This document shows, in pieces, positions 1-64,000 of a stretch of DNA of 64,000 bases (position 1 is its first letter; each line of letters starts with the position of its first letter). The notes below the pieces were generated by a model that was not told the origin of the DNA, ran no database searches, and saw only the letters and a list, made by a program, of their open reading frames with translations. Position numbers and translations under genes: made by a program. The stretch spans positions 186,001 to 250,000 of the forward strand of contig BPGU01000002.1 of assembly GCA_026003195.1 (NCBI GenBank), written 5' to 3'. The DNA is from Armatimonadota bacterium (GTDB lineage: Bacteria > Armatimonadota > HRBIN16).

Positions 1-948
1 CAACCCTACAACCTGCTACAGAACCTGCCTTCCGCCAAAGCATCCTTTGAAGTGTGGGACAGCCCCCTTTCCGAGGCGGCGGTGCTGGGCTTCGAGTACG
101 GTTACAGCGTGCAGGCTGCGGATGCGCTGGTGCTATGGGAAGCGCAGTATGGAGATTTCTCCAATTCCGCGCAGGTGATTATCGACCAGTTTATCGTGTC
201 CGGGCGTTCCAAATGGGGACAGCGTAGCGGTCTGGTACTGCTCCTGCCGCACGGTTACGAAGGGCAAGGACCAGAACACTCCAGCGCACGCCTGGAGCGG
301 TTCCTGCAACTGGCAGCAGAGAACAATATCATCGTCGCCAACTGCTCCACACCCGCACAGTATTTCCATATCCTGAGACGACAGGCAAAGCTGCTTCGAA
401 GAGACCCTCGCCCACTGGTGTTGCTCACGCCCAAGAGCCTGTTGCGCCACCCTCTCGCGGTCTCCGCACCTCAGGAGCTGGCGCTGGGACGTTTCTATCA
501 TCTTATCCATGAGAAACGCTCCCCTCGTGAGGCAAAGCGCGTCAAAAGGCTTCTTTTCTGTAGTGGTAAAGTCTACTACGACCTGCTGGCGACAGGCAGG
601 CTCGACCCCGATTCGCCACAGTACGAGCCGCGGGTCGCCGTAGCGCGTCTGGAGCAGTTCTATCCGTTCCCTGCCGCAGAGGTAGAAGCGGTAGTGGCAC
701 ACTACCCCAACCTGCAGGAAGTAACATGGTTGCAGGAAGAGCCTCGCAATATGGGAGCGTGGACATTTGTGGCGCCTCGCCTGCGGGATATTCTGGGCAA
801 TCGCTTGCCCCTGCATTACATAGGACGAACGCGCATGGCAAGCCCCGCAGAAGGCACGCAGGAATGGCACCAGCAGGCGCAGGCGCAGATTGTCGCCGCT
901 GCTTTTGAACCGCTGGGTGAACAGGTGCACGCAACACCCAAATCGTGA
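1..948 (+). CDS. sucA: 2-oxoglutarate dehydrogenase E1 component, C-terminal part (partial)
   Basis: The reading frame is open from the first base, so this is the 3' end of a gene that starts left of the window; about 315 residues are present. The stretch SPLSEAAVLGFEYGYSV is the typical thiamine-diphosphate transketolase-like motif of the E1 subunit of 2-oxoglutarate dehydrogenase, and the later LEQFYPFP and WLQEEPRNMGAW stretches match the C-terminal domain of this family. The enzyme decarboxylates 2-oxoglutarate and passes the succinyl group to the lipoyl arm of E2, which is encoded 12 bases downstream. The GTG at 52 is internal and should not be taken as the start. The pairing with sucB makes the assignment firm; the missing N-terminal half cannot be judged. 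Confidence 0.95.
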   Translation, partial: QPYNLLQNLPSAKASFEVWDSPLSEAAVLGFEYGYSVQAADALVLWEAQYGDFSNSAQVIIDQFIVSGRSKWGQRSGLVLLLPHGYEGQGPEHSSARLERFLQLAAENNIIVANCSTPAQYFHILRRQAKLLRRDPRPLVLLTPKSLLRHPLAVSAPQELALGRFYHLIHEKRSPREAKRVKRLLFCSGKVYYDLLATGRLDPDSPQYEPRVAVARLEQFYPFPAAEVEAVVAHYPNLQEVTWLQEEPRNMGAWTFVAPRLRDILGNRLPLHYIGRTRMASPAEGTQEWHQQAQAQIVAAAFEPLGEQVHATPKS

Positions 949-960
949 GGAGGACAGGAG

Positions 961-2178
961 ATGCCTTTAGAGATTCGCGTGCCGATGCTGGCAGAGTCAG
1001 TGCTGGAAGCAACCGTCGGACGATGGCTGAAGCGAGAAGGGGACCGAGTATCGGTGGGAGAGCCGCTGGTGGAGCTGGAGACCGACAAGGTGAACGCGGA
1101 AGTGCCTGCGGATGCAGGAGGTGTGCTACATCAGATTCTGCGCCGGGAAGGCGAGGTGGTGCGTCCCGGCGAGGTGCTTGGGCTTCTGAACGAAGTAGAG
1201 GAAACGGCGACAACTGCCCCCTCGCCAGCACCGGAGAAGGAAGAAGAGGGACGAGCAACTCCCATTGCCCGCAAAATGGCGGAGGAACTGGGCATCGATT
1301 TACGCGAACTGCGCGGCACCGGACCCGGCGGCAGGGTGACCAAAGAGGATGTGCAGGCTGCCGCTCGCTGGAAGCAGCAGGTGGAGGAGAGCCTCCGTGA
1401 GCGTGTGGCGGAACCTGCACCGCCGTCCCACAGCGAAGAACCTTCAGCTGCCCCTGCTCTTGCTGCGCCGACCGCTCCCCGTGCGGAGACGCGCCAAAGG
1501 CTATCACGTCGTCGTCTCACAATCGCTCGCCGCCTGGTGGAGGCACAACATACCGCCGCCATGCTCACCACCTTCAACGAGATAGATATGAGCGCGGTGA
1601 TGGCACTGCGCGCGAAGTGGAAAGAGCGTTTCCAGCAGCAGTATGGCGTGACCCTAGGGTTCATGCCCTTCTTCGTCAAGGCGGTTATCGGCGCACTGCG
1701 CGAGTTCCCTCAGCTGAACGCCGAACTGCAGGGCGATGAGCTGGTGCTGAAGCATTATTACGACATCGGTATCGCCATCGGTGACCCGGAGGGTCTGGTG
1801 GTGCCGGTGCTACGCGACGCGGATAAGATGAACTTCGCGCAGATAGAAAAGGCTATCGCGCAGTTTGTGGAGAAGGCACGCAACCACACGCTTACCTTAG
1901 AGGAACTGCAAGGCGGCACATTCACTATCACCAACGGCGGGGTGTTCGGTTCCCTGCTCTCCACACCCATACTGAACCCGCCGCAGGTGGGCATTCTGGG
2001 CATGCACCGCATTCAGGAGCGTCCCGTGGTCGTAGAGGGGCAAATCGTTATCCGCCCGATGATGTACGTTGCGCTGAGCTATGACCACCGGGTAGTGGAT
2101 GGCCGTGAGGCGGTGCTGTTCTTGGTGCGTGTGAAACAGCTGGTGGAAGACCCGGAAAGGCTGCTGCTGGAGGGATAG
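961..2178 (+). CDS. sucB: Dihydrolipoyllysine-residue succinyltransferase (2-oxoglutarate dehydrogenase E2)
   Basis: 405 residues. An N-terminal lipoyl domain carries the lipoyl lysine in [15 protein letters not shown] (about K43). After a Pro/Glu-rich linker comes a peripheral-subunit-binding domain (about 97-132, [20 protein letters not shown]), a second Ala/Pro-rich linker, then the catalytic acyltransferase domain ending in [12 protein letters not shown] with the catalytic His near 376 and Asp near 380. It transfers the succinyl group from lipoate to CoA. The start follows a strong Shine-Dalgarno (gaggaggacaggag) and lies 12 bases after sucA, so the two are co-transcribed. No E3 gene is visible next to it. 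A generic 2-oxoacid dehydrogenase E2 is the alternative, but the E1 neighbour argues for the 2-oxoglutarate complex. Confidence 0.95.
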
Positions 2179-2182
2179 TGAA

Positions 2183-2776
2183 ATGTTCTCCGACACCTTG
2201 TCTCCCGAAACGATTCTGCACATCTTCCGCGAGTGCGGTGCGGTGCTGCATGGGCACTTTCGGCTCAGCTCGGGAAAGCACAGCGATACCTACTTCGAAA
2301 AGTTTCAGGTGCTGCAGCACCCCCACTATGTGCAACAGCTGTGCGGCGAGCTGGCGAAGCGCTTCCGTGAAGAGCAGATCGACGTCGTAGTAGGTCCCAC
2401 CACGGGCGGCGTCATCATCGCTTATGAGGTGGCTCGACAGCTGGGCACGCGGGCGGTGTACGCCGAACGTGAGGGCGACAAGCGCGTGCTACGTCGGGGC
2501 TTTACCCTGCGCGAGGGCGAGCGCGTGCTGGTGGTGGATGACATCCTCACCACAGGCGGCTCGGTGCGCGAGGTACTGCAGATGCTGGAGCCGTACCGCG
2601 TGCAGCTGGTGGGCGTGGGCATTCTGGTAGACCGCACCGGCGGACAGGTAGACCTCGGCGTGCGCACCGAAACCCTGCTGCAACTGAGAGTGGAGGCGTG
2701 GCAGCCTGAAGAGTGTCCTCTCTGCCAGCGCAGCGAGCCCATTACCGAGCCGGGTAGCCGGTTTATGCAACACTAA
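2183..2776 (+). CDS. pyrE: Orotate phosphoribosyltransferase
   Basis: 197 residues, the normal size for the family. It contains the PRPP-binding signature VLVVDDILTTGGS (about 115-127) and the upstream GPTTGGVIIAYEVAR segment. The enzyme condenses orotate with PRPP to give OMP in pyrimidine synthesis. The start lies only 4 bases after the sucB stop, so it is probably read from the same transcript even though the pathway is unrelated. The final bases overlap the stop codon of the convergent glycosyltransferase gene by 4 bases (2773-2776), leaving no room for a conventional terminator between them. Confidence 0.94.
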   Translation: MFSDTLSPETILHIFRECGAVLHGHFRLSSGKHSDTYFEKFQVLQHPHYVQQLCGELAKRFREEQIDVVVGPTTGGVIIAYEVARQLGTRAVYAEREGDKRVLRRGFTLREGERVLVVDDILTTGGSVREVLQMLEPYRVQLVGVGILVDRTGGQVDLGVRTETLLQLRVEAWQPEECPLCQRSEPITEPGSRFMQH

Positions 2777-3885
2777 GCTGCCTCTGCGTGAGCGTGGTAT
2801 CCGTACTCCTGCAGCAGCTGCCGCCACTCGCTCAGGAACCGCGCCGAATCGAAGGCTCTCGCCCGCTCCACGCACCGCCGAGGGTTATAATCCGAAGGGT
2901 TGAACCACTGCAGGGCTTCCATCAGCGACTCCGGCTCCTGCCGGTCAAAGAACATCCCTGTCTCGCCCTCTGCCACCGACTCCGTTGCCCCGCCACCGCG
3001 ATAGGCAATCACCGGCGTGCCCGACGCCATCGCCTCCACAGGGGTCAAGCCGAAGTCCTCCTCTGCGCACAGAATCAGTGCACGAGCACAAGCCAGCAAC
3101 CGCTGCGCCTCTTCGTCCGACACTCTACCTGTGAATCGCACCGTCGGTCCCGCCATCCGACGCAGGCGTGGTTCGTCTCTCCCCTCCCCCGCCACTACCA
3201 GCGGCAAACGCAGACGGTTACATGCTTCTATCGCCACGTCGATGCGCTTGTACGGCAGCAAACGGCTGAGTACCAGATAGTAGTTACCTTTCTCCAGAGA
3301 AGAAACAGGGCGGTACAGTTCGGTATCCACAGGTGGATAGATAATGCGCGACTCGCGCCCATAGAACCGCCGTATACGCTCTTGCACCGTGCGCGAGATG
3401 GCGATGAACTCGGTAACTCGCTTTGAGGTATTGACATCCCAATCACGAAATCGCGCCATCAGCAGTCGCACCGCCGCCCGCGTCGCAGGTGAAACGCGCT
3501 CATAACGCATGTAGCCATCCAGATTCCACGCAAAGCGCATCGGTGTCTGGCAATAGCACAGGTGAGGTACCCCCTGGGGTGAACGTATTCCCTTCGCAAA
3601 TGCGCTGGAGATGCTGAGCACCAGTTCGTGTCCGCGCAGGTTCATCTGCTCGAACGCCAGAGGAAGCAGAGGCAGATACAGGCGCGTGCGCGTGACCGCG
3701 AGAGGCAGACTCTGCAGGAAACTGCACTGCACGGGTATCCCCTCCGGCACACAGGAGGCACGCACCGCTGGGCGCACCACAGAGGTGTACACCGTCGCAT
3801 CGGGGGCTAAGCGCAAAAAGGTGTGGAGTACTTTCTCCGCTCCGCCCATCTGGTTCAGGTAATCGTGAACAATGGCAAGAGGCAT
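2773..3885 (-). CDS. Glycosyltransferase family 4 (group 1), mannosyltransferase-like
   Basis: 370 residues from the chosen start at 3885, where the protein opens MPLAIVHDYLNQMGGAEKVL, the usual N-terminus of this GT-B subfamily. The frame is open for 68 more codons upstream, but that extension runs past a good promoter and looks non-coding. The C-terminal nucleotide-sugar half shows GEGRDEPRLRR and the EX7E motif in EDFGLTPVEAMASGTPVIAY. The family transfers sugars from nucleotide donors during polysaccharide or LPS assembly; the acceptor cannot be told. A retaining mannosyltransferase of O-antigen type is the closest feel but is only an inference. Confidence 0.88.
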   Translation of the reverse strand: MPLAIVHDYLNQMGGAEKVLHTFLRLAPDATVYTSVVRPAVRASCVPEGIPVQCSFLQSLPLAVTRTRLYLPLLPLAFEQMNLRGHELVLSISSAFAKGIRSPQGVPHLCYCQTPMRFAWNLDGYMRYERVSPATRAAVRLLMARFRDWDVNTSKRVTEFIAISRTVQERIRRFYGRESRIIYPPVDTELYRPVSSLEKGNYYLVLSRLLPYKRIDVAIEACNRLRLPLVVAGEGRDEPRLRRMAGPTVRFTGRVSDEEAQRLLACARALILCAEEDFGLTPVEAMASGTPVIAYRGGGATESVAEGETGMFFDRQEPESLMEALQWFNPSDYNPRRCVERARAFDSARFLSEWRQLLQEYGYHAHAEAA

Positions 3886-3919
3886 CCTTACCTCGCAAAT
3901 GTACTGTCTGGCAAAGCCT

Positions 3920-3947
3920 GTTATACCTTCTGCACGCACCGCGTCAA
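3920..3947 (-). promoter_or_regulatory. Sigma70-type promoter for the GT4 gene
   Basis: On the minus strand, TTGACG (3942-3947) and TATAAC (3920-3925) are 16 bases apart. Transcription would start near 3913, giving a leader of about 28 bases before the ATG at 3885. This placement supports the short start of the glycosyltransferase. Confidence 0.6.
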
Positions 3948-4057
3948 ATCCTGTACGACTGGAAAACAGATTACAGGAACCCTCCTGCTCCACCGCGAAT
4001 CTGCTATCAACCCACTGCGGAAAGGAGGTTGTGTGCGCTGAGGCACACGCAGCAAAG

Positions 4058-5044
4058 ATGGAAAAGCTACGCTTTGGCGTGATTGGCATTGGAGGGATGG
4101 CGGCAGCGCTGGCGCAGCGGCTTCAGCAGTTTGAGGACGCAGTCGTTGTGGCAGCATCGGATACTAACCCGGAACGCAAGTCCGCTGCTGACGAGCTGAA
4201 AGCCTCTTTTTACACCGACTACGAGCAGATGCTTCAGAAGGAAGAACTGGATGCGGTAGTTATCGGCACGCCCTGCGGATTGCACCTGGAGCCTACTCTG
4301 GCGGCAGCTCAGACTGGGAAGCATATCTTTCTGGAGAAGCCGATGGAGATTTCGGTGGAGCGATGCGACCGCATGAACCGCGCTGCCGAAGAAGCGGGCG
4401 TGAAACTGATGGTTGGGCAGGTGCTGCGCCTTTTCCCGCTGTTCCAGAAGTCGCTGGACATCATCGCATCGGGCGAGATTGGTCAGCCGAAAGCGATTGC
4501 GGTTACTCGTGCAGGATATGCCACCGTGTTTCACTCCGGCTGGCGCGTCAAACGCGAACTCGCCGGCGGAATGCTTCTGGAAACCAACGTGCACGAGCTG
4601 GACTACATGCGCACGGTGATGGGTGAGCCAAAGCAGGTGTACGCCCGCATGTTCAACCTGCTCGGCAAGATGGAGTATGAGGATGTAGCATACCTCGTTA
4701 TCGACTTCGAGAACGGCGGTATCGGCGACCTGGAAGCTAGCCTGTCGGCGGCGGTCGGTGAGTATCGCGTACATATCATTTGCGAAGGCGGCGCGATAGC
4801 GCACGGTGGCTTCGGCGGCAACCTGCGCTGGGCACGGCTGGGCGAAAAGGAAACGGTCATCTCTGTGGAGGAAGCGCAGCAGCAATACGGTGACCCGTAC
4901 GTGCGCGAACTGCGCTCCTTTGTGGACTGGGTGCTGCACAATCAATCACCTATTTTCACCGGCTGGGACGGACGGCAGGCGGTGGCAATGTGTGAAGCCG
5001 CTTACCTCTCGCAGGAACGCGGGGTGCCGGTCGCCGTACCCTGA
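4058..5044 (+). CDS. Gfo/Idh/MocA family oxidoreductase
   Basis: 328 residues from ATG 4058, which sits directly before the Rossmann strand MEKLRFGVIGIGGMAAALA (GxGxxG-type NAD-binding loop). The conserved EKP motif of the family is present (FLEKPMEIS), followed by the C-terminal alpha/beta substrate domain with LETNVHELDYM. These enzymes oxidise or reduce sugars and cyclitols with NAD(P); the substrate is unknown. A strong Shine-Dalgarno (aaaggagg, 4021-4028) lies 29 bases upstream and is only 2 bases before an in-frame GTG at 4031, so a 9-residue longer form is possible. The gene is divergent from the glycosyltransferase and ends before the histidine promoter. Confidence 0.88.
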   Translation: MEKLRFGVIGIGGMAAALAQRLQQFEDAVVVAASDTNPERKSAADELKASFYTDYEQMLQKEELDAVVIGTPCGLHLEPTLAAAQTGKHIFLEKPMEISVERCDRMNRAAEEAGVKLMVGQVLRLFPLFQKSLDIIASGEIGQPKAIAVTRAGYATVFHSGWRVKRELAGGMLLETNVHELDYMRTVMGEPKQVYARMFNLLGKMEYEDVAYLVIDFENGGIGDLEASLSAAVGEYRVHIICEGGAIAHGGFGGNLRWARLGEKETVISVEEAQQQYGDPYVRELRSFVDWVLHNQSPIFTGWDGRQAVAMCEAAYLSQERGVPVAVP

Positions 5045-5060
5045 ACCGCTTGTGGGCGGG

Positions 5061-5090
5061 TTGACGGCGACGGGTCAAAGAGCGTACAAT
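5061..5090 (+). promoter_or_regulatory. Promoter of the histidine operon
   Basis: TTGACG (5061-5066) and TACAAT (5085-5090) are separated by 18 bases. Transcription would begin near 5097 and leave about 65 bases of leader before hisD. No His-rich leader peptide or obvious attenuator was seen in that leader. Confidence 0.6.
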
Positions 5091-5161
5091 ACTTCTATAC
5101 AAAGAGGTGGGGGCGAGGTTCGCCCCCTGCCTTTTTCCATCACAGGAACGGGGATAGATTC

Positions 5162-6448
5162 ATGCGTGTGCTTTCCACGGATCAAGCATCTCGGGAAGAA
5201 ATCACGGCGCTGCTGCGCCGCTCACTGGCTCTGGACGACGTCGAAATCGAGTCGCGCGTGCGTTCCATTCTGCACGATGTAGCGTCTCGCGGCGACAATG
5301 CCTTGCGCGAGTACACCGCCCGATTTGATGGCGTGCAGTTGACGCTTCTGGAAGTCACTCCCGAAGAACTTCGGCAAGCGCAGGCGGAAGTTTCTTCCCC
5401 TGTGGCAGAAGCTCTGCGCCTCGCCGCCACCCGAATCCGCCGATTCCACGAACACCAGAAGCGCACCTCGTGGTTCGAGGTGGACGAGTACGGCGGACTG
5501 GTAGGACAGATGGTGACACCGCTACGACGGGTAGGCGTGTACGTGCCCGGCGGTCTGGCGGTGTATCCCAGCTCGGTGCTGATGTGCGCTATCCCTGCAC
5601 ACGTGGCTGGTGTGGAGGAGGTTATCCTGTGCACCCCGCCGCGCAAAGACGGCACGGTGCATCCGCTGGTGTTGCTGGCGGCGCAGGAAGCGGGCGTGAG
5701 CCGCATTTTCAAGGTGGGCGGAGCGCAGGCGATAGCGGCGATGGCTTACGGCACGCAGTCTGTTCCTGCAGTGGACAAAATCGTGGGACCGGGCAACATC
5801 TACGTTACCGTCGCCAAGAAGCTGGTATACGGCACAGTGGGCATCGACATGCTGGCGGGTCCCAGCGAGGTGTGCATCCTCGCTGACCACACCGCCGACG
5901 CGCGCTACGTGGCAATAGATATGCTCACTCAAGCAGAACATGACGTGCACACCGCCGCTTTCCTGATCACCCCATCCCCTGCTCTCGCACAGGCGGTGCA
6001 GGAGGAGATAGAAAGAGTCATCGCCGACCTGCCTCGTCGGGATATCTTACAACAAACCCTGGCGCAAAACGGAGGTATCCTTATCACGCGCAACATGGAC
6101 GAGGCGATAGAACTCGCTAACCTGTGCGCCCCCGAACACCTTGCGCTGATGGTTGCCGATCCATGGCGATACCTGCCCCACATCCGTTGCGCCGGCGCGG
6201 TGATGATGGGCACCTACTCGCCCCAATCGCTGGGCGACTATGTGGCAGGTCCCAGCCACACCCTGCCCACCAGCGGCACCGCCCGCTACGCCTCGCCGTT
6301 GAACGTGGATGATTTCGTTAAAAAGACCAGCGTGGTCCACTTCACCCGCGAAGCCCTGCAACAGGTCGCGGAAGCCATTGAGACTCTGGCGGCGGTGGAA
6401 GGTCTGGAAGCACACCGCCAGGCGGTGAAATGGAGGCTACAAGATTAA
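5162..6448 (+). CDS. hisD: Histidinol dehydrogenase
   Basis: 428 residues, full length. Characteristic segments are PGGLAVYPSSVLM, KVGGAQAIAAMAYGT, VGPGNIYVTVAKK, LAGPSEVCILAD, the zinc-ligand region QAEHD and the catalytic PEHLALMV, followed by GDYVAGPSHTLPTSGTARY. It catalyses the last two NAD-dependent oxidations from L-histidinol to L-histidine in the cytoplasm and needs zinc. It is the first gene of the operon hisD-hisB-hisH-hisA; hisG, hisC, hisF and hisI are not in this cluster. Confidence 0.96.
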   Translation: MRVLSTDQASREEITALLRRSLALDDVEIESRVRSILHDVASRGDNALREYTARFDGVQLTLLEVTPEELRQAQAEVSSPVAEALRLAATRIRRFHEHQKRTSWFEVDEYGGLVGQMVTPLRRVGVYVPGGLAVYPSSVLMCAIPAHVAGVEEVILCTPPRKDGTVHPLVLLAAQEAGVSRIFKVGGAQAIAAMAYGTQSVPAVDKIVGPGNIYVTVAKKLVYGTVGIDMLAGPSEVCILADHTADARYVAIDMLTQAEHDVHTAAFLITPSPALAQAVQEEIERVIADLPRRDILQQTLAQNGGILITRNMDEAIELANLCAPEHLALMVADPWRYLPHIRCAGAVMMGTYSPQSLGDYVAGPSHTLPTSGTARYASPLNVDDFVKKTSVVHFTREALQQVAEAIETLAAVEGLEAHRQAVKWRLQD

Positions 6449-6467
6449 CACCAGGAGAGCGTATACC

Positions 6468-7064
6468 ATGAACATTGAGGAACGTATCGCTCAGGTAGAC
6501 CGTGAAACTGCTGAAACCAGCGTGCATGTGAGCTTGCATCTGGACGGCACAGGCAAGGCAGAGGTGGAAACCGGCATCGGCTTCTTCGACCACATGCTTA
6601 GCCACCTCATTCGGCACGCTCTGTTCGATGGCGTGGTTCAAGCACGGGGCGACCTGCACGTGGACGCGCATCACACCGTAGAGGACGTGGGCATCTGCAT
6701 TGGGCTGGCTCTACAACGCGCTCTGGGCGATAAGCGAGGCATTGAGCGCTATGGGCACGCCATCGTGCCGATGGACGATGCGCTGGTGATGGTAGCGGTA
6801 GACCTCTCTGGACGAGCATACCTGCACTGTGACCTGCAGCTGCCTCCAGTCATGCTCGGTCAGATGCCAGCGGAGCTGGTGCAGGAGTTTCTGCGTGCAC
6901 TCGCGTTTCAGGTGCCTATGAACCTGCATGTGCGTCAGCTGGCTGGGCACAACGCACACCACATCGCGGAAGCCACTTTCAAAGCGCTGGGGCGTGCGCT
7001 GGCGGATGCGGTGCGCTATCGCTCGCGAGAGTCAGGCGTGCCCAGCACGAAAGGGGTGCTGTAG
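6468..7064 (+). CDS. hisB: Imidazoleglycerol-phosphate dehydratase
   Basis: 198 residues, the monofunctional form without the N-terminal histidinol-phosphatase domain seen in E. coli. The metal-binding motifs are intact: FFDHMLSHLIRH, HHTVEDVGICIG and the C-terminal HNAHHIAEATFKALGRAL. It dehydrates imidazole glycerol phosphate to imidazole acetol phosphate. The ATG at 6468 follows an AGGAGAG-type ribosome-binding site 19 bases after hisD. The next gene begins 2 bases after its stop. Confidence 0.96.
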   Translation: MNIEERIAQVDRETAETSVHVSLHLDGTGKAEVETGIGFFDHMLSHLIRHALFDGVVQARGDLHVDAHHTVEDVGICIGLALQRALGDKRGIERYGHAIVPMDDALVMVAVDLSGRAYLHCDLQLPPVMLGQMPAELVQEFLRALAFQVPMNLHVRQLAGHNAHHIAEATFKALGRALADAVRYRSRESGVPSTKGVL

Positions 7065-7066
7065 CG

Positions 7067-7699
7067 GTGATTGCCATCGTCGACTACGGCATGGGTAACC
7101 TGCGCAGCGTGCAAAAAGCGCTGCAGAAGCTGGGTTTTGATGCCGAAATCACCGGCGATGCGGGGAGAGTGCGTCGGGCGGGGAAACTCATTCTGCCGGG
7201 GGTAGGTGCGTTTGGAGCCGCCATGGAGAATCTGCGCCGCACCGGAATGGACAGGGCGATCCGAGAGTTCATCGAGACAGGCAAACCTTTCTTGGGGATA
7301 TGCCTGGGCTTGCAGCTGCTGTTTGAAGTCAGCGAGGAGACATGGGGGACAGCACCAGAACACGGGCTAGGGCTACTGCATGGCAGAGTGGTGCGTTTCC
7401 CTGAGGGTCTTACCAGCGAACAGGGCAAACTGCTCAAAGTACCTCATATCGGCTGGAACGCTCTGCACTTCACCCGTCGTGACGCCCTCTTCGAGGATGT
7501 GGAAGAGGGTTCGCACGTCTATTTTGTGCACTCTTATTTTCCTGTGCCTGAGGACGAGGAAGTAGTCATCGCCGTTTCCGACTACGGAATACCCTTCTGT
7601 TGCGCGGTGCAGAAGGAAAACATACGAGCGGTGCAGTTTCATCCCGAAAAAAGCAGCGCAGTAGGACTGCGCATCCTGCGCAATTTCGCGCAACCATAG
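7067..7699 (+). CDS. hisH: Imidazole glycerol phosphate synthase, glutaminase subunit
   Basis: 210 residues with a GTG start that gives MIAIVDYGMGNLRSV, the standard HisH N-terminus. The class I amidotransferase triad is visible: nucleophile Cys79 in FLGICLGLQLLF and His192/Glu194 in QFHPEKSS. It releases ammonia from glutamine for the synthase subunit HisF, which is not encoded in this window and must lie elsewhere. The start is 2 bases after the hisB stop, indicating translational coupling. Confidence 0.96.
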   Translation: MIAIVDYGMGNLRSVQKALQKLGFDAEITGDAGRVRRAGKLILPGVGAFGAAMENLRRTGMDRAIREFIETGKPFLGICLGLQLLFEVSEETWGTAPEHGLGLLHGRVVRFPEGLTSEQGKLLKVPHIGWNALHFTRRDALFEDVEEGSHVYFVHSYFPVPEDEEVVIAVSDYGIPFCCAVQKENIRAVQFHPEKSSAVGLRILRNFAQP

Positions 7700-7736
7700 A
7701 AACTTTCGGAACGGGAGCGTGTCCAAGAGAGAAGGA

Positions 7737-8459
7737 ATGGAACTCTACCCAGCCATAGACCTGCGCGGTGGACGCTGCGTACGCCTGCTGCAGGGGCAGT
7801 TCGACGCCGAAACAGTGTACAGCGACGACCCTGTCCAGACCGCCCTGCGTTGGCAGTCAGAAGGGGCGCGGTGGCTACACGTGGTGGACCTGGACGGCGC
7901 GCGGGAGGGAACACCGCAACAGTTGTCCGTCCTGCACAGTATCTGTGAAGCGGTGCACATCCCGGTGCAGTTCGGTGGTGGGTTGCGCAGCGAGCAGGCG
8001 GTGGCTCAGGCGTTGGAGGCGGGCGCAACGCGCGTGGTGCTGGGCAGTGTGGCGGTGACCCACCCCGAATTCGCGCAACACATGTTCCGGGAATGGGGGG
8101 AGCGTGTGGTATTGGGCGTGGATGTGCGCGAGGGCAAAGTGGCTATTCGCGGCTGGCAGGAGCAAACCGAGGTAGACGCCGTGTCACTGATACAACAGAT
8201 GGCCAATCTGGGAGCGCGCCGTGTGATAGTGACCGACATCTCGCGTGACGGCACGCTACAGGGTCCCAATCTGGAGCTGCTCCAGCGGCTGGTGGAGGAG
8301 GCAGGTATTCCGATCATCGCATCCGGTGGCGTCTCTTGCCTCGAGGACCTGCTGATGCTCAAAAAAACAGGTGTGGAAGGAACGATTATTGGGAGAGCAC
8401 TGTATACTGGAAGCATCTGCCTGAAAGAGGCACTGGAAAAGGTGAGACAAACATGGTAG
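7737..8459 (+). CDS. hisA: ProFAR isomerase (HisA)
   Basis: 240 residues from ATG 7737 (MELYPAIDLRGGRCVRLLQG), the usual family N-terminus. An in-frame GTG at 7719 would add six residues and cannot be excluded. The (beta/alpha)8 barrel shows the catalytic AIDLRGG Asp at the start, FGGGLRS, VLGVDVREGKVAIRGW and IVTDISRDGTLQGPN with the second catalytic Asp, and IIASGGVS as phosphate-binding loop. It isomerises ProFAR to PRFAR. The final 7 bases overlap the start of the following small membrane-protein gene. Confidence 0.95.
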   Translation: MELYPAIDLRGGRCVRLLQGQFDAETVYSDDPVQTALRWQSEGARWLHVVDLDGAREGTPQQLSVLHSICEAVHIPVQFGGGLRSEQAVAQALEAGATRVVLGSVAVTHPEFAQHMFREWGERVVLGVDVREGKVAIRGWQEQTEVDAVSLIQQMANLGARRVIVTDISRDGTLQGPNLELLQRLVEEAGIPIIASGGVSCLEDLLMLKKTGVEGTIIGRALYTGSICLKEALEKVRQTW

Positions 8460-8734
8460 AGATACTGGCGCTAGCCATACCCATACTCGCGCTCTCCATC
8501 CCTATCGTTGCCCTGCTGACACGGTATCAGCTCGAACGGGCGAAAATCCTGGCGTCGCGAGACACCACTTCTACCGCCGAACTGCGCAAGATGCTGGAGA
8601 ACCTGCGCGAAACGACCACCCAGTACGACCTTGCGCTGGATCAAACCCTGCAGCGCATCGAGCGCAAGCTGGAAGACCTGGAAGCACGTGTGGCACAGCT
8701 GGAGCAGCAACAATCGCAGCAACTCTTGAGGTGA
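8453..8734 (+). CDS. Small membrane protein with coiled coil, paralog 1
   Basis: 93 residues starting at ATG 8453, overlapping the last 7 bases of hisA. One N-terminal hydrophobic helix (about residues 3-22) is followed by RYQLERAKI and then a long heptad-rich segment ending in RIERKLEDLEARVAQLEQQQ. The arrangement (one membrane anchor, cytosolic coiled coil) recalls PspB-like proteins, but no family can be named with confidence. The next two genes are clear paralogs: all share RYQLER or a similar basic segment, a RETxxQ motif and a final leucine-zipper-like LExLExR block. Function unknown; the link to histidine synthesis is by transcription only. Confidence 0.75.
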   Translation: MVEILALAIPILALSIPIVALLTRYQLERAKILASRDTTSTAELRKMLENLRETTTQYDLALDQTLQRIERKLEDLEARVAQLEQQQSQQLLR

Positions 8735-8740
8735 AAGGGA

Positions 8741-9019
8741 ATGGGGGACCTTATAGGTTTGGTGGCGGTGGTGCTGATATTCGGAGGACCGATGTTCGCC
8801 CTGTGGACGCGTTATCAGCTGGAGCGAGAGCGTATCCGTCAGGAAAAGAGCGATAGAGCCTTCGAACAGGTCCGTCAGGAGCTGGCGCAGGTTCGGGAGA
8901 CCAGTACGCAATATGCGCTGAGTTTCGAGGACGCCCTGCAGCGCATAGAACGCCGCCTGGACCAGCTGGAGGAGCGCGTCGGTACCATAGAAGGACAGCA
9001 GATTCAGAGCCGACGATGA
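8741..9019 (+). CDS. Small membrane protein with coiled coil, paralog 2
   Basis: 92 residues, six bases after paralog 1. The N-terminal hydrophobic helix spans about residues 4-22, then LWTRYQLERERI, matching the TRYQLERAKI of its neighbour, then REtsTQYALSFEDALQRIER and LDQLEERVGTIEGQQ. The duplicated layout and conserved RETSTQYAL/RETTTQYDL block show tandem gene duplication. No enzymatic motif is visible. Likely a homo- or hetero-oligomeric membrane-anchored coiled-coil protein; role unknown. Confidence 0.72.
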   Translation: MGDLIGLVAVVLIFGGPMFALWTRYQLERERIRQEKSDRAFEQVRQELAQVRETSTQYALSFEDALQRIERRLDQLEERVGTIEGQQIQSRR

Positions 9020-9034
9020 TAGGGGGAATGGCTC

Positions 9035-9367
9035 ATGAGCGGTTGGGATGTGGTGGCAACTGGTTTTGGTGTATTTCTGGGCAGCATAGGACTGTTAACG
9101 TTTGTGGTGCCTGTGCTATGGATTGTCAGCCACTACTCGCACAAGGTGAAGATAGAGCGCATGAGGCTTCAGGCGCAAACGCAGGGTACGGAAGCGCTGA
9201 AGAAGGAGATAGAATCCCTGCGTCAACAGTTTCAGCAACTGCGCGAGACGAACGCGCAGTTTGTGCTCAGCTCCGATAACTCCCTCACCGCCCTGCGTGA
9301 GAAGCTGGAGCGGCTGGAAGAGCGGCTCTCCACTCTGGAGCAACAGACCCTGCAACAGAGGTTATAG
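9035..9367 (+). CDS. Small membrane protein with coiled coil, paralog 3
   Basis: 110 residues, the longest and most diverged of the three tandem copies. The membrane helix (about 8-31) is followed by SHYSHKVKIERMRLQAQ, which resembles the region after the anchor in PspB-like proteins, then RETNAQFVLSSDNSLTAL and LERLEERLSTLEQQ. ATG 9035 lies 16 bases after the previous stop. The operon ends at a hairpin (9384-9413). Confidence 0.72.
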   Translation: MSGWDVVATGFGVFLGSIGLLTFVVPVLWIVSHYSHKVKIERMRLQAQTQGTEALKKEIESLRQQFQQLRETNAQFVLSSDNSLTALREKLERLEERLSTLEQQTLQQRL

Positions 9368-9383
9368 GTTCACGGGAAAACAG

Positions 9384-9413
9384 CCCCCTCTCCCGGAGTT
9401 TCGGGAGAGGGGG
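9384..9413. terminator. Hairpin between convergent genes
   Basis: A perfect 12-base-pair stem (CCCCCTCTCCCG, 9384-9395, with CGGGAGAGGGGG, 9402-9413) closes a 6-base loop. It lies between the end of the histidine transcript and the convergent beta-propeller gene and could act in both directions. There is no U-tract, and its CCCCTCTCC/GGAGAGGGG arms resemble the repeats at 22613-22833, so it may be a member of a dispersed palindromic family. Confidence 0.55.
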
Positions 9414-9427
9414 GGTGGGGGTGAGGG

Positions 9428-11518
9428 CTACTCCTCCCCAATCAAACCAAAGTTGCGCACCAGGATGCCGAAATCGAACAGCGTGATCTCCTCATCGCCG
9501 TCGAAGTCCAGCGTCTGGTTCCAGCCTTCATCACCACGCAGCGTGCCGAACGCCTGCACCAGCAACCCGAAGTCGAACAGGGTGACTTCGTTGTCGTTAT
9601 CGGCATCGCCGTTGATGATTCGCAGCATCACTGGTGCACTTCCGGTGCCAGCCGGCGGTACTGACACGTTGGGAGCCAGCGCTCGGAGCCAGTGCGAGAA
9701 CTCATAGTGCTCGCCGAAGCGATCCTGCACATAGCTCTTCACCGCAATGTCGTAAACACCCGGCGTGATACCGTTCAGCTTAAACCAGCCTACTCCGCCA
9801 CCAGCATCCGCCGAGGTATTTACGTTGAGCGCAATGCTCTTGCGGAACAACACGTTCTGGGTTCCCGGCTGGCGGAACTCCAGCGTCAGCGGTGGCGCCA
9901 CGACCCACTCGCCGTCGCCGCTGCCGTACTTATCGGTGCCGAAGAAGCCGTCCAGTATCACCATGCCGTCTATCTGCGGTGCTTCTGCAGGCTCGATCAC
10001 GTACAGCTTGTCCCAGCGCACATAGTACAACTTTCCGCTGGGGCTAACGGCAACCGGCGCACGTGCACCTACCAACAACGCATAGAAATCATACCAGTTG
10101 GGTCCCCAGATACCCGTGTCCAGCTGCCACAGCACCTGTCCCGTCAACACGTCCACAGCGATGACCTGAACGCTCTCGCTGCGCAAGGGGTCATCGTTGT
10201 TGTGGCGGGTCATGGCGATCCAGACCCCGCCCGGGTGCAAACCACCGGTATCCGGCACCAGCTGCGCGAAGTGATGCATCTCTCCCCAATGCGACGGACC
10301 GGAAAGCAGGATGCGATGGGTCAGATTCCCCCGCCCGTCACTGGAGTAGATGCTTACCACGCCGCTGAAGTCCGCCGTGATGATAGACCTGCCGTCCGGC
10401 AACAGCGCGGCGGTATCACAGTAACCATGACCACCGACTTCGTGATACAGGGGGCTACCTGCCCCGTCGGCTGGCCTTAAGGGGTCTAGAACGGATTCTG
10501 CCTTCGCGTTCAGACGCCCCTTCACCGCGCCAGTCGCCACGTCGTACACGGTGAAGGTGTAGCCGTAGTCGCTCCACGATACCTTATACAGCTCGCGGTT
10601 GACCGGCGAATAAATGAGATGGCTGTGGTTGGTCTTCTCCCCAACTGCCCTCCAGGCGATTTCACCGGTAGCAAGGCTAATGCCAAAAACGGTCTCATCA
10701 CCTACCCTGTTGGAGGAGACGCTGGTGAAAATGCCAGGTACAGCTGTGGTACCAGCTGGGAACGCATCCGGCACGATCGTGAACGCCTGGTTGGGCGTGT
10801 GCACAGGGTCTCCTGAGCTCACCGGCACACCTTCAGGCATCTGATAGTCCTGCATGAACGTTATAGTGCCGTTTGCCGCGTTGATCGCCACGGCAGTAAT
10901 CACCGTGATGTCCTCCTCACCGGTGCTCTTGCGCCAGGGCTCCGAAGCGGCGTACAGTGTACCATTTGCCAGAGCCAGTGCACACGACCAGTTCACCGGT
11001 CCCGCAGGCAGCGGCACGGTCCAGAGGGTTGCACCGGTGTTCTTGTCCAGCGCGGCGATAACCGGGCGCGAACCGGGCCCCGCTTTGCTGAACTGGCATC
11101 CCACCGCGTACACACGCTGCTGACCAACAATCAACCCCCCCCAACCGCGAAAGTGTCCGAACAGGTTGTCCGATTTCCACCTGAGGTTGCCGTTCGGATC
11201 CAGCGAGTAGATACTAACGGACTCGGTTGCGCTGGGGGTAGGCTCGTTGTTGCTTCCGCGCCAATACAGGTTGCCCTGCGAGTCGAACAGGATCTGGCTG
11301 TGGAAGCCATGGCGCGGAGGCTGCGCTCCCGCAGGCAGCGGGATCTCCCGGAGCACTGCTCCGCCGCTGTGGAAGAGGTAAGGTGCGGTGGTCACATTGG
11401 TGCCGTAAATGTCTGCGTTCTTCAGCGCCCAGGGTCCATCGGGGTTATCGCCCTGTGCCCACACAGCACCGCTCATCAGCAGGAGCAGCGCAGCCAGTGA
11501 AACGAACCGAGCTTTCAT
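9428..11518 (-). CDS. Secreted beta-propeller protein with dockerin-like C-terminus, copy 1
   Basis: 696 residues. A signal peptide (about 1-21, MKARFVSLAALLLLMSGAVWA) precedes PQQ-type blades such as VIAALDKNTGATLWTVPLP and VIAVDVLTGQVLWQLDTG. A beta-sandwich-like region about 520-635 (LTLEFRQPGTQNVLFRK) follows, and the C-terminus has two copies of an acidic Ca-loop-like unit, GDADNDNEVTLFDFG and DFDGDEEITLFDFG. These resemble type I dockerin repeats. A strong Shine-Dalgarno (aaaggagggtg) fixes the ATG at 11518. The next gene is a paralog of the same architecture. Probably exported and bound to the surface or an extracellular complex; ligand unknown. Confidence 0.85.
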   Translation of the reverse strand: MKARFVSLAALLLLMSGAVWAQGDNPDGPWALKNADIYGTNVTTAPYLFHSGGAVLREIPLPAGAQPPRHGFHSQILFDSQGNLYWRGSNNEPTPSATESVSIYSLDPNGNLRWKSDNLFGHFRGWGGLIVGQQRVYAVGCQFSKAGPGSRPVIAALDKNTGATLWTVPLPAGPVNWSCALALANGTLYAASEPWRKSTGEEDITVITAVAINAANGTITFMQDYQMPEGVPVSSGDPVHTPNQAFTIVPDAFPAGTTAVPGIFTSVSSNRVGDETVFGISLATGEIAWRAVGEKTNHSHLIYSPVNRELYKVSWSDYGYTFTVYDVATGAVKGRLNAKAESVLDPLRPADGAGSPLYHEVGGHGYCDTAALLPDGRSIITADFSGVVSIYSSDGRGNLTHRILLSGPSHWGEMHHFAQLVPDTGGLHPGGVWIAMTRHNNDDPLRSESVQVIAVDVLTGQVLWQLDTGIWGPNWYDFYALLVGARAPVAVSPSGKLYYVRWDKLYVIEPAEAPQIDGMVILDGFFGTDKYGSGDGEWVVAPPLTLEFRQPGTQNVLFRKSIALNVNTSADAGGGVGWFKLNGITPGVYDIAVKSYVQDRFGEHYEFSHWLRALAPNVSVPPAGTGSAPVMLRIINGDADNDNEVTLFDFGLLVQAFGTLRGDEGWNQTLDFDGDEEITLFDFGILVRNFGLIGEE
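9458..9597 (-). repeat. 140-bp module identical to 11701-11840
   Basis: These 140 bases encode most of the dockerin-like C-terminus of copy 1 and are identical, base for base, to 11701-11840 in copy 2, whereas the rest of the two genes is clearly diverged. This points to recent gene conversion or module shuffling. Confidence 0.85.
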
Positions 11519-11637
11519 CTTGCACCCTCCTTTTCTCCCATTCGAGACTGAATGCGCAGTGCATCTATGTCAACACCCTCTGCAGCATGACAAGTCAGCA
11601 CTCACTGCAGAGCGACAACACTGCCTCCTTTCTTGAA

Positions 11638-11662
11638 GGCAGGAGGGCATTACCCTCCTGCC
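11638..11662 (-). terminator. Terminator-like hairpin after beta-propeller copy 2
   Basis: A 10-base-pair perfect stem (GGCAGGAGGG, 11638-11647, with CCCTCCTGCC, 11653-11662) and 5-base loop lie just past the stop of the gene at 11671. There is no long U-tract on the minus strand. Confidence 0.5.
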
Positions 11663-11670
11663 CTGTTGTC

Positions 11671-13704
11671 TTAGTCCTCGCCGATCAAGCCGAAGTTCTG
11701 CACCAGGATGCCGAAATCGAACAGCGTGATCTCCTCATCGCCGTCGAAGTCCAGCGTCTGGTTCCAGCCTTCATCACCACGCAGCGTGCCGAACGCCTGC
11801 ACCAGCAACCCGAAGTCGAACAGGGTGACTTCGTTGTCGTCGTCGGCGTCGCCTGCCAGCATAGTCAACGAAACGGTCACGCTACCTGTGCCGTTCGCCG
11901 GCACCACGACGCCAGGTGCCAGTGCGCGCAGCGTGCGCGTGAATTTGAATGTCCGGCCGCCGTCCCATGGGAAGAACTGGATATACTCCTTAGCGGCGAT
12001 ATCGTACGTGCCTGCCGGGATGTTGTTCAGCCTGAACGTGGCGATTCCGCCGTCAAGCTGGGGCATCGTCAGCGCGACCGTTTTACGGAACAGCACGTTG
12101 GTTGTACCGGGCTGCCGGAACTCCAGGGTCAGCGGTATCATCGCCGTCCAGCTGCCGTCACCGCTGCCGGTGTTCATCGGTCCCACGTAGCCCGGCATCT
12201 CCACCGCGCCTTCGATCTGCGCCGCCTCAACCGGCGACAGGATATGCAGCACGTTATCCGGCGTCATATAGTAAACTTTGCCGCTCGGTCCCACCACCGC
12301 GCCGCCACGCAGGTCTGACTGACTGGCGCGCTGAGTGTCATACTGCCACAGCACCTGCCCTGTCCGGGTATCCACTGCGATAATCATCGAAGTCTGCCCG
12401 GTTTCAGAGCGTTCCGAACGGGTAGCGGTCAGCCATACCGCAGGAGACTCCTGGAACTGGGGACCTGTAGACGGCATGGACACCAGCAGTTGCGCCATGT
12501 TGTGGAACTCGCCCCAGTACGACGCGCCCTGCGTCAGGATGCGCCCCGTATACGCTCCCGACTCGTCCCGCGTGTACAGAGCAACCACACCGCCAAAGCC
12601 CGCGGTAATCACCGAGGTGCCGTCCGGCAACAGCGCAGCGGTGTCCGCATAGCCATGTCCGCCGATATTGCTCCACAGCCACGAGCTGGAAGACTCCAGT
12701 GACTGCAGAGGGTCAATCATGGACACACCGTTCCAGCTGGACTGGTGCTTCACCGCTCCGGTCGCCGGATCAAAAGTAGCGATGGTCTGCCCGTAATCGC
12801 TCCAGGAGACCTTAATGAGCTCGTTGGTCACCGGTGAGTAGATGATGTGGCTGTGGAACGCTTTGCCCGACGAAGCTGTCCAGTAGCTGCCTGTTGCCAG
12901 GTTGATGCCAAACACGGTGGGAGCGGTCGGGTCGCTCGGAGAACGGTCTGTCGTGAAGTACAGCCCGTGTGCGCCTGCCCCGAATGCATTAGGCACGATG
13001 GTCAGCGAGGTGTGCGGAGTGGCGGTCCACCCGCCTTGCGACACTGTGACATCGTACCGTTTAAGCACGTTGCCGTTTGCCGCGTTCAGAGCGTAGATGG
13101 TGACCGTCGGGATGTCTTCTTCCCCGGTAGAGCGCAGGTAGTCGCGCGTGGCAACATACAGCACCCCGTCGTACAGCGTCGCCGCCCAGCCCGGTTGTCC
13201 TTCAGGCAATACCTTTGTCCAGAGCGTTGCCCCGGTATTCTTATCCAGCGCAGCGACCACCGGTGGGCTACCGGTACCCGCCTTGCCGTACTCCGCGCCG
13301 ATCCCGTATACAGCGTTCTGCCCAACGATAGGTGACGCGCCAGGCCAGTTGCCGAAGATGCTATCGGATTTCCAGCGGAATGTGCCATCGGCGGTAAACG
13401 AGTAGATACGCACGCTGTTGTTGGGAGCATCCGCCCCAATGCTGCCTCGGAAGTAGATATTCCCTTCGGAGTCGAACACCGTTTGCACTTCATAGTGTCC
13501 GCCCGAACGGATGGCATAAGCGGCAAGGTCCACGGGTGTGTCCACCCATCCACCTGCCGTAGGCAGCTGCCATACTGGGAACGCATTCGTGGCATAGATG
13601 TCGGCGTTTTTCACGCCCCAGGGTGAATCGAGGTTGTCTTGCGCACTGGTCGTCGCCCATAACACCAGCGGCAACGCCAGCAGCACGAGCCAGCGTGCTT
13701 TCAT
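11671..13704 (-). CDS. Secreted beta-propeller protein with dockerin-like C-terminus, copy 2
   Basis: 677 residues from ATG 13704, which follows aaaggaggg; the frame is open 24 codons further but without a ribosome-binding site. A signal peptide (about 1-21, MKARWLVLLALPLVLWATTSA) leads into SPWGVKNADIYATNAF, parallel to GPWALKNADIYGTNVT in copy 1. PQQ-like blades VVAALDKNTGATLWTKVLP and IIAVDTRTGQVLWQYDTQ follow, then EFRQPGTTNVLFRKTVAL and the same C-terminal pair of acidic LFDFG units. Tandem paralog of the gene at 9428; likely secreted, function unknown. Confidence 0.85.
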   Translation of the reverse strand: MKARWLVLLALPLVLWATTSAQDNLDSPWGVKNADIYATNAFPVWQLPTAGGWVDTPVDLAAYAIRSGGHYEVQTVFDSEGNIYFRGSIGADAPNNSVRIYSFTADGTFRWKSDSIFGNWPGASPIVGQNAVYGIGAEYGKAGTGSPPVVAALDKNTGATLWTKVLPEGQPGWAATLYDGVLYVATRDYLRSTGEEDIPTVTIYALNAANGNVLKRYDVTVSQGGWTATPHTSLTIVPNAFGAGAHGLYFTTDRSPSDPTAPTVFGINLATGSYWTASSGKAFHSHIIYSPVTNELIKVSWSDYGQTIATFDPATGAVKHQSSWNGVSMIDPLQSLESSSSWLWSNIGGHGYADTAALLPDGTSVITAGFGGVVALYTRDESGAYTGRILTQGASYWGEFHNMAQLLVSMPSTGPQFQESPAVWLTATRSERSETGQTSMIIAVDTRTGQVLWQYDTQRASQSDLRGGAVVGPSGKVYYMTPDNVLHILSPVEAAQIEGAVEMPGYVGPMNTGSGDGSWTAMIPLTLEFRQPGTTNVLFRKTVALTMPQLDGGIATFRLNNIPAGTYDIAAKEYIQFFPWDGGRTFKFTRTLRALAPGVVVPANGTGSVTVSLTMLAGDADDDNEVTLFDFGLLVQAFGTLRGDEGWNQTLDFDGDEEITLFDFGILVQNFGLIGED
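11701..11840 (-). repeat. 140-bp module identical to 9458-9597
   Basis: Second copy of the perfectly conserved stretch encoding the dockerin-like double Ca-loop; see the partner at 9458. Confidence 0.85.
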
Positions 13705-13746
13705 TGCGAACCCTCCTTTACTGGATAGATGTGTTCTGTTCAAAGC

Positions 13747-13787
13747 GGGGGCGCTGTGGCTCGAATGAGACACCACAGCGTCTCCCC
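13747..13787 (-). terminator. Interrupted hairpin after the first prepilin-like gene
   Basis: CGCTGTGG (13752-13759) pairs with CCACAGCG (13773-13780), with an outer GGGG/CCCC clamp separated by a small bulge. It lies just downstream of the gene at 13796 on the minus strand. No U-tract, so its terminator role is tentative. Confidence 0.35.
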
Positions 13788-13795
13788 CTGGCTCA

Positions 13796-14641
13796 TTACT
13801 GACACCTTGCGGCGGGCGCGTAATCCCACTGCCACAGGTTGCCCTTCGGTTGCCCGTTCACCACTTCCAGAGCGGCAAGGGTCTGTGAAGGACGATACCA
13901 CTTGGCATGTCCGTCCGCCATCACGTAGTTCGCACCGTCATTATGCAACAGCAGGCTGGACCACGCGGCAGTCTCCTGATTGTACTGCATTTCGGTCCAT
14001 GCCCAGCACTCATCAGAAATCGCCCACCACCAGTGCATATCCGGTGCAGGCGTAGTGCCTGTGGGCAAGCGCATCACGGTGCCAAACGAGATGGACTCGG
14101 TAATGGCGATCGCCTGGGCAGGCTGCGGAATCGCTCCCAGCGAGCGTACGGTTCCCGGTCCGTGTGTACCGTTGGGGTTTGCACCCAGCCAGCCCAGCAC
14201 ATAAGCGTTCGCGGAGTAGCTACGGGCACCATACAGCCCATAGCGCCGTCTCAACTCTGTCTGGTTCAAGCAGGCGAACCAGCCCCTTTGACATCTCTTC
14301 CGGTACTCGGCGAAATTAGGCAGGTTCGCCGGGCAGCCGAACACACCCAGATTCTTGGTGTAGGGATAGATCAGCTCCGCCCAGGTGGGGGCGATGTTGG
14401 GCGGACTGAGGGGATACTCCGCGTTCGGCATACCCCACGACCAGGGCAGCGTTTCATCGTAGTCTTCAGCGTACATCATCAGCGCCAGTCCCAGCTGCTT
14501 CATGTGCGACAGGCAAGCCGCCTGGTTTGCCTTCTCGCGCGCACGTTCGAACACCGGGAACAGTATCGCTGCGAGAATGATGATGATGGCGATCACCACC
14601 AGAAGTTCGATAAGCGTAAAAGCGCGTAATCTGTTTCTCAT
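13796..14641 (-). CDS. Prepilin-type protein of the DUF1559/H-X9-DG class
   Basis: 281 residues. The N-terminus [20 protein letters not shown] is a type IV prepilin/type II pseudopilin cleavage and methylation motif (cleavage before Phe) with the hydrophobic assembly helix. The body has the [19 protein letters not shown] segment and the C-terminal [12 protein letters not shown] motif typical of DUF1559-like proteins common in Planctomycetota and Armatimonadota. It would be processed by a prepilin peptidase and incorporated in, or displayed by, a pseudopilus-like assembly. It lies 12 bases after the related gene at 14654. Confidence 0.88.
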
Positions 14642-14653
14642 GGCGCGCCTCCT

Positions 14654-15364
14654 TTAGTTCGTACCGGAGTAGTAGTCGATGGGATCCCAGCGCACTCCAG
14701 CAGGGGTGTTATTCAGTGCAGACAGAGGCTGAGGCACCACCGACTCCGCCTTGTACCACTTGGAATGCCCATCCGCAAAGGCGATGTTCACCCCATCGGA
14801 GTGGCGTGCCGAGAAGCCCGCTTTGTTGTTGATGGGGTTCGGTTGGGCATTACCACGCACGATGTAACCAACATAGCCCTGAGTGACATCCCCCGGCACG
14901 CTGTCGGTCACCAGCACAACCATAGAAGGCTGCACGACACGGCTCAACTGCACTACCCAGTCCACCTCATTGCGCGAGGGAATGAACGGACCCCACTCAC
15001 GGTTATAGCCGTAAGGTAGCCACCCCCTGTCACCGTACGTCTCCACGTACCTGCCCGTACCATCGGAGGGGCAGCGGAACAAGCCGGTGTTCTTGATGTA
15101 CGGCGCCACCATCGCACTCCATATCGGGGAAAGGGGGTCCGTGCTGACCGCTGTCGGGGGCATGTACATGTCGTAGTCCTGGCTATACATGCGGAAGGCT
15201 TTGGCAATCTGGTTGAGGTTAGAGATGCATTGGGTCTGGCGTGCTTTATCGCGAGCCTTCGCGAAAACGGGGAACAGTATCGCCGCCAGGATGGCGATAA
15301 TCGCTATCACGACGAGGAGCTCGATGAGCGTAAATGCCCATCGCTGGCGTCTTTTCCGGTTCAC
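14654..15364 (-). CDS. Prepilin-type protein, second DUF1559-like copy
   Basis: 236 residues. The N-terminal [19 protein letters not shown] again has the prepilin cleavage site and hydrophobic helix; SNLNQIAKAFRMYSQDYD and the C-terminal FADGHSKWYKAE match the copy at 13796. ATG 15364 follows aaggagggtgcgaaggtga. It is the first gene of the minus-strand pair and has a clear promoter upstream. Confidence 0.88.
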   Translation of the reverse strand: MNRKRRQRWAFTLIELLVVIAIIAILAAILFPVFAKARDKARQTQCISNLNQIAKAFRMYSQDYDMYMPPTAVSTDPLSPIWSAMVAPYIKNTGLFRCPSDGTGRYVETYGDRGWLPYGYNREWGPFIPSRNEVDWVVQLSRVVQPSMVVLVTDSVPGDVTQGYVGYIVRGNAQPNPINNKAGFSARHSDGVNIAFADGHSKWYKAESVVPQPLSALNNTPAGVRWDPIDYYSGTN

Positions 15365-15446
15365 CTTCGCACCCTCCTTGCGTCATCGGTTACTCACACG
15401 GGCGAAGTTTCCCCCGTGCAAGAAACCGTTCTCCATCACCAATGGT

Positions 15447-15475
15447 AGTATATCATCATAACATATTTTGTGCAA
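15447..15475 (-). promoter_or_regulatory. Promoter of the prepilin pair
   Basis: On the minus strand TTGCAC (15470-15475) and TATACT (15447-15452) are exactly 17 bases apart in a locally AT-rich patch. The leader of roughly 75 bases contains a small hairpin with CACGGG/CCCGTG arms just upstream of the ribosome-binding site. Confidence 0.65.
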
Positions 15476-15612
15476 GCATTTTTTTACCGCCACATTTCCC
15501 GTAATGGGTGAAACTGGTACTTTTGCGTACCCTTTGAGGTACCATTTTTCTGGTGTTATGTCACGACAGATGGTGTCCACTACAGAAAGGTTCAGCGCAA
15601 AGGAGGCAAACT

Positions 15613-16029
15613 TTGAGGGTTCTGTTCTTATGCACCGGCAACTCGTGCCGCAGCCAGATGGCGGAAGGCTTCGCTCGCCAATTACTTAAGGGTTGGGATA
15701 TCTGGAGCGCGGGCACACGCCCCGCCGAGCGGGTGAATCCCCTCGCCGTGCAGGTAATGGCGGAAAAGGGCATTGACATTTCTACCCACTACCCGAAGCT
15801 GGTACACGATGTGCCCCGACCAGTGGATTATGTGGTTACCCTGTGCGGGGAGGCGGCGGAGGAATGCCCCACCTTTCCCGGCGCGAAGTACACCGAACAT
15901 TGGGGATTGCCCGACCCTGCCCGCGCCACCGGCACCCCTGAAGAGGTGCTACAGGTCTTTCGCGCCGTACGGGACGAGATTGAGAGCAGAATGCAGGGGC
16001 TGGTGGAGAGGCTCAAGGCGCATGGCTGA
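15613..16029 (+). CDS. arsC: Arsenate reductase, thioredoxin-coupled, low-Mr phosphatase fold
   Basis: 138 residues from a TTG start at 15613, chosen because an excellent Shine-Dalgarno (aaaggaggcaaac) precedes it and the protein then opens RVLFLCTGNSCRSQMAEG. This is the CX5R phosphate loop (Cys7, Arg13). Two further cysteines in VVTLCGEAAEECPTFPG (about 78 and 85) are those used for the disulfide relay of thioredoxin-type ArsC, and HWGLPDPA carries the catalytic Asp. It reduces arsenate to arsenite. No ArsR regulator or arsenite exporter is adjacent, so a general protein-tyrosine-phosphatase-like role is possible. Confidence 0.9.
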   Translation: MRVLFLCTGNSCRSQMAEGFARQLLKGWDIWSAGTRPAERVNPLAVQVMAEKGIDISTHYPKLVHDVPRPVDYVVTLCGEAAEECPTFPGAKYTEHWGLPDPARATGTPEEVLQVFRAVRDEIESRMQGLVERLKAHG

Positions 16030-16175
16030 CATGGAGCCTGCACCAGTTGACCGAGCGAACCCAGCAACATTCCAGCAATCAGGTTTGTATCCTGCACAAG
16101 GTATCGCCTTTGCAGGAGACGACGGTTTTCCGTCAAAGTCAGTTGTATCGTCTTACAAGATAGGAGGTGATACCC

Positions 16176-18101
16176 GTGTTCCGCCAGCACCTTTGTACCC
16201 TGCTGACAGTTCTGCTGCTGGTGTCCACGAACGCCCTCGCGGACGAGGATGTCTTAGACCCCAAAGCCGACCCCCGTCTGGAAAAGATGGTCAGCGTTTT
16301 CCAGCCCCCCGCTCCGCTCTCGGCAGTGGTGAAAGCATTGTCCGCACAATCGGGCATCTTGCTCACCACCGAGCGCAGTGTGAGCGAGTATCGCGCCATT
16401 TTGGTCGCGGACGAACGCCCCCTGCACGAAGTGATGCGCCGGCTCGCGGAGGCGTTCGGTTTCACCTGGGAGCGAAAGGGCAAAGAGGGCGAACCGCCGA
16501 GCTATATGCTGGTGCAACCGGCTTCTGACGCGGCACGGGAGGCAGCGGAACTGCGCGAGATGGAACGCCTCGCCGACGAGATGTGGCGATATGCCGCGGC
16601 GCAGGCAGCGAAATGGGCGACGGTAGGCAAAAAGGAAGTAGAGCAGCGGATGGAGCAGCTGCGCCAGACGTACGAAACACGCCTCCAGGAGGGCAAGCTG
16701 TCTCGTGCAGAGATAGTCAGCGTCCTGCGCGAAGCGCACGCGATTTCTGCCTCCCAGCGGCCCTGGCGACGTGCGGCAACACTTGCCTTAGCCAGCCTGT
16801 CGACCGCGCAGATGAGGCAACTGCGAGCAGGAAACATCCAGCGCGTGACCGGTGACGCCCTCTCCCCAGAGGCGTTGAAGCAGATACTGGCAGAGTGGCG
16901 CGAGGCAGAGGTGCCCGCTCCTCCCCCTCCCATCGGTGCCGAGCAGCCAGATACCCTCGAGCCTCGTATGGAAAAGCCTTATCAGTCGCAGCACTGGAAC
17001 AACGTAGAAGTGTGGCTCTTCCCCGACCCGGGAGCGGGCAACATCAAGGCGCTGGTGTACTTCATTTCTCCAGAGGCGCGCAAGGGAGGCTCACAAGTAC
17101 ACGAGGTCACGCCCAGCGCATGGGACCTGCACATCCAGATAAACGGTCTGCTGCGCGGGATGATGGCGCCTCGTCTGCCCGAATCGCCCCTCTTCCAGAA
17201 GGCGACGAAGGCAGCGGAGTTCCGACGAGACAGCAGCGATTATCTCCTGGACCCAATTGGCGTGGAACTGGCGCACTTTGCTCGCGCGAATCGCATCCCA
17301 CTGGCAGCAGAGTGGTACCCGTTCTCGCTCGGGGGGATGCCGGACGTTAGAGCGGTACACGTGGTCGCAAACTGGGGTCAGATAATGATGGAACTGCGTG
17401 ATTACTCCGCAGAGTTGGCAGTTTCAGATGATTGGGTGCTGGTGCGTAACTTTGCGCGCGCCGTCGCCCGGCGAACGAACATTCCCCATTCACGCATAGC
17501 CAAATGGCTGCTCAAACCACAGGCGGAAGGCAGGCTGACACTGGATGACGTTGCCGAAATCGCCTTCTTGCACGAACGCCAGCAGCAGAATCTGGAATCC
17601 ACCGCGCGGAGACTACTCCATCGCGCCCCCACCGGGGGAGGATATCTCGGTGGGCTGGACACACCCTTGCGGTTTGTCAAAAACAACCCGAGAGCGCTGT
17701 TCGCCCTGCAGGCGTACGCTTTGCTCAGTACCGCCCAGAAACGCGCTCTGCTAAACGGACAGCCCGTTCCACTCTCTGCCATGCCGCGACAGGTGGCGGC
17801 ACGGCTGCAGGTAGCGGCAGCTTTGCCCGATACCTCCGCACAATCGTCCAGCCTGTTTCCCGATGAAACCGCCCGGATGGCACTGGTAATGCACACCGAA
17901 CAGTCAGAGGCAGAGCGTATCGACCTGTCCCGGGTGCCGGAAGAGATGCTGGAGGTCGGTGCGTTTCGTCCCTGGCTGGAGAGCCTGCCCCCTGAAGAAC
18001 GCGCGAAAGTGGTGCAGGAGGTGCCCATCTTGCGCACCACGCTGGGTTTGACCGACGGCGAAAGGCTGGTGACGCTGGCAAGCGTCCACACTATCCAGTA
18101 G
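16176..18101 (+). CDS. Secreted protein with N-terminal STN-like segment, unknown function
   Basis: 641 residues from GTG 16176, spaced 8 bases from taggagg. A signal peptide (about 1-22, ending TNALADE) is followed by a segment about 30-110 (PLSAVVKALSAQSGILLTTE ... RPLHEVMRRLAEAFGFTWE) with the beta-alpha pattern of the STN domain found at the start of secretins and TonB-dependent receptors. The remaining ~500 residues are Gln/Arg/Glu-rich helices with no motif I recognise, and no C-terminal outer-membrane barrel signature. Probably periplasmic. Not assignable further. Confidence 0.72.
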   Translation: MFRQHLCTLLTVLLLVSTNALADEDVLDPKADPRLEKMVSVFQPPAPLSAVVKALSAQSGILLTTERSVSEYRAILVADERPLHEVMRRLAEAFGFTWERKGKEGEPPSYMLVQPASDAAREAAELREMERLADEMWRYAAAQAAKWATVGKKEVEQRMEQLRQTYETRLQEGKLSRAEIVSVLREAHAISASQRPWRRAATLALASLSTAQMRQLRAGNIQRVTGDALSPEALKQILAEWREAEVPAPPPPIGAEQPDTLEPRMEKPYQSQHWNNVEVWLFPDPGAGNIKALVYFISPEARKGGSQVHEVTPSAWDLHIQINGLLRGMMAPRLPESPLFQKATKAAEFRRDSSDYLLDPIGVELAHFARANRIPLAAEWYPFSLGGMPDVRAVHVVANWGQIMMELRDYSAELAVSDDWVLVRNFARAVARRTNIPHSRIAKWLLKPQAEGRLTLDDVAEIAFLHERQQQNLESTARRLLHRAPTGGGYLGGLDTPLRFVKNNPRALFALQAYALLSTAQKRALLNGQPVPLSAMPRQVAARLQVAAALPDTSAQSSSLFPDETARMALVMHTEQSEAERIDLSRVPEEMLEVGAFRPWLESLPPEERAKVVQEVPILRTTLGLTDGERLVTLASVHTIQ

Positions 18102-18113
18102 AAGATAACCGCG

Positions 18114-18142
18114 TTGACACCAGAACCGTCTGTTGGTATGAT
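18114..18142 (+). promoter_or_regulatory. Strong sigma70-type promoter
   Basis: TTGACA (18114-18119) and TATGAT (18137-18142) with 17 bases between, one mismatch from consensus overall. Start of transcription near 18149, followed by a 29-base leader with an aaaagggggagg ribosome-binding site. It drives the lipoprotein gene at 18178 and probably the two coupled genes after it. Confidence 0.75.
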
Positions 18143-18177
18143 AAGCACAGCCACTTTCTGGAAAAGGGGGAGGCGCG

Positions 18178-19551
18178 ATGCGAACGGGTGCGTTCTGGAA
18201 GATGGTTGTCGTCGGTATAGCGATAGTCGGGCTGACCGCCTGTGGGGGCAAAGAGGCTCAAAAGGGCAGTATTGCGGGCACCGTCACCGACATTAACGGC
18301 GACCCGGTGGTGGGCGCGCGCGTGTGGGTCACGGGCGATGGCGAAACCTTTACCAACACCAATGGTACTTTCCTGTTAACTGATGTTTCTGAAGGTTTCA
18401 AAAACGTCCGCGCCAGCGCACGCATCGGTAATCAGAACTGGAGCGGTATTGCGCTCGTACAGGTCTTCGCAGACGACACCACGCGCAACGCCAATATCCT
18501 GCTCTGCCCGGAGAACCTGCAGGGTTCTATCGAGGGCTTTGTGCTGGACCCATACGGCGACCGTGTGGAGGGCGCCCGAGTATTCGCAGCCGGTCCCCTC
18601 TCTTCCGCGATGGCGGTCACTGATAGAAGCGGGTACTATCGCATCGACGGTTTGCGTGGCGGTTATGATTACCCCGTCGTCGCCTCTTCGCCCGGCTTCC
18701 TGAACGACAGGAAAACGGTGACGGTGGTTGCTGGACAGATTACCGCTGCCTCTTTCGCTCTGGGGGTAGCTTCTGGCGTTGTGCCCGCAACCCCAGAAAA
18801 TGTGGACGCGGTGGTGTGGACGATGCCTCGCGGTGTCACCCGCTCCGCCTCTCCGCAGATGGCAAACGCCCTGGAAGCGGTGAAGCGACTGATAGACCCC
18901 CGACGCGCCCAGCGGCGCGCCGTCAGCCGGGTGACACCCGAAGGCTCGCTCATCGAGATTGACCTCACCTGGGATTATGTGGAGGACAGCAGCCGACTGG
19001 GGTACGGAATCTATCGCGGGCGGTCAGCGAATCCCGCCTCGGTTCCCGACAACGCCATCGCCTTCCTGCGCGACCCGCTCGCCGACCTGTTCGCAGACCT
19101 GGACCTCGCTCTCACGCCAGGAGTTACTTACTACTATCAGGTGGTGGCGGTTGGAGCGAACTTCGACCCCGATACCGGCGCAGGTGCCAGCGACCCCTCC
19201 AACAACGCCAGCGCAACGCCTCTGGAGCCGATGAGCACCTTTTCCTCCCCGGCGCACGGCGCAACCATCAGCACCGCCTCCCCTACCCTGCGCTGGGACA
19301 GGCTCAACGGAGCCTCCTACTATCAGGTCATCGTGTTTGAGGGATTCCCGGACATCAACCGTGACCCGCTGTGGCCCGCCAACCTGAACAACCCGGGCAA
19401 CAGCAGGGTTTCTCACCCGAATAACAGCACCGTGTATACCGGTCCCGCCCTGCAGCCCGGACAAACCTACTACTGGGTGGTGGTCGCTTTCTCAGCGGAT
19501 GGACGCGCTCGCAGCATCAGCCCGCTCTGGAAATTCACATACCGACCATGA
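18178..19551 (+). CDS. Lipoprotein with carboxypeptidase-regulatory-like and FN3-like domains
   Basis: 457 residues. A lipobox (VGLTAC, Cys22) marks it as a lipoprotein. Two carboxypeptidase-regulatory-like beta-sandwiches follow (GSIAGTVTDINGDPVVGARV at about 31-105, and GSIEGFVLDPYGDRVEGARV at about 118-190). A fibronectin-III-like domain with LGYGIYRG and GVTYYYQVVAV (about 255-350) and a last Ig-like domain with QTYYWVVVAFSADG end the protein. No catalytic motif; likely a surface adhesin or scaffold. It begins a three-gene transcript. Confidence 0.8.
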   Translation: MRTGAFWKMVVVGIAIVGLTACGGKEAQKGSIAGTVTDINGDPVVGARVWVTGDGETFTNTNGTFLLTDVSEGFKNVRASARIGNQNWSGIALVQVFADDTTRNANILLCPENLQGSIEGFVLDPYGDRVEGARVFAAGPLSSAMAVTDRSGYYRIDGLRGGYDYPVVASSPGFLNDRKTVTVVAGQITAASFALGVASGVVPATPENVDAVVWTMPRGVTRSASPQMANALEAVKRLIDPRRAQRRAVSRVTPEGSLIEIDLTWDYVEDSSRLGYGIYRGRSANPASVPDNAIAFLRDPLADLFADLDLALTPGVTYYYQVVAVGANFDPDTGAGASDPSNNASATPLEPMSTFSSPAHGATISTASPTLRWDRLNGASYYQVIVFEGFPDINRDPLWPANLNNPGNSRVSHPNNSTVYTGPALQPGQTYYWVVVAFSADGRARSISPLWKFTYRP

Positions 19552-19567
19552 AGGAGTTTTCTCGCCG

Positions 19568-22500
19568 ATGAAGTGGTTGTCCGCAACAGTGTGTCTCCTC
19601 GTGACCACGGTCACGTGGAGCGCGCCTTATCGTAACGTGGTGAACGTGCCTTTCAATACCCGTTCAAACGGGCCGCAGGGTGCGCTGGTAATAGACGTTC
19701 CCGCAGGCAGCCGCTCCGCCGCAGACCTGCGGCAGCTGGTGCTGACACAGGCACTGCCCGTGCAGAAGGCGCAGGTGCAGCGCGTTGCCCAGCAGGTACG
19801 CCGCTGGAAACGGATTGGAGCACTGCCCCAGAACGCGCAGGTCGCTGTCGACACGCTGGTGGTGCTGCGCGACAGAGGCAAAATCATCCAGCCCGCGCGT
19901 ACCCGCTACGGCGACGGCACGCTCTCCTTCGTCTTCGAAGGCTGGGGTGCCGGACAAGAAGCTTTCCTGCGTCAGGTCATCAATACCGCCCTGCCCCTGA
20001 TTGAGAGCGTTTATGGCAAACCTGCCCAGAGCGGCACCGTCAAAGTTGTCAACTATGATGAGCAAATCGGCGACCGCGACGCGGTCGCAGGAGGCATCTT
20101 CAACGCTTCCACCAACGAGATTCTCTTTCCGGTATACAATAGCCAGAACTCGGTGGTCATCAATCTGGTACACCTGCTAGTACATGCCTTTCACGGACCG
20201 CTCATCTTTGACTACGATGCGTGGGAAGAGGGCTTCGCGCGGGCGGTGACGATACTGGTGGCGCACCGCGTGGCACAGGCGATGGGCATTGCAGACCCGG
20301 AGAGCTTCTTCAAGACTGACCCGAACTACCATGCCCTGCCCTTCTACGACCTGCTGAATCAGCCCGCGCTGGGCAATAACGCGTTCATCGCGCCTTCGCT
20401 CAGACAACTGCCCGTCACTCCGGGGCAGCTGGGCGGGATGTACCTGCCGCGTATGCAGATGGCAGGCTCCGCATGGCTGAAGGTGTATCTGGAAGACACC
20501 GACTTCTTCAAGAAGTTCAACGCACAATACTACGCCCAGTACAACCCGAACGAAACGGTCAAACTGAGCGGAGACATCCCACGCTTGAAAGCGATTGCTG
20601 CCGGCGTGCTGGCTAACGGCGGCATGGTGGAAGGCTTACCCTTTGACCGCTGGTATGAGAGACAATACATCCTGGATACCAGCGTCTCGTTCGGAAAGAA
20701 GATTTACGCCTGGGTAGTGCCCGACCGCGCCGATGAGGGGCAGGACAACCCCGGTATCTCCATCGTGCTCATGTATTACCAGACCACTGCCGACGGCGAC
20801 GAGATACCGCTCAACGACGTGTGCTATCCCATCTACTGGGACTACAACCAGCAAAACCGCCTTTTTCTGGGGGCGCAATACGAGCGCATCGACATCGTGG
20901 ACGGCGAGGGCACGGCGGCGCCGCTATTCATTAACATCGGCGGGGCACAAAGGGTGCTGATAGACCTGCCGCTGGGGGGACTACAACTGCGCATCCCCTT
21001 CGCCCCGGGCTACGGCGGCACCAAAACCAATCCCAACAACCTGTACGGAGCGGTATTGGGGCTGGACTCGGGCACGGTGCATATCAGCAGTAGTCTGGGC
21101 GTGGAAGCAAGTGCCGCGCTGTCGCAGGGTGGGTTCGGCGTCAAACTGCCATCACCCGCCTTCGAGCAGCTTGCCAGATACACGATCACCGTCAAGGACA
21201 GCAACGGCAACACGGTGGCAACACGGCAGGTGAACCTGGGTTATCAGGAGGCGGTGTTGACGCTGGAGGTCACCGACAGTGCGCAGACGCTGACGCACAG
21301 TTTCTCTGCGGGTCTGCAGATGATTTCTCTGCCCATCCTGCCCTTCGCGACCGACAACGCCGATGCGCTGGGAGTAGCGCGCAACCAGTTTCTGCTGGCG
21401 CACTGGCGGCAGGACACGCCGGGCGAGAACAAGTACCTGCTCTACCCCACCGCGCCCCCCTTCCGACCGGGCGTAGGCTATTGGGTGAAACTGCGCAGTA
21501 ATGTTATCGCGGACATTCGTGGGCTGACGCCGCGCACCGACCAGAACTTCACCATTGCTACCACCTACGGCTGGAACCAGATAGGCAACCCGTTTACCAC
21601 GCCGGTAGACGTGTCGGAAATCGAAGTGCAGTATCTGCTGAACGACCCCGTGCCCTTCGCGACGGCGGTGAGCAAAGGCTGGGTAGGCGGCACCATCTGG
21701 CGATACCATCCCGCCACCAACAGTTACGAGGCGGCGACCACCCTCCAGCCGTGGGAAGGCTACTGGCTACGGGTGCTGGTGGCAGAGGGAGTCACGCTTA
21801 CCTTCCCCGCCCCCGCCTCACGCTCTCGTCTGGTTTCTCGTGCACAGCCAGCCACAGAGGCAAAAGGAGACTGGCAGATCGCCCTGACCGCAAACGCTGG
21901 GGACAGCCGTGCACAGGTGCGCGTTGGACAATCCGCTCACGCCAGTGACTGCTTCGACCCCACCTTCGACAGCGAAGCACCGCCAGCGTTTGGGCAAATG
22001 TTGGCTTTCGGCGTGGTGAACCCGGATTGGGGGGCGGTTGCCGGACGTTACGCGGTGGATGTCAGGCGAAGCGGAGCGCGCACCACATGGAATCTGCAGG
22101 TAAGCACCCCTGCACCTGATATGGATGTGACGCTGACGTGGGGCGACCTGCGCCCCGTACCGAAAGACATTCGCCTCTTGCTGGTAGATGATGCTACCGG
22201 CAGACGTTACAACCTGCGCACAGTATCTTCTGTCACCCTGCGCACCGACCAGAACGGTACGCGTCGTCTGCAGCTGGTCGCCGAGCCCCAATCGGGTGGC
22301 GTTCTGCGCATCACCGGGCTGCGAGCACAACGCACACGCGGCGGAGCGTACTCTATCCAGTACACCCTCTCCGCCGACGCGCAGGTGCAAGCAGAAGTGC
22401 TCAGCGCATCGGGCAAGCCGGTACGGATACTGCAAAGCGGCGCGCCATCGCGGGCGGGTATCCAGTCCGTGTCCTGGGATGGGCGCGATGCGGGCGGCGT

Positions 22501-22597
22501 CGCGGTGCCAGCGGGGGCATACCTCCTGCGCATACGTGCCCAGAGCGAAGATGGAACCTCGTCACAGGCAATCTTACCGATGGTGGTGACACGATGA
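19568..22597 (+). CDS. Large secreted protein, degenerate zincin-like N-terminus and FlgD-Ig-like C-terminus
   Basis: 1009 residues from ATG 19568; an upstream open extension lacks a ribosome-binding site. A signal peptide (about 1-17, VTTVTWSA) is followed by a propeptide-like region and, near residue 195, NLVHLLVHAFHG and WEEGFARAV. That spacing resembles a gluzincin metallopeptidase (HExxH then a downstream Glu), but the catalytic Glu is replaced by Leu. Later there are two SLQMISLPI/WNQIGNPF-type segments seen in FlgD-Ig-tailed secreted proteins, and the C-terminal ~90 residues (YSIQYTLSADAQVQAEVLS ... GVAVPAGAYLLRIRA) form an FlgD-Ig-like domain. Its stop overlaps the next start by 4 bases. 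Confidence 0.78.
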   Translation: MKWLSATVCLLVTTVTWSAPYRNVVNVPFNTRSNGPQGALVIDVPAGSRSAADLRQLVLTQALPVQKAQVQRVAQQVRRWKRIGALPQNAQVAVDTLVVLRDRGKIIQPARTRYGDGTLSFVFEGWGAGQEAFLRQVINTALPLIESVYGKPAQSGTVKVVNYDEQIGDRDAVAGGIFNASTNEILFPVYNSQNSVVINLVHLLVHAFHGPLIFDYDAWEEGFARAVTILVAHRVAQAMGIADPESFFKTDPNYHALPFYDLLNQPALGNNAFIAPSLRQLPVTPGQLGGMYLPRMQMAGSAWLKVYLEDTDFFKKFNAQYYAQYNPNETVKLSGDIPRLKAIAAGVLANGGMVEGLPFDRWYERQYILDTSVSFGKKIYAWVVPDRADEGQDNPGISIVLMYYQTTADGDEIPLNDVCYPIYWDYNQQNRLFLGAQYERIDIVDGEGTAAPLFINIGGAQRVLIDLPLGGLQLRIPFAPGYGGTKTNPNNLYGAVLGLDSGTVHISSSLGVEASAALSQGGFGVKLPSPAFEQLARYTITVKDSNGNTVATRQVNLGYQEAVLTLEVTDSAQTLTHSFSAGLQMISLPILPFATDNADALGVARNQFLLAHWRQDTPGENKYLLYPTAPPFRPGVGYWVKLRSNVIADIRGLTPRTDQNFTIATTYGWNQIGNPFTTPVDVSEIEVQYLLNDPVPFATAVSKGWVGGTIWRYHPATNSYEAATTLQPWEGYWLRVLVAEGVTLTFPAPASRSRLVSRAQPATEAKGDWQIALTANAGDSRAQVRVGQSAHASDCFDPTFDSEAPPAFGQMLAFGVVNPDWGAVAGRYAVDVRRSGARTTWNLQVSTPAPDMDVTLTWGDLRPVPKDIRLLLVDDATGRRYNLRTVSSVTLRTDQNGTRRLQLVAEPQSGGVLRITGLRAQRTRGGAYSIQYTLSADAQVQAEVLSASGKPVRILQSGAPSRAGIQSVSWDGRDAGGVAVPAGAYLLRIRAQSEDGTSSQAILPMVVTR

Positions 22598-23748
22598 AAG
22601 CAAAGCGATGGAACCTCTCCCCCAGCCCTTCTTCCATGAGCGGGGGACAAGGTTGCGTTGACCTCTCCCCCGACCCCTCTCCTGAGAGGAGAGGGGTGCG
22701 CACGGTTCACCCTTCCCTCGTAGGGAAGGGGGCAAGGGGGTTAGGTCAGGTCCAACTCCCCCACCTCCTCTCCCACAGGCAGAGGAACGCACATGTTCCC
22801 CCTTCCCTCGTAGGGAAGGGGGCAAGGGGGTTGGGTCTACTCATACTATCCCTCATTGCGTTGCTGCTCGCCTCGTGTGGCGGCGGGGGTGGGGGCGGTG
22901 GTGCAGTCACGATCCAGGGACTGGTCAAACGCTCCGACACACGTGGGCTGCCAGACACCGGCACGAGCGTGACCATCGCGGGCAAAACCGTACAGGTCAC
23001 CGACCAGCTCCAACAAAACGCCGAGGGCAAGGACTACAACTTCGAGGTGGTAGGGGTGCCATCCACCACTACCGAAGGCACGATTAACCCTCCGCAAGGT
23101 TCTTCCGACACCGCAGTGACCTTCCCGCTGCCCCCTCTGCCCAGCAGTGGTACAGTGTATATCGGAGAGGTGTACATCGGTCCGAATACAGGCATCGCCC
23201 GTGCTACCGGCAGGGTGGTTTCCGCTGAGACGGGGCAGCCCGTGCAGAGTGCGAAAGTGACCATCGGTGCATTTAGCACCTTGACCAGCCAGACGGGCAG
23301 CTTTGCGTTCGAACGTCTGGTGGCGCAAATCGATCAGGGGATCGTAGAAGCCGCCGGTTTCGAGAAGAAGGTGTTCGCGATAGACCCTCCGCTCGCACCG
23401 GGCGACAACGACCTGGGCGAAATACGCATTGCCCCGCCGGTGAGCAACGAACCGCCGGGTGGTCCCTACAACCTGCGCGGCACGGTGACGCTTCAAGGCG
23501 GCGACAGTCCGGTGGGAACCAGCGTGCAGCTGCTGGACGCGGACACGCAGTCGCAGGTGGACAGCATGGTTATCACCCAGCCCAGCGGCGAGTTCCGCTT
23601 CTGGGTGCCACTGGGGAGGTATGTGCTCAAAGCAAGAAAGATGACCAATGCGGTCTGTCTGGAGGTTCGCCAGACTGTCAATATCACCGAGACGAACCAG
23701 CCTTTGGTGGTAGACGTCGTGATTACCCAGCGAGACGTCTGTCGTTAG
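22594..23748 (+). CDS. Lipoprotein with palindromic repeats inserted in its signal peptide
   Basis: 384 codons from ATG 22594, overlapping the previous stop (ATGA). The natural protein looks like a lipoprotein: basic start MKAKRW, then a hydrophobic stretch LGLLILSLIALLLASCGGGG with a lipobox. About 73 codons of Ser/Pro/Gly-rich, low-complexity sequence encoded by palindromic repeats separate these two parts. The mature part is Gly-rich, then has beta-sandwich regions resembling carboxypeptidase-regulatory domains (GRVVSAETGQPVQSAKVTIG and LRGTVTLQGGDSPVGTSVQL). A TTG at 22831, preceded by aaggggg, could restart translation exactly at the hydrophobic segment and give a normal signal peptide. 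Function unknown. Confidence 0.7.
   Translation: MKAKRWNLSPSPSSMSGGQGCVDLSPDPSPERRGVRTVHPSLVGKGARGLGQVQLPHLLSHRQRNAHVPPSLVGKGARGLGLLILSLIALLLASCGGGGGGGGAVTIQGLVKRSDTRGLPDTGTSVTIAGKTVQVTDQLQQNAEGKDYNFEVVGVPSTTTEGTINPPQGSSDTAVTFPLPPLPSSGTVYIGEVYIGPNTGIARATGRVVSAETGQPVQSAKVTIGAFSTLTSQTGSFAFERLVAQIDQGIVEAAGFEKKVFAIDPPLAPGDNDLGEIRIAPPVSNEPPGGPYNLRGTVTLQGGDSPVGTSVQLLDADTQSQVDSMVITQPSGEFRFWVPLGRYVLKARKMTNAVCLEVRQTVNITETNQPLVVDVVITQRDVCR
22613..22833. repeat. Palindromic repeat cluster inserted in frame in a gene
   Basis: The stretch holds an 11-bp hairpin (ACCCCTCTCCT 22673-22683 with AGGAGAGGGGT 22687-22697) and two copies, 90 bases apart, of a 9-bp hairpin (CCCTTCCCT-cgt-AGGGAAGGG at 22710-22730 and 22800-22820). 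The second hairpin is part of a 33-base perfect direct repeat (22710-22742 and 22800-22832). The total length keeps the reading frame open. Confidence 0.8.
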
Positions 23749-23793
23749 TTGAGAGGCGTTACAAGCCATTTGCCATGGGCCATTGCTGTCCTG

Positions 23794-23821
23794 TTGACAA
23801 AGCTTGACTTATGATGATAAT
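23794..23821 (+). promoter_or_regulatory. Promoter of the G-tract surface protein gene
   Basis: TTGACA (23794-23799) and GATAAT (23816-23821) are 16 bases apart in an AT-rich patch. A near-perfect Shine-Dalgarno (aaaggaggaaa) follows at about 23869, 6-8 bases before GTG 23884. Confidence 0.65.
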
Positions 23822-23899
23822 ATCTCAATAGCACATGCGGGGAATTCCCGTAATCCTACTATCTATAAAGGAGGAAAAAAACAGTGAAAACGACTATAC

Positions 23900-25276
23900 T
23901 TGCAGGGGGGGGGGTTGATCCTGCTTCTCTTTACACTATGCTCCCCAACAGCGATCGCGCAATGGCAGCAATCTGGAAGCGATATCTACTACACAAACGG
24001 GAATGTGGGAGTAGGTACATCGAACCCAGTATATCTGCTGCATGTGGAAACCTCGCTAAGCTCCCGTGCCATCTTTGGCAGACACACTGCTACTAGCGGT
24101 GTTTCTTATGGCGGTTGGTTCGAAAGTGCTAGTACCGCCGGGATGGGAGTGTTTGGATTAGCAACCGCTTCCAGTGGCTACACGTACGGTGTATATGGAA
24201 GAAGCTACAGTAGTTCAGGCAAAGGCGTAGTAGGACATGCAACAGCCACAAGCGGAGGCACATACGGTGGTTGGTTCCAGAGCGAGAGCACCGGTGGCAA
24301 AGGTGTACGTGGTGTAGCAACGGCAACTACTGGCTACACATACGGAGGTTTGTTCGAGAGTGCCAGCAGTGCGGGAATAGGTGTGGCAGGGTTGGCTAAC
24401 GCCTCCAGCGGGTATACGTACGGTGTGTCTGGGCAAAGTAACAGTCCTGATGGTGCCGGTGTCTACGGTTACGGCAGTGCTACCAGCGGCAGCGCATACG
24501 GAGGCTACTTCCGAAGCAACAGCCCCGGAGGTACAGCAGTGTACGGTACAGCCCCTTGGGCCGGTATCTACGGCTATGCGACCGCTACCCCCGACAGGGG
24601 ACAAACTTTTGGGGTGTACGGACGTAGTGACAGCGTCGACGGGCGAGGGGTGTACGGATATGCAACTGCGAGCCAAGGAGGTGCATACGGCGTTTACGGG
24701 CGCAGCAACAGCACAGGTGGGGCAGGAGTGTACGGCTATGCTACCGTGAACGTCGGAGTTCTAGGGCAAACCGATTCCTCATCCAGTTATGGCGTATATT
24801 CTGCCGGAAACCTTGCCGCCAGCGGTACCAAGTCCTTCCAGATAGACCATCCGCTGAAACCGGACAGAGCATATCTGAATCACTTCTGCACGGAAGGCCC
24901 CGAACCATACAACGCCTACAGCGGGAACATTATCACTGATGCCCAAGGCTACGCGGTCGTATGCCTGCCCGATTACTTTGAGGCGATCAACCGCGACTTT
25001 CGCTACCAGTTAACGGTGATTGACAGCAGCGACGACTTCGTGCTGGCAAAGGTTGTACGCAAGATACAAAACAACCGATTCGTAATCCGCACCAGCAAGC
25101 CGTACACAGAGGTTTCCTGGCGGGTAGAGGCGATACGCAACGACCGCTGGGTACAGGAATACGGTTTCCTGACGGAACAAATGAAGCCTAAGGAACAGCA
25201 GGGGAAGTATCTGCACCCAGAGCTGTATGGACAACCTAAGGAGATGGGCATTCTCCACCAGGAGATCGCCCGTTGA
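23900..25276 (+). CDS. Repeat-rich secreted surface protein, start put out of frame by a G10 tract
   Basis: 458 codons in the main frame, which has only a TTG at 23900 as start. The well-placed start is GTG 23884 (after aaaggagg), but it is in another frame because ten Gs run from 23905 to 23914. With nine Gs the product would read VKTTILAGGGLILLLFTLCS and then PTAIAQ, a perfect signal peptide. The mature part is about 13 imperfect repeats of ~22 residues of the form GVYGxATAxSGxTYGG, suggesting a beta-helix fibre, followed by a C-terminal domain starting SFQIDHPLKPDRAYLNHF. Probably an exported trimeric fibre or adhesin whose expression could switch through the G tract; an assembly error is the alternative. 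Confidence 0.75.
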   Translation: MQGGGLILLLFTLCSPTAIAQWQQSGSDIYYTNGNVGVGTSNPVYLLHVETSLSSRAIFGRHTATSGVSYGGWFESASTAGMGVFGLATASSGYTYGVYGRSYSSSGKGVVGHATATSGGTYGGWFQSESTGGKGVRGVATATTGYTYGGLFESASSAGIGVAGLANASSGYTYGVSGQSNSPDGAGVYGYGSATSGSAYGGYFRSNSPGGTAVYGTAPWAGIYGYATATPDRGQTFGVYGRSDSVDGRGVYGYATASQGGAYGVYGRSNSTGGAGVYGYATVNVGVLGQTDSSSSYGVYSAGNLAASGTKSFQIDHPLKPDRAYLNHFCTEGPEPYNAYSGNIITDAQGYAVVCLPDYFEAINRDFRYQLTVIDSSDDFVLAKVVRKIQNNRFVIRTSKPYTEVSWRVEAIRNDRWVQEYGFLTEQMKPKEQQGKYLHPELYGQPKEMGILHQEIAR

Positions 25277-25299
25277 CGCCTTGAAGAGGCGTTCTTCTT
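25276..25299 (+). terminator. Intrinsic terminator
   Basis: ACGCCT (25276-25281) pairs with AGGCGT (25287-25292) over a 5-base loop, followed by TCTTCTT. It overlaps the stop of the surface-protein gene. Short stem but correct layout. Confidence 0.6.
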
Positions 25300-25331
25300 G
25301 TGGTATAAGCAATCCAAGAATCCGGGTTGCT

Positions 25332-25375
25332 AAGGCAGCTTCTCCTCTCCGGGAGCAAGGAGGGGAAGCTGCCTT
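25332..25375 (+). promoter_or_regulatory. Long hairpin covering the ribosome-binding site of the next gene
   Basis: 25332-25348 pairs with 25359-25375 over 17 base pairs, including two G-U wobbles (AAGGCAGCTTCTCCTCT with its partner). The right arm contains the only good Shine-Dalgarno (aaggagggg, 25357-25365) for ATG 25378. There is no U-tract, so translational control, or a palindromic mobile repeat, fits better than termination. Confidence 0.6.
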
Positions 25376-25377
25376 CA

Positions 25378-27210
25378 ATGAAAAATTCAGGAGGTCAGCT
25401 TCGACAGGTGTTGCCTAATACCAAAATCTGTATGGGTTTGGTTTGCGTGGGGGTCTCGCTGCTACTGTTACCCCTGTGCGGATGTGGTATGTTTAACAGC
25501 TTCACGGGCTCGTCGTCCACTGGTTCGGGGAGTTTGGCACTTACCATCACCTGGACCGGCAACCGCGGCGACCCATCCGCGCCTCATGCGGTGCGAGCAA
25601 CTCTCTATCGCTCGGACAAACTGATACAAGAGGCAGTTCTGAACCGCGTCCTCGGGGATTCCACAGCATGGGTCGTCCAGTTGGAGACAGGAGTTTACCG
25701 GATACAGCTGAACGTCTACAACAACGAAAACGCCACAGGAACACCGGTCGCAGTCGGTGATATTACCGTGCAGATTGTGCAGAACACCATTCAACGGCTG
25801 AACGTTGCTACCGGAGGCACGCCCGTTGCCCTCGCCATCCTGCCGAACGTCGTCAACCTCACGCCCGGACAAATCCTGCCGTTGTCGGTGCTGGGGGTAG
25901 ACGCGCAGGGGCGTTATCTGCTCCTGCCAGCGGGCACCTCCGTGCGCTGGAGTGTGAGTGACGCCAGCGTGGTGAACCTCGGCGCAGACGGCGTTGCGCG
26001 TGCGCTGGCGCCGGGTAGCGTGACGGTGACTGCCAGCGTGGATGCTCTGGGGCTCACAGCAAACGCCTCCGTTGGCGTGCAGACAGTCACCCGCGAGTGG
26101 ACGATACTGGTGTTCATGAACGCTGCCAACAATCTGGAGCCGGACAGTGTGGACGATATGAACGAGATGGAACAACTCGGCTCTACCAGCGACGTGAATA
26201 TCGTGGTGCAGTGGAAGCGCATTGCGAACTACGACAGCACCAACGGTGACTGGAAAACCACCCGTCGCTACTACGTGACCAAAGACAGCGACCCCGAAAC
26301 GGTGAACTCCAACCTGCTGGTGGATATGGGCACAGGGGTAGACATGGGCAGTCCCAACACCCTGCGCGATTTCCTGCAGTGGGGAGTGCGCAGTTTCCCT
26401 GCACGCAAGTATATGGTGGTGATATGGAATCACGGAGCAGGCTGGCGGGCTTATCGCGACAGGTTGAACCTCTTCGCGCGTGGCGTCTCCTATGATGACA
26501 ACACCGGCAACCACATCCGCATCTGGGAGCTGCCTCTCGCGCTGAGTGCGGGTGTCCGGTGGGACATCATCGCCTTTGACGCCTCGCTGATGCAGATGCT
26601 GGAGGTGGCATACGAGATACGCCATCTGGGCGACTACATTGTGGGTTCTGAGGAGAGCCCGCCGGCTGCGGGGTATCCATATCATGAGATTTTGTATCCT
26701 ATGGTGTCGAGCCCACGGATATCCCCTCGAGAATTAGCTTGTCTTATCGTAAGTCGTACAGTGAACTTCTACACAAAACCAGGAATGTACTACGACAACA
26801 TTACTCAGTCCGCCATAGACACCTCTTTTCTCGAGAACGTGATACAAACAGTAAGTAGATTGGCACACACCTTGTCAGTAGTCGCCATTGACCACCCAGT
26901 TCTTGTTGCTGCATCTCGTGATAGTGCGCAGGCTTATGCCGAGTATACCTACAAGGACCTGTGGGACTATACTGAGCAATTGCGTGTCCGGTTGCCCAGC
27001 TCGCCCGAACTCACCGACGCACTCAACGGCGTGCAGAACGCGCTGTCGCAGGCAGTGATTGCAGAGGCGCACAGCAGCCGTCGTGTGAACCGCTCGCACG
27101 GGTTGTCTATCTACGTGCCGACGCCCGGCGGCTTCGAAACGCGCTACGGACTGCTGGCGTTTGCTCGCGCCACGTATTGGGACGAGTGGTTACAGATGCA
27201 ACCGCAGTAG
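25378..27210 (+). CDS. Clostripain-like (C11) lipoprotein with Ser at the nucleophile position
   Basis: 610 residues from ATG 25378. A hydrophobic segment ends in LPLCGC, a lipobox with Cys36. A bacterial Ig-like (BIG2) domain lies at about 160-240 (VRWSVSDASVVNLGADGVAR). The rest matches clostripain-family peptidases: WTILVFMNAANNLEPDSV, the catalytic His in VIWNHGAGWRAY (about His352) and the nucleophile region AFDASLMQMLEVAYEI. The family has DAC at this point; here codon 403 is TCG, Ser. Either a pseudo-enzyme or a serine variant. The stretch 26700-26960 uses distinctly more A/T-ending codons than its flanks. Its start region is sequestered in a hairpin. Confidence 0.8.
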   Translation: MKNSGGQLRQVLPNTKICMGLVCVGVSLLLLPLCGCGMFNSFTGSSSTGSGSLALTITWTGNRGDPSAPHAVRATLYRSDKLIQEAVLNRVLGDSTAWVVQLETGVYRIQLNVYNNENATGTPVAVGDITVQIVQNTIQRLNVATGGTPVALAILPNVVNLTPGQILPLSVLGVDAQGRYLLLPAGTSVRWSVSDASVVNLGADGVARALAPGSVTVTASVDALGLTANASVGVQTVTREWTILVFMNAANNLEPDSVDDMNEMEQLGSTSDVNIVVQWKRIANYDSTNGDWKTTRRYYVTKDSDPETVNSNLLVDMGTGVDMGSPNTLRDFLQWGVRSFPARKYMVVIWNHGAGWRAYRDRLNLFARGVSYDDNTGNHIRIWELPLALSAGVRWDIIAFDASLMQMLEVAYEIRHLGDYIVGSEESPPAAGYPYHEILYPMVSSPRISPRELACLIVSRTVNFYTKPGMYYDNITQSAIDTSFLENVIQTVSRLAHTLSVVAIDHPVLVAASRDSAQAYAEYTYKDLWDYTEQLRVRLPSSPELTDALNGVQNALSQAVIAEAHSSRRVNRSHGLSIYVPTPGGFETRYGLLAFARATYWDEWLQMQPQ

Positions 27211-27235
27211 AATGCCTTCGCTTGGTTCCGAACCA

Positions 27236-27301
27236 TAGCAGGAGATAACTCTCACCGCGCAGAATCAACCGGTAACGGTGAACGTGAACCTGACGCGGTA
27301 G
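27236..27301 (+). pseudogene. Possible C-terminal remnant of a lipoprotein gene
   Basis: A short open stretch reads ITLTAQNQPVTVNVNLTR then stop. It resembles the end of the neighbouring lipoprotein family (compare ITETNQPLVVDVVITQR at the end of the gene at 22594). It has no start and is probably a decayed tail; chance is also possible. Confidence 0.25.
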
Positions 27302-27390
27302 CGGTTGCAGGAATCTGCGCAGGCAGCGTCGCAAAAAAGAATCGGCGTTTGCTCGACAACTTGTGAGAGACACAAAGGGAGGAACAGGCT

Positions 27391-27867
27391 TTGCGACAGG
27401 CAACAGGGAACTCGTTTCGCATGGTGGCCGCGCTGGCGGCGATGGCTGCGCTGGCGCTGGCAGCATTGACCACACTGAGCGGATGCGGCGGAGGAGGCGC
27501 CGGAACCGGCGGAGGACTACCAACTGGATTACTCGTGCAGGGCTCCGTGCAGGATGAGCAGGGACGAGCGGTCTCCGGTATACGCATTATCGTGTTCTCT
27601 AACGGTGTTAGCGTAGCTAGCGCACTGAGCCGCAGCGACGGCAGTTTCACCATCGATATAGGTAGCGGCACAGTACCTAACTCTTTCAAAGTGGATGTGA
27701 GCAATCGCGCGAACGAGTATTACGAGGTTGTTGGCTACGGCGGGCGAAACGTGCAGGGTTGTGCCTTTAACCTGCCTGCACCCCAGGGCAATATCATCAA
27801 CGTCGGCGTTGTGACTGTCTACTCACAGGGCACACCACCACCGCCACCTCACGACATCTGCCCGTAA
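27391..27867 (+). CDS. Small lipoprotein with a carboxypeptidase-regulatory-like domain
   Basis: 158 residues from a TTG start at 27391, which is 8 bases after aaagggagg. The signal peptide ends in TTLSGC (lipid Cys32) and is followed by a Gly-rich spacer, a single beta-sandwich (VQGSVQDEQGRAVSGIRIIV to about 120) and a Pro-rich tail. Same broad family as the lipoproteins at 18178 and 22594. Function unknown. The next gene starts 28 bases later. Confidence 0.75.
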   Translation: MRQATGNSFRMVAALAAMAALALAALTTLSGCGGGGAGTGGGLPTGLLVQGSVQDEQGRAVSGIRIIVFSNGVSVASALSRSDGSFTIDIGSGTVPNSFKVDVSNRANEYYEVVGYGGRNVQGCAFNLPAPQGNIINVGVVTVYSQGTPPPPPHDICP

Positions 27868-27895
27868 ACGCTTTGCTTCAGAGAGGAGGAGGCGG

Positions 27896-30001
27896 TTGTA
27901 CCCTGCAGAGATGTTTCTTGTTGTACTGGTGGTGTGCGCTTTTGCTGTAGCAGCTGCAGCAGAGAGTGGTGTTTCTGTAGAAGCACAGAAAACTTTGCGT
28001 CCCCCAGCTGTTCCTCTGGTCACACACGACCCCTATTTTAGCGTGTGGAGTACAACAGACCAGCTTACCGACAGCTGGAGCAAGCACTGGACAGGGACAA
28101 ATCATGCCCTGTGCGGGCTGGCGCGCGTAGATGGCAAGCCGTATCGTTTTATAGGGGTGCGCCCCGAAAACGTGCCCGCAATGCAGCAGGCGAGTCTGCA
28201 GGTGCTGCCCACGCGAACTATTTACACCTTTGAAGCCGAAGGTGTGGAATTACAGCTTACCTTCTTCACTCCTGCTCTGCCCTACGACCTGGATATACTC
28301 TCCCGCCCGGTGACCTATATCGTCTGGCAGGCGCGCTCCACCGATGGCAAAACCCATGAGGTGTCGCTGTATCTGGATGCTTCCGCGGAATGGGCGGTCA
28401 ACACCACTGACCAGAAGGTGGTCTGGTCGCGCTTCCGGCTAGAGGGTATGGAAGTGATGCGCGTGGGCACGGCACAACAGCCGACATTGGAAAAGTCGGG
28501 TGACAACCTGCGCATCGACTGGGGATACCTGTATCTGGCGGTGCCCGTTCAGGCGGGTGACCAGACAGTGATGACCGCTGAGCACCTTAGTCGTCAGTCA
28601 TTCGCCCAGAGTGGCAATCTGCCCAGCTCCGATGACCTGCGAATGCCACGCGCCGCGCATGACGACTGGGTGGTGCTGGCGTGCGCACTTCACCTCGGGA
28701 AGGTGGGGCAGCAACCCGTCTCGCGTCATGTGCTCATTGCTTACGATGACCTCTATTCCATCGAGTACTTCCACCGCAAGCTGCGTCCCTACTGGCGCAG
28801 GGCAGGCATGGAAGTGGATGAACTGCTTCGAGCCGCGGAGCGAGAACTGCCACAATTACAGCAAGAGTGCGCTCGCTTCGATGCCGAGCTGGTAGAAGAC
28901 CTCCAGCGTGTGGGAGGCGAAAAGTACGCCGACCTGTGCGTGCTGGCGTACCGGCAGTGTCTCGCTGCGCACAAGCTGGTAGCAGATTTCGACGGCACGC
29001 CGCTCTTCTTCTCGAAAGAAAACTTCAGCAACGGCTGTATCGCCACCGTCGACGTCACCTACCCTTCCTCACCGTTCTTCCTGCTGTTCAACCCCGAACT
29101 GCTGAAGGGGATGCTCACGCCTGTGCTGGACTACGCCCGTTCACCGCGCTGGAAGTTCCCCTTCGCACCGCACGATTTGGGAACCTATCCGAAAGCGAAC
29201 GGTCAGGTGTACGGCGGCGGAGAGCGTTCCGAAGAGAACCAGATGCCGGTGGAAGAGTGCGGCAACATGCTGCTGATGGTGGCTGCGTTGGCGAAGGCGG
29301 AAGGCAACGCCGATTACGCGAAGAAGTACTGGAACCTGCTCACCCAGTGGGCGGAGTACCTGCGCGAAAAGGGACTGGACCCGGAGAACCAGCTCTGCAC
29401 CGACGACTTCGCCGGACACCTCGCGCACAATACCAATCTCTCACTGAAAGCGATACTGGCTCTGGGCGGCTACGCGATGCTCTGCCGAATGGTGGGCGAT
29501 ACCGCCCGCGCAGAAGAGTACCACCATCTGGCGCAGCAAATGGCGCAGCAGTGGATGCGCATGGCGGACGATGGCGACCACTACCGCCTCGCCTTCGACA
29601 AGCCGGGCACCTGGAGCCAGAAATATAACCTTGTCTGGGACGACCTGCTGGCTCTGCACCTCTTCCCGAAGGAAGTCGCCCGCAAAGAGATTGCGTATTA
29701 TAAAACGAAGATGAACCCTTACGGGTTGCCGCTGGATAACCGGAGCCAGTACACCAAACTGGACTGGACGGTATGGACCGCCACACTGACGGAGTCGCGC
29801 GAGGATTTCAACCTGTTCATCGACGCGATATGGCGGTGGATGAACGAGACACCCAGTCGGGTGCCGCTCACTGACTGGTACTGGACGCACGATGGCAGAC
29901 AAGTGGGCTTTCAGGCACGGTCGGTGGTAGGGGGCGTGTTTATCAAAATGCTGACCGACCCCCTCATCTGGCAGAAGTGGCTGGCGCGTGCCAGACGGTA
30001 A
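27896..30001 (+). CDS. Glutaminase A-like secreted protein (DUF4965/DUF1793 type)
   Basis: 701 residues from TTG 27896, placed about 5 bases after gagaggaggaggcgg; an ATG at 27911 is the alternative and would give MFLVVLVVCAFAVAAAAESG, a signal peptide either way. The mature start RPPAVPLVTHDPYFSVWS is typical of GtaA-like proteins with DUF5127/DUF4965/DUF1793 domains, and YRQCLAAHKLVADFDGTPLF with the later NTNLSLKAILALGGYAML belong to the alpha-barrel part. Fungal relatives are secreted glutaminases, but bacterial members are mostly uncharacterised and may act on glycans or peptides. Confident in the family, not the substrate. Confidence 0.85.
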   Translation: MYPAEMFLVVLVVCAFAVAAAAESGVSVEAQKTLRPPAVPLVTHDPYFSVWSTTDQLTDSWSKHWTGTNHALCGLARVDGKPYRFIGVRPENVPAMQQASLQVLPTRTIYTFEAEGVELQLTFFTPALPYDLDILSRPVTYIVWQARSTDGKTHEVSLYLDASAEWAVNTTDQKVVWSRFRLEGMEVMRVGTAQQPTLEKSGDNLRIDWGYLYLAVPVQAGDQTVMTAEHLSRQSFAQSGNLPSSDDLRMPRAAHDDWVVLACALHLGKVGQQPVSRHVLIAYDDLYSIEYFHRKLRPYWRRAGMEVDELLRAAERELPQLQQECARFDAELVEDLQRVGGEKYADLCVLAYRQCLAAHKLVADFDGTPLFFSKENFSNGCIATVDVTYPSSPFFLLFNPELLKGMLTPVLDYARSPRWKFPFAPHDLGTYPKANGQVYGGGERSEENQMPVEECGNMLLMVAALAKAEGNADYAKKYWNLLTQWAEYLREKGLDPENQLCTDDFAGHLAHNTNLSLKAILALGGYAMLCRMVGDTARAEEYHHLAQQMAQQWMRMADDGDHYRLAFDKPGTWSQKYNLVWDDLLALHLFPKEVARKEIAYYKTKMNPYGLPLDNRSQYTKLDWTVWTATLTESREDFNLFIDAIWRWMNETPSRVPLTDWYWTHDGRQVGFQARSVVGGVFIKMLTDPLIWQKWLARARR

Positions 30002-30035
30002 CTCTACCCCGTTCCGCTCGTCTAACAGATGGGAA

Positions 30036-31361
30036 ATGAGAAACTGGCGTGCGGCGATACCTTCGGCTCTTGCCCTGGTGTGCATTGCCGGGCTGGCGTG
30101 GTGTGTCCACCGGCTTCAGCAGATAGACCCGTTCGCGCGTCTCAACCCCTTGTATGCCGACGCCGGTATGGGCAATGTGCTGGTGCGTTTCACCGACACC
30201 GAAGTGCGCGCGAGGCAGCTCAACCAGCTGCTATGGCGCATGAAGGTGAAACGCGCCGACCTTTCCCGTGACCGCCAGCGATGGCTGATTGATGGCGTGC
30301 AAGAAGCGGTGCTCTACGACAACGGCAATCCGGCGTGGCGACTGACCGCTGCGCAAGCGGTATACGAAGGTGCATCGCGTTTTCTGCAAGTAGCAGATGC
30401 TCGCCTGTACGGCACCCCCGTGCAGATAACCTGCTCGCAAGCCACATGGCGCGACCAGAAGCGCGAGCTGCAATGTATGGGCATCATTCAGGGAACCCTG
30501 CGCGATGGCGAGTTCACTGCGCAGGCTTTGCGCTATCTGGGCGGGGAAAAGCGCCTCGTTGCCGAAGGGGTGCGGTTGGTGATGCGCACCTCGCTGGAAC
30601 CCATCGCCTTTCTGCAAACGGAGCCTGCAAAGCAGAACGCGAACGAAAAACAGGCCAAAACCCGGCGGGTGGAGGTGGAGTTCAAACGGTTAGAGGAACA
30701 GCAGGGCAGAACGCGCATTGGCGAAGGACTGGTGATCCGCGACGGTGATACCGTGATGACCGCTGACCGCGCAGAGCAGGATATCGAGGCGCAGGTGATC
30801 CACGCCACGGGCAATTTGCGCGTCACCGACCCGCGCGTGGAGTTATCTGCCGACAGGCTCACCATCGAGCTCAAAGAGAAGCGAGCTATCCTGGAAGGCA
30901 ACGTCCAAATCCTGGTGAAGCCCAAAGAGTCGCAGCCAGCGAACACCCAGCCCACCAGCGAAGAAACACGCTCCCTCAAGACCGAAATGCGCGAGCCGGT
31001 GCAAATCACCTGTGACCGCGCCGAGAACCTGTACCAGAAAAAAATCATCACCCTGACCGGCAACCTGAAGATGGTGCAGTTGCTGAAGGAAAGCGGCAAA
31101 ACACGCACCCTCACCGCGCAGAAGGCGGTGTACAACTCGCGCACGGAGCAGGTGCAGCTGGTCGGTGACGTGCACGGTGTGGACGAGAAAGGACAGGAGC
31201 TCACCGCTCCCGAAATCCTTGTCTCGGTGAAGGAAGGCGACGAGTGGCTGAAGATTACGCAGCCGGGCAAAATGGTGATATTCGTGGAAGAGGAAGAAGA
31301 AACCACAGAGGAGACACCCACACCTGCTCCACCGCCCCAACAGGGTTCAGTGACGAGGTGA
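30036..31361 (+). CDS. LptC/OstA-like LPS-transport protein
   Basis: 441 residues from ATG 30036. A single N-terminal membrane helix (about 7-25) anchors a periplasmic part built of repeated beta-jellyroll-like units: VRFTDTEVRARQLNQLLWRM, LYGTPVQITCSQATWRDQ, GEGLVIRDGDTVMTADRAEQ and MREPVQITCDRAENLYQKK. These are typical of LptC/LptA/OstA modules that bridge LPS across the periplasm. The double length suggests fused LptC- and LptA-like parts. The Pro/Glu-rich tail is probably unstructured. No other lpt genes are adjacent. It supports an outer membrane in this organism. Confidence 0.75.
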   Translation: MRNWRAAIPSALALVCIAGLAWCVHRLQQIDPFARLNPLYADAGMGNVLVRFTDTEVRARQLNQLLWRMKVKRADLSRDRQRWLIDGVQEAVLYDNGNPAWRLTAAQAVYEGASRFLQVADARLYGTPVQITCSQATWRDQKRELQCMGIIQGTLRDGEFTAQALRYLGGEKRLVAEGVRLVMRTSLEPIAFLQTEPAKQNANEKQAKTRRVEVEFKRLEEQQGRTRIGEGLVIRDGDTVMTADRAEQDIEAQVIHATGNLRVTDPRVELSADRLTIELKEKRAILEGNVQILVKPKESQPANTQPTSEETRSLKTEMREPVQITCDRAENLYQKKIITLTGNLKMVQLLKESGKTRTLTAQKAVYNSRTEQVQLVGDVHGVDEKGQELTAPEILVSVKEGDEWLKITQPGKMVIFVEEEEETTEETPTPAPPPQQGSVTR

Positions 31362-31368
31362 GCCAGCC

Positions 31369-32580
31369 ATGCTCAAGCTCACCGGACAACCCGTTTCACG
31401 TGGCATCGCTGTGGGAACAGCGATGGTGCTGCGCGCCAGCGATCTGCGAGCTACCCTGGACCTGTTCACTGCTTACGAATCGCGCCATCGGGAGCATCTG
31501 GGGTTCGTAGCGGTATGTCGCGATATCGCGTTAGGCGAGGCGCTCTGGCGGGCGGGCGCGGGCGTGAGCGCAATGGTGGCAGAAAGCCCCGCTTTGCCGG
31601 AAGGCGGCGCTATCGGCGTGCCTGCGCTGGTGGGAGTGAACCAGCTGCTGCTGAATGTGCGCGACGGCGACATCGTGATTGTAGACGCCAATCGCGGTGT
31701 GCTCATTGTGGACCCCGATATGCGCCTGATGACACAGTACCAAAGGCAGGAGATGCACCCCAGCGGCAAACGCTATGTGCTGGGATGGACGCACGAAACC
31801 GCCCGCACGCTGGACGACCACCTCATTCGCACCATCGCTGTCAGCGACGACTGGCAACAGGCGGTGCAGTCGCTGGAGGCAGGAGCAGACGGCGCGTTCC
31901 TGGACGCTTATGCCAGCGAGCAGTGCCTGCTGAATCCAGCGGCTCTGCATGCCCTGTTGCAGGGTGCAGCAGGGAAGTGCTTGCTGCTGGAACTGCCTGT
32001 GCTGCCTGACGAAGCTCTCTGGCGTGCTATCGCCGAGGCTACTTTGCAGATGATTGTTACCTTTGTGCTGCCTTCTCTGCAGGAAAGCGAAGTGTATGCC
32101 TTTCTGGATAGCCTCCAGCAAGCGCAGAACATGCTGGAGGAGGAGCAAGGCGCGCTGCTCTTTCAGGAGGCATTGCTGGGCGGCTGGACGTCCTTTTCCC
32201 CATTGCCAGATATTCCCGACGTGGCTCATATCCGCGCCCTTTACCTGCGAGAAGCCCAAGTGCGCTCGTGGTTTCAGCCGGAGTGGTTACAAGAGGTAGA
32301 AAACCTGACGCTGTTTGCACAGACACGGCTATTGGCGCGGGGTATGATGTTGGGAGCAGATAGCGAATGGCTGATACCGCTCGCCGTGGGGGTGGGAATG
32401 AGCGAACTGCTGTTGCCTCCCCACTGTGTCGCTCGCGTGAAAGAGATGATTCCCTACCTCTCTTACGAGCAGTGCCGGGAATTGGTGCACGCTTTGCAGG
32501 CATCCCCCGACGCTTCCAGGAACCGCCAGAAGGTGCGCCGCTTCTACCGGCGCTTGCAAAGACAGATGCAAAACGAGTAA
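31369..32580 (+). CDS. Degenerate PEP-utilising enzyme (EI/PtsI-like)
   Basis: 403 residues, 8 bases after the LptC-like gene. The start MLKLTGQPVSRGIAVGTAMVL copies the opening of enzyme I of the phosphotransferase system, and VPALVGVNQLLLNVRDGDIVIVDANRG matches the swivelling phosphohistidine domain. In active enzymes the preceding loop is GGxTSHxAIxAR with the phosphorylated His; here the equivalent is AGAGVSAMVAES, without His. The C-terminal half has the outline of the PEP-binding barrel (WLIPLAVGVGMSELLLPP) but is short and lacks several acidic motifs. The protein is thus unlikely to catalyse PEP phosphotransfer; a regulatory or scaffold role is inferred. Confidence 0.7.
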   Translation: MLKLTGQPVSRGIAVGTAMVLRASDLRATLDLFTAYESRHREHLGFVAVCRDIALGEALWRAGAGVSAMVAESPALPEGGAIGVPALVGVNQLLLNVRDGDIVIVDANRGVLIVDPDMRLMTQYQRQEMHPSGKRYVLGWTHETARTLDDHLIRTIAVSDDWQQAVQSLEAGADGAFLDAYASEQCLLNPAALHALLQGAAGKCLLLELPVLPDEALWRAIAEATLQMIVTFVLPSLQESEVYAFLDSLQQAQNMLEEEQGALLFQEALLGGWTSFSPLPDIPDVAHIRALYLREAQVRSWFQPEWLQEVENLTLFAQTRLLARGMMLGADSEWLIPLAVGVGMSELLLPPHCVARVKEMIPYLSYEQCRELVHALQASPDASRNRQKVRRFYRRLQRQMQNE

Positions 32581-32634
32581 ACTGTGACAGGGAAATCCAC
32601 CCACATCTCGCGGGAGTCCAAGAGGAGGAGAACA

Positions 32635-33123
32635 ATGCTCATCAGCCCAGAACTGAACAAAGCCTTCAACGAGGAGATTGGACGCGAGCTGTTCGCGTCG
32701 CATCAGTATATCGCCATCGCATCCTACTTCGACGGACGTGCGCTGAAGAAGCTGGCTGCACTGTTCTTCAAGCAATCCGAAGAAGAACGCGAGCACGCGA
32801 TGAAGTTCGTGGAATACCTGAACGATGTGAGCGGCAAAGTAGAAGTGCCGGCTGTTGAAGCCCCCAAGAGCGATTTCCAGAGCGCTGAGGAAGCGGTGCG
32901 GCTCGCTCTGCAGTGGGAACTGGAAGTCACCCAGCATATCAACAACCTGATGACGATGGCGATTGAGCAGAAAGACTACGCCGCTCAGGAGTTCCTGGAC
33001 TGGTTCGTGAAGGAGCAGGTGGAAGAGGTCTCCACCATGCAGGACCTGCTACAGATTGTGCAACAGGTGGGCGAACACTATCTGATTATGGTGGAAGCGT
33101 ACCTGTCGCACGGTGGTGATTAA
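32635..33123 (+). CDS. ftnA: Ferritin
   Basis: 162 residues starting at ATG 32635 after aagaggaggag. It is a non-haem ferritin: the ferroxidase ligands are in EIGRELFASHQYIAIASYF, EEEREHAMKFVEYL and KEQVEEVSTMQDLLQIV, with Tyr next to the diiron site. Twenty-four such subunits form an iron-storage cage. No Fur box was recognised upstream. A 12-bp hairpin follows. Confidence 0.93.
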   Translation: MLISPELNKAFNEEIGRELFASHQYIAIASYFDGRALKKLAALFFKQSEEEREHAMKFVEYLNDVSGKVEVPAVEAPKSDFQSAEEAVRLALQWELEVTQHINNLMTMAIEQKDYAAQEFLDWFVKEQVEEVSTMQDLLQIVQQVGEHYLIMVEAYLSHGGD

Positions 33124-33136
33124 TCTGCTTCCGAAC

Positions 33137-33165
33137 GGCTTCGGGGGCTTCTCGCCTCCGAAGCC
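33137..33165 (+). terminator. Hairpin after ferritin
   Basis: GGCTTCGGGGGC (33137-33148) pairs with GCCTCCGAAGCC (33154-33165), one G-U pair, 5-base loop. No U-tract follows, so terminator activity is likely but not certain. Confidence 0.5.
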
Positions 33166-33313
33166 AGCATGTTCCTTCGCATTCGGATGGCTGTGCCACT
33201 CTGTGGCGCGATGAGACCCCGCACGCGGATTCACCCCCCTACCCTTACCTCTTGCCCTGTGGCACACGTTTCGTGTAACATAGAGTGGAGCAACGGATAA
33301 AAGGTGTGCAAGC

Positions 33314-33712
33314 ATGTGTCTGGTGGCGTTGATTTCGTTGATACTGGCGTGGAAGTACCCGGTCTTCTGGTTGGTGTTCCTGTGGTCGCTGTGGGCGATG
33401 TCGCGACAGGGCAAAACGACCTACTCCTATCAGCACACCACCTACCAGGCACCGCCTCCACGCTCAGAGCCGCCCCGCGCCCAGAACACGTTGTACGACC
33501 TGCTGGAGGTGAGCCCGAACGCCTCGCCGGAGGTGATTAAAGCCGCATACCGGCAGCTCGCGCTGAAGTATCATCCCGATAAGCAACCGGATGCGCGGGC
33601 ACGACAGCGGGCAGAGGAGCTTATGAAGCAAATCAACGCCGCCTACGACATCCTTTCCGACCCCGCGCGCAGGGCGGAGTACGACCGTCGGCTGCGTGAG
33701 GGGCTGACTTAA
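33314..33712 (+). CDS. Membrane-anchored J-domain protein
   Basis: 132 residues. One hydrophobic N-terminal segment (about 3-28, LVALISLILAWKYPVFWLVFL) is followed by a Tyr/Gln/Pro-rich linker and a C-terminal J-domain from about residue 60: TLYDLLEVSPNASPEVIKAA, LALKYHPDKQPD with the HPD motif, and NAAYDILSDPARRAEYDR. It would stimulate the ATPase of a DnaK-type Hsp70 at the membrane. It lacks the G/F and zinc domains of DnaJ, so it is a specialised co-chaperone. The client is unknown; the zinc-ribbon membrane gene downstream may be co-transcribed. Confidence 0.85.
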   Translation: MCLVALISLILAWKYPVFWLVFLWSLWAMSRQGKTTYSYQHTTYQAPPPRSEPPRAQNTLYDLLEVSPNASPEVIKAAYRQLALKYHPDKQPDARARQRAEELMKQINAAYDILSDPARRAEYDRRLREGLT

Positions 33713-33733
33713 TCCACAAGGAGGGAATTGGCA

Positions 33734-34369
33734 ATGAAATGTCCGAAATGCGGCGCGGAAGTGAAGGAAGGGTTAGCGGCATGTAGTGTGTGCTTTGCCC
33801 CGTTGACGGGCGAGGAAGCAGAGCGCATCGCTAAAGTGGCGAAAGAGGCTCCTCAGGTACAACGGAGCGCGCCAGCCCCGTCCCGAAGCTCCAGTGGCAA
33901 AGGTGGTGGAGCGGTCGCCGCGATACTGGTTATTATCCTGCTCGCAGCCATTGGCGCGGCGAGCTGGTACTACTTCATTTTTCTGCGTTCGCCTCAGTAC
34001 GCCGCTCGCCAGTTTCTAGACGCCCTGAAAGCAAAGAACTACGAGAAAATATATCAGTCCTGCCAGTGGACGGGCTTCCTGGGGTTCGTCCAAAGCGGAC
34101 AGGACGTGGAGCAGATGTTCAACATGGCGAAGCAACTGGGTCTGGACGTCACCATCGATGCCTACTCCATCAACGAAGTAACCACTCAGGAAAACCGGGC
34201 AACAGTGAAAACCACCGTCACGCGCGGAGGCAAAGAGGACAGATGGGACGTGATTATGGTCAAGGGTGAGGACGGCAAGTGGAAATGCGACCTGCTGAGC
34301 AGTATTGTCTCCGCCGTGGGAGGGTCCCTCAAGTTGCCATCTATGCCGGGGTTACCTCTGGGTAGGTAA
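33734..34369 (+). CDS. Zinc-ribbon membrane protein with NTF2-like extracytoplasmic domain
   Basis: 211 residues from ATG 33734; an in-frame TTG two codons earlier is an alternative. The N-terminus is a zinc ribbon (KCPKCGAEVKEGLAACSVCF, four Cys), then a Ser/Pro linker, one transmembrane helix (about 63-85, AVAAILVIILLAAIGAASWYY), and an outer domain with QYAARQFLDALKAKNYEKIY and a final DRWDVIMVKGEDGKWKCDLL. That is the outline of DUF4878/NTF2-like domains. It ends in a Gly/Pro/Leu tail. Function unknown. Confidence 0.75.
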   Translation: MKCPKCGAEVKEGLAACSVCFAPLTGEEAERIAKVAKEAPQVQRSAPAPSRSSSGKGGGAVAAILVIILLAAIGAASWYYFIFLRSPQYAARQFLDALKAKNYEKIYQSCQWTGFLGFVQSGQDVEQMFNMAKQLGLDVTIDAYSINEVTTQENRATVKTTVTRGGKEDRWDVIMVKGEDGKWKCDLLSSIVSAVGGSLKLPSMPGLPLGR

Positions 34370-34400
34370 GTCTCTTCTGAGATGTAAGGAGGGTTTTTCC

Positions 34401-37085
34401 ATGAAGAGAATCTGCACGCTTTCTCTGTTGCTGCTGATGGCAAGTACTGTACTGGCACAGCAGGATATCTTTCCCTTCGTGGTGCCTTGGGACACCGCCC
34501 CCTCAGGTGTTGCGGATATGAGCGTCTTGCTCCACCGCCCTGCGGGCAAGTTTGGGCATGTGCATGTGGGTTCAGACGGACATCTGTATGTGGGCAACCA
34601 GCGTATCCGTTTTTGGGGCGTCAACATGACCGCTGATGCCTGCTTTCAGCACAAAACCAACGCGCCAAAGGTTGCCCTGCGCCTGGCAAAAGCCGGGGTG
34701 AACGTGGTGCGATTTCACCACATGGACGCACCCTGGGCAAATCCCTCTTTGATCAACTACGCAGCGGGAGGTTCACGCCAACTGAACACGCAGGCGCTGG
34801 ACAATCTGGACTATTTCTTTGCGCAACTGAAGAAAGTGGGGGTGTACGCCAACCTGAATCTGGTGGTACATCGCCTGTTTTCCTCCCGCGACGGGCTGCC
34901 GGCAGAAATAGACAGCGTCACCGACATGAAAGACCAGCATGTGATAGGCTTTTTCTACCAGCCGATGCTGGAACTGCAGAAAGAGTACGCGCGTCTGTTA
35001 CTGACCCACCGAAACCCCTACACCGGACTGACCTACGCTCAAGACCCCGCAGTGGCTTTCGTGGAAATCAACAACGAAAACGGGCTGGTTCACGGTTTCC
35101 TGGGAGGCGTGACCGACCGCATCCCTGCGGTGTTCCAGGCTGACCTGCAACGCCAGTGGAACGAGTGGCTGATTGCCAAATACGGCAACACGCAGAACCT
35201 GCGTCAGGCATGGGGTGAGCGCAGCGAGCCGCTGGGTGGCGAAATGCTGACCAACGGAGATTACACCAATGGTCTGAACGGCTGGATTCTGGAACAGCAC
35301 GCAGGAGCACAGGCTTCTGCTACTCAGTCCACCAGCGCGCCACCGGGATACACACGTTCCGTGCGCATTGAGGTGACCACGCCGGGCACGGAGAGCTGGC
35401 ATGTGCAGTGGACCCAGCCGGGGCTGACGGTAGAGGGCGGACGAATTTACACCCTCTCCTTCTGGGCACGAGCCAATACCAGTCGCAGCATCACTGTTGC
35501 CGTAGCGATGGCGCATGACCCCTGGTGGGCACTGGGTCCCTGGATAGCGGTGCCGTTGACCACCTCCTGGCAGCGATTTGAGTATACCTTCGTGGTCTCG
35601 CAGAATGATACAAACGCCCGCGTGCTTTTCAGCGGAATGGGATTGCAAACAGGCACATACTGGATGACAGGGGTGTCGCTGCGTCCGGGCGGTACTCTGC
35701 GTGTGTTGCCAGAGGGGCAAACGCTGGAGGCGAAAACCGTCGCCAATGTACAGCGCAGCAACTGGGGAGTGACTCCTGAACCTGTTCAGAAAGACTGGTT
35801 GCGTTTCTTGCGGGATACAGAAGAAAGGTACTGGAACAGCCTCTACCGCTACCTGAAGCAGGACATCGGCGTACGTGCGCTGGTCACCGGCACCATTGTC
35901 GGGTGCACCACGCCCAACCTGATGGCGCAGATGGACCTGGTGGATACTCACTCCTACTGGCAACACCCCGAATTTCCGGGTGGAAGCTGGGACAGTCGCA
36001 ACTGGTTCATCCGCAACCTGGCGATGGTGAATGAACGCGGAGGCACACTCACCTGGCTCGCACCAAAGCGCGTGCTCGGCAAACCGCATACACTCAGCGA
36101 ATATAACCACCCCGCCCCGAATACCTACACCAGCGAGGGGCTACTCATCGCAGCGGCGTATGGGTTACTGCAGGATTGGGACGCCATTTACTTTTACACC
36201 TACGCACACCGTCGGGAGAATCTGGACGCTCGCAAGATTACCGGCTTCTTCGATATCGACCAGCATCCCACGCAGTGGATGAGCCTTGTTTCCGCTGGAG
36301 CGATGTTCCTGCGGGGCGATGTCGCACCTGCCCGTCAGCTGGTGACGGTGCCGCTGAGTAGAGAGCAGGAGATAGATGCCCTGCGTAACAGCTGGGCGTG
36401 GCGTCTGGTGGACGGCTCGGATGCAGGGCTGCGCGGAGAGATAGCGCTGAAGCATCGTGTGGCTGTCGTGGTAGAAGGGCAGTCTCCGCCCCCAGGCGCT
36501 CTGCGCCCCGACCAGGTAGATACGTCGGGCAATGTGCTCGTTTCGGATACCGGTCAGTTACGCTGGGATTGGAGCGTCTCCGGCAAAGGCGTGCTGACCA
36601 TCGCTTCCCCTCGCACAAAGGCGGTCATCGGTTTTGGCGGTGGCAGGCAGTTTGACCTGGGCGACGGCGTGCAGATAGAGCCGGGCAATACCCGCCAGAA
36701 CGGGTTCGGGGTGATCACCCTCACCGTGAAGCAGGGGGCGCTCTCCTCGCAGGTGACGCAGAACACGCAACTGCTCATCACCGCCACCGGCTATGTGCAA
36801 AACACCGGTTGGGGCTGGGAGGAACTGGGCGACAACCGCGTGACGGTGCGTGATAACTGGGGCACCGCGCCCACACTGGTAGAGGGCATCCCTGCACGCA
36901 TCACCCTGCCGATGCCTGCCAGCGCGGTGCAGGTGTACGCGCTGAACGGGCGTGGCGCACGCAAGGCGAAACTGCCTGTGAGCAGTGACCCCGCTGGGAG
37001 AGCGGTTATTGAGATTGGAGCGCAGTACCAGACGTTGTGGTACGAAGTGGTCGTCTCCGCGCGACGACCGATTGCGCCGCGATAA
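34401..37085 (+). CDS. Secreted GH5-like glycoside hydrolase with carbohydrate-binding domain
   Basis: 894 residues from ATG 34401 after aaggaggg. Signal peptide about 1-19 (LLMASTVLA). The catalytic barrel starts with YVGNQRIRFWGVNMTADACF and VALRLAKAGVNVVRFHHMDA, and the putative acid/base Glu is in VAFVEINNENGL (about Glu226). A CBM4/9-like domain (about 258-420; LTNGDYTNGLNGW and YTLSFWARANTS) interrupts the barrel, which resumes with DTEERYWNSLYRYLKQDIG. A beta-rich C-terminus follows. Clan GH-A membership is likely; the exact family and substrate (cellulose, mannan or other) cannot be stated. A hairpin terminator separates it from the convergent operon. Confidence 0.8.
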   Translation: MKRICTLSLLLLMASTVLAQQDIFPFVVPWDTAPSGVADMSVLLHRPAGKFGHVHVGSDGHLYVGNQRIRFWGVNMTADACFQHKTNAPKVALRLAKAGVNVVRFHHMDAPWANPSLINYAAGGSRQLNTQALDNLDYFFAQLKKVGVYANLNLVVHRLFSSRDGLPAEIDSVTDMKDQHVIGFFYQPMLELQKEYARLLLTHRNPYTGLTYAQDPAVAFVEINNENGLVHGFLGGVTDRIPAVFQADLQRQWNEWLIAKYGNTQNLRQAWGERSEPLGGEMLTNGDYTNGLNGWILEQHAGAQASATQSTSAPPGYTRSVRIEVTTPGTESWHVQWTQPGLTVEGGRIYTLSFWARANTSRSITVAVAMAHDPWWALGPWIAVPLTTSWQRFEYTFVVSQNDTNARVLFSGMGLQTGTYWMTGVSLRPGGTLRVLPEGQTLEAKTVANVQRSNWGVTPEPVQKDWLRFLRDTEERYWNSLYRYLKQDIGVRALVTGTIVGCTTPNLMAQMDLVDTHSYWQHPEFPGGSWDSRNWFIRNLAMVNERGGTLTWLAPKRVLGKPHTLSEYNHPAPNTYTSEGLLIAAAYGLLQDWDAIYFYTYAHRRENLDARKITGFFDIDQHPTQWMSLVSAGAMFLRGDVAPARQLVTVPLSREQEIDALRNSWAWRLVDGSDAGLRGEIALKHRVAVVVEGQSPPPGALRPDQVDTSGNVLVSDTGQLRWDWSVSGKGVLTIASPRTKAVIGFGGGRQFDLGDGVQIEPGNTRQNGFGVITLTVKQGALSSQVTQNTQLLITATGYVQNTGWGWEELGDNRVTVRDNWGTAPTLVEGIPARITLPMPASAVQVYALNGRGARKAKLPVSSDPAGRAVIEIGAQYQTLWYEVVVSARRPIAPR

Positions 37086-37096
37086 ATCGAAGGGAG

Positions 37097-37123
37097 GAGG
37101 CTTCTGCGGTCCGCAGAAGCCTC
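37097..37123. terminator. Bidirectional hairpin between convergent genes
   Basis: A near-perfect 27-base palindrome: GAGGCTTCTGCGG (37097-37109) with CCGCAGAAGCCTC (37111-37123) around a single T. It lies between the stops of the glycoside hydrolase and the minus-strand FlgT-like gene. Confidence 0.6.
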
Positions 37124-37132
37124 ACCCCTCTC

Positions 37133-38029
37133 TTAATCCACCACAAAAATCACGCGGTAATCGTTCAGAAAGCCCGAGGATTCGTTCGCGGTGAGAAGCA
37201 GGCGGACATCGTTGTCCGACAGCACCGGGTCGCAGCGCCCGGGCGTTTTGGCATAACCTGTCGCCCGCAGAATCAGCGGGTTGGTTCCCGCACGCCGGTT
37301 CGCCTTTGCCTCTTCCAGCGTCTTCGCATATGCCACGATACCCTGCTCAATCACAAAATCCGGGCTGGCGTTGACCGTGCCCCACACCTCACTGCCGTCC
37401 GTACGGCGAATCTTCGGGCTCATCGCAGGGCGGATGCCCAACCCGCGTGTGTCGATGATGACGCTGGTATAGGCGTTACTGGCAACCTGCGGAGGAGCAA
37501 CAGGTTGCGCCACAGGTTTGGTCACCACCGGTAGAGGCGCACTCGGCTCGGAAGACTTCGCCGCCACCTCCGGCAGGATAATCCGGCTGAGCCCCTCCTC
37601 ACCGTACAGACGTACTGCCATCGTCACCTCTACTGCCGGCGCACCGTTGAGCGTTATGGTTCGCTCGTTCACCACCTCTGCACCCTTCACAAAGCCGCGA
37701 ACCTCGGTGCGAATCCGTTCGTTCTGCACCTCGAAGTCTTCCGCATAGGCAGTGGCGTCCACACGCACCCTGTCCGTCACCATCAGCAGGTTCTCCAGAG
37801 CCGTCATGACGGCATAGCGGCGTGCCTTGAGATACGCCTTCGCTTTGTTGGGCTCGTTGGTCGGTATCGCGCCGATGCCCTTGCCGTAGATGACGCCGTA
37901 TTGCCAGTCTATCTTACCTTTATCCCCGATTTTCTCTACCAGACCTACCATCTGGCTCTGCGGCGCCTTGCCCTGCGCCAGCGCCGTCGCGCATACGACA
38001 AGGACGATGCACATAACCCCGTACCTCAT
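37133..38029 (-). CDS. Secreted LPP20/FlgP-like protein with DARGLG C-terminal domain
   Basis: 298 residues; signal peptide about 1-18 (VLVVCATALA). The middle, KAKAYLKARRYAVMTALENL through VRLYGEEGLSRIILPE, has the pattern of LPP20/FlgP lipoproteins, though there is no lipobox. After a Pro-rich linker, the final ~110 residues start YTSVIIDTRGLGIRPAMSPK and end NDYRVIFVVD. They align with the end of the protein at 39190 (IVDARGLGARRSINPVVVDI, ending WRVVILVD) and resemble the C-terminal domain of FlgT. Last gene of the four-gene minus-strand operon. Periplasmic or outer-membrane associated. Confidence 0.75.
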   Translation of the reverse strand: MRYGVMCIVLVVCATALAQGKAPQSQMVGLVEKIGDKGKIDWQYGVIYGKGIGAIPTNEPNKAKAYLKARRYAVMTALENLLMVTDRVRVDATAYAEDFEVQNERIRTEVRGFVKGAEVVNERTITLNGAPAVEVTMAVRLYGEEGLSRIILPEVAAKSSEPSAPLPVVTKPVAQPVAPPQVASNAYTSVIIDTRGLGIRPAMSPKIRRTDGSEVWGTVNASPDFVIEQGIVAYAKTLEEAKANRRAGTNPLILRATGYAKTPGRCDPVLSDNDVRLLLTANESSGFLNDYRVIFVVD

Positions 38030-38102
38030 CTCCGAAAACCTCCTTCGTGTTTTCCTGTCTTTGCGTTCGATTCGTCAGCGCTCGTTCGGCAGTCCCTTGC
38101 CC

Positions 38103-39188
38103 TCATCGTAACGCCAGACGAATCAAGCTGGGCGAATAGCGCAAAAGAACCACTCGCTTACCACCTACCTGCAGGCGCAGCAGCTGCCTGCGGAACAGAG
38201 CGGGCGTCAACCGCACCACAGCATCCACCACCCCATCACCCGCCTCCATGCGCTCACGCTCCACGCTCACCACGCCTCGAACCCCGCGCAGCCTGTCTGA
38301 AAACTGAGAAAGGGTTCGATAGTCCGCTCCACGCACCACCAGCCGCACGCGCAACCCGTTCTGCAGCTGACCGATCCATGCGCTCAGGACCCGCTGCCCC
38401 AGCGCCGCTTTACCCTCTTCCACCAGCTCCCTTCCCAGCGTTTGCAGGGCTTCCCGACGCGCTGCCTCGTTCGAATCGAAACTGAAACCGGTCGCCTCCC
38501 AGCGAAAAGGAGGCACAATCACCGCCCCTGTATCCGCCCACACCACGCGCACCTCGCCGTACGCCTTCTGGGTCGCTACCACTTTGCCCAGCCCATACGG
38601 GGCTTCCTGGTCACCCAGGCGGATCCCTGTTTCCGTGCGCACCGTGCCGGTTATCAGCACCTCTGCGGGGTTGCTTGAACCCTCCGCGACATCGAAGCCC
38701 CGTACCCGTAGAGCGTGTACCAGTGCAGCAGTACTGACCGGCTCAGGCTGCCGTGTATCGGCAGCAAGTAGTTTCACGCCGACGCGGGGACGCTCTAAGG
38801 CGACGTACACCTCCGGTATTTCCCAGAGGTCCTTGACTGCGTCCGCAGTGCTGACTACAGCTCGAATCCGCACTTTGACCAGTCCATTGCGTGTATCCCA
38901 CTCCGGCTCGCCCAGCAACTCCCACCGTTTGACGTAGCCCTGACTGCGGGTGCGTATCGTTTCCCAGACGACCTCGAAGTTCTGTGCCACAGCCTCCGAG
39001 TCTACCAGCACACCCAGCGCCTGCTCTACCGCGTTGCGCTTGGCATCCAGCACTGCCTCCTCTATCGCTGCAGCGCGGTCGCTGCCGATTGCTGCCATGC
39101 CGGAGGCGATGATTTCTACCTCGGATTGCGCTCCTGCAAAGGCAGTGCCAGCCAGCGCAAGGGCAAGTATAGCCATGAGCGAGCGCAT
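38103..39188 (-). CDS. Secreted FlgT-N/LPP20-like protein
   Basis: 361 residues from ATG 39188; the stop of the preceding gene lies 2 bases from its start, so it is tightly coupled. Signal peptide about 1-19 (ALALAGTAFAGA). The segment SEVEIIASGMAAIGSDRAAA, EEAVLDAKRNAVEQALGVLV and TRSQGYVKRWELLGEPEW matches the N-terminal domain of FlgT and related LPP20-like proteins. A nucleotide-free alpha/beta region follows (KLLAADTRQPEPVSTAAL ... VRGFDVAEGSSNPAEVLITG). Probably periplasmic, acting together with the FlgO-like and DARGLG-domain proteins beside it. Confidence 0.75.
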   Translation of the reverse strand: MRSLMAILALALAGTAFAGAQSEVEIIASGMAAIGSDRAAAIEEAVLDAKRNAVEQALGVLVDSEAVAQNFEVVWETIRTRSQGYVKRWELLGEPEWDTRNGLVKVRIRAVVSTADAVKDLWEIPEVYVALERPRVGVKLLAADTRQPEPVSTAALVHALRVRGFDVAEGSSNPAEVLITGTVRTETGIRLGDQEAPYGLGKVVATQKAYGEVRVVWADTGAVIVPPFRWEATGFSFDSNEAARREALQTLGRELVEEGKAALGQRVLSAWIGQLQNGLRVRLVVRGADYRTLSQFSDRLRGVRGVVSVERERMEAGDGVVDAVVRLTPALFRRQLLRLQVGGKRVVLLRYSPSLIRLALR

Positions 39189-39189
39189 T

Positions 39190-40488
39190 TTAGTCCACCA
39201 GAATGACCACTCGCCAGAATCTGAGAAAGTCACTTTGCTTTGCGGCTTCCCGAACACGTTCGGCGTCCTCAGTGGTGATGACCACATTATCTTTGCCGAC
39301 ACCTTTCACGCCTATCGCGCGAACATATACCGGGTTCTCGCCCGCTCGTTGGCTTTGATCCTCCGTTTTCACGAAATCTACGATGCCATATTGCTGGATG
39401 TATTCCATTGGCGGCAATTTGTTCACGTCCGGGTAAATCTTGTTCCCCTGGATATCTACCACCACCGGATTGATACTGCGCCGCGCCCCTAATCCCCTGG
39501 CATCCACTATCAGCCCTGTCCACTGATTAAAAGTTACCCGCACGGTCGGGGGTGGTGGAACTAAACGGGTCAGGAGCCACGCCAGCTGTCGACGCGTCAG
39601 CACTTGATGCTGTAAGGTTTCCTCAATACTATGGATGTAACCCGGTTGCAGCGCCTGATAGACATACGGACGTGCCCAGGGTGGAAGACGCGCGAGTGCG
39701 CCTTCTGCGTAAGGCTGCTCGACAAACTGTTCGGGGGGAAGAGCCATTCGGGTCAGCGCGACCACGGCGCGCAGCGCGTTCATCAGGTCGCCGGGGCGCG
39801 AGGTATCTACCTCCAGCTTGCCCTCCCATTTTCGTGCGGTGGCAAGACGGGAGAGCACCCGTGCAAAATCGCCCACTGTCACCGGCTTATCCGGCAAGAA
39901 GTAGCCGTCCGGCGTCCCCAGCATCCAGCCCTGCTGCACTACATACAGTATCTCCGGGTCATCTTTCGCATCCACTATCCGCACGTTCTCAGACGGAGGT
40001 TTATCGTCATTGGGTTCCACGGAAGCCAGCTCCTGCCCCGTCAACCGCAGGTGCAGACGGTTTGCCAGATCGCCGAGCAGAGCATGCAGGTTGTTGATCT
40101 TGCCCCGCACGTTTTCCGCCCCTCCTGCCATCACCTTGCCGGTGCGGACATCCACTACCCTCGCGTTGATGACTATCTGGTCGCCGTGCGTGTAGAAACT
40201 GCCCACAATAATCGCGTCGGCGCCGACCAGTTTGCCCACCCTTCGGGCTTGAGCGGGTTCCGTCAAACCGGTGCTCTGGAGACGCAGCTCCCGCAACGCC
40301 TGACCGAGCTGTGCACGCTCCACCAACGTGATACGCTCCGATTTCGCTAAATCCGTGCCCAGAGTCTCCGCGATCGCCTGCCCAATCTCCACCGGCTTAC
40401 CTGCAAAGTCGCTGACTGCGATGACCTCCCCCGCAGCATGGACCATCCCGGCACAGAGCAGGAGACCTAGCAGCCATAGCCGCCACAT
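39190..40488 (-). CDS. FlgO/CsgG-like protein with SLH-like segment and DARGLG C-terminal domain
   Basis: 432 residues; signal peptide about 1-18. The FlgO/CsgG-like domain spans about 20-155 (GTDLAKSERITLVERAQLGQ, LVGADAIIVGSFYTHGDQ, VINARVVDVRTGKVMAGG). The middle has SLH-like helices and turns (GTPDGYFLPDKPVTVGDFAR, VLTRRQLAWLLTRL). The end is a domain shared with the protein at 37133 (LIVDARGLGARRSINPVVVD ... FLRFWRVVILVD). It combines in one chain three modules that occur separately elsewhere in the operon. Likely outer-membrane or peptidoglycan-associated. Confidence 0.78.
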   Translation of the reverse strand: MWRLWLLGLLLCAGMVHAAGEVIAVSDFAGKPVEIGQAIAETLGTDLAKSERITLVERAQLGQALRELRLQSTGLTEPAQARRVGKLVGADAIIVGSFYTHGDQIVINARVVDVRTGKVMAGGAENVRGKINNLHALLGDLANRLHLRLTGQELASVEPNDDKPPSENVRIVDAKDDPEILYVVQQGWMLGTPDGYFLPDKPVTVGDFARVLSRLATARKWEGKLEVDTSRPGDLMNALRAVVALTRMALPPEQFVEQPYAEGALARLPPWARPYVYQALQPGYIHSIEETLQHQVLTRRQLAWLLTRLVPPPPTVRVTFNQWTGLIVDARGLGARRSINPVVVDIQGNKIYPDVNKLPPMEYIQQYGIVDFVKTEDQSQRAGENPVYVRAIGVKGVGKDNVVITTEDAERVREAAKQSDFLRFWRVVILVD

Positions 40489-40517
40489 AACACATCCTCC
40501 TTTCTAGTCTAGGTTTA

Positions 40518-41516
40518 TCATGCCCCCGCAGTTACAGACGGTACTGCCACAGCAGGCGTTATCTTGTGCTGTAGTTGCTCTTCCGCCATCTTCAGCAGCA
40601 ACGCAAACTGGGCGCGGGTGAGGGGCTTACGCGGCGTATTGCCCAGCCATGCCACTGCCCACTCGGGTACGTCCAGGAAATAGGTGGGTTTGTTGCCTGT
40701 AACCAGCGCACCCAGAATACGTGCTGCATCCATTCGGCTAATATGGTTATCGCCGTCACCCGAGGGGAAGTAGCGTGTATCGTCCCTGTGGTAACGCCGG
40801 GCAAGGCGGCGCAGGGTTTCGTAGAAGTAACGTTCCGTTACAAGCTCGTACGGACGGAACGAGCCATCGGCAAACAGCCTCATCCAGCCCCTCGCCAGCG
40901 CACGGGCAATCGCCGCGCTTTCCGGCAGGTTTTCCCAATCGGGTGCAGGCATCGACGGGGTACTGCGCAGGACAAGGTTCGTATCGGGGGAGGTCTCACC
41001 TGTAGGGGAAACCGCAGGGGGCACAGCGCAACCGGGCAGGCTTTCCCCGGTCAGCTGATAGTGCAGACGATTCGCCAGCTCGTGCGCCAGCGCGAAAAGC
41101 TCGTCGCTCCAGCCCTCCACGTTCACCGCTGCGCCGGCATACAGCGCGCCGGTGCGCACATCCAGCACTCGGGCGTTCAGAATCAGCCTCTGCTCGTTGA
41201 CGCTGAGGCTACCGATCACGACGTGGGTTGCCCCGATGATTTTGCCCGCTCGCGCCATCTCGCCGTTTTCGGTGAGCCCCGTCCTCTGCAAGCGCAGTTC
41301 ACTGAATACCTGCCTCAGCTGCGCCCTTTCCACCAGAGTGATCTTGCGCGACTTGGCAAGGTCGGTCAGAACAATCTCAGTCGCCGCCTGACAGAGAGCA
41401 GAACTGTCACCGACGAAATCGGAGACCGCAAGCACCAGGGGAGTTTGCTCATCCCTCGCCGGGGCGACCAGCGCCGCGATAACAAACAAAACAATGCACG
41501 ATAGCCTGCGAACCAT
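40518..41516 (-). CDS. FlgO/CsgG-like protein with SLH-like segment
   Basis: 332 residues; signal peptide about 1-20 (VLFVIAALVAPA). The FlgO-like domain has VLTDLAKSRKITLVERAQLR, IIGATHVVIGSLSVNEQR and ILNARVLDVRTGALYAGAA, nearly parallel to the neighbour at 39190. A Pro/Ser linker and an SLH-like region with RMDAARILGALVTGNKP and KPLTRAQFALLLKMAEEQL follow. It lacks the DARGLG domain. First gene of the operon, directly after a strong promoter. FlgO in Vibrio is an outer-membrane protein at the flagellar base; no flagellar genes are seen here, so the function is probably different. Confidence 0.78.
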   Translation of the reverse strand: MVRRLSCIVLFVIAALVAPARDEQTPLVLAVSDFVGDSSALCQAATEIVLTDLAKSRKITLVERAQLRQVFSELRLQRTGLTENGEMARAGKIIGATHVVIGSLSVNEQRLILNARVLDVRTGALYAGAAVNVEGWSDELFALAHELANRLHYQLTGESLPGCAVPPAVSPTGETSPDTNLVLRSTPSMPAPDWENLPESAAIARALARGWMRLFADGSFRPYELVTERYFYETLRRLARRYHRDDTRYFPSGDGDNHISRMDAARILGALVTGNKPTYFLDVPEWAVAWLGNTPRKPLTRAQFALLLKMAEEQLQHKITPAVAVPSVTAGA

Positions 41517-41546
41517 CGTTCACACCTCCCCTCCCGGGATGAATCA

Positions 41547-41575
41547 GTTATACACCGCCAAGCGGAGGTTGTCAA
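41547..41575 (-). promoter_or_regulatory. Promoter of the FlgO/FlgP/FlgT-like operon
   Basis: On the minus strand, TTGACA (41570-41575) and TATAAC (41547-41552) are 17 bases apart, one mismatch from consensus. Transcription would start near 41540, about 24 bases before the ATG at 41516. Confidence 0.75.
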
Positions 41576-41719
41576 CCCCCGCCGAACACAGCATGGTGAC
41601 AGGAGCAGACTCATACGGGCATAAAGGTGCACCATCCCTTCTTCTCCGGAAAGGAACACCCCCCAGCGACGTCAAAAAGTGTATTGTCTTAATGCTCGAA
41701 GGAACACAGGAGGTTACCG

Positions 41720-42925
41720 ATGAACGCCCAGGATTTACTCGCTACCGCTGACAGTCGCATCGAGAAGGTTCGTAAGGCGGATGTCACCGTGAAAGTGGTG
41801 AATAAACAAGGGAAGCCGATAGAGGGCGCACAGGTGGAAGTCCAGCAGACACGCCATGCTTTTTTGTTCGGCTGCAATATCTTCCCCCTGTTCAACTACC
41901 AGGGCGAACAGCACGAAAAGTACGGGAGTCAGTTCGCCGCCCTGCTGAACTACGCGACGCTGGCTTTCTACTGGGGCGCCTATGAACCGGAGCGCGGTCG
42001 CAAAGGGCGCGACTTGCAGGAGCGCATCGCTCGCTGGTGCCAGCAGCGAGGCATTATCACCAAGGGACATCCTTTAGTCTGGCATGAGGTCTTTCCCCAA
42101 TGGGCACCCAACGAAGTGGACGCGGTGAAGCCGCTCTTGCGAGACCGTGTGAAGGAGATTATTTCCCAGTTCAAAGGGCTGATAGACCGCTGGGATGTGG
42201 TGAACGAGGCTACCGTCTCCGAGAGATTCAACAACGGTGTGGGCAACTGGGTGAAACGCGATGGCGCGGCTGCGATGGTGACAGAGTGTCTGCAATGGGC
42301 ACGCGAGGCTCACCCGAAAGCCATCCTGCTCTACAACGACTTTAACATCAGTCCTGCCTTCGAGCAGCTGGTGGAGGAGCTCATACGACGCAAGGCTCCT
42401 TTCGACGCTATCGGCATCCAGTCCCACATGCACGGGGGCGAGTGGCCGCTGGAGAGAGCGTGGCAGGTGTGCGAAACCTATTCGCGCTTCGGCAAACCGC
42501 TGCACTTCACCGAAGCCACCGTGCTGTCCGGCGAACATGGTTTCAATCGCCCGCGCCCCTGGCCCACCACCCCAGAGGGTGAAGCACGTCAGGCGGACTA
42601 CGTGGAGAAGTTCTATACTATTCTCTTCTCGCATCCAGCCGTAGAAGCCATCACCTGGTGGGATTTCATGGACGGCGGGTGGATGGGGGCGCCTGCGGGG
42701 CTGGTTCGCGCCGACCTCAGCCCGAAACCCGTGTACCACCGCCTGATGCGACTGATTAAGGGCAAATGGTGGACGCAGGATACATTGCGCACTAACACGC
42801 GCGGGGAGGCGAAAATGCGCGGCTTTCTGGGCGATTACCGCGTGACCGTCAACTCACCCGCCGGCAAACGCACGCAGCAGTTTACCCTCCAGCGCGGCAA
42901 GAACGAGTGGGTGATCAAGCTGTAA
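41720..42925 (+). CDS. GH10 endo-1,4-beta-xylanase, no signal peptide
   Basis: 401 residues. A short N-terminal beta segment (VTVKVVNKQGKPIEGAQVEV) is followed by the GH10 barrel: GCNIFPLFNY, TLAFYWGAYEPERGR, GHPLVWHEVFPQW, the acid/base Glu163 in RWDVVNEATVSERF and the nucleophile Glu265 in LHFTEATVLSGEHG. Aromatic subsite residues are seen in ITWWDFMDGGWMGAP. A beta-sandwich tail ends the chain. It hydrolyses xylan or xylo-oligosaccharides. There is no signal peptide, so it is either cytoplasmic, acting on imported oligosaccharides, or exported by another route. ATG 41720 follows caggagg. Confidence 0.9.
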   Translation: MNAQDLLATADSRIEKVRKADVTVKVVNKQGKPIEGAQVEVQQTRHAFLFGCNIFPLFNYQGEQHEKYGSQFAALLNYATLAFYWGAYEPERGRKGRDLQERIARWCQQRGIITKGHPLVWHEVFPQWAPNEVDAVKPLLRDRVKEIISQFKGLIDRWDVVNEATVSERFNNGVGNWVKRDGAAAMVTECLQWAREAHPKAILLYNDFNISPAFEQLVEELIRRKAPFDAIGIQSHMHGGEWPLERAWQVCETYSRFGKPLHFTEATVLSGEHGFNRPRPWPTTPEGEARQADYVEKFYTILFSHPAVEAITWWDFMDGGWMGAPAGLVRADLSPKPVYHRLMRLIKGKWWTQDTLRTNTRGEAKMRGFLGDYRVTVNSPAGKRTQQFTLQRGKNEWVIKL

Positions 42926-42934
42926 ACCGTGGTA

Positions 42935-42959
42935 CAGGGGCACGCAGAGCGTGCCCCTG
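42935..42959. terminator. Bidirectional hairpin
   Basis: An 11-bp perfect stem (CAGGGGCACGC 42935-42945 with GCGTGCCCCTG 42949-42959) and a 3-base loop between the convergent xylanase and gmhA-like genes. Its GGGGCACGC arm resembles the hairpins of the repeat at 48713-48853. Confidence 0.55.
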
Positions 42960-42987
42960 CCGCAACCATGCTCAGAATGAGCACTAC

Positions 42988-43560
42988 TCACACCCTTCCG
43001 GCAATTCGCTCGCGCATTCCCGAGAAGAACAGATGCACGAGAATCATGTGCACATCCTCAATCTGCTGCATATTCTCGCAGGGCACGATGATACTCTCGT
43101 GCGCGATCGCAGCGAGCTTCCCACCCCGGTAGCCCGTCAGCCCGATAGTATACGCCCCCTGCTCTTTCGCTGCCTCTACCGCTCGCAGCACATTGGGCGA
43201 ATTGCCGCTGCCGCTGATCGCGATCAGCACATCGTCCTTGCCCAACCAGGTACGCACCTGTGGTGCGAACACGTTGGTGTAGTCGGTGTCGTTCGCCCAG
43301 GCGGTAATGATGGAGATGCTGTCGGTTAGAGCCAGGCAACGGAAAGGCTTTCCAAACAGGTCATACAGGCACTTCTGGAAGTCGTTCGCAATGTGTGAGG
43401 CAGTGGAGGCGCTTCCTCCGTTACCCACCAGCGCAAGCGTGCCTCCCCGCTGGTACAGGTCTACCAGGCGCAGCACGATGTTTTCCACCTGCTCAACGGG
43501 AACCTGTGCCACCAGATGCTGCACCGTGTCCAGATACCCGGTCAGATACGCCTTCAACAT
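42988..43560 (-). CDS. gmhA: SIS-domain phosphosugar isomerase (GmhA/DiaA-like)
   Basis: 190 residues from ATG 43560, preceded by cggaggagacac. The SIS fold is shown by LALVGNGGSASTASHIANDF, WANDTDYTNVF and DVLIAISGSGNSPNVLRAVE. GmhA converts sedoheptulose 7-phosphate to D-glycero-D-manno-heptose 7-phosphate for LPS; the SASTASHIANDFQK stretch matches the usual SAADAQHIAAEL region of this family. A DiaA-like regulator is a possible alternative. A minus-strand TATAAT lies at 43588-43593 with a poor -35. Confidence 0.85.
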   Translation of the reverse strand: MLKAYLTGYLDTVQHLVAQVPVEQVENIVLRLVDLYQRGGTLALVGNGGSASTASHIANDFQKCLYDLFGKPFRCLALTDSISIITAWANDTDYTNVFAPQVRTWLGKDDVLIAISGSGNSPNVLRAVEAAKEQGAYTIGLTGYRGGKLAAIAHESIIVPCENMQQIEDVHMILVHLFFSGMRERIAGRV

Positions 43561-43613
43561 GTGTCTCCTCCGCTCGAATCTATCGCCATTATACCTTACC
43601 AGCACGGCGAATG

Positions 43614-44357
43614 CTAGCGCACCGACACCTCTAGCCCCTCGCCATCCAGCACCACGTTCACGCTGGCGCGGAAGTTCTTTTCGTCGCGCACAAAGGCGAG
43701 GTAATGTTTCAGCATCTCGGCGCAGTTGACACTGTTATGCGCCAGCACCACACTGCCCGGATGCAACTTATCCCACGCGGATTCCAGAATATCCAGATAA
43801 ATGCCTTTGCCCCGCCTTCCGTCACCGTCTGCGTCCAGATACAGCAGGTCTATGGGGCGATCGTACTGCGCTACCACGTCTACCGCGTCCGCCGCCACGA
43901 TTCGCGCTACACCGGTGGGGTCGATGCGTCGTACATTGCGCTCCGCGCGAGCGGCTTCTTCGGGCTTGATTTCCACACCAACAAGGTCTTCTGCAGTGTA
44001 ACACGCGCCCGGTCCCACCGCCGCGCCCGCGTTGGAGATAAAGGTATTTCCGCAAAAAACGCCCGCTGCAATCATCACCTTCGGCTGCACGATAGCGTTG
44101 ATGGCGTACAAAAGCCTTTGCATGCGCGGAGTGATGGCGGTCCAGGGGATTTCAAACTGCTCCGCTACCGCCCGACGAAAAGCGAGGAACTTCTCATGGT
44201 CGTAGTGGGTGTGGGGCAGCACCCCCGCATTTTTCAGTACGTGCAATGCCTCATCCACCACCTCTATCTCCTGCTCCAGCGGTTCCAGAGGCTGGTGGGG
44301 ACGGTGATACTCCATCTTGTAGTATTGCCAGTCGTCGCTTCGGTATTCGGTGAACAT
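43614..44357 (-). CDS. SAM-dependent methyltransferase-like protein
   Basis: 247 residues from ATG 44357, directly after gggaggagat. The first ~80 residues are helical (PLEPLEQEIEVVDEALHVLK). The Rossmann core follows: VMIAAGVFCGNTFISNAG in place of the usual glycine-rich SAM loop, VGVEIKPEEAARAERNV with the acidic residue, IVAADAVDVVA and LLYLDADGDGRRGKGIYLDI. That layout is similar to O-methyltransferases that act on small molecules, with an Asp-rich loop after strand 4. The substrate is unknown. It may be co-transcribed with mutS, whose stop is 61 bases upstream. Confidence 0.7.
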   Translation of the reverse strand: MFTEYRSDDWQYYKMEYHRPHQPLEPLEQEIEVVDEALHVLKNAGVLPHTHYDHEKFLAFRRAVAEQFEIPWTAITPRMQRLLYAINAIVQPKVMIAAGVFCGNTFISNAGAAVGPGACYTAEDLVGVEIKPEEAARAERNVRRIDPTGVARIVAADAVDVVAQYDRPIDLLYLDADGDGRRGKGIYLDILESAWDKLHPGSVVLAHNSVNCAEMLKHYLAFVRDEKNFRASVNVVLDGEGLEVSVR

Positions 44358-44418
44358 ATCTCCTCCCTGCACTGCAGCGTCCATCCAGAAATGCATCGGT
44401 GGATGCGACCCGCCAAAC

Positions 44419-47058
44419 TCATGATCGGATTTGCTTCTTCCACTCGTTGATTTTCAATAACGCTTCCAGAGGTGAGAGAGTGGTGACATCCATCTTCTCC
44501 AGCTCCTCAAGGATGGGATGCTTCTCCGCCTCAAAGAGGGTCAGCTGCAATTTTTGCTTCTTCACCTTCACGCTGGAGACCGCCTCGGCGTCGGGGGCGA
44601 TCGCGCTCGCCACACCGCCGCGTTGCGAGGACTGCCGTTCCAGCTCGCGCAGTATCTCCTGCGCCCGCGCCACCACCTCTGGGGGCACCCCAGCCATGCG
44701 TGCCACCTGGATGCCGTAGCTCTTATCCGTGCCGCCGGGCAGCACCTTGTGCAGCCAGATAATCTGCTCGCCCTGCTCTTTGACCGCCACGCGGTAGTTG
44801 CGCACACCGGGCATCAGGTTCGCCAGCTCGTTCAGGTAGTGGTAGTGCGTGGCAAACAGGGTCTTACAGCCAATCTGCACCAGTGCCTCCGCCACCGCCC
44901 AGGCAATAGCAAGACCGTCGTAGGTGCTGGTTCCGCGTCCGATTTCGTCCAGCACCACCAGACTGCGCTCGGTAGCATGGTTGAGGATGGTAGCGGTCTC
45001 GGTCATCTCCACCATAAAGGTAGACTGCCCCGTTGCCAGCTCGTCGTGTGCGCCCACGCGGGTGAAGATGCGGTCAATCAGTGCGATTTCCGCCTCCTCG
45101 GCAGGCACAAAGCTACCGATGTGCGCCATCAGGCAAATCAGCGCGACCTGCCGCAGGTAGGTGCTCTTGCCGCTCATGTTAGGACCGGTGAGCACCATCA
45201 TGCGCTGCTCATCGTCCAGCACACAGTCGTTGGGGATGAAGGTCTGCCCGCCGAATCGCTCCACCACGGGATGCCTGCCCTCGCGGATACGGATGTGCGT
45301 GCCCGTATGCACCATCGGGCGATGATAGTCGTAGCGCACGGCGACCTCGGCGAAATTCGACAGCACGTCCAGATCGGCAATGGCGCGGGCGATGTCCAGT
45401 ATCTGCGGCGCGTGCAGGGCGACCTCCTCGCGCACCATGCTGAACAGCTCCTGCTCCAGAAGGAGCGCACGCTCTTCCGCCCCCGTGATTTGCGCCTCCA
45501 TCTCCTTCAGCTCGGGGGTGATGAAGCGCTCGCCGTTGACGGTGGTCTGTTTGCGCATGTAGTCGGCGGGCACTTTGGAGAGGTGCGGCTTGGAAACCTC
45601 GATGTAGTAACCAAAGACGGCGTTGTAGCCCACCTTCAGCGAGGGGATGCCCGTGCGTTCGCGCTCGCGCAGTTCCAGCTCGGCGATCCACTGCTTGCCC
45701 TCGCGTTGCGCGCGGCGGATGGCGTCCAATTCGGCATGGAAGCTGTCGCGAATCACACCGCCGTCCTTCAGGGTGGCAGGTGGATCGTCCACAATGGCGC
45801 GGGCGAGGAAGCCCACCAGGTCGGGCAGTCCGCGGATGGCTTCGCGCAGGTGTTGCAGGCGCGGTATCGTTACCGGTTGCAGGGCGGCGTGCAGTTCGGG
45901 CAACACCTGCAGGGATTGCCTCAGGGCAGCAAGATCACGTGGCGATGCCACGCCCGTCGCGATGCGCGAGGTCAACCGTTCCAGGTCGCCCAATCTGCCC
46001 AGCTGGTGGCGCACCTCCTCACGCGTGAGCGAGTCGTTCACAAACTCCTGCACGCAGTCCAAACGCTCTTCAATCGCCTCCACGCTCTGCAGCGGCTCAT
46101 CCAGCCAGCGGCGCAACAGGCGCGCGCCCATCGCGGTGCGGGTCATGTCCAGCACTTCCATCAGCGTGCCCTTGCGCGAGCCGTCCACCAGTGAGCGGGT
46201 GAGCTCGAGGTTCCGTCGCGCCGCCGCGTCCAGATACATGAAGCCGTCCACCGAGTAGGTGGAGAGGGTGCGGATATGCTGCAGGGCGGATACCTGATTG
46301 CGCTTGAGGTAGCGCAGCACCATCGCCGCCGCTTCCAAGCCCACTGAGTAATGTTCACAGCCGAAGCCGCGCAGCGATTGCGTCTGGAAATGTTGCAGCA
46401 GCAGCTGGCGGGCGTCGTGGCGGTCGGCGTAATCCTGTGGGTCGTACAGGGTGACGGTGGCTCCACACGCCTCCTCAATCGCCGCGGCGAGGTCGGTAGC
46501 GTCTTTGGGCACAAGACACTCCGCCGGTTGCAAACGTACAATCTCTTGCACGATGCGCGCGATGCTGGTTTCTCCGCTGATCTCTGTGGCGAGGAACTCG
46601 CCAGTGGATACATCCACCACGCCCAGCCCTGAGAGTTTTTCGCCAGCCACCGCCGCCACGAGGTAGTTGTTACTGCGCTCCTCCAGCATCGAGTCTTCCA
46701 GCACGGTGCCGGGGGTGAGCACGCGGGTCACCTTGCGCTTGACCAGCCCTCGCGCGAAACGGGGGTCTTCCATCTGGTCCATCAGCGCCACCTTGTAGCC
46801 CTTCTGCACCAGCCGGGCGACGTATCGCTCCACCGCGTGGTAGGGCACGCCCGCCATCGGCACGCGCCCGTTTTTGCCGTCGTCGCGCCCCGTGAGCACA
46901 ATCTCCAGCTCGCGCGCGGCGATTTCGGCGTCCTCGCCGTACAGCTCGTAGAAGTCGCCCACGCGCATCATCAGCAGCGCTTCCGGGTACTCCGCCTTTG
47001 CGCGGAAGTACTGCTGGAGCATGGGAGTTTGGGGTTGTAGCGTTCTGGATACAGCCAT
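44419..47058 (-). CDS. mutS: DNA mismatch repair protein MutS
   Basis: 879 residues, full length. The N-terminal mismatch-binding domain has MLQQYFRAKAEYPEALLMMR and VGDFYELYGEDA, the Phe-x-Glu wedge motif. Connector, lever and clamp domains follow, then the ATPase with Walker A TGPNMSGKSTYLRQV (about 620-635), Walker B and signature LVVLDEIGRGTSTYDGLA (about 697-714) and KTLFATHYHYLNELA. It binds mismatched DNA and starts repair together with MutL, which is not in this window. No strong Shine-Dalgarno precedes ATG 47058. A leader of up to 170 bases precedes it if transcription starts at the promoter at 47234. Confidence 0.97.
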   Translation of the reverse strand: MAVSRTLQPQTPMLQQYFRAKAEYPEALLMMRVGDFYELYGEDAEIAARELEIVLTGRDDGKNGRVPMAGVPYHAVERYVARLVQKGYKVALMDQMEDPRFARGLVKRKVTRVLTPGTVLEDSMLEERSNNYLVAAVAGEKLSGLGVVDVSTGEFLATEISGETSIARIVQEIVRLQPAECLVPKDATDLAAAIEEACGATVTLYDPQDYADRHDARQLLLQHFQTQSLRGFGCEHYSVGLEAAAMVLRYLKRNQVSALQHIRTLSTYSVDGFMYLDAAARRNLELTRSLVDGSRKGTLMEVLDMTRTAMGARLLRRWLDEPLQSVEAIEERLDCVQEFVNDSLTREEVRHQLGRLGDLERLTSRIATGVASPRDLAALRQSLQVLPELHAALQPVTIPRLQHLREAIRGLPDLVGFLARAIVDDPPATLKDGGVIRDSFHAELDAIRRAQREGKQWIAELELRERERTGIPSLKVGYNAVFGYYIEVSKPHLSKVPADYMRKQTTVNGERFITPELKEMEAQITGAEERALLLEQELFSMVREEVALHAPQILDIARAIADLDVLSNFAEVAVRYDYHRPMVHTGTHIRIREGRHPVVERFGGQTFIPNDCVLDDEQRMMVLTGPNMSGKSTYLRQVALICLMAHIGSFVPAEEAEIALIDRIFTRVGAHDELATGQSTFMVEMTETATILNHATERSLVVLDEIGRGTSTYDGLAIAWAVAEALVQIGCKTLFATHYHYLNELANLMPGVRNYRVAVKEQGEQIIWLHKVLPGGTDKSYGIQVARMAGVPPEVVARAQEILRELERQSSQRGGVASAIAPDAEAVSSVKVKKQKLQLTLFEAEKHPILEELEKMDVTTLSPLEALLKINEWKKQIRS

Positions 47059-47155
47059 CGTTCAAATCTTCACGGCGTTTCAGAAAGTTTACCACTAACG
47101 TCCAGTATTCTGTCAGACCTTTGCCTGCAGATGTTGGTACTGTAGAACTTTCATC

Positions 47156-47215
47156 TCATGTCTCGATGACCAGGTGTCCTGCGCGCTCGCTACCCACCAG
47201 TTTGCGCACCACCAT
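47156..47215 (-). CDS. Possible 19-residue leader peptide upstream of mutS
   Basis: ATG 47215 follows gaggtg on the minus strand and encodes MVVRKLVGSERAGHLVIET then stop. It lies just after a good extended -10 promoter and about 100 bases before mutS. It may be a real small protein, a translated leader, or a remnant: the same frame stays open after the stop into the mutS region. Confidence 0.25.
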   Translation of the reverse strand: MVVRKLVGSERAGHLVIET

Positions 47216-47233
47216 TTGAATCACCTCAACACG

Positions 47234-47262
47234 ATTATACCAGATAAGTAATCTACACTGAA
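47234..47262 (-). promoter_or_regulatory. Extended -10 promoter upstream of mutS
   Basis: On the minus strand TGGTATAAT (47234-47242) is a perfect extended -10, with a weak TTCAGT -35 (47257-47262) 17 bases away. It would start transcripts near 47227, running through the short leader ORF into mutS. Confidence 0.55.
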
Positions 47263-47420
47263 GACAGGAGTAAAACAGGAGGAGCATATTAGACACACTA
47301 AGCTGTATTGACCGTTTTTTGAGAAGGTTGACGAAGAGGCGTTCCCTGTTAGGAAGAAGATCGTACGGGCCAACCATCAAACAGAAACACCAGCCTGCTT
47401 TCGAGTATTACAGCCCCTAC
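47240..47420. other. Non-coding left flank of the IS630 element
   Basis: About 180 bases of relatively AT-rich sequence between the mutS promoter and the IS. No convincing gene. When joined with the right flank of the IS at the TA target, a small reading frame on the minus strand continues into it for about 24 codons. Confidence 0.5.
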
Positions 47421-48579
47421 TAGTAGTGCGTCAATGCTCTATCTTATGGTATCCTATAGCAGTCTTTCCCTACCACAAGGAGGTCAAACCGATGAGACGT
47501 TACGCAGTGCATCTACAACCCGAAGAGCGAGAGCAACTGCTGCGCATGACCCGCTCTGGCAGAGCACCAGCCCGCCAAATCACCCGCGCCCGCATTCTGC
47601 TCAAGGCAGACGAGGGGATGCGTCATGATGTCATTGCGGAGCAGTGCGACGTGAGCACAGTGACCGTCACCACCGTCTGTCGCGAGTTCCAGACGCTGCG
47701 GGTAGGTGCGGTAGAGCGCAAGCGTCCTCAGCGGGTGTATGCGCGCAAGTTGGACGGGGAAGCGGAGGCGTATTGGATTGCTCTGGCGTGCAGTGCTCCT
47801 CCAGAGGGTCGGGTGAGTTGGACCTTACGTTTGTTGCGCGATGAGATGGTGCGTTTAGGGATAGTGGGTGAAGTCTCTCATGAGACCATTCGTCAGAGGC
47901 TGAAAAAAACGAGTTGAAGCCTTGGTGGCAAGAGACCTTTTGCATTCCACCGGAGCAGAATGCGTCTTTTGTGTGTCCGATGGAGGAGATTTTAGACCTG
48001 TATCATCGTGCCTATGACGCGCGTTATCCGGTATTGTGTTTGGAGGAGATGCCGGTGCAGTTGTTGGGGGAGTGCCGGGAGGCGTTGCCGATGGAGGCGG
48101 GCAAGGTACGTCGGGAGGACAACGAGTATGAGCGTTGGGGCACAGCGAGCCTGTTCATGGTGTTTGAGCCGTTGGCGGGCAAGCGTTTGGTATGGGTGCG
48201 TGCGCGTCGCACGGCGTATGACTGGGCGGAGGTGATGCAGCAGGTAGCGGATGAGTATTATCCGGATGCGGAGCGGATAGTGATGGTGATGGACAATCTG
48301 AACACGCATCATTTCTCGTCGTTGTTTCCCTGCGCAGGAGGCGTGGCGTTTGCGGCAGCGTTTTGAGTTCCACTACACTCCGGTTCACGGCAGTTGGTTC
48401 CACGTGGCGGAGATAGAGTTCAGCGTGTTAGCGCGTCAGTGTTTAGCTCGTCGGATAGGGAGCCTGGGTGCGTGCCCGCAATGGGTCTGGGGTTCGTGTG
48501 GACTGGCAGTTCACGACGGCGGATGCTCGCATCAAGTTGAAGCGTCTGTATCCAAAGATTGACGATTGACAGACTACTA
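47421..48579 (+). mobile_element. IS630-family insertion sequence, decayed
   Basis: Terminal inverted repeats of 15 bases with 13 matches are seen at 47421-47435 (TAGTAGTGCGTCAAT) and, reversed, 48565-48579 (TAGTAGTCTGTCAAT). The outermost TA on each side is the expected TA target duplication of this family. The interior carries one transposase gene with frameshifts. Confidence 0.85.
47492..48569 (+). pseudogene. IS630 transposase, frameshifted
   Basis: The first part (47492-47917, MRRYAVHLQPEEREQLLRMT ...) is the helix-turn-helix half, ending at RLKKTS. An A7 run at 47903-47909 allows a -1 shift into the frame KNELKPWWQETFCIPPEQN, the usual IS630 continuation. This could be programmed frameshifting, as known in related elements. 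In the second part the first catalytic Asp is replaced (LCLEEMPVQLL), and VMDNLNTHHFSSLF is followed by another frameshift before AWRLRQRFEFHYTPVHGSW. A third break precedes the end VDWQFTTADARIKLKRLYPK. With several lesions the transposase is almost surely dead. Its stop overlaps the right inverted repeat. Confidence 0.85.
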
Positions 48580-49118
48580 TGTTTATTTTGTATTCCTCAA
48601 TGCGGCTCATCGTGCCACCTCGAACCGTAAACTTGGCATTCTTTAAAACCAAAGCCCGGTCTTGTTCCTATGCCTTGCTTCTATCTTAGTATGCTATTGC
48701 AAAATCTGTCAAGACCTGTGGAGGGTGTTCGAAAATTCCTCTTTTCGAGGGGCAGACACGCAGGTCTGCCCCTCCAGATTGCGCAGGGTGGGATGTAGGG
48801 GCGCACCGGCGTGTGCGCCCTTCTGTTCCTACAATCCCGATTTTCGAACAGCCGCGCAAACAGCTAAGGGTGAAAAAAGCAGAGGGCGCTTTTCGGTTTA
48901 CTCCACACAAATACACGATTTCGCCGATTTTCCCCGAAATTACCCCTTCCCTCTGTAACATTTTTGGGTATACTCTGGATGGGAATAGAGGGATGGCAGC
49001 GAGCAGAGCTCATTGCCCTTCCCGAAATCTTGAAACCTTGTTGCCGCCACTTAGTCGTGGGGGCGCGGCGGGACTTCTCCGCCACAAACAGCACACTAAC
49101 GAGAGGAGGAATAGAACG
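48580..49118. other. Intergenic region with repeats upstream of the HAF-repeat gene
   Basis: The first 130 bases are AT-rich with no clear gene. 48713-48853 is a palindromic repeat element. A TATACT (48969-48974) with poor -35 is a possible promoter for the gene at 49119, which has a good Shine-Dalgarno (gagaggaggaatag). Confidence 0.5.
48713..48853. repeat. Palindromic repeat element with two internal hairpins
   Basis: The ends are inverted repeats: GTTCGAAAAT (48727-48736) and ATTTTCGAAC (48840-48849). Inside are two hairpins, GAGGGGCAGAC/GTCTGCCCCTC (48747-48757 with 48764-48774) and GGGCGCAC/GTGCGCCC (48799-48806 with 48813-48820). Its end sequences recur at 51688-51734. Confidence 0.7.
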
Positions 49119-50624
49119 ATGAAACGAGAGCACAGTCTCCGGGTAGTGTCGGCACTGTTGGTATGGAGCGTGCTGCTGAGTGTAGGAACCCGTGTAGAGG
49201 CGCAATCGCTGACCTGGCTCGGCACGCTGGGCGGTGATTTGAGCTTGGCGCATGGCGTTTCTGCGGACGGCGCGGTGGTGGTCGGCGGGGCACACAACGC
49301 CAACTGGCAATGGCGTGCCTTTCGCTGGGTAGCGGGTGTCGGGATGCAGGATCTCGGCACGCTGGGCGGTGATCGGAGCGAGGCGTATGGCGTTTCTGCG
49401 GACGGCGCGGTGGTGGTCGGCTGGGCATACAACGCCAGCGGGCGTGATCGTGCCTTTCGCTGGACTTCATCGGGCGGGATGCAGAATCTCGGCACGCTGG
49501 GCGGTGATTTTAGCTATGCGTATGGCGTTTCTGCGGACGGCGCGGTGGTGGTCGGCTATGCATTCAACGCCAACGGGCAAAGGCGTGCCTTTCGCTGGAC
49601 GGCGTCGGGCGGGATGCAGAATCTCGGCGTGCTGCCGGGCGGTGTTCGGAGCGAGGCGTATGGCGTTTCTGCGGACGGCGCGGTGGTGGTCGGCTTGGCA
49701 GCCAACGCCAGCAGTCAAGTGCGTGCCTTTCGTTGGACTTCATCGGGCGGGATGCAGGATCTCGGCACGCTGGGCGGTAATTCGAGCCAGGCGCATGGCG
49801 TTTCTGCGGACGGCGCGGTGGTGGTCGGCTATGCATTCAACGCCAGCGGGAATGGGCGTGCCTTTCGCTGGACTTCATCGGGCGGGATGCAGGATCTCGG
49901 CACGCTGGGCGGTGATTTTAGCAATGCGTATGGCGTTTCTGCGGACGGCGCGGTGGTGGTCGGCTATGCATTCAACGCCAACGGGCAAAGGCGTGCCTTT
50001 CGCTGGACGGCGTCGGGCGGGATGGAAAACCTGAATATCACCTACGCCAGCCTGCTCACCAGCGGCTCGTGGCTTGATATTGCTTTCGCTATCTCGCCCG
50101 ACGGACGCTATATTGTGGGAGAGGGCTCCAACGCCGCCACAGGGCGTTGGGAAGCGTACCTGCTGGACACCCGGACCGCCTTCCGCATCAGTGGCAATCT
50201 GCAACTGCGTGACTATACCGGTGATCCGGCGCAGGTGCCCATCACGGTTCAACTACGCCAGAACGGCAGTACCGTCCGCACCGAAACCATTTACACCGAT
50301 GGCAGTGGGAACTACAGCATCCCCAACGTGCAGGTGGGCACGTATGACGTCGCCTTCAAAGCCAGCCACTGGCTACGTGTGGTGGTGCGTGGGATCACGG
50401 TGCACAACGATGTGACGGGTGTGAACGCCTCCCTGACCAACGGTGACATCGACGACGACAACGAGGTGACCCTGTTCGACTTCGGACAGCTGGTTACCGC
50501 TTTTGGTAGCGTGCCGAGCGACCCGAACTGGAATCCGAATGCCGACCTGGATGGCGACGAGGAGGTCACCCTGTTCGACTTCGGCGTGCTGGTGCGCAAT
50601 TTCGGTGCGATGGGGGATGAATAA
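49119..50624 (+). CDS. Secreted HAF-repeat protein with dockerin-like C-terminus
   Basis: 501 residues from ATG 49119. Signal peptide about 1-29 (LSVGTRVEAQ). Six to seven near-identical 45-residue repeats follow, each holding LGTLGGDxSxAYGVSADGAV then VVGxAxNAxGxxRAFRW. These are typical of extracellular HAF-repeat proteins and probably form a beta-propeller. A carboxypeptidase-regulatory-like domain (LRDYTGDPAQVPITVQLRQN) precedes the C-terminal pair of acidic Ca-loop-like units, DIDDDNEVTLFDFG and DLDGDEEVTLFDFG. The tail is of the same type as in the beta-propellers at 9428 and 11671, suggesting a common surface anchor or sorting target. Confidence 0.85.
   Translation: MKREHSLRVVSALLVWSVLLSVGTRVEAQSLTWLGTLGGDLSLAHGVSADGAVVVGGAHNANWQWRAFRWVAGVGMQDLGTLGGDRSEAYGVSADGAVVVGWAYNASGRDRAFRWTSSGGMQNLGTLGGDFSYAYGVSADGAVVVGYAFNANGQRRAFRWTASGGMQNLGVLPGGVRSEAYGVSADGAVVVGLAANASSQVRAFRWTSSGGMQDLGTLGGNSSQAHGVSADGAVVVGYAFNASGNGRAFRWTSSGGMQDLGTLGGDFSNAYGVSADGAVVVGYAFNANGQRRAFRWTASGGMENLNITYASLLTSGSWLDIAFAISPDGRYIVGEGSNAATGRWEAYLLDTRTAFRISGNLQLRDYTGDPAQVPITVQLRQNGSTVRTETIYTDGSGNYSIPNVQVGTYDVAFKASHWLRVVVRGITVHNDVTGVNASLTNGDIDDDNEVTLFDFGQLVTAFGSVPSDPNWNPNADLDGDEEVTLFDFGVLVRNFGAMGDE
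49222..50030 (+). repeat. 135-bp tandem repeats coding for HAF units
   Basis: The sequence GGCGTTTCTGCGGACGGCG recurs at 49254, 49389, 49524, 49662, 49797 and 49932, giving a period of 135 bases (138 once). Units starting at about 49500 and 49908 are almost identical over more than 110 bases, showing recent conversion or slippage. Confidence 0.9.
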
Positions 50625-50630
50625 AATTAG

Positions 50631-51655
50631 GAGTGACGCAGTTGGCTGCACGACAGAGAGGGGATGCCTCCAATATGCACGTATCGCATCCCGAATGATG
50701 CGCTGCTTCGCCTCATACCAACTCACCCCGCTGCGTAAACGATACGACCCCAACCGTAAAAAGGCACGCAACGCACACTGCAAGTGCCCCAACTAACACA
50801 CCGCCTGCCGAACCTGCGCGCGCTCCACCCCGCAACACTGCTTCACAGCACGATGGTATTCCTCTATACCCCAACCCATCTGTTCCCACTGCGCACGCTG
50901 TGCCTCCGTCATCTCTCAGTCGTCCGTCGCCCAGTATGCCACGTCTTCGTTGCAGGAAACTGTCCGAAATACTTGGACCAAACCGAACGCCTTCAGAGGA
51001 ACTATCCGACCCTGCGCACCGATCTCTACCGTGCCCATCGGGGTTCACCAAGCGGTTGCTCTTGAGCCGCGTCACAAAGTGCCAGCCCAAAGCGCGTATC
51101 GCCTTCAGGTTCTCTACCCCAGAAGACCAACTCATACTTCGGTGTGAAACCGCGAGCGTGCGCTACCCCAAGCATCGCCCGAAAGAACTCGTTCTTCGTC
51201 TCTCTCTTGGTATACACCCGATAGTCACAGGGAACGAGCGCCTCCCCTTGTGTGCACAGCAACCTCAACAGGCAAATGCCTTGGACCACGCGACGGTGTT
51301 TGCCACTCCAGTGGTCACAGACCCACTCCATCTGCGGCGCGTAGGGCTGGTCTAAGATGGTGTCGTCGTATCCCCTTCTGCTTGTGTATCCACTGCTGTG
51401 CTGGCTGCCACAACGCCTCCGTCTCGGTGCCAGCAGGCGGGTGAAGGCATCGTGCGCGGCTGTGCCCTGTGTCTCGGGTTGGCATCGGGCGGCTTGGGTG
51501 CAGGTGAACACCCTTTGGCTGGCGATGAGGAAGTGGATGTAGTGCGTGTCCTCAGGTTTGGGTGGGTTCACGCTGGTTCACTCCTGTTGACTGGATTGGC
51601 ATGGTTGTGTTAGTCTGATACTCACCAAAAGGAGTTGACGTCAACTGCGTAACTC
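50631..51655 (-). mobile_element. IS701-family insertion sequence, decayed
   Basis: Terminal inverted repeats of 16 bases with 14 matches: GAGTGACGCAGTTGGC at 50631 and GAGTTACGCAGTTGAC reversed at 51640-51655. They are flanked by TTAG (50627-50630) and CTAG (51656-51659), which fit the YTAR target of IS701 but are not identical. The interior holds transposase fragments on the minus strand. It sits 6 bases after the stop of the HAF gene. Confidence 0.75.
50652..51571 (-). pseudogene. IS701-type transposase, multiply frameshifted
   Basis: The N-terminal piece reads MNPPKPEDTHYIHFLIASQR ... AHDAFTRLLAP, then DQPYAPQMEWVCDHWSGKHR and RAMLGVAHARGFTPKYELVF. After a shift comes WSSGVENLKAIRALGWHFVT. 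In a third frame EMTEAQRAQWEQMGWGIEEY and HRAVKQCCGVERAQVRQ are seen, and the end is ALRAFLRLGSYRLRSGVSWY. These are the ordered parts of an IS701/IS4-type DDE transposase with at least three frame changes, so it is non-functional. Confidence 0.8.
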
Positions 51656-51687
51656 CTAGTATGTTATGTGTGGGTGTGGGGTCTATG

Positions 51688-51734
51688 CGATTTTTCGAAC
51701 AGCCTCAGACCTGTGGGAGGAGTTCGAAAATCGG
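51688..51734. repeat. Two repeat ends back to back
   Basis: CGATTTTTCGAACAGCC (51688-51704) matches the right end of the element at 48713-48853, and AGACCTGTGG-GAGGAGTTCGAAAAT (51707-51731, interrupted identity) matches its left end. The two therefore abut in outward order, as expected where two copies met or one recircularised. Confidence 0.6.
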
Positions 51735-51940
51735 AGGCAACGGGGTATCATCACAACATGAGAAGCTGACGCTGGCACGCACCCGTGATCGTGCTTCTCA
51801 CCGGCTCCTGCTGTTCGTGCACGCGGTGGAGAACCGGTTGCCGCAGCCGCTACCAGCACTGGGCACACTGGTGTATCGTTTTCAGCAGTTGAGTGGAGCG
51901 AGCAACGCTGACATCAGCGATGCCGAGTAGGCGTATGTGC

Positions 51941-51969
51941 TGGACGCTATGAACGTATTGGGATAGAAT
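51941..51969 (+). promoter_or_regulatory. Promoter of the MNT/HEPN pair
   Basis: TGGACG (51941-51946) and TAGAAT (51964-51969) with 17 bases between. Transcription would start near 51976, after the first ATG of the MNT frame, which favours a start at ATG 52000 or GTG 52024. Confidence 0.45.
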
Positions 51970-52341
51970 ATGGATGAAAATAAAAGGGACGCGCACCGCA
52001 TGTATCCACAACGGAGCCAGTCAGTGGCAACACAGAAACGGCTATACCGGGCGATTCGGCAACGTCTGCAGGGGACGCACATCCCCGTGCGCGCCTACCT
52101 GTACGGATCACGGGCGCGCGGCGAGGCACAGCAAAGCTCCGACTGGGACATTCTGCTCATCGTGCCAGACAGCACTAGCAAGGAGGAACAGTCCCTGCTC
52201 TACCGCACACTCTACGAGCTGGAATGGGAAAGCGGAGAGGTGTTGAGCTGCATACTGATGACTGAGACGGAATGGGAACGGCTGTGCCAGTTGCGGTCGC
52301 CGTTCACCGAACAGGTTTGCCGGGAGGCGGTGCCGCTGTGA
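51970..52341 (+). CDS. MNT-type minimal nucleotidyltransferase (antitoxin-like)
   Basis: 123 codons from ATG 51970; given the promoter at 51941-51969, the real start is more likely ATG 52000 (MYPQRSQSVATQKRLYRAIR) or GTG 52024, which has acggag 7 bases before. The polymerase-beta signature is intact: VRAYLYGSRARGEAQQSSDW and DIL, that is GS followed by Asp-x-Asp. Small MNT proteins next to HEPN proteins act in type VII toxin-antitoxin pairs by AMP-ylating the HEPN partner. The HEPN gene overlaps its stop (GTGA), a typical arrangement. DNA repair or another adenylylation role is possible. Confidence 0.85.
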   Translation: MDENKRDAHRMYPQRSQSVATQKRLYRAIRQRLQGTHIPVRAYLYGSRARGEAQQSSDWDILLIVPDSTSKEEQSLLYRTLYELEWESGEVLSCILMTETEWERLCQLRSPFTEQVCREAVPL

Positions 52342-52736
52342 ATGAGCGTGATGCGCTTATCCAGTATAGACTCCAACGGGCATCGGAAGCCCTAGAGGAA
52401 GCTGCGTTACTCCTGAAGGCACACCACCTGAACGCTGCGCTCAACAGAGCGTATTATGCTTGCTTCTATGCGGTAAACGCCTTATTGCTACAACACGGAC
52501 TTTCCTCCTCAAAACATTCTGGTGTACGCTCGCTATTTGGCAAGCACTTCGTCAAAACGGGAAGTGTCCCACAACAGATTGGCGAAACCTACAACCGGCT
52601 GTTCGACCTGCGCCAACAAGGGGACTACGCCGATATGTTTGTGCCAGAGGAGCAAGATGTTGCATACTGGCTGCAGAGAGCGCGGGAGTTCACAGGGTTC
52701 ATTGCGAAGATGGTACGCCCGCCCGGAGGCACATGA
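52338..52736 (+). CDS. HEPN-domain protein (toxin-like)
   Basis: 132 residues from GTG 52338, overlapping the stop of the MNT gene by 3 bases. The all-helical HEPN fold is shown by QYRLQRASEALEEAALLLKA and the conserved NRAYYACFYAVNALLLQHGL, typical of the COG1895-like branch, and GKHFVKTGSVPQQIG followed by NRLFDLRQQGDYADMF. Many HEPN proteins are RNases, but the Rx4-6H catalytic motif is not obvious here. This branch commonly pairs with MNT proteins. The stop lies inside the -35 element of the following NurA promoter. Confidence 0.85.
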   Translation: MNERDALIQYRLQRASEALEEAALLLKAHHLNAALNRAYYACFYAVNALLLQHGLSSSKHSGVRSLFGKHFVKTGSVPQQIGETYNRLFDLRQQGDYADMFVPEEQDVAYWLQRAREFTGFIAKMVRPPGGT

Positions 52737-52761
52737 CACCTCTGCCGCCCCGTGATATAAT
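52733..52761 (+). promoter_or_regulatory. Strong promoter for the nurA-herA pair
   Basis: ATGACA (52733-52738) and TATAAT (52756-52761) are 17 bases apart, and TGA just before the -10 makes a perfect extended -10. This gives a start near 52768 and a very short leader containing ggagg at 52774-52778 before GTG 52783. It is among the best promoters in the window. Confidence 0.75.
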
Positions 52762-52782
52762 ATCGCTAACACTGGAGGCACG

Positions 52783-54666
52783 GTGGCGCAGAGCATGTCT
52801 GTTCTGTCGGAGATTTTGAAGGGGTATCGCAACTCCCTGACCTTTTCGCGCAGTCGGTTCGAGCAGTTATATCAGGACCGATTAGAGAACGGTTGCAGGT
52901 TCTACCACCAGTTTTTCCACCGCCTCATCCTGCCCTTCGCCGAGAGGTTCCGCTCCGAAAGCTATCGCCGACGCCTGCGCGAGGTGGCGGAGCGTATTCT
53001 GGATACCGACCGTATCGACTTCGTCGCCATCGACGGAACCTGTTACAAAGACGCCTTTCAGGACTTCGTGGTGTTCTTCGGCGGGGCATACGGCGCGAAA
53101 GGCTCGGTGCGCCTGAAAAGCGACCCACCAGTGGTGGAATACGAACGCTGGGACATGAACCGCGACGTGTCGCTGGTTGCCTATGTGCCAGTCCCCTTCG
53201 CCAGCATCGAAGACGTGACCAGCGCCGACGTGCAGGAAACCTTCGTGGTCTCCGACCAGGAGCGGATCAACCTGTCCAACATCCACACCAGCCTGATGCA
53301 GCTGGCGGAGATATACCTTGCCTACTCCGTCGCCAGCGCGACCACGCAGGATTATCCGCGCCTTATCCTGCTGGACCAGTCGCTGAGCGGGCTGATGGCA
53401 GCGGTATCGCACGGTGCAGGCACGGAGCTCGCAGGTTATCCCTATGACCGCCGCGCGTTAGACCCGTTTGACATCCGCGTGGCGTTTATGCACCCCGTCT
53501 CCCGCGAGCTGAGCGTGCCCTCCACCAAACGGTTCGGCAGGCATCTGGCGGTGCTGGCGGAGTTCCACCACCGCAACACCCAGAGCATCCCCCTGGAGGA
53601 GCTGCGACAAAGCCTGCAACTCACGTCCGCCGAACTGCAGAGCGCGCTCGGTATCCTGACCAATAAACCCACCCCGCTCTGCGAGGTAGATGCTCACAAC
53701 AATCTGCGCATCCGCTACGCCTGCCGCGACTCGTGGCGATACACCGTGAGCCTTTTTGAAAGCATCTGCGAGAGGTTGTTTGTAGACAAAGACCCCTCCG
53801 CTCTCGTGTACGAAACACCCGATCCCGATAACCCGAACCTGCGTCGCCAGCGGTGGATGTCCCCCGAAGATGTGCATTTTCTGACTACCGTTGGACTGCG
53901 CGCTCTGATAGAGAAATGCTGGGAGCGCAGTATCCTGCTGGTAGGTATCGTCAAAGATTCCGAGTCGCGTTACCTCACGCGCAACTATCTGGGCGTGATG
54001 AAGCATCTCGGCGTCTATCCCGAACTGCAGGAGCTGAGCGTTGCCCCCCTGCCCTGGACCGACCGCATCTTTTTAGAGACTGTCCCGCTGTATTGCGATA
54101 CCGCTTTAGAGGCACCCTGGAGCACCATCGAGTTCGATTCGGTCTTCAAGACTCTGCGTCTGGGTGTGGACGAGTTCACCGGGGAGCCAACCATCATCGG
54201 CACGCCCAGCCGGATTGGGGAGATTGTCTCACCGGAGCGATTGTTCCTGCGCTCGCTGGCACAGTTTTTCCTGTCGCGTGACAAGCGCACTCCTGTCAGT
54301 GGGCATGTCATCTTTCTGGACAGGCTGGCGATACCGAAGTGGGACAAACGGGCAGCGGAACACGATTTCGTCGTCCATAACGAGCGTGTAGGCACGATCA
54401 AGCCCCTGCTCTACCCCGATGCGGACACCGAAAACCCGGTGCAGCAACTGATGATGTACCTGCTGGACGTGCTCACACGCAACCACTTCCCCGAAGTGAT
54501 TGGCTATCCCGACCCACTGCACAAAGCGGACTGGGGAGCCAAAACGGTAGGCAAACGCGCTCGCGAGATGATTCTGAGCAGTGAAATCCCGTTCCACTCG
54601 AACCCCATTGCTCGCACTCTGCGCCGCCTGCGCGAGGAGGCAGAACGCCGAAGGAGGGAGCTATGA
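52783..54666 (+). CDS. nurA: NurA-domain nuclease, long form
   Basis: 627 residues from GTG 52783 with ggagg 4 bases upstream; ATG 52795 is an alternative. The NurA domain is recognised by three acidic motifs: DFVAIDGTCYKDAF (Asp84), LILLDQSLSGL (Asp198) and LVGIVKDSESRYL (Lys391-Asp392), plus the closing PVQQLMMYLLDVLTRNHFPE. NurA is a 5'-3' exonuclease/endonuclease that works in a complex with the HerA translocase in archaea and some bacteria to resect DNA ends. At 627 residues it is much longer than the usual 300-450. The extra length lies between motifs 2 and 3 (about 240-380), including a helical part LEELRQSLQLTSAELQSALG that may bind DNA. The herA start overlaps its stop (ATGA). Confidence 0.85.
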   Translation: MAQSMSVLSEILKGYRNSLTFSRSRFEQLYQDRLENGCRFYHQFFHRLILPFAERFRSESYRRRLREVAERILDTDRIDFVAIDGTCYKDAFQDFVVFFGGAYGAKGSVRLKSDPPVVEYERWDMNRDVSLVAYVPVPFASIEDVTSADVQETFVVSDQERINLSNIHTSLMQLAEIYLAYSVASATTQDYPRLILLDQSLSGLMAAVSHGAGTELAGYPYDRRALDPFDIRVAFMHPVSRELSVPSTKRFGRHLAVLAEFHHRNTQSIPLEELRQSLQLTSAELQSALGILTNKPTPLCEVDAHNNLRIRYACRDSWRYTVSLFESICERLFVDKDPSALVYETPDPDNPNLRRQRWMSPEDVHFLTTVGLRALIEKCWERSILLVGIVKDSESRYLTRNYLGVMKHLGVYPELQELSVAPLPWTDRIFLETVPLYCDTALEAPWSTIEFDSVFKTLRLGVDEFTGEPTIIGTPSRIGEIVSPERLFLRSLAQFFLSRDKRTPVSGHVIFLDRLAIPKWDKRAAEHDFVVHNERVGTIKPLLYPDADTENPVQQLMMYLLDVLTRNHFPEVIGYPDPLHKADWGAKTVGKRAREMILSSEIPFHSNPIARTLRRLREEAERRRREL

Positions 54667-56537
54667 TTACTTTTGTCCACGAACTGGAGGGCACGCTCAT
54701 TCGTATTCAGGAGGACCCGGAGGCGCGCTACGAGTTCGAAATCTGGTTCGACTACACACGTCAGGCGATGAATCTGATTCGCGAAGGTGCACTGCTGGCG
54801 GTGCCCAACTTCGCCTCCAACCCCGCCGAGAGCCACAGCTCTATTCTGGAAGTGGTATCCATCCTGCCTATCCACTACGCGCTGGGCGACAATCCGCAGG
54901 GCTACCCCGGATTCGTGGTGGAAGCTGCCCGTAGCGCAGTGCGCGACTGGGAGGAGCAGGAAAACGAACCTACCGAGGATGTGACCAAAATCCGCTGTAT
55001 CGCCATACCGACGAACCTCGAGATTGTGGAGCGCGACGGGCAAACGCGGCTTCAGGAAGAGAGCAACCTGCCCATGGTGGGAGCGAAGGCACTGCTGCTA
55101 GACACGCCTTCTACGGAATACGTGTTGAACAGCGGACTACCGCAAGGCGTACCCACCTTCACCGTGGGCAATCTGGTGCGCGACCCTCAGGTGGGCGTCA
55201 AGGTCTCTGCAGAGGACCTGCTGCGCACACACTTCGCTATCTTCGGCTTCACCGGCGCAGGCAAGTCCAACCTGGTCAGCACTCTGGTGAACAAAGTGCT
55301 TCAGGCTTACAGCACTCTCGAGCCTTCCCAGGGATATGCCCCAGAAAACGTCAAGATAGTGCTGTTTGACCTGATGAGCGAATATAGTGTGCTGCTAGCG
55401 GACTGGCTGGTCAAGGCGCCAGACGCCTGCTTGCTGGTGCTGACGGAGGAAACACTGCCCGAAGATGTGCTGCAGTTCATGGAACAGCCCTCCAACGAAG
55501 CGTTCAGTCAGGCACTGACCGCTCTCACGCAAACGACCCTCTACCCGCGTGCCCTGATAGGCAGACGCATCGACTTCCGCTTCGCATGGCGCAGGCTCCT
55601 GAACCCGAAGAATGCCCGTATCCACCTCTACCGTGAAAAACCGCCCACGCTGGGCAGGCTGGTAGAAAGGCACTGGAACCCGCGAGGCACTCTGGGCAAG
55701 AACGATGCGCAGATACGTCAGGCGGTGCGCAATTGGGTCGCCACAGAGGACAATACCCCCTTCGACGAGGAAAACTCAGCAAGGCTGTTTGAGTGGATAG
55801 ACACCATGTTTGCCAACGGACTGCTTACCACCAACGACGCCCGCGAATCGTTCCAGTCCCTGCGTGAGGCGGTCGACGAAGCCCATCGCCGTTACATCAG
55901 CCTGCGACACGTGCACGATGCTTATCAGTTGACGCTGGGCGACCTCATCGGCAGGCTCAACGACCCGCATACTTCGGGGTTGTACGTCATCCAATCCCAT
56001 GACCCCGACCGTCTGCGTGACTTCGCTGCCACGCTGGGCGAGGTGATGTTTGAAAACCGGCGCAAGAGCGGCAAAATCAGCCCCCTGGTGGTGTTCGTGT
56101 TCGACGAGGCGGACGAGTTCATCCCGCAACGTCGTGAGGGCACGGACGACAGCTACGGACGTTCCCGCTTTGTCGTCATGACCCTTGCCCGGCGCGGGCG
56201 CAAGTTCGGGCTGGGCGTGGGTATCGCCACCCAGCGCGTGCGTTATCTGGATACCAGCATCATGGCACAACCGCACACCTACTTCGTCAGCAAAATGCCC
56301 CGCCAGTCCGACAGGCAGGCGATTGCAGAGGCGTTTGGCATCGCCGAAGAGATGTTCGCTCAGACCTTTAAGTTCAAAAAGGGCGACTGGCTGTTGATGA
56401 GCCACGACGCCATCGGGCTGGAGGCAGTGCCTGTTCCCATCCATTGCGAGGACGCCAACAAGCGCGTGGAAGCCTTCCTGGACCAGCTGAAAGGGGAGTG
56501 GCAACGCGCGCGGGAAACGGCAAGGATGAGAGAATAG
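54663..56537 (+). CDS. herA: HerA-like DNA translocase ATPase
   Basis: 624 residues. The N-terminal ~185 residues include a HAS-barrel-like region (ADDED AEDLLRTHFAIFGFTG lead-in). Walker A is GFTGAGKSNLVSTL (195-208), and Walker B is VVFVFDEADEFIPQ (about 476-489), followed by SRFVVMTLARRGRKFGLGVG and the arginine-rich IATQRVRYLDTSI, typical of FtsK/HerA motors. A 270-residue stretch of helices, longer than usual, separates Walker A and B. The hexameric motor feeds DNA to NurA. Start overlaps the nurA stop, so the two are made in fixed ratio. Such pairs occur both in repair and in antiphage systems. Confidence 0.88.
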   Translation: MITFVHELEGTLIRIQEDPEARYEFEIWFDYTRQAMNLIREGALLAVPNFASNPAESHSSILEVVSILPIHYALGDNPQGYPGFVVEAARSAVRDWEEQENEPTEDVTKIRCIAIPTNLEIVERDGQTRLQEESNLPMVGAKALLLDTPSTEYVLNSGLPQGVPTFTVGNLVRDPQVGVKVSAEDLLRTHFAIFGFTGAGKSNLVSTLVNKVLQAYSTLEPSQGYAPENVKIVLFDLMSEYSVLLADWLVKAPDACLLVLTEETLPEDVLQFMEQPSNEAFSQALTALTQTTLYPRALIGRRIDFRFAWRRLLNPKNARIHLYREKPPTLGRLVERHWNPRGTLGKNDAQIRQAVRNWVATEDNTPFDEENSARLFEWIDTMFANGLLTTNDARESFQSLREAVDEAHRRYISLRHVHDAYQLTLGDLIGRLNDPHTSGLYVIQSHDPDRLRDFAATLGEVMFENRRKSGKISPLVVFVFDEADEFIPQRREGTDDSYGRSRFVVMTLARRGRKFGLGVGIATQRVRYLDTSIMAQPHTYFVSKMPRQSDRQAIAEAFGIAEEMFAQTFKFKKGDWLLMSHDAIGLEAVPVPIHCEDANKRVEAFLDQLKGEWQRARETARMRE

Positions 56538-56557
56538 AAGCCACACTTCCGAGATTC

Positions 56558-56566
56558 TGGTATAAT
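56558..56566 (+). promoter_or_regulatory. Extended -10 promoter before rfbD
   Basis: TGGTATAAT at 56558-56566 is a perfect extended -10; the -35 region is poor. Transcription would begin near 56573, only 8 bases before ATG 56581, which makes that start nearly leaderless; GTG 56593 would have a 20-base leader. Confidence 0.55.
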
Positions 56567-56580
56567 CTTGAGCAGAGGGC

Positions 56581-57474
56581 ATGGATCAGGCGGTGAGCGA
56601 GAGGGTTCTGGTCATCGGCGCGAGCGGAATGCTGGGGCAAGATATCTGCGCCCGTTTTGCCCCCCACTTTGCACTGACAACCGCCTCGCGGCGGGCAGGC
56701 GATTTCTCGCTGGACATCACCCATAGCGAGTCGGTGCGACGCACCGTTGGGCAAGTTGCCCCGCAGGTGGTGATACTCTGCGCCGCATACACGGACGTGG
56801 ACGGCTGCGAACGCAACCCCGAAGAGGCTTACCGTGTAAACACCTTCGGGGCGGCAAATGTGGCTTCCGCCTGTGTCGATGTGGGAGCACGTCTGCTGTT
56901 TATCAGCACGGACTTCGTTTTTGACGGAACGAAGCGAAACGGCTACACCGAATGGGATACGCCCCGCCCGCTGAACGTGTACGGCGCAAGCAAACTGGCT
57001 GGTGAGCAGTGGATACGCGAGATTTGTCCACGCCACTGGATAGTGCGCACCGCGTGGCTGTACGGCGTGGGGGGTAAGTGCTTCCCGCGAACTATCTTAA
57101 ACGCGGCGCGAGAGGGTAAACCTCTCCGCGTGGTGAATGACCAGACCGGCTCACCGACATTCACCTGGGATCTGGCAGGTGTGTTGCTGGAGATGGTGAC
57201 GCGGAACGTGGCTTACGGCACCTACCATGCGGTGAATCAGGGATCCGCTACCTGGTATGAGCTGGCGTGCGAGGTGCTGAATCTGGCGCGGAAACGGGGG
57301 ATACTGGAGAGCAACGCGCCTGTCACTGCTATCAGCAGCCGGGAGTGGCCCTCGCCGACGCGGCGACCTGCCTATTCGGTGCTGGCAATGGAGCGATTGC
57401 GCTGGGCAGGTGTTCCCCTGCCCCGACACTGGAAAGAGGCGTTACAGGATTATATGCAGAGACTGGATGCATGA
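56581..57474 (+). CDS. rfbD: dTDP-4-dehydrorhamnose reductase
   Basis: 297 residues from ATG 56581; GTG 56593 would give MSERVLVIGASGMLGQDI and fits the promoter better. Rossmann loop VLVIGASGMLGQDI, then VVILCAAYTDVDGCERNPEE, LLFISTDFVFDGTK with the catalytic Thr, and PLNVYGASKLAGEQ with Tyr-x3-Lys. It reduces dTDP-4-dehydrorhamnose to dTDP-rhamnose with NADPH for surface polysaccharide synthesis. The other dTDP-rhamnose genes (rfbA, rfbB, rfbC) are absent here. Its stop overlaps an ATG that could serve ileS. Confidence 0.9.
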   Translation: MDQAVSERVLVIGASGMLGQDICARFAPHFALTTASRRAGDFSLDITHSESVRRTVGQVAPQVVILCAAYTDVDGCERNPEEAYRVNTFGAANVASACVDVGARLLFISTDFVFDGTKRNGYTEWDTPRPLNVYGASKLAGEQWIREICPRHWIVRTAWLYGVGGKCFPRTILNAAREGKPLRVVNDQTGSPTFTWDLAGVLLEMVTRNVAYGTYHAVNQGSATWYELACEVLNLARKRGILESNAPVTAISSREWPSPTRRPAYSVLAMERLRWAGVPLPRHWKEALQDYMQRLDA

Positions 57475-57482
57475 GGTGGAAG

Positions 57483-60248
57483 ATGGATTACGAACATACA
57501 TTGAATCTGCCCAAAACTTCCTTCCCGATGAAAGCGGAACTGGTGAAGCGAGAGCCGCAGTTCCAGCGGTTCTGGCAGGAGCACGATATCTATCATAAGG
57601 CGTTAGAGAAACCTGCCCCACGAGGGCTGTTCATTCTGCATGACGGTCCCCCTTACTCGAACGGCGATATTCACATGGGGCACGCCCTGAACAAGACGCT
57701 GAAGGACGTTATCGTCAAGTTCCGCATGTTGCAGGGCTATCGCTCACCCTTTGTACCCGGCTGGGACAACCACGGCATGCCCATCGAGAACGAAGTGACC
57801 AAAGAGTTCCGCCGTAAGGGCGAGAAACCCGATAAGGTGACCCTGCGCAAGCGGTGCCGTGAGTACGCCAGCCATTTTGTCAACCGCCAGCGCGAGCAGT
57901 TCAAGAGGTTGGGCTGTATCGGCGACTGGGAAGACCCTTATCTCACCATGTCCTACGAGTTCGAAGCCACGCTCGTGCGCGTGTTCGGCGAGCTGGTGGA
58001 ACGCGGCTATATCTATCGCGGGCTGAAGCCCGTCCTCTGGTGTCCGGTGTGCGAGACCGCCCTCGCCGATGCAGAGATTGAGTACCACACGCATACTTCA
58101 CCCTCCATCACCGTGCGCTTCCCGTTAAAGGAAGACCCCAACGGTGTGTTTTCCGAAAAGGACGGCAAGAGGGCGTACATCCTTATCTGGACGACGACCC
58201 CCTGGACGATCCCGTCCAACATGGCGGTAGCGGTGCACCCTGCGGAGCCATATGCCATTGTAGAGAGCGACGGCGCACTCTACCTGCTGGCGGAAGCACT
58301 GGTAGAAAGCACGATGGCGCGTGTTGGGACAAAAGAGTATCGTGTGGTGCGCACCCTGCAGGGCAACGCGCTGGCGGGGCTGGTGTTTCAACATCCGCTG
58401 TATGAACGCGAATCGCCCGTCGTTTTTGCCGACTACGTGACCATGACCGAGGGCACTGGCGTGGTGCACATCGCGCCCGGTCACGGCGAGGAGGACTTCC
58501 ACACCGGTCTGGAATACGGCTTGCGTGTGATGTGCCCGGTGGATGTGCAGGGCAAGTTCACCGACGAGGTAGGCGAACGCCTCGCGGGCAAGTACGTGCG
58601 CGACGCCGATGCCGAGATTGTCGAGTGGCTGCGTGAACGGTCTGCCCTGCTCGCACACGAGCCGTACGAGCACCAGTACCCCTACTGCTGGCGGTGTCAC
58701 TCGCCCTTGCTGTTCCGTGCGACGGTGCAGTGGTTCATGAACATCGACCACAACCGCCATCGCGAGCGATGCTTAGAGGCGATTGAACGTGTGAAGTGGT
58801 TCCCGCCACAGAGCATTAACCGCATCCGCAGTATGGTGCAAGGACGCCCCGACTGGTGTCTCAGCCGTCAACGCGCGTGGGGCGTAGGCATTCCCGCCTT
58901 CTACTGTAAGGGGTGCGGCGAGGTGTTGCTGGAGCCTGCTCTGATTGCCCGTGTTGCGGACGAGGTGGAGAAGGCAGGCAGCGACGTGTGGTTCGAGAAA
59001 CCCGCCGAGTTCTTCCTGCCCGAAGGTACAGCGTGCCCGAAGTGCGGCGGCACCGCTTTCGATAAGGAAACGGACATCCTCGATGTGTGGTTCGACAGCG
59101 GGTGCACGCACCGCGCCGTGCTGGAAAGACGTCCTGAACTGCGCTGGCCCTCCGACGTGTATCTGGAAGGCTCCGACCAGCATCGTGGATGGTTCAACTC
59201 CAGCCTGATGATCGCCGTTGCCACCAAAGACGATGCCCCCTACCGTACGGTCATTACCAACGGCTGGATGCTGGACGGCGAGGGGCGCGCCATGCACAAG
59301 TCCTGGGGCAACGTCATTAGCCCGCTGGAGGTGATCAACAAATACGGTGCGGACGTGCTGAGATTGTGGGTCTCCAGCTGCAACTACTTCGAGGACGTGC
59401 GCCTGTCGTTCGAGATTTTAGACCGTACCGCCGAGGCGTATCGGCGCATCCGCAACACCATGCGATTCCTGCTGGGCAACCTGTACGACTACGACCCCGC
59501 CCAGCATCGTGTGGTGGAGAGCCAGATGCTCCCGCTGGACCAGTGGGCGATGGCGCGCACGCGCAAACTGCTGGCGGACTGCCTCGCAGCATACGAGGTG
59601 TACGAGTTCCACCGCGTCTACCAGAACGTGCATAACTTCTGCGTGGTGGATATGAGCGCGTTCTACCTGGACGTGCTGAAGGACAGGCTGTACTGTTCGC
59701 CGCCTGCCTCACACGAGCGACGTTCCGCACAGACCGCCCTGCACTTCATCGCCCAGACTCTGGCGCAGCTGCTCGCGCCCATTATCACGCATACCGCCGA
59801 GGAGGTGTGGCAGACACTACCGGGCGATGACAAGGCAGAGAGCATCCTGCTCTCCCAACTGCCCGAGGACCCCTTCTCGGTGCATGATGCGGCGATGCTG
59901 GAGCGGTGGGAGCCGGTGCTGGCGGTGCGCGAGACGGTCAATAAGGCGCTGGAGCAGGCGCGACAGTCGGAGATGATTCGCCGCTCGCAGGAAGCGGCTC
60001 TGCATCTCAAACTGGACGATGAAACCTGGAGCGCGCTCAAACCTTTCCTCGCCGACCTGCCGACGCTGTTCATGGTAGCCTCTGTGCACGTGGAACAGTG
60101 GGACGAGGAGGAGGCTTCCGTCACCGTCCAGAAGGCAGAAGGCGAGAAGTGCCCACGCTGCTGGCAGATTCGCACCGACATCGGGACAGATGCGCAATAT
60201 CCCGACCTGTGTGCGCGTTGCGCCAGCGTCATGAGAATCATCGCATGA
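57483..60248 (+). CDS. ileS: Isoleucyl-tRNA synthetase
   Basis: 921 residues from ATG 57483, which follows gaggtggaag; an ATG at 57471 overlapping the rfbD stop is in frame and would add four residues. Class I motifs: DIHMGHALNK (HIGH, residues 64-67) and AMHKSWGNVIS (about 602-612), where the usual KMSKS reads AMHKS. The editing domain is between them (TWTTTPWTIPSNMAVAV). The C-terminal zinc finger has CPRCWQIRTD and LCARCASVMR. It charges tRNA-Ile. It is coupled to lspA by a 4-base overlap, an association common to many bacteria. Confidence 0.96.
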   Translation: MDYEHTLNLPKTSFPMKAELVKREPQFQRFWQEHDIYHKALEKPAPRGLFILHDGPPYSNGDIHMGHALNKTLKDVIVKFRMLQGYRSPFVPGWDNHGMPIENEVTKEFRRKGEKPDKVTLRKRCREYASHFVNRQREQFKRLGCIGDWEDPYLTMSYEFEATLVRVFGELVERGYIYRGLKPVLWCPVCETALADAEIEYHTHTSPSITVRFPLKEDPNGVFSEKDGKRAYILIWTTTPWTIPSNMAVAVHPAEPYAIVESDGALYLLAEALVESTMARVGTKEYRVVRTLQGNALAGLVFQHPLYERESPVVFADYVTMTEGTGVVHIAPGHGEEDFHTGLEYGLRVMCPVDVQGKFTDEVGERLAGKYVRDADAEIVEWLRERSALLAHEPYEHQYPYCWRCHSPLLFRATVQWFMNIDHNRHRERCLEAIERVKWFPPQSINRIRSMVQGRPDWCLSRQRAWGVGIPAFYCKGCGEVLLEPALIARVADEVEKAGSDVWFEKPAEFFLPEGTACPKCGGTAFDKETDILDVWFDSGCTHRAVLERRPELRWPSDVYLEGSDQHRGWFNSSLMIAVATKDDAPYRTVITNGWMLDGEGRAMHKSWGNVISPLEVINKYGADVLRLWVSSCNYFEDVRLSFEILDRTAEAYRRIRNTMRFLLGNLYDYDPAQHRVVESQMLPLDQWAMARTRKLLADCLAAYEVYEFHRVYQNVHNFCVVDMSAFYLDVLKDRLYCSPPASHERRSAQTALHFIAQTLAQLLAPIITHTAEEVWQTLPGDDKAESILLSQLPEDPFSVHDAAMLERWEPVLAVRETVNKALEQARQSEMIRRSQEAALHLKLDDETWSALKPFLADLPTLFMVASVHVEQWDEEEASVTVQKAEGEKCPRCWQIRTDIGTDAQYPDLCARCASVMRIIA

Positions 60249-60730
60249 AACAGTGGTTCTTTGCCGTCACCTGGCTGATCATCCTGCTGGACCAGGCGAG
60301 CAAGTGGTGGATACAATGGAAACTGATACCCGGTCAATCGGTACCGGTTGTGCCGGGCGTGTTGCATTTCACCCTGTCGTTCAACTCGGGCATCGCCTTT
60401 GGGTTGTTTCCGCAGTTCGGTGGTGTGTTTCTGTGGCTCTCGCTGGCGATCGTGGTGGTTGTGACGGTGTACTATCTGAGTATCCCTGCTCCTTCGGCAA
60501 GCACCACCGCTATCGCCAGCCTGCTGGTGGGAGGCGCGCTCGGCAACGTGCTGGACAGGTTGCGCCTGGGGCACGTGGTGGATTTCATTGACTTCCGCGT
60601 GTTTCCGGTGTTCAACCTGGCGGATACCGCCGTCACCTGCGCGACGATCCTGTGGATAGCGAAGCACTGGCTGGTTCTCTCTGCAGAGCCGACCACGCCG
60701 CACAAAGAGGAGCAGGAGAGCCTTCAGTAA
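60245..60730 (+). CDS. lspA: Lipoprotein signal peptidase
   Basis: 161 residues from ATG 60245, overlapping the ileS stop (ATGA). Four transmembrane segments and the family motifs are present: IILLDQASKWWI, FNSGIAFGLF, GGALGNVLDRLRLGHVVDFI and FNLADTAVTC, the last two holding the catalytic aspartates. It is an inner-membrane aspartyl peptidase that cleaves the signal peptide of diacylglyceryl-modified lipoproteins; several lipoproteins in this window (18178, 22594, 25378, 27391) are its likely substrates. Its end overlaps the convergent glycosyltransferase gene by 7 bases. Confidence 0.95.
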   Translation: MKQWFFAVTWLIILLDQASKWWIQWKLIPGQSVPVVPGVLHFTLSFNSGIAFGLFPQFGGVFLWLSLAIVVVVTVYYLSIPAPSASTTAIASLLVGGALGNVLDRLRLGHVVDFIDFRVFPVFNLADTAVTCATILWIAKHWLVLSAEPTTPHKEEQESLQ

Positions 60731-61797
60731 CAACTCTCCCCTTCAGATTGTTCACGCTCTGTTGTGACCACAGCACTACTCTTCCCAAGAATGAGGCTTG
60801 CCGTGACTACCTCCTCCACGCTGATGCGCTTCATGCACTCCCTGTCGTGCACACATCGCTCGGCAGTGCAGCCGATGCACGGCTCGTTGTGACGAATGAT
60901 AACGTGTCCCTCGCCGAAGGGACCGGTGTACGCGGGGTCGCTGCGACCGTACAACGCCACCACCCGTGTGCCCATCGCGGCGGCGATGTGCATGGGTCCG
61001 CTATCGGCGGTAATGAGCAGGCTCAGGCGAGGCATCAGTGCGGCGAGCTGTAGAATAGTGAGCCTGCCAGTCAGCACCAGCGGACGGCTGCGACAGTGCG
61101 CCAGTATCTGCTCTGCCAGCTCCTTATCGCCTGATCCCCCAAGCACCACACACTGCATCCCCCGCTCGAAGAGCGCGTCGCACACCTGCGCGAAGCGTTC
61201 GGGAAACCACTGACGGTGTTCGCGGCTCGCACCCGGGTTGATGCCTGCAAGCACGGTGCTGCCGTCCCACCCAGCCGAGTACAGTTCCGCCTCTGCGATG
61301 CGGGCGTCTTCCGAAGACGGATACAAGCGCGGGCGGTAGTCGGAGGTGTCACACCCCAGCATCTGCACCAGGTGCCGAAAATGTTCCAGCGTCTCGTGGC
61401 GGCTCGGGTCATGCGGCACAAAAGCGGTGTACAGCCTTTCAAACTTGCGCTTGCGCCTGACCCCTACGCGCACGGGGATGCCCGCCAGCCAGGCATGAAG
61501 TACCATGTCCGCGCTATCGTCCAGAATCACCGCGAGGTCGAAACGCCCCCTGCGCAGGCGTCGGATGAATCGCAGCTTGCCCCACACCCCCTGATGCATG
61601 GGGCGTACCCAGATGTCGTCGATACCGGGGAAGTTCTGCAGCACTTCTACCGCCCGCTCGCCAACCTCCACACAGAGATGGGCATTCGGGAACCGTTGGC
61701 GCAGGCAATGCAGCGCTGCCGTGCTGTTCACCACGTCACCGATATGCTCGCGCAGGAAAACAAAAACCCGGGAAGGCTGAAGGTCCAGAACGGTCAT
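60724..61797 (-). CDS. Glycosyltransferase family 9 (heptosyltransferase-like)
   Basis: 357 residues. GT9 hallmarks are VFVFLREHIGDVVNSTAALH at the start, AGINPGASREHRQWFPERFA for the ADP-heptose phosphate region, VVLGGSGDKELAEQI, and ITADSGPMHIAAAMGTRVVA followed by ALYGRSDPAYTGPFG. A Cys-rich stretch (EPCIGCTAERCVHDRECMKR) near the end is common in this family. The enzyme adds heptose (or a similar sugar) to the LPS core, consistent with the GmhA-like protein at 42988. Its start overlaps the stop of the aldolase gene (ATGA, 61794-61797), forming a coupled pair. Confidence 0.88.
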   Translation of the reverse strand: MTVLDLQPSRVFVFLREHIGDVVNSTAALHCLRQRFPNAHLCVEVGERAVEVLQNFPGIDDIWVRPMHQGVWGKLRFIRRLRRGRFDLAVILDDSADMVLHAWLAGIPVRVGVRRKRKFERLYTAFVPHDPSRHETLEHFRHLVQMLGCDTSDYRPRLYPSSEDARIAEAELYSAGWDGSTVLAGINPGASREHRQWFPERFAQVCDALFERGMQCVVLGGSGDKELAEQILAHCRSRPLVLTGRLTILQLAALMPRLSLLITADSGPMHIAAAMGTRVVALYGRSDPAYTGPFGEGHVIIRHNEPCIGCTAERCVHDRECMKRISVEEVVTASLILGKSSAVVTTEREQSEGESCY

Positions 61798-62570
61798 CTC
61801 CCTGCAACTTCCCTCTCGAATGCCTCCTTTGCCTGGCGGAACCCCTCCATCAACAGCCCCATCTCATGCGCTACGGTAAAAAAGCGCGCCCCCATCGCAT
61901 ACTGTTCCCTCTGAGAGGGTACGTTCCCTGCGAGCCCCCACGATTTACCGTGTCTGGCACACGCCTCCGCGACCCGTACGAATGCCTCCTGCAGGAGAGG
62001 GTGTGTGTAATCGCCACGCACGCCATAACTCTGCGACAGGTCGGCGGGTCCTATCAGCAGCAAGTCCAACCCCTCCACGCTGGCGATAGCCTCAATGTCC
62101 TCTACCGCTTCCTTGCGCTCTATCATCACACCCAGCAGGATTTCGCGGTTAGCCCACTGGTAGTACTCGTCCGAAAACTCCGTTCCGTAGGCAATATCCA
62201 CGCTGCCACCGATTCCGCGCCAGCCCATCGGAGCGAACCGCGCCATCTGCACGAACTCCCGGGCATCTTCCCCACCCGTGCAATGCGGCAACAGCAGCCC
62301 CGTCGCTCCCGCCTCCAGAGGACGGATGACGTTGTTATAACTGCCGCGAGGAATACGCACGATCGCTTCTAAACCGGTAGCGCGTGCCGCGAGCACCATC
62401 TGCGACATCTGCTCCCAGGTGGTGTCCGAATGTTCCATCTCGATCCACACGCAGTCATAGCCTGCAATGCCTATCATCTCGACAATTTTCCAGTGCGGAA
62501 CCGTCCACACTATGCCTACCAGTACCGGTTTGCCCCCGCGCAGCTTCTGAAGTACCTTGTTGACACGCAT
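61794..62570 (-). CDS. HpcH/HpaI-family aldolase
   Basis: 258 residues from ATG 62570 after aaaggagaa. The barrel has DCVWIEMEHSDTTWEQMSQM, AIVRIPRGSYNNVIRPLEAG, TGLLLPHCTGGEDAREFVQM and IERKEAVEDIEAIASVEGLD with the metal-binding Glu, then LLLIGPADLSQSYG. These enzymes cleave 4-hydroxy-2-oxoacids such as 2-keto-3-deoxy sugar acids with a divalent metal. The substrate is undefined; the divergent Gfo/Idh/MocA dehydrogenase might feed the same sugar-acid pathway. Confidence 0.9.
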   Translation of the reverse strand: MRVNKVLQKLRGGKPVLVGIVWTVPHWKIVEMIGIAGYDCVWIEMEHSDTTWEQMSQMVLAARATGLEAIVRIPRGSYNNVIRPLEAGATGLLLPHCTGGEDAREFVQMARFAPMGWRGIGGSVDIAYGTEFSDEYYQWANREILLGVMIERKEAVEDIEAIASVEGLDLLLIGPADLSQSYGVRGDYTHPLLQEAFVRVAEACARHGKSWGLAGNVPSQREQYAMGARFFTVAHEMGLLMEGFRQAKEAFEREVAGR

Positions 62571-62692
62571 TTCTCCTTTCGCCTCCTGTCTGGGAGTCCT
62601 CTTTCGCGCTCTTGTCTACAGCTTCCTGTTCGGGTAGGAAAGCCGCTCTTTCTGCCGAAGATTGCTTCTATCCACTCGTCAGGAGGGACGCC

Positions 62693-63799
62693 ATGAGTAT
62701 CAGCGTTGGCATTGTGGGTGTGGGACAATTCGGCAGGCACTTTATTCGACTGTTCAAAGACCATCCCGATGTACACCGCCTCGCGCTGTGCGACCTGAAC
62801 GCCGACCGTCTGGCGCACGCTGCACGCGAGTTTGGCATCGCCGAGACCTACTCCTCGCTGGACGAAATCTGTCGGAGCAACCTGGACGCCCTCGCCATCA
62901 TCACGCAGCACTGGCTGCACGCGGAACAGGCGATACAGGCAATGGCATCGGGCAAACACGTGTACAGTGCAGTGCCCCCTGCCTATGCCCGTGACCCCGA
63001 GCAGACCCTGCAACTGTGTGACCGCCTGGTGGAAACCGTTCGGCGTACCGGACAAATCTACATGCTGGGCGAAACCACCTTTTTCCGCCCCGAAACCATC
63101 TTCTGCCGTCAGAAGGCACAGGAAGGGGCGTTTGGAAACTTCGTATACGCCGAAGGCGAGTACTTTCATGACATCTCGCATGGACTGTATGAGGTGTTGC
63201 GCAACCGCTGGGGCGAGCAGTTCGGCAAGGATAAAACTGGCGACCCACCCATGTATTATCCCACCCACTCCACCAGCGGAGTGGTCAGCGTCATGGGCGC
63301 ATACATGACCGAGGTCTCCGCTCAGGGATACATCTATCCCAACGATGAGTGGCACCGTCTGGATACCATCTGGGGCAACCCCTTCTGTAACGAGGTAGCC
63401 CTGTTCCGCATGAGTAACGGCGCCACCGCACGCATCTGCGAATTCCGGCGCATCGGTCACGTCGGGCGTGAGGGGTTCCGCATCTACGGCACGGAGGCGA
63501 GTTTCGAAAACGACGTTTCGGGTGCGAAGTGGGTCACCAAGCACGGCTGGGAACCGATAGACCTGAGCACCGTCGGCGAACCTTTACCCGAGCCGCTGGC
63601 AGTAGACAAGGGTGGACATGGGGGTTCTCATGCCTATCTGGTGCATGAATTTGTAGACGCCTGCAACAGGGGCAGACTGCCACGCATCCACGTCTGGGAG
63701 GCAGTAAGGTATCTGGCGCCCGGGGTGGTCGCCCACCAGTCCGCCTTACGCGATGGGGAACTGCTCAAAATCCCGGATTGGGGCGATCCGCCACAGTAG
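62693..63799 (+). CDS. Gfo/Idh/MocA-family oxidoreductase, variant without EKP motif
   Basis: 368 residues from ATG 62693 after aggagggac. The Rossmann part MSISVGIVGVGQFGRHFIRL is clear. Where the family normally has EKP, this one reads YSAVPPAYARDPEQTLQ, so the catalytic Lys is moved or missing. The C-terminal domain (YAEGEYFHDISHGLYEVLRN, MSNGATARICEFRRIGHVGR) is typical. It is divergent from the aldolase gene. Substrate unknown, probably a sugar or sugar acid. Confidence 0.85.
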   Translation: MSISVGIVGVGQFGRHFIRLFKDHPDVHRLALCDLNADRLAHAAREFGIAETYSSLDEICRSNLDALAIITQHWLHAEQAIQAMASGKHVYSAVPPAYARDPEQTLQLCDRLVETVRRTGQIYMLGETTFFRPETIFCRQKAQEGAFGNFVYAEGEYFHDISHGLYEVLRNRWGEQFGKDKTGDPPMYYPTHSTSGVVSVMGAYMTEVSAQGYIYPNDEWHRLDTIWGNPFCNEVALFRMSNGATARICEFRRIGHVGREGFRIYGTEASFENDVSGAKWVTKHGWEPIDLSTVGEPLPEPLAVDKGGHGGSHAYLVHEFVDACNRGRLPRIHVWEAVRYLAPGVVAHQSALRDGELLKIPDWGDPPQ

Positions 63800-64000
63800 A
63801 CGCATCCAGGTACTTGACCAGCACATCGTGTGCGAGGTAATAGTGCACCGAATACTCGGCAGGACGTGAGTAGATCAGCCCTTTCGGCACAGAATGGAAG
63901 AAAAGGTCGGCGATGCGCTGGGCGTCTTCGTGGGAGATTCGCCCACCGTCCACGCGAGTGATAGAGAGATGCAACAGGTCGTCTTCGCCTTCGAACTGCA
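63765..64000 (-). CDS. C-terminal end of an unidentified gene (partial)
   Basis: The minus-strand frame is open from the right edge of the window to a stop at 63765, giving the last 78 residues (FEGEDDLLHLSITRVDGGRI ... SEDAQRIADLFFHSV-like helix, YSVHYYLAHDVLVKYLDAS). No family recognised. Its end overlaps the end of the convergent oxidoreductase gene by 35 bases. Confidence 0.6.
   Translation of the reverse strand, partial: QFEGEDDLLHLSITRVDGGRISHEDAQRIADLFFHSVPKGLIYSRPAEYSVHYYLAHDVLVKYLDASTVADRPNPGF

Follow-up and report, generated by a model that had tools for sequence, protein, structure and literature searches.

FlgP is a member of a broad family. Within this family, ring formation goes with an insertion between the helix and the second strand of the SHS2 domain, and the basal disk has been called comparatively ancient (PMC12222027). 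The Vibrio H-ring combines three kinds of part, namely FlgO (FlgO/TolB_N-type), FlgP (FlgP-type SHS2) and FlgT (FlgT-type SHS2 plus a middle domain). Domains 1 and 2 (D1 and D2) of the Treponema pallidum protein Tp0624 have been described as one functional unit without an assigned role, D2 having a fold not seen before (PMC5104382). An operon in the window (the whole stretch of 64,000 nucleotides analysed here) encodes proteins of all these types, which we call P1 to P4.

Operon layout and domain composition

The four co-directional genes lie on the minus strand in the order P1-P2-P3-P4, with 29, 1 and 73 bp between successive genes. They form one operon, an arrangement that is kept in the HRBIN16-type Armatimonadota genus.

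41547..41575, minus strand: sigma-70-type promoter, TTGACAACCTCCGCTTGGCGGTGTATAAC, read from the sequence; 17-bp spacer, start codon of P1 30 bp downstream
40518..41516, minus strand: P1, 332 aa, exported; CsgG/LpoB/FlgO-like domain and two degenerate SLH repeats
39190..40488, minus strand: P2, 432 aa, exported; CsgG/FlgO-like domain, two degenerate SLH repeats and a Tp0624-D2-type domain
38103..39188, minus strand: P3, 361 aa, exported, FlgT-like; SHS2/FlgT_N domain with hairpin insert, TolB_N-like middle and a further C-terminal domain
37133..38029, minus strand: P4, 298 aa, exported; FlgP/LPP20-type SHS2 domain and a Tp0624-D2-type domain

The promoter, TTGACA-N17-TATAAC, is an 11/12 match whose -35 and -10 blocks are conserved between divergent flanks in an alignment of nine genus members; a strict promoter scan demanding T as the last -10 base misses TATAAC. 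P1, P2 and P4 each have a strong ribosome-binding site in front of them; the start of P3 comes one base past the P2 stop. Transcription of the operon leads away from the GH10-like gene found at 41720. As read from the sequences, each of the four proteins carries an apparent N-terminal signal sequence, and no lipobox was seen by eye in any of them. The proposal of a preliminary description, that one promoter leads to four secreted proteins, is therefore upheld. A P4 search of plasmids gave no match.

P1 and P2 are paralogues (39%), each combining a periplasmic-type alpha/beta domain with SLH-like segments.

41127..41447, minus strand: CsgG/TolB_N/FlgO-type domain of P1, aa 24-130 (Pfam CsgG 5.5e-9, LpoB 4.3e-6, TolB_N 5.6e-4)
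40836..40919, minus strand: SLH-like repeat 1 of P1, GWMRLFADGSFRPYELVTERYF... (PF00395 1.4e-3, under cut-off)
40587..40676, minus strand: SLH-like repeat 2 of P1, ...LDVPEWA...PLTRAQFALLL (motif and conservation)
40114..40422, minus strand: CsgG/FlgO/TolB_N-type domain of P2, aa 23-125 (Pfam CsgG 1e-11, FlgO 2e-5, TolB_N 5.6e-5)
39862..39969, minus strand: SLH-like repeat 1 of P2, aa 174-209 (PF00395 8e-4, slightly under cut-off)
39559..39684, minus strand: SLH-like repeat 2 of P2, ...VLTRRQLAWLLTRL, degenerate (motif only)
39193..39525, minus strand: Tp0624-D2-type ('DARGLG') domain of P2 (homology to the P4 C-terminus; 5JIR 8.6e-4)
38847..39119, minus strand: SHS2/FlgT_N-type domain of P3, aa 24-114
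37583..37918, minus strand: SHS2/FlgP-type domain of P4, aa 38-149 (FlgP 9HMF 1.8e-13)
37136..37474, minus strand: Tp0624-D2-type ('DARGLG') domain of P4, aa 186-298 (5JIR_B 1e-16)

CsgG outscores FlgO in both proteins. The FlgO profile (PF17680) matches P2 at 24.9 bits, over its curated cut-off of 22.6, as well as 8/8 P2 family members, and P1 at 18.8 bits (1.5e-3), under the cut-off. For SLH (PF00395), the scores of P1 and P2 (19.0 and 19.8 bits) fall short of the curated 20.8 bits; matches recur in 9/11 P1-type proteins (best 5.3e-5) and 5/8 P2-type proteins. Of the two FlgO/CsgG-like proteins with SLH-like segments described earlier, the CsgG likeness thus stands for both and the FlgO likeness for P2, with FlgO in P1 and SLH in both remaining below cut-off. 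The CsgG match is confined to about positions 33-99 of the 210 in the profile, which correspond to the soluble part, and profile comparison gave no match in P1 or P2 to the pore-forming C-terminal half with its transmembrane hairpins. Since only the first half is matched, with the best stretch ending near profile position 99, a CsgG pore is unlikely and was rejected.

A Pfam search with P3 itself gave no convincing match; FlgT_N matches 4/12 members of its family (best 1.9e-7), the P3 of the window not being among them. An AlphaFold2 model of P3 (mean pLDDT 77.6) has as its two best Foldseek matches in the PDB the FlgT chains 8Z5N (3e-9) and 3W1E (2e-8), with CsgG next. Global TM-scores against FlgT are low (0.27), so the likeness is one of domain by domain rather than of whole shape. 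By its predicted fold, P3 is a protein of FlgT_N plus FlgT_M type, in agreement with the FlgT-N-like assignment made earlier; it also gives a profile match to FlgP (2.3e-4).

The N-terminal half of P4 matches further FlgP chains at profile values of 1e-4 to 4e-3, and its alignment with Campylobacter jejuni FlgP (9HMF) spans the hairpin-insert region. The P4 model (pLDDT 70) has hairpin strands predicted with low confidence at 88-94 and 104-110; the models of P3 and P4 both place a hairpin in the SHS2 domain, at a pLDDT of about 36-66. The C-terminal domain of P4 is indeed shared with the FlgO-like P2, as had been noted (34% over 127 aa), but its proposed identity as a FlgT-C-like 'DARGLG' domain was rejected, as the FlgT_C profile (PF16538) matches none of P1-P4 and is not listed for their families (A1, A4, A5 and A6), and Tp0624 D2 is matched at 1e-16 instead. 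Sequence comparison identifies the 'DARGLG' domain, in P2 as in P4, as domain 2 of Tp0624, and the alignment of the P4 model with the whole Tp0624 structure spans 288 columns. D2 occurs alone in family f35; in the earlier study it was found only together with D1 (PMC5104382). This link provides an uncharacterised Treponema domain with a genomic context and with partners. Elsewhere in the same genome (contig C4, 226.4 kb), a separate CsgG protein carries a FlgT_C domain.

Flagellar genes of the host and related sets across the phylum

The host genome (4.58 Mb in 29 contigs) is that of a flagellated bacterium, with basal-body, L/P-ring, export and flagellin genes that all lie away from the P1-P4 operon. 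The inventory draws on family searches and on two gene clusters: FliG, FlgI, FlhA and the flagellins were found by family searches, and the remaining genes, including FlgH, were named by reading their translations. Contig C4 holds a FlgB-FlgC-FliE-FliF-FliG-FliH-FliI-FliJ cluster, contig C1 holds FlgG, FlgA, FlgH, FlgI, FlgK, FlgL, FliW and CsrA, FlhA lies on contig C2, and there are two flagellins. No P1-P4-like gene was found in the two clusters. A P4 search of the host genome returned P4, P2 and P3 only, and P3 and P4 are the only FlgP/FlgT-like genes found there. The operon was thus correctly described as being without flagella genes at its own locus, though not in its genome, where a flagellar gene set is dispersed elsewhere. 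The preliminary description had itself named as contrary evidence a complete flagellar cluster elsewhere that uses these proteins as its only FlgO, FlgP and FlgT; this agrees in part with the findings, in that the genome is flagellated and has no other FlgP/FlgT-like genes that were found. A flagellar role for P1-P4 in this host is therefore possible.

Variants of the operon are found as P2-P3-P4 in families f9 and f8 and as P1-P3-P4 in f17, and a contig search with query A2 gave 19 loci whose record titles are Armatimonadota or without taxon name. Of the 291 phylum genomes searched, 72 have a P4-like gene, 195 have FliG and 187 have FlgI; either FliG or FlgI is present in 200 (manual count of both lists). 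The genomes with P4-like genes comprise 56 flagellated and 16 unflagellated ones. FlhA had no match in any of these 16, and no flagellin was found in the 7/7 of them examined.

Comparable three-part sets, made up of CsgG/LpoB-like, FlgT-like and FlgP-D2 proteins, are present in G237, G015 and G016, draft assemblies of 91%, 95% and 85% completeness in which family searches for FliG, FlgI, FlhA and flagellin gave no match. Although these are drafts, each of them lacks a match to all four of these independent flagellar markers. In G237, P4-like, LpoB-like and P3-like genes stand in a row and the P3-P4 pair occurs two more times; in G015 and G016, P4-like, CsgG-containing and P3-like genes lie near one another, and in G018 (90% complete, also a draft) P4 adjoins apparently the same middle gene. 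FlgT_N matches the P3-like proteins of G015 and G237, in G237 below cut-off. The middle genes correspond by kind rather than by orthology to P1 or P2, LpoB in G237 scoring slightly under cut-off and CsgG in f6 lying within a 670-aa protein. Mapping the flagellum-less label onto the P4 tree takes six changes; the three copies of G237 form one branch inside the flagellated family f35. As judged from these gene sets, parts of the Vibrio H-ring type do not appear to be confined to flagellated cells.

A candidate envelope ring and its alternatives

The likeliest reading, which we put at about even odds, is that P1-P4 form a periplasmic ring or disk scaffold that is tethered to peptidoglycan and independent of the flagellum, and that in flagellated hosts might give support to the flagellar L/P ring as well. 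The scaffold would be built from three kinds of part: P1 and P2 would supply the CsgG/FlgO type with SLH repeats, P3 the FlgT type and P4 the FlgP type. From the alignment of P4 with FlgP through the insert region, together with the hairpin in both models, we infer that P3 and P4 may polymerise via their SHS2 hairpin inserts into a ring or disk beneath the outer membrane. P1 and P2 would tie this ring to peptidoglycan by their SLH repeats, and the D2 domains, a likely glue, would join P2 to P4. As no lipobox was seen, the anchor would be the wall and not lipid, unlike in the lipoprotein FlgP. Both the formation of a ring and the machine that it would serve are deduced from these likenesses. 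The sigma-70-type promoter was counted in favour of a flagellum-independent scaffold; counted against it were the degenerate SLH motifs and the closest relatives of the operon, which are all in flagellated genomes.

The earlier proposal is borne out in that FlgO-, FlgP- and FlgT-type parts do occur together, and these probably make up a ring or an anchoring structure of the envelope, tethered to the wall by the SLH-like segments. That such a structure is unrelated to motility agrees with the sets lacking detectable FliG, FlgI, FlhA and flagellin, and is tempered by the possible flagellar role in this host. Because comparable sets occur without flagellar genes, the assembly is probably a more general envelope ring or scaffold, and flagellar rings may have been drawn from it. 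A broader reading, which we put forward tentatively and hold to be somewhat less likely than the scaffold itself, is that a flagellum-independent envelope ring of FlgO/FlgP/FlgT type, glued by Tp0624-D2 and tied by SLH, is the source type for H-rings and basal disks and explains the D1-D2 unit of Tp0624. Such sets are present both in relatives that have flagellar genes and in relatives where none were detected, and so offer a place to test the recruitment of flagellar accessory rings from an older envelope ring.

Alternatively, P1-P4 may be a flagellar accessory ring or disk, equivalent to the H-ring or basal disk, that is encoded apart from the flagellar clusters, with the flagellum-less copies repurposed. 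This is rather unlikely. In its favour, the host has a flagellar gene set (FlgB, FlgC, FliE-FliJ, FlgG, FlgA, FlgH, FlgI, FlgK, FlgL, FliW, FlhA and flagellins), with P3 and P4 as the only FlgP/FlgT-like genes found. Strong P3 matches (>100 bits) are confined to flagellated genomes (26/26 against 174/265 of the rest; Fisher 7e-5, kinship ignored), where the 100-bit threshold tracks the few families of the query itself and leaves G237 narrowly below at 96 bits. For any P4-like gene, however, the association is weak (56/72 against 144/219 flagellated, p=0.06), and many flagellated genomes, including those of family f16, are without P4. In genus g132 (G241 and G242), FlhF/FlhG/FliA-type genes are found 4-7 kb away from P4, followed further out by FlhA in G242, but in no screened locus outside this genus did the flagellar query genes have a homologue close to P4, and neighbourhood was rejected as proof of a flagellar link since it holds for one genus only. 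The tripled P3-P4 pair retained by G237 without detectable flagellar genes and the sigma-70-type promoter also argue against a flagellar ring.

It is improbable that the proteins form a collar, tied to peptidoglycan by SLH, for a secretin ring, be it of a type IV pilus or a type II secretion system. Downstream of the P1-P3-P4 operon of bacterium HR15, and in the same orientation, come PilM, a small gene placed as PilN/PilO would be, and a secretin. Among the screened loci, PilM and secretin adjoin P4 in this one lineage only, which was not accepted as proof of a pilus link, and a secretin-like neighbour in G212 was rejected as an STN-TPR protein. The co-occurrence with pilus or type II secretion genes suggested earlier as a test proved uninformative, secretins being present in 15/15 genomes examined, flagellated or not. 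Finally, that P1 and P2 regulate peptidoglycan synthesis or form a secretion pore, in the manner of LpoB or CsgG, with P3 and P4 as soluble partners, is highly improbable, for although both families are among their Pfam matches, the pore-forming half of CsgG is missing and LpoB scores are modest, in P2 at cut-off.

Comparison with known systems

FlgO-, FlgT- and FlgP-type parts are known; what is new is the addition of Tp0624-D2 and SLH, and the comparable sets without flagellar genes. P1-P4 share the three part kinds of the Vibrio H-ring, but they lie outside a flagellar gene cluster and show no lipobox, P1 and P2 add SLH repeats and P2 and P4 add Tp0624-D2 domains, and sets of a comparable kind are also present in genomes where no flagellar genes were detected. 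The SHS2 domain of P4 is homologous by sequence to that of the C. jejuni basal disk protein FlgP, hairpin-insert region included, whereas P4 has the extra C-terminal D2 domain and no lipobox. With CsgG of the curli transporter and with LpoB, P1 and P2 have the periplasmic alpha/beta domain in common, the pore-forming half of CsgG being unmatched. The likeness of P4 to T. pallidum Tp0624 (5JIR) is one of sequence in D2, any similarity to D1 being structural only; the C-terminal OmpA-like domain belongs to Tp0624, and P2 joins D2 to CsgG/FlgO and SLH parts as well.

A fusion of FlgT_N with CsgG/FlgO

L091:8418-9767 (genome G225): FlgT_N and CsgG/FlgO domain fusion protein, immediately upstream of P4

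Since a single gene naturally joins the two domains here, joint working of the CsgG/FlgO-like proteins P1 and P2 with the FlgT-like P3 is supported.

Neighbouring genes and related proteins

L052:5044-12422 and L081 (bacterium HR15), same strand: P1-P3-P4 operon and, downstream of it, PilM, a gene at the PilN/PilO position and a secretin
G000:C4:226398-227375 (= L046:6398-7375), minus strand: second CsgG-family protein of the genome under study (CsgG, 2.2e-31)
L117:6588-8780 (G204): caspase-type (Peptidase_C14) and SLH domain protein, upstream of a P4-like gene

The second CsgG-family protein carries a true FlgT_C domain (PF16538, 1.9e-8), and its gene is separate from both the P1-P4 operon and the flagellar clusters read.

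Other features of the window

9428-13776, minus strand: two large exported proteins, adjacent paralogues
47426-48366, plus strand: two neighbouring ORFs

The paralogues share a dockerin-like tail, DxDxDNEVTLFDFGxLVxAFG, that recurs at 48813-50624; the ORF pair looks like one transposase divided into a helix-turn-helix portion and a DDE-like portion.

The free-standing Tp0624-D2-type domain

L058:7642-8169; L059:3643-4155; L063:10675-11211: family f35, near P4

These exported proteins of 170-180 aa consist of the Tp0624-D2-type domain alone, whereas the study of Tp0624 (PMC5104382) reported that D2 does not occur free.
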